From Candidatus Kapaibacterium sp. (lineage in GTDB: Bacteria; Bacteroidota; Ignavibacteria; Kapaibacteriales; UBA2268), in contig JAUQWR010000197.1 in assembly GCA_030835065.1 (NCBI GenBank), positions 1-13,451 on the forward strand: a stretch of DNA of 13,451 bases. The letters run 5' to 3'. A program made the position numbers and the translations under genes. Position 1 is the first letter of the stretch. Each line of letters starts with the position of its first letter. This document shows, one piece after another, positions 1-13,451 of this stretch. The notes beneath the pieces were generated by a model. It did not search any database. It saw nothing but the letters and a program-made list of their open reading frames with translations, and had not been told where the DNA came from.

Positions 1-2
1 TA

Positions 3-551
3 TATGACTTAAGAAATGCATGGCGTGCTATAGCAGATTTGAATTTTAAATTTTCACGACTTGAGATGGAAGCAGATTTCGTTCAGGTAGCTCCATCATC
101 AGAAATCGTGGTTGTAATATCTTTTGATGTAAATGTCGGAGTGCATACATTCTTGATGAATTTATGCTTTCCGACATTTGCACTTGAAGAAGTATTGGCA
201 AAACTAAACCGCCAACAAGTAACTACATCGGTAGTAAGACAAAGCCCCAAGAGAATGCGCGAAAATATGCAAGTATTAAATCAGCAGATAGCTACAACAT
301 ATCTGCCGATTATAGCAGAATTGGGCAAAACATCGCTAAACGTCGGCGAAATAATGGAATTGAAAGAAGGCGATGTGATTAAACTTAAGAAAAGAATAAA
401 TCAAGAATTAGAAATAATAATTGCCGGTAAACGAAAATTAGCCGGCAGACCAGGCACTGTCGATGGAAAACGCGCTGTTCGTGTTACTCGTCCGCTTGCC
501 GAAGAAGATTTAGTTGAAGAAGATCTTAGCTATAAAGAAAAGGAATCATAA
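3..551 (+). CDS. fliM: Flagellar motor switch protein FliM, C-terminal part (5' end cut by window edge)
   Basis: FliM is the middle layer of the flagellar C-ring and links CheY-P binding to rotor switching. The frame is already open at base 3 ([13 protein letters not shown]...), so the true start lies outside the window and the internal TTG at 39 is not a start. Visible parts are the end of the middle domain, with FliM-like [19 protein letters not shown] followed by the MNLCFP strand. After it comes the C-terminal SpoA domain ([23 protein letters not shown] ... [15 protein letters not shown]), which packs against FliN. A short acidic/basic tail follows ([16 protein letters not shown]). The N-terminal CheY-binding peptide cannot be checked here. 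The stop lies 2 bases before the fliN start, so the two genes are co-transcribed and probably translationally coupled. The family call is firm from the SpoA sequence and from the order fliM-fliN-fliO. Confidence 0.93.
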
Positions 552-553
552 AT

Positions 554-988
554 ATGACAATGACTCAGGAAGAAATTGATGCCCTGATCTCGGGCGGCGG
601 GCTTAGCGATGATGATTCAAGCCTCGATTCTATAGATTTGGATGATGATTCCGGAACCAATGTTGCTGATGCCAAGTTTTCTGACCTGCAATTTGGCTCC
701 GAAGGCAGTATTTATTCGCCTCTTGATCCAAAATTAGAATTGCTTTATGACTTGCAGCTTCCTGTTTCTATCGAGTTGGGCAGAACTAATATGCTTATTC
801 GCGATATTTTGCGTTTGGGCAGAGGCTCAGTTATCGAATTTGACAAACTTGTGAGCGAGCCTGTCGATGTGCTTATTAATGGTAAGAAAGTAGCCGAAGG
901 CGAAGTAGTTGTTATCGATAAGCATTTCGGTATTCGTATTACTACTCTGGTCGATCCTAGCGATAGGTTGCGCGGCGTCAGGAGATAA
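554..988 (+). CDS. fliN: Flagellar motor switch protein FliN, with an EIDAL N-terminal peptide
   Basis: FliN forms the lower C-ring and helps dock the export apparatus. Residues 65-137 are a textbook FliN SpoA domain ([58 protein letters not shown]) ending in [11 protein letters not shown]. The length of 144 aa matches ordinary FliN and is much shorter than FliY. The odd part is the N-terminus: [16 protein letters not shown] resembles the CheY-P-binding peptide usually found at the start of FliM and FliY (xSQxEIDALL). A low-complexity acidic linker (residues 17-50, Asp/Ser-rich) joins it to the SpoA domain. An AGGAA ribosome-binding site lies at 541-545 inside the end of fliM, 8 bases before the ATG at 554. 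A second ATG at 560 is less well spaced. The GC content is visibly higher than that of the genes downstream. Confidence 0.95.
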
Positions 989-991
989 TTT

Positions 992-1420
992 ATGGATTCC
1001 GGTGTTATAAACGCTTTTTTAATGCTCGCTCTTTGCGTGGCTGTGTTAGGGCTTTTGCTGTTTATTGTCAGACGCTTTACTAACAAAATGAAGCCTAGTG
1101 GCGAGATGGTTGAATTAAAAATTTTAGCTAAGCTCAATTTGCAGCCCAAATCCAATCTGCTTGTGGTTTCCGCTGCTGGAAAAAAATTATTGATTGGTGT
1201 CTCCGAAAAAAATGTCAATTTGATTGCAGATTTGGATTCGGATTCTTTGGAGACTAACTCAAGTAAATCCGAAAAAAATGATTTCGCTGATTTGTTGTCC
1301 AATTTAAATAATTCTTCTGCTAAACCTAATATCAAGCTTAAAGAAAAACTTGAAAAACCTTTGGCTCCTGAAGAATTATCTTTCAAAAGTTTTTTAAAAT
1401 CAACATTTAAATCAAGTTGA
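992..1420 (+). CDS. fliO: Flagellar biosynthetic protein FliO
   Basis: FliO is a small membrane protein that helps assemble the FliP ring of the flagellar type III export gate. This 142-residue protein has one transmembrane segment (about residues 8-26, rich in Leu/Val/Ala) and a basic stop (RRFTNKMK). The short cytoplasmic domain typical of FliO follows: LKILAKLNLQPKSNLLVVSAAGKKLLIGVSEKNV (about 42-75). The last 60 residues are a Ser/Lys/Glu-rich, probably disordered tail. GGAG at 981-984, within the last codons of fliN, is the ribosome-binding site, and only 3 bases separate the two genes. FliO is poorly conserved, so the call rests on topology, the LLV...GKKLLIGV pattern and the position right after fliN. 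The expected fliP does not follow; the next gene is secG. Confidence 0.85.
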   Translation: MDSGVINAFLMLALCVAVLGLLLFIVRRFTNKMKPSGEMVELKILAKLNLQPKSNLLVVSAAGKKLLIGVSEKNVNLIADLDSDSLETNSSKSEKNDFADLLSNLNNSSAKPNIKLKEKLEKPLAPEELSFKSFLKSTFKSS

Positions 1421-1504
1421 TAAAAAAATGTTTTGGAAGTTTTCCACAAGTTTGCTATTTTTAAAACTCTTAAAAGTGTAATTTTTAAATAAGGAAATAT
1501 AAAA

Positions 1505-1837
1505 ATGTTGACAGTAATGACGATATTGATGATTATTATAGCTGTATTGTTGATTTTAGTTGTGATACTACAACCTGGAAAAGGTGATATGATCTCAGGT
1601 ATGGGTGGTTTGAATACTGCTTTCTCATCAATGGTCGGTAATCGTCAGGCAGCTAATATTCTTCAAAAAATTACAATTGGATTTGCTGCTGCAATTATTA
1701 TTCTTTCAGTTTTGACAAATGTGTTCTTTGTGTCTCAAACTGGTCCAGCTATCGAAAAAGCTCCAACAGAAGGACAAACAGCACCAATGCCTGCTGCTCC
1801 AACTATGCCGATGCCAACTCAGGCACCAACAAAGTAA
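1505..1837 (+). CDS. secG: Sec translocon subunit SecG
   Basis: SecG is the accessory subunit of the SecYEG protein-conducting channel and assists SecA-driven export. The 110-residue protein shows the expected two-helix hairpin. Helix 1 is at about 4-22, helix 2 at about 55-76, and the diagnostic loop LQPGKGDMISGMGGLNTAF lies between them (22-40). After helix 2 comes a Pro/Ala/Met/Gln-rich tail (about 79-110), a common lineage-specific extension. AAGGAA at 1491-1496 is 8 bases before the ATG. The gene is separated from fliO by 84 bases and followed by a strong terminator at 1859-1894, so it ends the transcript and may have its own promoter. I could not identify a convincing promoter in the 84-base gap. 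Confidence 0.95.
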   Translation: MLTVMTILMIIIAVLLILVVILQPGKGDMISGMGGLNTAFSSMVGNRQAANILQKITIGFAAAIIILSVLTNVFFVSQTGPAIEKAPTEGQTAPMPAAPTMPMPTQAPTK

Positions 1838-1858
1838 TTTTGTAATAATTGATATATT

Positions 1859-1894
1859 AAGAGCTTGCATTATTTCAATGCAAGCTCTTTTTTT
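1859..1894 (+). terminator. Rho-independent terminator after secG
   Basis: A perfect 13-bp stem (AAGAGCTTGCATT at 1859-1871, AATGCAAGCTCTT at 1877-1889) encloses a 5-base loop (ATTTC) and runs into a T-tract at 1888-1894. It lies 21 bases after the secG stop codon and separates secG, and possibly the whole fli-secG transcript, from the following sensor gene. Confidence 0.93.
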
Positions 1895-1962
1895 ATATTT
1901 TCAGGATAATATTTCAGTCTATCATTCGATTAATATTATATCTTAATTTTCAATGGTGTTTT

Positions 1963-3021
1963 ATGTTTCTTAATAAACTTAGTTTGAAAAATAAGCTGTT
2001 GACTGTATTATTACCTTTGGGTATTGTTTATTCTGCGGCGGTTGCTTATTACTTTTTTGATACTTCGGATAGTATTATTAGAAATACTACTTTAGAGTCT
2101 GAAAAGAAAAACTCTGCAATTCTTAAAAATTTAATCAAGGAACATCAGAACAAAGCCTTAATCATTGCTAAAATTTTTGCCAGCTCGCCATTTGTTGAGT
2201 CTGCTTATTTAAATACAGACGAAAAAGCTGGTAGCGATTTTTTGATGAATGCTTTAAAACCTCAAATTGATGCTATTTTGAGCGACCAAGATATTAAAGA
2301 CTTTCAAATTCATTATCATAAATATCCTGCTAAAAGCTTTCTTCGTACTTGGACTAACAAGAGATTTGATGATTTGTCAAAATTTAGACCAACTATACTT
2401 GAAGTAGCTATAACCCAAAAGCCTCTGAAAGCCATTGAGTTTGGCGTTGGTGGTTTTGCTGTTAGAGGTATTGCTCCAATTTTTGTAAAACAGCAATATG
2501 TCGGTTCTGTCGAGTTTTTATATGAAATAAAGGATATTATGAGCTTGATGTCAAGCGATAAATCTAATGCCGGGATATTTAATTTAGTGGATGCTTCGGT
2601 TGCAGAAACTGCTTTAAAAAAGGAACAAATTGAAAAGTTTTATAGCAAAAAGATTTTAGATTATTATATTTCCAATCCGAATTCCGATTGGATAAAACCT
2701 GAAGAATTGATTGATGAAGAAACTCAAAAATTGATAAAATCTAATAATGAACTGCAAATTGGCAGCAAAGGTAATATATTTTATTCCTTGAATCCATTGT
2801 TCGATATTAATAATAAGAAAATTGGCTACGTAGCTTTTGTAAAAAATAATGAAGAAATGATAAAATCTGAGACAAATGCATTACTGATTAAAGTAATTAT
2901 CATTGCAGTATTAGTTATGATTTTTATTCTTACTATTATTTTTCTGGTAAATCATTTTATAATTAAACCAATCAGAAAAGCTACAGCCCTAGCCAAAGAG
3001 ATTGCAGAAGGTATATTGTAA
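1963..3021 (+). CDS. Orphan dCache_3-type membrane sensor, truncated inside HAMP (output domain missing)
   Basis: This 352-residue protein has the front half of a chemoreceptor or sensor kinase. It has an N-terminal transmembrane helix (about 11-32), a periplasmic ligand-binding region (about 35-305) and a second helix (about 308-330). The periplasmic part carries the dCache_3 signature: DFQIHYHKYPAKSFLRTW (113-130), FDDLSKFRPTILEV (135-148) and IEFGVGGFAVRGIAPIF (158-174). After helix 2 it enters a normal HAMP (IIKPIRKATALAKEIAEG, 333-350), then reads IL-stop where family members continue EGDLT. No methyl-accepting, kinase or cyclase domain follows in any frame, and the convergent tolC stop begins 17 bases later. 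The start is the ATG at 1963, with a weak GGTG 8 bases upstream. It could be a decayed receptor pseudogene or a functional sensor that acts through a partner. The open and well-conserved sensory domain argues against old decay. Confidence 0.85.
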   Translation: MFLNKLSLKNKLLTVLLPLGIVYSAAVAYYFFDTSDSIIRNTTLESEKKNSAILKNLIKEHQNKALIIAKIFASSPFVESAYLNTDEKAGSDFLMNALKPQIDAILSDQDIKDFQIHYHKYPAKSFLRTWTNKRFDDLSKFRPTILEVAITQKPLKAIEFGVGGFAVRGIAPIFVKQQYVGSVEFLYEIKDIMSLMSSDKSNAGIFNLVDASVAETALKKEQIEKFYSKKILDYYISNPNSDWIKPEELIDEETQKLIKSNNELQIGSKGNIFYSLNPLFDINNKKIGYVAFVKNNEEMIKSETNALLIKVIIIAVLVMIFILTIIFLVNHFIIKPIRKATALAKEIAEGIL

Positions 3022-3037
3022 ATATATTTGATGCAGA

Positions 3038-4330
3038 CTAAAGCTCTGCAATTAATTGCTTGATTTTTGTTTCTAATGTTTTCATATAATATTTGAAATT
3101 GATCAATCTGGCAGTCGATTGAGCATATTCGTCTTGTGCTAAATGGACTTCGAGCGAAGTAGCTTCGCCGAGTCTTAGTCTTTCAAGACTAATATCAATA
3201 TTTTCCTTTGCCAATAGATTATTTTCTTGCTCTATAATCAATTGCTGCTTTCTAAATTCTAGCTCGCTTAAAGAGTTTTGTAGTTGCAGTTTTAACTCTA
3301 GTTTGGCAGCTTCCAGGTTATATTCATTTGATTTTATATCAATAGAGGCTATTTCAGATTTTCTGGAAATTTCTCCGGCAGAATATATTGGAATAGATAA
3401 GCCAACAGCAAGTTGAGGTCCATACTCTCTATTAGATTTTAAATTGCCATCAGAATTATTGAGACTAGAAAAATTATAAGCTCCGCTAAGATTAATAAAC
3501 GGCAGCCTGCTGCTTTCGATTTCATCCTTAATAAGCTTTGCCAGTTCCAATTGTTTTTTCAATAAGATAAGATTAAGATTTGAATTCAAAAGTTTTTCCT
3601 CGAGCTCTCTATATTCAGGAATATTAATATCAGAAATGCTGTCGTTAATATCGAAATTATTATCTGTGTTTAATACCATTAATTTATTTAATTCAATTTT
3701 TTGTGATTTAATCAAATTTTCCTGGCTTAATGCATTTTGCTTAGCAAGGTTAAGGTCCATTTTTGCTTGAAGCAAATCAGTCTTGGCTCGAGTGCCGGCA
3801 TCGAAGGCAGTTTGAGCTATCAAAGTACGGTTTTGGTTGAAAACGATAATTTCGTTTATCGCTTTAAGTTGTTGTTGTTGTCTGATAATATCATAAAATA
3901 TAGAAACCGCTTGAAAAACAGTGTTTAGCACTTTATTTTTATAATTGAGCTCGCCAATAGCTTGCAATTCATTAAGTTTGTTTTTGCTAATGAACATTTT
4001 GCCTCCATCGAAAAGAGTCCAATTTAAATTGACAGAAGCAGCAATAGAATTGCTTGTCATATTGGGATATTTCGTGTCTGGAGCTTGAGGATGATTTTGG
4101 AGTATATTAGAATTGTCTATAGAAGCCGATGCTTTAAACGACAAATCAGGAAGCATTCCGGCATTTCCTGCAGAATTGTTTAGTCTGGCAATATCAGATT
4201 CGTTGCGTGCTATATAAATATCATAATTGTTTTTCAAAATTATGTTTATCATTTCATCTAATGTCAATACTTTTTGAGCAGATGCCATGCTAAAACAGAG
4301 AAAGAATATGAATAAAATTTTTATTTTCAT
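3038..4330 (-). CDS. TolC-family outer-membrane efflux channel
   Basis: This protein forms the outer-membrane channel and periplasmic tunnel of a tripartite efflux pump. I chose the ATG at 4330 because it gives a compact signal peptide (MKIKILFIFFLCFSMASA, then Q). A TTG at 4342 is also in frame but has no better ribosome-binding site and would add only four residues (MSNI). The mature protein of about 410 residues shows the two outer-membrane-efflux repeats. The first begins LTLDEMINIILKNNYDIYIAR and contains the TLFDGGK turn. The second has the PINLSGAYNFSS and LSIPIYSAGEISRK segments, with long coiled helices between (for example QTAFDAGTRAKTDLLQAKMDL). It is the last gene of the adaptor-RND-TolC operon, 14 bases after the RND stop. 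It ends in TAG 16 bases from the convergent sensor gene. Substrate cannot be inferred. Confidence 0.93.
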   Translation of the reverse strand: MKIKILFIFFLCFSMASAQKVLTLDEMINIILKNNYDIYIARNESDIARLNNSAGNAGMLPDLSFKASASIDNSNILQNHPQAPDTKYPNMTSNSIAASVNLNWTLFDGGKMFISKNKLNELQAIGELNYKNKVLNTVFQAVSIFYDIIRQQQQLKAINEIIVFNQNRTLIAQTAFDAGTRAKTDLLQAKMDLNLAKQNALSQENLIKSQKIELNKLMVLNTDNNFDINDSISDINIPEYRELEEKLLNSNLNLILLKKQLELAKLIKDEIESSRLPFINLSGAYNFSSLNNSDGNLKSNREYGPQLAVGLSIPIYSAGEISRKSEIASIDIKSNEYNLEAAKLELKLQLQNSLSELEFRKQQLIIEQENNLLAKENIDISLERLRLGEATSLEVHLAQDEYAQSTARLINFKYYMKTLETKIKQLIAEL

Positions 4331-4344
4331 GATATTACTCAAAA

Positions 4345-7300
4345 TTAAAATGTTCTATTATTTTTAGACATTGTTATATAAGTTACTGGAATAACAAACA
4401 AAGTGAGAAGTAATGAAAAAAGCAAACCTCCAACAACTACAATACCAAGTGGGATTCTGCTTTGAGCACTAGCACCGAGAGCTAATGCAATCGGCAGAGC
4501 ACCAAACATAGTAGCAAGCGAAGTCATCATAATTGGTCGAAAACGCGCCACTGCTGCTTCGGCTGCTGCTTGGGCTTTGTTCAATCCTGATTTACGTTTT
4601 TGATTGGCAAACTCGACAATAAGAATACCATTTTTAGTTACAATTCCAATCAGCAATAGCATACCTATTTCGGAGAATATATTTAAAGTATGCCCAAAAA
4701 TCCATAAAGAAAGCATCGCACCTGCAATAGCCATTGGCACAGTAAGCATAATAATAAATGGATCGCGAAAACTCTCGAATTGAGCAGCCAAAACAAGGTA
4801 AATAAGCAACAATGCTAAAATCAGAGCAAATGAAATATTGGAGCTGCTTTCGGCAAAGTCTCTCGAAAGCCCTGATAGTGCAGTGACAAACGAATTGTCG
4901 AGCACATCAGCAGCTATCTTTTTCATTTCGTCGATACCTTCGCCAAGGCTTTTGCCATCAGCCAAGTTGGCTGATACTGTTGCTGATTTATATCTATTGA
5001 AATGGTAAAGAATAGGTGGATTGCTTGTTTCGTAAATATTAATCAAATTGTCTAACTGAATCATGTTGCCTGTATTTGAGCGTACGTATAGTGATGCTAT
5101 ATTTGCAGGAATATTTCTATTTTCTCTATTTACCTGACCAATAACGTAGTATTGCTTATTGTTTCTCAAAAAATAGCCATAGCGGCTGCCACTATAAGCA
5201 AGAGCAAGAGTGCTCGAAATATCTCTTTCGTTTACTCCTAATGTGTTAGCCTTCAATCTATCTACAGTAATGTTTAGTTCTGGTTTGTTGAATTTAAGAT
5301 CGACATCGACATTGCTGAACACAGAACTATTTTGAGCCATTTCCAAAAATTTAGGTAGAGATTTTCTGAATTTTTCAAAATCAAGATTTTGAATTACAAA
5401 TTGAACAGGCAAGCCTCTCGAATTTCCAGTTGAAATTGTTGGTTCTTGGCTAGCAATTACTCTTGCATAAGGAACATTTTTATACATTGCGGTTAGCTTT
5501 GAAAATATTTTTTGCTGGCTCATTTTTCTTTCTTTAGGATCAGAAAGAAAGCTGATTACAAATCCTGTATTTACTCCAGAGTTTGAGAAACCACCGCCGT
5601 AACGAGCTAATACATAATTGGCTTCGGGTATGGAATCCATGCTCAATTGAGCAATATTATCGATAATATTTTGAGCTACAGAAAACTCAGTACCTTCTGG
5701 TGTTGTAACTGAAGTTCTTAAAAAACTTTGATCTTGCAATGGTGCTAATTCAGATTTTAGCATTTTTCCAAATAGGAAAATCATTCCAAAACAAAGAGCG
5801 ACAATAGAATATGAAATCCATTTATGAGAGATAAAATAATTTAAGAATCTGCGATATGTATTTTCAATATAAACAAAGAACGACTCAGTAGATAAATAGA
5901 ATTTGGAATGATGAGTGGAAGATCCGCCAAGTTTTACGTTTAATACCGGAGTCAAAGTAAGCGAAACAATTGCAGAGATGAGCACTGAAGAAGCTACAAC
6001 TATGCCAAACTCGCGAAATAGTCTGCCGGTGAATCCTTCGAGGAAAATAACAGGTATAAAAACAATAGCAAGAGTAAGAGAAGTAGAAATTACTGCAAAA
6101 AATATCTCACGAGTGCCTTCTAATGCAGCCTGCCATTTATCCATTCCCTGCTCAATTCTTTTAAATATATTTTCTGTTACGACTATACCATCATCCACAA
6201 CTAAACCGGTAGCAAGAACAATACCGAGAAGAGTTAATACATTAATTGAAAATCCAAAAATATACATAATAAAAAAAGTACCAATTAGCGATACAGGTAT
6301 ATCAATAAGAGGTCTTAGAGCAATTATCCAATTTCTAAAGAAGAGGAATATAATTATAACAACTAAAATTATAGCTATTATTAAAGTTTCGACCACATCA
6401 TTGACTGATTGTCTTACGAAAATGGATTTGTCGCGTGCAATGATAAGTTCCATACCATCAGGAGTAATTTGGCGGATTTGTTCGAGCCTCTTATAAAATT
6501 CGTCTGCAATATCGATAGTATTAGCACCGGGCAGAGGAATTAATGCAAGCATAACGCCTGTATAGCCGTTAATTTTTGCACCTGATTCTTCGTTTTGTTG
6601 TCCTAAAATAGCTTCGCCAATATCTTTGAGCCTTACGATTTGATTTTCTGTTTGTTTTACTATCAAATTATTAAAATCTTCTTCACTAGTCAGTCTGCCA
6701 TAAGTTTTAACAATCAGCTCTGTAGAATTTCCTCTGATTTTTCCACCAGGCATTTCGACATTCTCTTTGGCAAGAGCAGCCGAAACATCAACTGCAGTTA
6801 ATTTGTAAGCAACCATTTTTGTAGGATCGAGCCAAAGGCGCATAGCAGGGCGTTGCTGACCATAAATAGCAACAGAACTAATACCTGGTATTGTTTGGAG
6901 TTTTTCAACTAAAACGTTTTCAGCATATTCGCTTAGTTCAATACCACTCATTTTAGTACTCTGCCCAGCAAGCATAATAATAGGATCGCTATTAGCATCA
7001 GCTTTAGTTACAGTTGGAGGAGCGTCAATATCCTGAGGTAGATTTCTCATTGCCTGAGATACTTTGTCTCTAACGTCGTTAGCAGCTTTTTCAAGGTCAG
7101 AATTCAGGTCAAATTCGACAGTTATTGAAGCCGATCCCACAGCAGACTGCGAAGAAATAGACTTGACACCCTCTATACCATTTATAGCTTTTTCGAGTGG
7201 CTCAGTTATCTGAGATTCAATAATTTCAGAATTTGCACCTGTATAGGATGCCTGAACTGTAATAATAGGTGGATCGATAGCCGGATAGAGCCTAACCGAA

Positions 7301-7395
7301 AGGAAGCTATATCCAACAAAACCGAGAAGTACGATTACTAAACTCAATACAATAGCCGCAACAGGGCGCTTCAATGCTAAATCTGATACTAACAT
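4345..7395 (-). CDS. RND multidrug-type efflux transporter (HAE1/AcrB family)
   Basis: This inner-membrane proton/substrate antiporter of 1016 residues is slightly shorter than E. coli AcrB (1049). It has the usual two-fold layout: TM1 (about 11-32), a large periplasmic loop, TM2-TM6 (about 335-485), TM7 (about 526-545), a second loop, and TM8-TM12 (about 853-1008). Proton-relay residues are intact: Asp401-Asp402 in the TM4 motif GLVVDDGIVVTENI and Lys921 in the TM10 motif IGIVTKNGILIVEFA. Other family marks are RLYPAIDPPIITVQASYTGA near the start, the porter sequence RPAMRLWLDPTKM and SLTLTPVLNVKL at the end of TM6. The hydrophilic drug-type signature argues for HAE1 rather than the metal-ion HME group, but the substrate is unknown. 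The start ATG is 7 bases after the adaptor stop, so the genes are one operon. Confidence 0.96.
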   Translation of the reverse strand: MLVSDLALKRPVAAIVLSLVIVLLGFVGYSFLSVRLYPAIDPPIITVQASYTGANSEIIESQITEPLEKAINGIEGVKSISSQSAVGSASITVEFDLNSDLEKAANDVRDKVSQAMRNLPQDIDAPPTVTKADANSDPIIMLAGQSTKMSGIELSEYAENVLVEKLQTIPGISSVAIYGQQRPAMRLWLDPTKMVAYKLTAVDVSAALAKENVEMPGGKIRGNSTELIVKTYGRLTSEEDFNNLIVKQTENQIVRLKDIGEAILGQQNEESGAKINGYTGVMLALIPLPGANTIDIADEFYKRLEQIRQITPDGMELIIARDKSIFVRQSVNDVVETLIIAIILVVIIIFLFFRNWIIALRPLIDIPVSLIGTFFIMYIFGFSINVLTLLGIVLATGLVVDDGIVVTENIFKRIEQGMDKWQAALEGTREIFFAVISTSLTLAIVFIPVIFLEGFTGRLFREFGIVVASSVLISAIVSLTLTPVLNVKLGGSSTHHSKFYLSTESFFVYIENTYRRFLNYFISHKWISYSIVALCFGMIFLFGKMLKSELAPLQDQSFLRTSVTTPEGTEFSVAQNIIDNIAQLSMDSIPEANYVLARYGGGFSNSGVNTGFVISFLSDPKERKMSQQKIFSKLTAMYKNVPYARVIASQEPTISTGNSRGLPVQFVIQNLDFEKFRKSLPKFLEMAQNSSVFSNVDVDLKFNKPELNITVDRLKANTLGVNERDISSTLALAYSGSRYGYFLRNNKQYYVIGQVNRENRNIPANIASLYVRSNTGNMIQLDNLINIYETSNPPILYHFNRYKSATVSANLADGKSLGEGIDEMKKIAADVLDNSFVTALSGLSRDFAESSSNISFALILALLLIYLVLAAQFESFRDPFIIMLTVPMAIAGAMLSLWIFGHTLNIFSEIGMLLLIGIVTKNGILIVEFANQKRKSGLNKAQAAAEAAVARFRPIMMTSLATMFGALPIALALGASAQSRIPLGIVVVGGLLFSLLLTLFVIPVTYITMSKNNRTF

Positions 7396-7402
7396 ATATG
7401 TT

Positions 7403-8464
7403 TTATTTTACACTCGAATATTGCAATTTAGAATTATTTTTTAAAAATAGTATGCCGCTTGTAATCACAGTATCGCCGGGAATAAGCCCGCTTAAGATTT
7501 CAATTTTTGAGCTTTGGCGGACACCTGTTGAGACGTCAATAATTTTTGCTTTACCATCTCGGGCAACAATTACGCTCTTCTTGCCTTCCTTGGGAATTAT
7601 TGCTTCAGATGGAATCATCAATGCATTCTGATTTTCGCCCAAATGTACTTTGACTGTTGCATAAGCTCCGGGAATCAATTCCTTAGAATTCGAATTTACA
7701 ATTGCTCTTGCTTTCAAATTGCGTGTTGCATCGTCTATACCTTGCTCTGTGGCAATTATTGTAGCATCATATTCTTTGTTGTTGTTATACATTGTGAATT
7801 TTACTTTTAGACCTTGATTGATATATGCACCATATTTTTCGGGTACAAAAAAGTCTAGTTTGAGTTTGTTTTCTGTTCTGATTGTTGCTAATAAAGTGGA
7901 TGGAGTAACTATAGCACCTTCGCTAATATTTCTCAATCCAATAAGCCCATCGAATGGAGCCCAAACTTCAGTTTTTCTTATATTAGCTTTGACCACTTCA
8001 ATATCAGCCTTAATTGAATTTACTTGGAGCAGAGTTTGTTCGTAGTCGTTTTTACTAATTCCATTCACTCTAAGCAATTCTGATTGGCGCTTGTTGATTT
8101 GTTCATTCAAGGCTAATTGTGATTGAAGTTTTTTTAGATTTGCCTGCAAATCTTCGTCATTGAGCTTTACTAAAAGAGTACCTTTTTTGACAAACTTTCC
8201 TTCCGGCAGATTGACTTTTATAATCCTGCCCGAAACCTCGTTTTTTAGCTCTACTTCTTCGAATGCAACTAAAGAGCCATAGACAGAAATTTCATTAATT
8301 AAAAGTTCAGGTTTGACAATATAAGCATCTACTTTTTGTTGAACTTTGTTTTTGGGACTAGCTTTAGCATCTTTTTTTTCTGATTTATTAAAAAATAGAA
8401 TGGCAGCTACTACAATTATAATGATAGCTATAATCCCGGCGAAAATTGGTTTCTTGTTTTTCAT
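7403..8464 (-). CDS. RND efflux periplasmic adaptor (membrane fusion protein)
   Basis: The adaptor bridges the RND pump and the TolC channel. The 353-residue protein begins with a basic residue cluster and one transmembrane anchor (about 7-25). It has no lipobox Cys, so it is anchored by a helix rather than a lipid. The order is as expected for the family. First is a lipoyl half-motif (VELKNEVSGRIIKVNLPEGKFVKKGTLLVKL, split here across 71-101). A short alpha-hairpin follows (about 105-163). The second lipoyl half is WAPFDGLIGLRNISEGAIVTP (168-188), followed by beta-barrel and membrane-proximal domains ending with LIPGDTVITSGILFLKNNSKL. It is the first gene of the efflux operon. The only ribosome-binding-like sequence, AAAGAAC, is the 3' part of an inverted repeat arm upstream (see 8469-8514), which hints at regulation. 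Confidence 0.94.
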   Translation of the reverse strand: MKNKKPIFAGIIAIIIIVVAAILFFNKSEKKDAKASPKNKVQQKVDAYIVKPELLINEISVYGSLVAFEEVELKNEVSGRIIKVNLPEGKFVKKGTLLVKLNDEDLQANLKKLQSQLALNEQINKRQSELLRVNGISKNDYEQTLLQVNSIKADIEVVKANIRKTEVWAPFDGLIGLRNISEGAIVTPSTLLATIRTENKLKLDFFVPEKYGAYINQGLKVKFTMYNNNKEYDATIIATEQGIDDATRNLKARAIVNSNSKELIPGAYATVKVHLGENQNALMIPSEAIIPKEGKKSVIVARDGKAKIIDVSTGVRQSSKIEILSGLIPGDTVITSGILFLKNNSKLQYSSVK

Positions 8465-8468
8465 ATAA

Positions 8469-8514
8469 GTTCTTTACAATATAAGCCCATAAACGTTATG
8501 AATCAGTAAAGAAC
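8469..8514. promoter_or_regulatory. Inverted repeat in the efflux-operon leader (candidate operator or RNA hairpin)
   Basis: Two perfect 9-bp arms, GTTCTTTAC (8469-8477) and GTAAAGAAC (8506-8514), are separated by 28 bases. The spacer contains a smaller CATAA-ACG-TTATG dyad at 8488-8500. On the minus strand, the arm nearest the adaptor ATG contains its only Shine-Dalgarno-like bases, and the far arm abuts a TATTTTTG sequence (8521-8514). That sequence fits the Bacteroidota-type -7 element TAnnTTTG, although no matching TTTG -33 is seen. This could be a repressor operator over the promoter or a leader hairpin masking the ribosome site. The role is inferred. Confidence 0.4.
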
Positions 8515-8615
8515 AAAAATAAATAAAAAAAAATTAATAATTTTAGAAAAATTTAAGCAAAGCTAATATTTTTTGATAAATTTATAAGAGTACTAAAAGG
8601 ATTGGATTATGAAAT

Positions 8616-8659
8616 AAAAACGGCTTTAATGAACACATAAAGTGAAATCATTAAAGCCG
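8616..8659 (-). terminator. Rho-independent terminator after the nfeD-SPFH operon
   Basis: A perfect 12-bp stem (CGGCTTTAATGA at 8621-8632 with TCATTAAAGCCG at 8648-8659) has a 15-base loop. Read on the minus strand it ends in TTTTTATTT (8620-8612). It sits 24 bases after the SPFH stop codon and separates that operon from the efflux operon downstream. The rest of the 219-base gap (8465-8683) is very AT-rich. I see only the inverted repeat and possible promoter described separately. Confidence 0.88.
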
Positions 8660-8683
8660 AATAAAAAATCAGAGAATAAGGTA

Positions 8684-9598
8684 TTATTCTTTAATTTGAT
8701 TTAGTAGTTCTTTAATACCGCCGAGAGAGCTAAGTACGCCTGTCGATTCATAAGGCATAAATACAATCTTTTGAGCATTTGCAGAAATATCTTTCAAAGA
8801 TTCGAGATATTTCAAAGCAATCAAGTAAGAAGATGGATCGCCTGTTTTCAGGTTCAAAGAAGCAGCTACCATCTTGATTGCTTCAGATTCTGCTTCAGCA
8901 ACACGGAGACGAGCTTCGGCTTGACCTTCGGCAGCAAGGATAGCAGACTGTTTTTGACCTTCGGCAGATACGATAGATGATTGTTTCTGACCTTCGGCAC
9001 GAAGAATTGCAGATTGTTTTTCACCTTCGGCTTGAAGAATAGAAGCACGTCTGTTACGTTCTGCAGTCATTTGTTTTTCCATAGTAATTCTAATATCTTC
9101 AGGCGGAATCACATTACGAAGCTCAACTCTGAGCACTTTGACGCCCCATTTGTCTGTAGCTTGGTCTAGAGTGCCACGTAGCTTCATATTAATAGTTTCG
9201 CGACCTGATAAAGTATGGTCTAAGTCTAATTCGCCGATAACAGCACGCAAAGCAGAAACAGCAAGCTGCTCAATACCTGCACGAGTGTTGTAAATTTCAT
9301 AAATAGCTTTAATCGGGTCAGTTACCTGCCAATAAACAACGCAATCTACTCCCATACCGACGTTGTCGCGAGTAATTACTTGTTGTGGCGGTATGTCGAT
9401 TAATTGTTCGCGTAGATCGATTGAAGCTCTAACTTTATCAATAAAAGGAATGATAATGTTTAAGCCGGAAGTTGCGGTTTTGTGGTATTTGCCAAGTCGT
9501 TCAATAATTTTAACTGTAGCTTGGCTTACCATTTTAATTGAGCTAAAAGCAACAATAATGGTAAACAGGATAATTGCTCCAAGTAAACCTAATTCCAT
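8684..9598 (-). CDS. SPFH-domain (stomatin/paraslipin, QmcA-like) membrane protein
   Basis: SPFH proteins form large ring assemblies in membranes and often work with NfeD partners in membrane organisation and protein quality control. The 304-residue protein has an N-terminal membrane helix (about 4-20). The SPFH/band-7 domain follows (about 22-180), with ERLGKYHKTATSGLNIIIPFIDKV, DIPPQQVITRDNVGMGVDCVVYWQV and VKVLRVELRNVIPPEDI. Next is a coiled-coil stretch made of four 11-residue units, ILxAEGxKQSx (residues 187-230). The C-terminal segment is YLIALKYLESLKDIS...IVFMPYEST. This is the QmcA/paraslipin subgroup pattern. A strong AGGAGG (9604-9609) lies 5 bases before the ATG. The gene starts 16 bases after nfeD, so the pair is an operon. 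The QmcA name is by similarity only, so I leave the symbol empty. Confidence 0.95.
   Translation of the reverse strand: MELGLLGAIILFTIIVAFSSIKMVSQATVKIIERLGKYHKTATSGLNIIIPFIDKVRASIDLREQLIDIPPQQVITRDNVGMGVDCVVYWQVTDPIKAIYEIYNTRAGIEQLAVSALRAVIGELDLDHTLSGRETINMKLRGTLDQATDKWGVKVLRVELRNVIPPEDIRITMEKQMTAERNRRASILQAEGEKQSAILRAEGQKQSSIVSAEGQKQSAILAAEGQAEARLRVAEAESEAIKMVAASLNLKTGDPSSYLIALKYLESLKDISANAQKIVFMPYESTGVLSSLGGIKELLNQIKE
8909..9040 (-). repeat. Four tandem 33-bp repeats inside the SPFH gene
   Basis: Four consecutive 33-bp units encode ILQAEGEKQSA, ILRAEGQKQSS, IVSAEGQKQSA and ILAAEGQAEAR. The plus-strand core CCTTCGGC recurs exactly at 8925, 8958, 8991 and 9024. The units build the coiled-coil rod that follows the SPFH domain. 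Comparable but more diverged 11-residue units exist in QmcA, so this is an ordinary family feature that has stayed nearly identical at DNA level here. Confidence 0.9.
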
Positions 9599-9614
9599 AA
9601 AGTCCTCCTAATGT

Positions 9615-10049
9615 TTATTGAACTATCAGCTTATTGCCGTCAGTTCTTAAAATTGATACTTTTGTGCTTGTACTAATAATATTTCCATCGGCAGAACGAG
9701 CGGGCCAATCTTGACCTTCAATTATAATTCTACCTTTAGAAATTGTATTATCGATCTCTTCGGTAACGACAGCTACTTTACCAATTAATACATCCATATT
9801 GGTTTTAATCGAATTGCCGGGAGATTCCTTGAGGAAATATTTTTTGAAAATAGTACGTGAGGCTGCTACAAATGCTAACGATACAATTGAGAATGCAACA
9901 ACTTGAATAATCAAATTGTGCACACCAAGCAACTCTAAAAGCATTGCTGCCAAAGCACCAACACCGAACCAAAGGATCACAAATCCAGGTACGATTATCT
10001 CCATTGCAAATAGTATTAATGCTAAAATTAGCCAGTAATAATAAGCCAT
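9615..10049 (-). CDS. NfeD-family membrane protein (short NfeD1b/YbbJ type)
   Basis: Short NfeD proteins are partners of SPFH proteins. The 144-residue product has three hydrophobic segments (about 5-19, 22-42, 47-65). The C-terminal OB-fold NfeD domain (about 85-144) follows, with the diagnostic KGRIIIEGQDWPARSADG (105-122). There is no N-terminal serine protease domain, which defines the short class. I place the start at the ATG at 10049 because GGAG at 10059-10062 lies 9 bases upstream. The in-frame ATG at 10079 would add ten residues (MICSILEQTF) without a comparable ribosome site. It lies directly upstream of the SPFH gene, the canonical pairing. A 13-bp inverted repeat lies just upstream of the leader. 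Confidence 0.93.
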   Translation of the reverse strand: MAYYYWLILALILFAMEIIVPGFVILWFGVGALAAMLLELLGVHNLIIQVVAFSIVSLAFVAASRTIFKKYFLKESPGNSIKTNMDVLIGKVAVVTEEIDNTISKGRIIIEGQDWPARSADGNIISTSTKVSILRTDGNKLIVQ

Positions 10050-10081
10050 AAAAGTTTGCTCCAAAATTGAACAAATCAATT

Positions 10082-10119
10082 AATTGTTATGTTGATATTA
10101 TAATTGCAACATAACAATT
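10082..10119. promoter_or_regulatory. 13-bp inverted repeat flanking a TATAAT, upstream of nfeD
   Basis: Perfect 13-bp arms AATTGTTATGTTG (10082-10094) and CAACATAACAATT (10107-10119) are separated by 12 bases. The spacer, read on the minus strand, contains TATAAT (10102-10097). It begins 33 bases upstream of the nfeD ATG. There is no T-tract on either side, so it does not look like an intrinsic terminator for the hemerythrin gene. A candidate operator over the nfeD-SPFH promoter is more likely. No good -35 box is found at 16-18 bp spacing (TTGCTT is 22 bp away), so the promoter call is weak. Confidence 0.45.
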
Positions 10120-10177
10120 TACTTAAGCAATAATACGAAAAAAAAATTAAAAAGTTAGAATATTTCACAAAAAAGAA

Positions 10178-10582
10178 TTACTTTTTGATCTGCTCAATAA
10201 ATTCGCCAAGCTTTTTATCTGCGGTTACCATGTGGATATTAAGCCATTTTTTTAGGAATTGCATTAATGGTGCTGTTGCTATTAAGTGTCCGTCTAAGAA
10301 GTTTGCGTGTAAGTCTTTAATTTGATTTGCAAGCTCGTCATGTTCTTTTTTATGACTTTCGAGGTCTGAGTAACTAAGCTGCTTCATAACTTTTTCTTCG
10401 TAAAGAAAATGGTATATAGCATAATCTTTGAGCTCTGTAAATATTTTTGTTATCTCATCCGGATCTTTTCCTTCAGCCATAGAGTTGAATATTTCATTTA
10501 TTAATACTGCCAACTTTTTATGCTGTGAGTCCAATTCTGCATCATTAGTCGAAAATGCTTCGCTCCAATTTATAAAACTCAT
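10178..10582 (-). CDS. Bacteriohemerythrin (non-haem di-iron oxygen-binding protein)
   Basis: This single-domain hemerythrin of 134 residues binds O2 at a di-iron site. Such proteins serve in oxygen sensing, storage or delivery. All seven expected iron ligands are present at canonical spacing: His21 (LDSQHKKL), His58 and Glu62 (YHFLYEE), His77 and His81 (SHKKEH), His117 and Asp122 (NIHMVTAD). The opening NWSEAFSTND is also typical. AGGAG lies 7 bases before the ATG. The gene stands alone between two intergenic gaps (98 and 175 bases), downstream of the CheA-like gene on the same strand. A link between oxygen and the chemotaxis-like pair is therefore possible but only positional. Confidence 0.96.
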   Translation of the reverse strand: MSFINWSEAFSTNDAELDSQHKKLAVLINEIFNSMAEGKDPDEITKIFTELKDYAIYHFLYEEKVMKQLSYSDLESHKKEHDELANQIKDLHANFLDGHLIATAPLMQFLKKWLNIHMVTADKKLGEFIEQIKK

Positions 10583-10757
10583 TGTAACTCCTATCTAAAG
10601 TCCATTATTTGTGATATATTTCAAAATATTAATTAATTAAATATTGATTTTATTTAAAATAATGTTATATATGATAATATCATTTCTTAAAAAATAACAA
10701 AATATTAATTGATTACCTTAATAAGGAAGTAAAAGGATTAAAGCCGATTTTATTGTT
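10583..10757. other. AT-rich intergenic region upstream of the hemerythrin gene
   Basis: These 175 bases hold no gene. I see a 13-bp palindrome ATGATA-a-TATCAT at 10671-10683. I also see two copies of CAAAATATTAATT at 10622-10634 and 10698-10710, 76 bp apart in the same direction. Either could be a regulator site for the hemerythrin gene, but both are simple AT-rich motifs that may arise by chance. No terminator with a T-tract is visible after the CheA-like gene. Confidence 0.35.
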
Positions 10758-12836
10758 TTAGGACTGATTCTTATTATAGTCTCTTATGATTTTGGAGATG
10801 TCTAAAACATGTGCTAACTTGTCGTTGAAAGTACCAGAATATATAATGAAAGGATTTCTCTTCATAAATGCTTGTTTGGGTTTTGAGCTCAATTCTGCTT
10901 CTGTCATAAAACTTTCGAAGCATATTGCATATTGTTTGTCTTCGCGCTTAATTATTGCAGCCTGGCTTAATGGTTTGTTGGTTTCTTTTTTGCTGAATTG
11001 CTCGTTTGGTATAATTGTATAAATATCTTTATAATCTGATATATTGTTTTTAACATCAATTATACTATCTATTTCTGATATGTCGATTGCAAAATATTCA
11101 GAAGCTAAGTTGAAAATTAATACATGTTGTATAGAATATTTATCAGCTAATGTTAGAATTATCTTGCATTTTTGATTATGTTTCGACTCAAATTCCAGTC
11201 CAATACCCGATTTTCTAATATTTTCGATATGTTCGGCATATTGCTCTGCCAGAATTGCTGCGTTTTTGGCATAGCCATCATCACTTAAAATAATCTTTAA
11301 CTGACCAGAGTTTTGAACTGCAGAAATTTTAAGTTTGGCATAAGGCTTTTTGCCAATATTAATTCGTTCGTCTTCTGATTCAATTTGATTAATAATTACA
11401 TTTCTCAACAGTTCAGGGAGCAATTTTTCGATTTTAGCAGCAGACTCGGCACCAATCCTTACGTCAGCACCAATAATCTCGAGTTTTACTTTTCGGCTGG
11501 AATATTCTGCAATTTCTAAAGCTAAATCCTCGATTCCTGCAGTTATATCTGCAAAAGAATATGAACGAAGATTATATAACATTCTATGGCTGCGCTTGAG
11601 TGAGTCTGATGATTTTTTTATTGACGCATTTTGCTCAATGCTTATCTCATCAATTTCACTTATCAGGTTTAGTATTTTTTCAGATGAGTTCTTCAGAATT
11701 TCAATTGCTTTAGAGTCTGTTTCAGCTAAATTGAATATAGCTGTGTTTGCCATAAATTGAAGCTCTCTAAGTCCGGATTTGATTTTGCTCAGTTTTAGTG
11801 AATTTAATTTGTGGCTGTTATTGACTGAATAAAGTTGATTTATATTATCAATCAATTCGTTAAAGCTGAATAGATTTTCAGGTGGCTTGATTTTAGAACT
11901 TTTGTGTTCAGGCTTTATCAAATTGTGTGTTGCAAAAGATATATCAATGCCGGAAACAGCATCATCAATAAATTCTTTCATCGAATCTATATAAGTATCA
12001 ATTTCTAGAGATTGCTCACTTAATTTGTCTAATAAAGTCTGATAATTTTCTAAAGGAATTGATTTAAGGAAATGTATTGCTTGTCTTAACTTACTAATTT
12101 GTTCATCGCTAATACTTATAATTCCTTCGGAGTAAGCCACAAAAAGTTCTTGCATTGCCCTTCCGAGTTCGAAAACTTTTTGGTAACCGGCATTATTAGC
12201 AGTTGCTGCAATGGATTTGCTTTCTTCAATAATTATCTGTACGTCGGAGCTATTAATTGCTTTTTCGGATAATTTATCCTCAATGATAGCAGATGAAGAA
12301 CTAAGCAGAAGCTTGAATTTTTCTGTGTCATTTTGCACTTTTTCTTCGGGCTTGCTGGGCTCGGTTGCTTGTGCCGCTTTTTGAGCCTTTATTTCTTCTG
12401 CTTTCTTTTTTGGAGAATATTTTTTTATTCTTGATGGAACAGTAATTTTCTTAAGTGATTTAATGTATTCATTTATAAGCACTTCTTCGTTTTGAAACAT
12501 TTCATCAATTTCATCTGCTTCGAATTCGAGCATAACAATGAAAATATCGTTTGCCCTTAAAATAATATCAATATCTTTTGTGTTTAGCTCTATTTGTTCA
12601 GAGCAGGCAAGTTCTAATATCTTGTATTCTTCATCGAGCACTCTTAGCGCATTTTTAAGCTTTGCCTCTTCTGCAGCAGATTTCAATTTTTGAATTGATT
12701 CTTTGGCTTTTTCGAGAAGTTCAATATTGAGGAATCTCTCATAATCGATAAGGCATGTTTCGATCAATCCGGATTCGGGACTAATCAAATCCATGAAAGA
12801 AATAATATTGGTAATATTATTCTGTTTAGTACTCAT
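10758..12836 (-). CDS. Degenerate CheA-like protein (pseudo-histidine kinase with C-terminal CheW-like domain)
   Basis: The 692-residue protein has the architecture of a CheA/ChpA-type kinase with its active residues replaced. An Hpt-like helix bundle (about 30-125) reads SIQKLKSAA where active domains read AHTLKGSA, so the phospho-His is Gln49. A second Hpt-like region (about 173-260) has KSIAATANNAG for HSIKGGAGTFG, so His becomes Lys207. After a Lys/Ala/Glu/Pro linker (about 138-170) and a helical middle part comes a P4-like region. Its N-box keeps Asn479 but has INQ for DHG (LLRNVIINQIE). Its G1 box is DDGYA for DDGRG, and the F- and G2-box stretch is shortened to a remnant (SGIGLEFES). 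The C-terminal 570-690 is a P5/CheW-like domain (IQHVLIFNLASEYFAIDISEIDSII). There is no receiver domain. The start overlaps cheW by 11 bases. It is probably a scaffold or signalling adaptor; the function is unknown. Confidence 0.85.
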   Translation of the reverse strand: MSTKQNNITNIISFMDLISPESGLIETCLIDYERFLNIELLEKAKESIQKLKSAAEEAKLKNALRVLDEEYKILELACSEQIELNTKDIDIILRANDIFIVMLEFEADEIDEMFQNEEVLINEYIKSLKKITVPSRIKKYSPKKKAEEIKAQKAAQATEPSKPEEKVQNDTEKFKLLLSSSSAIIEDKLSEKAINSSDVQIIIEESKSIAATANNAGYQKVFELGRAMQELFVAYSEGIISISDEQISKLRQAIHFLKSIPLENYQTLLDKLSEQSLEIDTYIDSMKEFIDDAVSGIDISFATHNLIKPEHKSSKIKPPENLFSFNELIDNINQLYSVNNSHKLNSLKLSKIKSGLRELQFMANTAIFNLAETDSKAIEILKNSSEKILNLISEIDEISIEQNASIKKSSDSLKRSHRMLYNLRSYSFADITAGIEDLALEIAEYSSRKVKLEIIGADVRIGAESAAKIEKLLPELLRNVIINQIESEDERINIGKKPYAKLKISAVQNSGQLKIILSDDGYAKNAAILAEQYAEHIENIRKSGIGLEFESKHNQKCKIILTLADKYSIQHVLIFNLASEYFAIDISEIDSIIDVKNNISDYKDIYTIIPNEQFSKKETNKPLSQAAIIKREDKQYAICFESFMTEAELSSKPKQAFMKRNPFIIYSGTFNDKLAHVLDISKIIRDYNKNQS

Positions 12837-13392
12837 CTGCCAATTGTCTTATTAAATTGTTCAAATTTGTATGGTTTATTAAGCCATAGGCTGAAGAATC
12901 AGATAGATAAACACCATTTATAATCGAATCTTCGTCAAATTTTGTCGATACAATATTTCTTAGGTTTTCAATATTCAAAATTGGATATAAAAAGTTTATA
13001 CCAAAAGCATATTTCATGTTCGAAATTTCATCTTCGATAATAATCATCTGAGAATAAGGCTCGCAGCTATCGATTCCGATTATACTTTCTAAAGAAATTA
13101 AAGGAATAATTTCGTCGTTATGAACAAATACTCCTTTTACAAATTTATTAAAATTTGTCTCTTCAATTGGATTCTTGAAAAAAGCAACTTCATCGACAGA
13201 AGCAAGATCAATCATGAAATTTCTTTCGCCTAAGCTGAATGCAATAAGTTTGGATAGGCTTTCAGCTACATGTAATTCCTTGGATTCTATGCTCGATCCG
13301 GTTTCTAATTCAGCAATACGATTGATTGGCGAAAGAATGGTTTCAACTATTTTTGCATTGCTGAAGTTCAGCTTGTTATATACCGGTTTCAT
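12826..13392 (-). CDS. Divergent CheW-like coupling protein
   Basis: CheW-domain proteins couple chemoreceptors to CheA-type kinases. This 188-residue protein has a roughly 47-residue N-terminal extension, then a CheW fold (48-185). Recognisable parts are LIAFSLGERNFMIDLASVDEVAF (49-71) and the strand-turn-strand FVKGVFVHNDEIIPLISLESIIG (84-106). The usual NLRG of that turn is VHND here, so the conserved Arg is absent. The gene overlaps the CheA-like gene by 11 bases (GATGAGTACTAA contains both stop and start), implying translational coupling and a stoichiometric pair. A weak GAGAAG lies upstream of the ATG, and only 59 bases of leader are visible before the window ends. No symbol is assigned because it is divergent and belongs to a non-standard pair. 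Confidence 0.85.
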   Translation of the reverse strand: MKPVYNKLNFSNAKIVETILSPINRIAELETGSSIESKELHVAESLSKLIAFSLGERNFMIDLASVDEVAFFKNPIEETNFNKFVKGVFVHNDEIIPLISLESIIGIDSCEPYSQMIIIEDEISNMKYAFGINFLYPILNIENLRNIVSTKFDEDSIINGVYLSDSSAYGLINHTNLNNLIRQLADEY

Positions 13393-13451
13393 TTTTTACT
13401 TCTCGATTAATGAAATACAATTTTGAATATTTTTGATTATAGAATTATAAC

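Follow-up and report, generated by a model that had tools for sequence, protein, structure and literature searches.

A CheA pseudokinase probably kept as the scaffold of a reduced receptor module in one clade of Kapaibacteriales

Why would a bacterium keep an intact gene for a CheA-like protein that has neither phospho-accepting histidines nor a complete ATP site? The question is raised by a 13,451-nucleotide stretch of Candidatus Kapaibacterium sp. (GTDB lineage Bacteroidota; Ignavibacteria; Kapaibacteriales; UBA2268), comprising positions 1 to 13,451 of contig JAUQWR010000197.1 in assembly GCA_030835065.1, which we refer to as the window. An initial annotation, made from the letters of the window, described a CheA-like protein that had lost both phospho-histidines and its ATP-binding boxes, and proposed a retained non-enzymatic role for it. 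We analysed this protein, here called pseudo-CheA, its orthologues and its gene neighbourhood.

The annotated reading frame was confirmed as intact (Table 1) and is hardly recognised by domain libraries. A structural model built on 16 sequences predicts the domain order Hpt-Hpt-P3-P4-P5 of CheA; its quality is moderate (pLDDT 71.4, pTM 0.35), so we trust the domain folds and not their arrangement. The two Hpt-like domains that had been recognised from their helical pattern appear in the model as bundles, with helices within residues 2-129 and 164-294, and every modelled part, these bundles included, matches its CheA counterpart in the PDB. Within this moderate-confidence model, the P3, P4 and P5 folds match 3ja6, 1i59 and 4jpb, in agreement with the earlier assignment of the C-terminal CheW-like domain to CheA P5. 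The comparison with CheA structures that had been proposed as a check of the annotation thus returned CheA folds, and a predicted structure in which the ATP lid is absent.

Table 1. Positions in the window of pseudo-CheA, its predicted domains and the upstream genes.
Feature	Position	Strand	Details	Basis
Pseudo-CheA	10758..12836	-	692 codons + stop	Frame list; CheA folds by model and PDB matches
Hpt1-like domain, residues 1-138	12423..12836	-	Without His; Gln49 codon 12690-12692	Alignment, model
Hpt2-like domain, residues 164-294	11955..12347	-	Lys207 codon 12216-12218	Alignment, model
P3-like long-helix pair, residues 322-424	11565..11873	-		Model, PDB match
P4-like domain, residues 425-566	11139..11564	-		Alignment, model, PDB match
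Asn479 codon, within P4-like domain	11400-11402	-		
DDGYA, within P4-like domain	11268-11282	-		
F-box/lid/G2 gap, between residues 532 and 533	about 11240/11241	-		Alignment, model
P5 CheW-like domain, residues 567-692	10761..11138	-		Pfam, alignment, model, PDB match
CheW, 188 aa	12826..13392	-	Overlaps pseudo-CheA start by 11 nt	E 1.8e-10 to PF01584
Possible final 17 codons of an upstream gene	13396..13449	-	Candidate; contig end	Read by eye

Catalytic sites were compared across 15 protein-database clusters of orthologues, the window's included, several of which stem from the carrier genomes described below. Frames are full-length in all 15 (692-711 residues). In the alignment, no cluster has a phospho-accepting His at either Hpt site: the Hpt1 residue is N in 11 clusters, L in three and Q in one, and the Hpt2 residue is N in 11 and K in four. 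Gln49 and Lys207 do therefore occupy the phospho-His positions in the window, as annotated, and the proposed orthologue alignment established that both the His loss and the deletion of the F-box/ATP lid/G2 stretch (missing in 15/15) are conserved. The remaining parts of the ATP site are more mixed. The N-box Asn is present in four clusters and gone in 11; D and G of the DHG motif are substituted in all 15, and its His in 14; the DxG of the G1 box is retained in every cluster, and the final Gly of DxGxG in 14. From these counts, A523 (of DDGYA) and Q49 are private to the window's genome and N479 marks its lineage only. The initial annotation was accordingly right about the loss of DHG and about the presence of N479 and DDGYA in the window, but Asn479 is kept only in the window's lineage and the missing last Gly does not extend to the other clusters. 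Its phrase 'loss in every catalytic part' holds for the histidines and the F/lid/G2 region and is slightly overstated for an ATP site that keeps DxG throughout. Of the features of a functional CheA histidine kinase, pseudo-CheA has the P3-P4-P5 folds and lacks the Hpt His, an intact set of N, G1, F and G2 boxes, and the lid.

A profile search of 54 genomes of the family found orthologues in six; three genera (g1, g2 and g20) were sampled by exactly these six genomes, so that every sampled member carries the gene. In an RpoB tree, the carriers G000, G001, G019, G034 and G066 form one clade (support 100), which indicates that catalysis was probably lost a single time. The suspicion that this might be a local pseudogene fails on the same data, since the orthologues span three genera and none of the 15 clusters has full catalytic residues.

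Which kinases are its closest intact kin? With a four-row profile against the 54 genomes, the closest matches outside the pseudo-CheA group were CheA-REC proteins, ahead of ordinary CheAs (frames of 782-938 aa in eight genomes, E 1e-38 to 3e-17). A P3-P5 tree sets pseudo-CheAs and operon CheA-RECs apart from other CheAs (100), and the pseudo-CheAs, whose branch is long, fall nearest to the CheA-REC of G021 (90). By these comparisons, the nearest intact relatives of pseudo-CheA are CheA-REC kinases that the same family encodes in Wsp-like operons; 'Wsp-like' here refers to gene order alone. The hybrids (L032-L036, L110-L112) share the P3-P4-P5 order with pseudo-CheA, and most also share the tandem Hpt; they differ in keeping the Hpt1 His, N-box Asn, DDGxG, lid and SGRG and in carrying a REC domain (Pfam on L032). 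All eight aligned CheA-type proteins have the Hpt1 His, N-box Asn, DDGxG and SGRG. Among five aligned operon CheA-RECs, Hpt2 has its His in three, Asn in G017 and is absent as a domain in G024. One full-length CheA-REC (L036:7310-10054) has Asn for His in Hpt2 with Hpt1 and the kinase boxes intact, so loss of the Hpt2 His occurs also in an otherwise intact relative.

The operon at L032 (L032:5860-18920) encodes a GAF-GGDEF protein, an MCP with Cache_3-Cache_2, a second MCP, CheW, CheR-TPR, another CheW, CheA-REC, CheB and REC-SpoIIE. Frame orders are comparable at L035, L036, L110, L111 and L112, where the regulator and first MCP of L035 were checked by Pfam. This resembles the order of Pseudomonas Wsp (MCP, CheW, CheR, CheW, CheA-REC, CheB, response regulator), as given in passages of an account of Wsp in beta- and gammaproteobacteria (PMC8552884). 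The output differs: REC-GGDEF in Pseudomonas Wsp, as given there, and REC-SpoIIE at the end of the family's operons (Pfam, two operons), with most parts not found in the carriers. The separate GAF-GGDEF gene of L032 lies at the opposite end of its operon. In G021 (L033:4558-8159, G021:C230), CheA-REC stands beside a single double-CheW gene, relatives of CheB and REC-SpoIIE lie at the edge of another contig, and the frame at L033:3061 is a deoxyhypusine synthase (Pfam).

Searches of the six carriers, some of which are incomplete genomes (78-99%), for the other operon parts were negative. The second CheW was not found in any of the six, with weak CheW matches in four (E 2e-5 to 9e-5; controls E 3e-31 or better). 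Nor was the operon CheB, for which long CheB matches reached at most 34% identity against 50-57% for controls and anything above 34% was a short receiver match only. REC-SpoIIE was likewise not found; five of the six have a paralogue at 26-30% identity (controls 61-70%), and G001 gave no match at E 1e-15. CheA-REC was not found by direct search in four of the six or by profile search in all of them, with positive controls matched, and none of the 54 family genomes has pseudo-CheA and CheA-REC together (profile search). No carrier yielded the full Wsp set; the second CheW, operon CheB and REC-SpoIIE were found in none of the six.

What remains beside pseudo-CheA is a short set of chemosensory genes. 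Four species have an MCP-like gene, CheW, pseudo-CheA and then a convergent class II aldolase frame (aldolase domain confirmed by Pfam on L106); G001 has the MCP-like gene, pseudo-CheA and the aldolase frame in this order, a module without CheW. In the protein database, the longest contig of three MCP-like clusters is equal in length to that of a pseudo-CheA cluster. These gene orders give a three-gene set in one genus, two of the three genes in a second, and CheW with pseudo-CheA in the window. The window's contig runs on for 59 bases above the start of CheW, and the possible 17-codon tail there sits where the MCP-like gene lies in the other genera. In the window's genome, which is fragmented into 867 contigs, neither a single-protein search nor a search with 72 bases of the contig end yielded a usable match to an MCP-like gene, and a family profile that recovered the gene in the five other carriers did not find it there either. 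Downstream, the window differs from the g20 species and G001, which have the aldolase-type frame behind pseudo-CheA. At L106:9996-10580 and L107:9818-10402 that convergent gene slightly overlaps the end of pseudo-CheA, whereas the window has a bacteriohemerythrin gene on the same strand (10178-10582, minus) about 175 bases downstream, in the place of the convergent aldolase-type frame of the other five carriers. Elsewhere in the window, positions 1963-3021 (plus) encode a 352-aa dCache_3 sensor protein that ends just past a membrane-helix and HAMP-like stretch; it has no signalling domain, is followed by a gene on the opposite strand and resembles a truncated receptor. Genes for FliM (partial), FliN and FliO at 39-1420 (plus) show that the window's genome encodes flagellar parts besides its ordinary CheAs.

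The PF00015 signalling domain was not detected in either of two MCP-like proteins, while operon MCP controls matched. With the MCP-like profile, the best four outside matches were the first MCPs of intact operons (E 3.9e-10 to 1.0e-9); the fifth and sixth were not in operons, and one of these spanned the Cache part alone. Aligned with operon MCPs, the arms of the MCP-like proteins are nearly symmetrically shortened, by 13 and 12 columns, and the tip by 2. Judged by profile and alignment, the MCP-like protein is a degenerate Cache receptor and kin to the operon MCPs. The adaptor has a less uniform affinity: module CheWs of g20 have a first-operon CheW as their top match (E 7e-11), and the window's CheW has ordinary CheWs (E 1e-9), not operon CheWs.

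We consider it likely that pseudo-CheA is a pseudokinase of the CheA type, retained to scaffold a small receptor complex that signals by binding and not by phosphate. In one clade, a Wsp-like operon would have shed both Hpt histidines, the ATP lid and G2, the REC domain, CheB, the second CheW and REC-SpoIIE, and would have retained the body of CheA together with a Cache receptor and, in most cases, a CheW. Pseudo-CheA would still dimerise and bind receptor and CheW, and the signal would pass through binding and shape instead of phosphate.

The alternative that fares best next to this scaffold is that pseudo-CheA acts as a decoy or spacer: it would enter the cell's ordinary chemotaxis arrays and dilute the active CheA there. 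Ordinary CheAs are indeed encoded by G000, G001, G019 and G034, and the P5 and CheW folds are retained. The contact residues suggest separate partners instead. All eight MCP-like rows have replaced the Glu of the SIEAE stretch (by Phe in seven, by Ser in one), and the Arg of N(L/Y/F)RG is absent from all five module CheWs and present in ordinary and first-operon CheWs; we take this Arg and Glu to lie at the receptor-CheW contact in E. coli. The argument is a weak one, because four second-operon CheWs also lack the Arg. On balance we regard dilution of ordinary arrays as unlikely.

Could pseudo-CheA still be an enzyme, binding nucleotide through what is left of its site and being phosphorylated on another residue? 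Some nucleotide binding is conceivable because DxG is retained in all 15 clusters, and 11 of them have a His in the first helix of Hpt1 that might be thought to accept phosphate. The window's lineage has Glu there, and the position is not that of the phospho-site; we rejected this His as a substitute, and the alignment has no His common to all 15 clusters. With the F-box/lid/G2 stretch gone from every cluster and the N-box Asn from 11, an unusual enzyme is very unlikely.

A division of labour has a precedent in Cereibacter (Rhodobacter) sphaeroides, where the partly degenerate CheA3 still has one Hpt that works and is partnered by CheA4, as described in parts of a CheA survey (PMC10782961). 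By analogy, another kinase or Hpt protein would supply the activity and pseudo-CheA would take part in a phosphorelay. As far as those parts describe it, CheA3 is like pseudo-CheA in having a degenerate kinase domain that lacks helices and ATP contacts, Hpt-like domains without His, and family-wide retention (PMC10782961). The two part company at the substrate: CheA3 keeps one phosphorylated, His-bearing Hpt and is served by the kinase CheA4, whereas in all 15 clusters pseudo-CheA lacks the His at both sites, and a partner of this sort was not seen. At L029, L030, L031, L108 and L109, inspection by eye, with Pfam on some frames, showed no gene for a kinase or Hpt protein beside the module. Pseudo-CheA thus lacks the pairing of one intact Hpt with an operon-encoded, kinase-bearing CheA that defines a CheA3-type split, and we give a phosphorelay role marginally less credence still than residual enzyme activity.

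Selection was examined in four species of one genus, sister to the window's (G019, G034, G065 and G066), which also supplied the dN/dS check proposed for the frame. Pairwise dN/dS was 0.065-0.121 for pseudo-CheA (six pairs), 0.057-0.179 for the module CheW (five of six pairs) and 0.113-0.155 for the MCP-like gene; purifying selection acts on all three module genes in this genus. Among the neighbours, values were 0.022-0.038 for PfkB, 0.026-0.052 for a 442-aa protein, 0.046-0.072 for a 1448-aa protein and 0.048-0.146 for the aldolase, so pseudo-CheA exceeds several of them (0.022-0.072 for three of the four). Within the protein, every region lies far under 1, with pooled dN/dS lowest in Hpt2 (0.035; 95% 0.019-0.058), followed by Hpt1 (0.071), P3 (0.086), P5 (0.107), P4 (0.110) and the linkers (0.184 and 0.199). 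Over long times, pseudo-CheA is fast-evolving: P3-P5 of G000 and G019 are separated by 2.96 substitutions per site, and the corresponding values of two ordinary CheAs are 0.17 and 0.31. This speed and the many vanished motifs are what a decaying gene on its way to loss would display; full-length frames in all 15 clusters, presence in 6/6 genomes and constraint on every region and on all three genes make decay the least probable reading. We reject a pseudogene or an assembly artefact on the intact frames, the distribution and dN/dS. The non-enzymatic role first proposed is supported by the lack of a catalytic orthologue in 15 clusters, by retention in 6/6 genomes and by purifying selection in the sister genus.

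Constraint on the Hpt2 site differs between lineages. Across the 11 clusters that do not belong to the window's lineage, no 15-residue segment of the protein is better conserved than the Hpt2 site, which carries Asn in place of His and has a mean pairwise identity of 98%. In the window's lineage (P0001 vs P0004), Hpt2 is the most variable folded domain (17/128 residues differ), and P5 (5/126) and P4 (9/142) are the most conserved. That lineage, with Lys at the site, does not keep the Asn motif and seems to have taken another route. A tentative extension of the scaffold reading is that receptor, adaptor and pseudo-CheA signal by shape without phosphotransfer of their own, with the Asn-for-His pseudo-Hpt as an unphosphorylatable dock. 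More doubtful, and drawn by analogy, is the suggestion that in lineages of the g2/g20 type the Asn-bearing Hpt2 might dock a receiver or other partner in the fashion of DivL and DivK~P. Caulobacter DivL, as portrayed in passages of PMC4211667, is without kinase and phosphatase activity and still binds DivK~P. It would be like pseudo-CheA, for which this is predicted, in having a histidine-kinase fold without activity that is repurposed for binding (PMC4211667). The two differ in that DivL is, by the same passages, a membrane-type histidine kinase with a known partner, DivK~P (PMC4211667), and pseudo-CheA is of CheA type. In Pseudomonas ChpA, some Hpt domains lack the His and have a role that excerpts of PMC10782961 give as unknown. 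ChpA shares His-less Hpt folds with pseudo-CheA, but by those excerpts it keeps other, His-bearing Hpts and is a kinase (PMC10782961).

A survey of 13,673 CheA sequences reports the HATPase_c kinase domain in every CheA homologue of its set (PMC10782961); the way in which those CheAs were collected may have excluded cases like pseudo-CheA. Our search of the open-access literature, by title and summary, found no CheA lacking both the His and the ATP site. Pseudo-CheA is novel in that a CheA has lost features of its substrate and of its ATP site and yet a reduced receptor module is retained. New in this analysis are its ancestry in CheA-REC operons, the finding that other genera have a degenerate MCP-like partner, and the Hpt2 Asn in 11 of 15 clusters. 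Such proteins escape domain searches, and one member carries the database name 'chemotaxis protein CheW'. In three genera pseudo-CheA has a receptor gene, an adaptor gene or both as neighbours, and this arrangement suggests a sensing complex that operates with no phosphate relay of the usual kind. If that complex works, chemosensory scaffolds can persist without a kinase.
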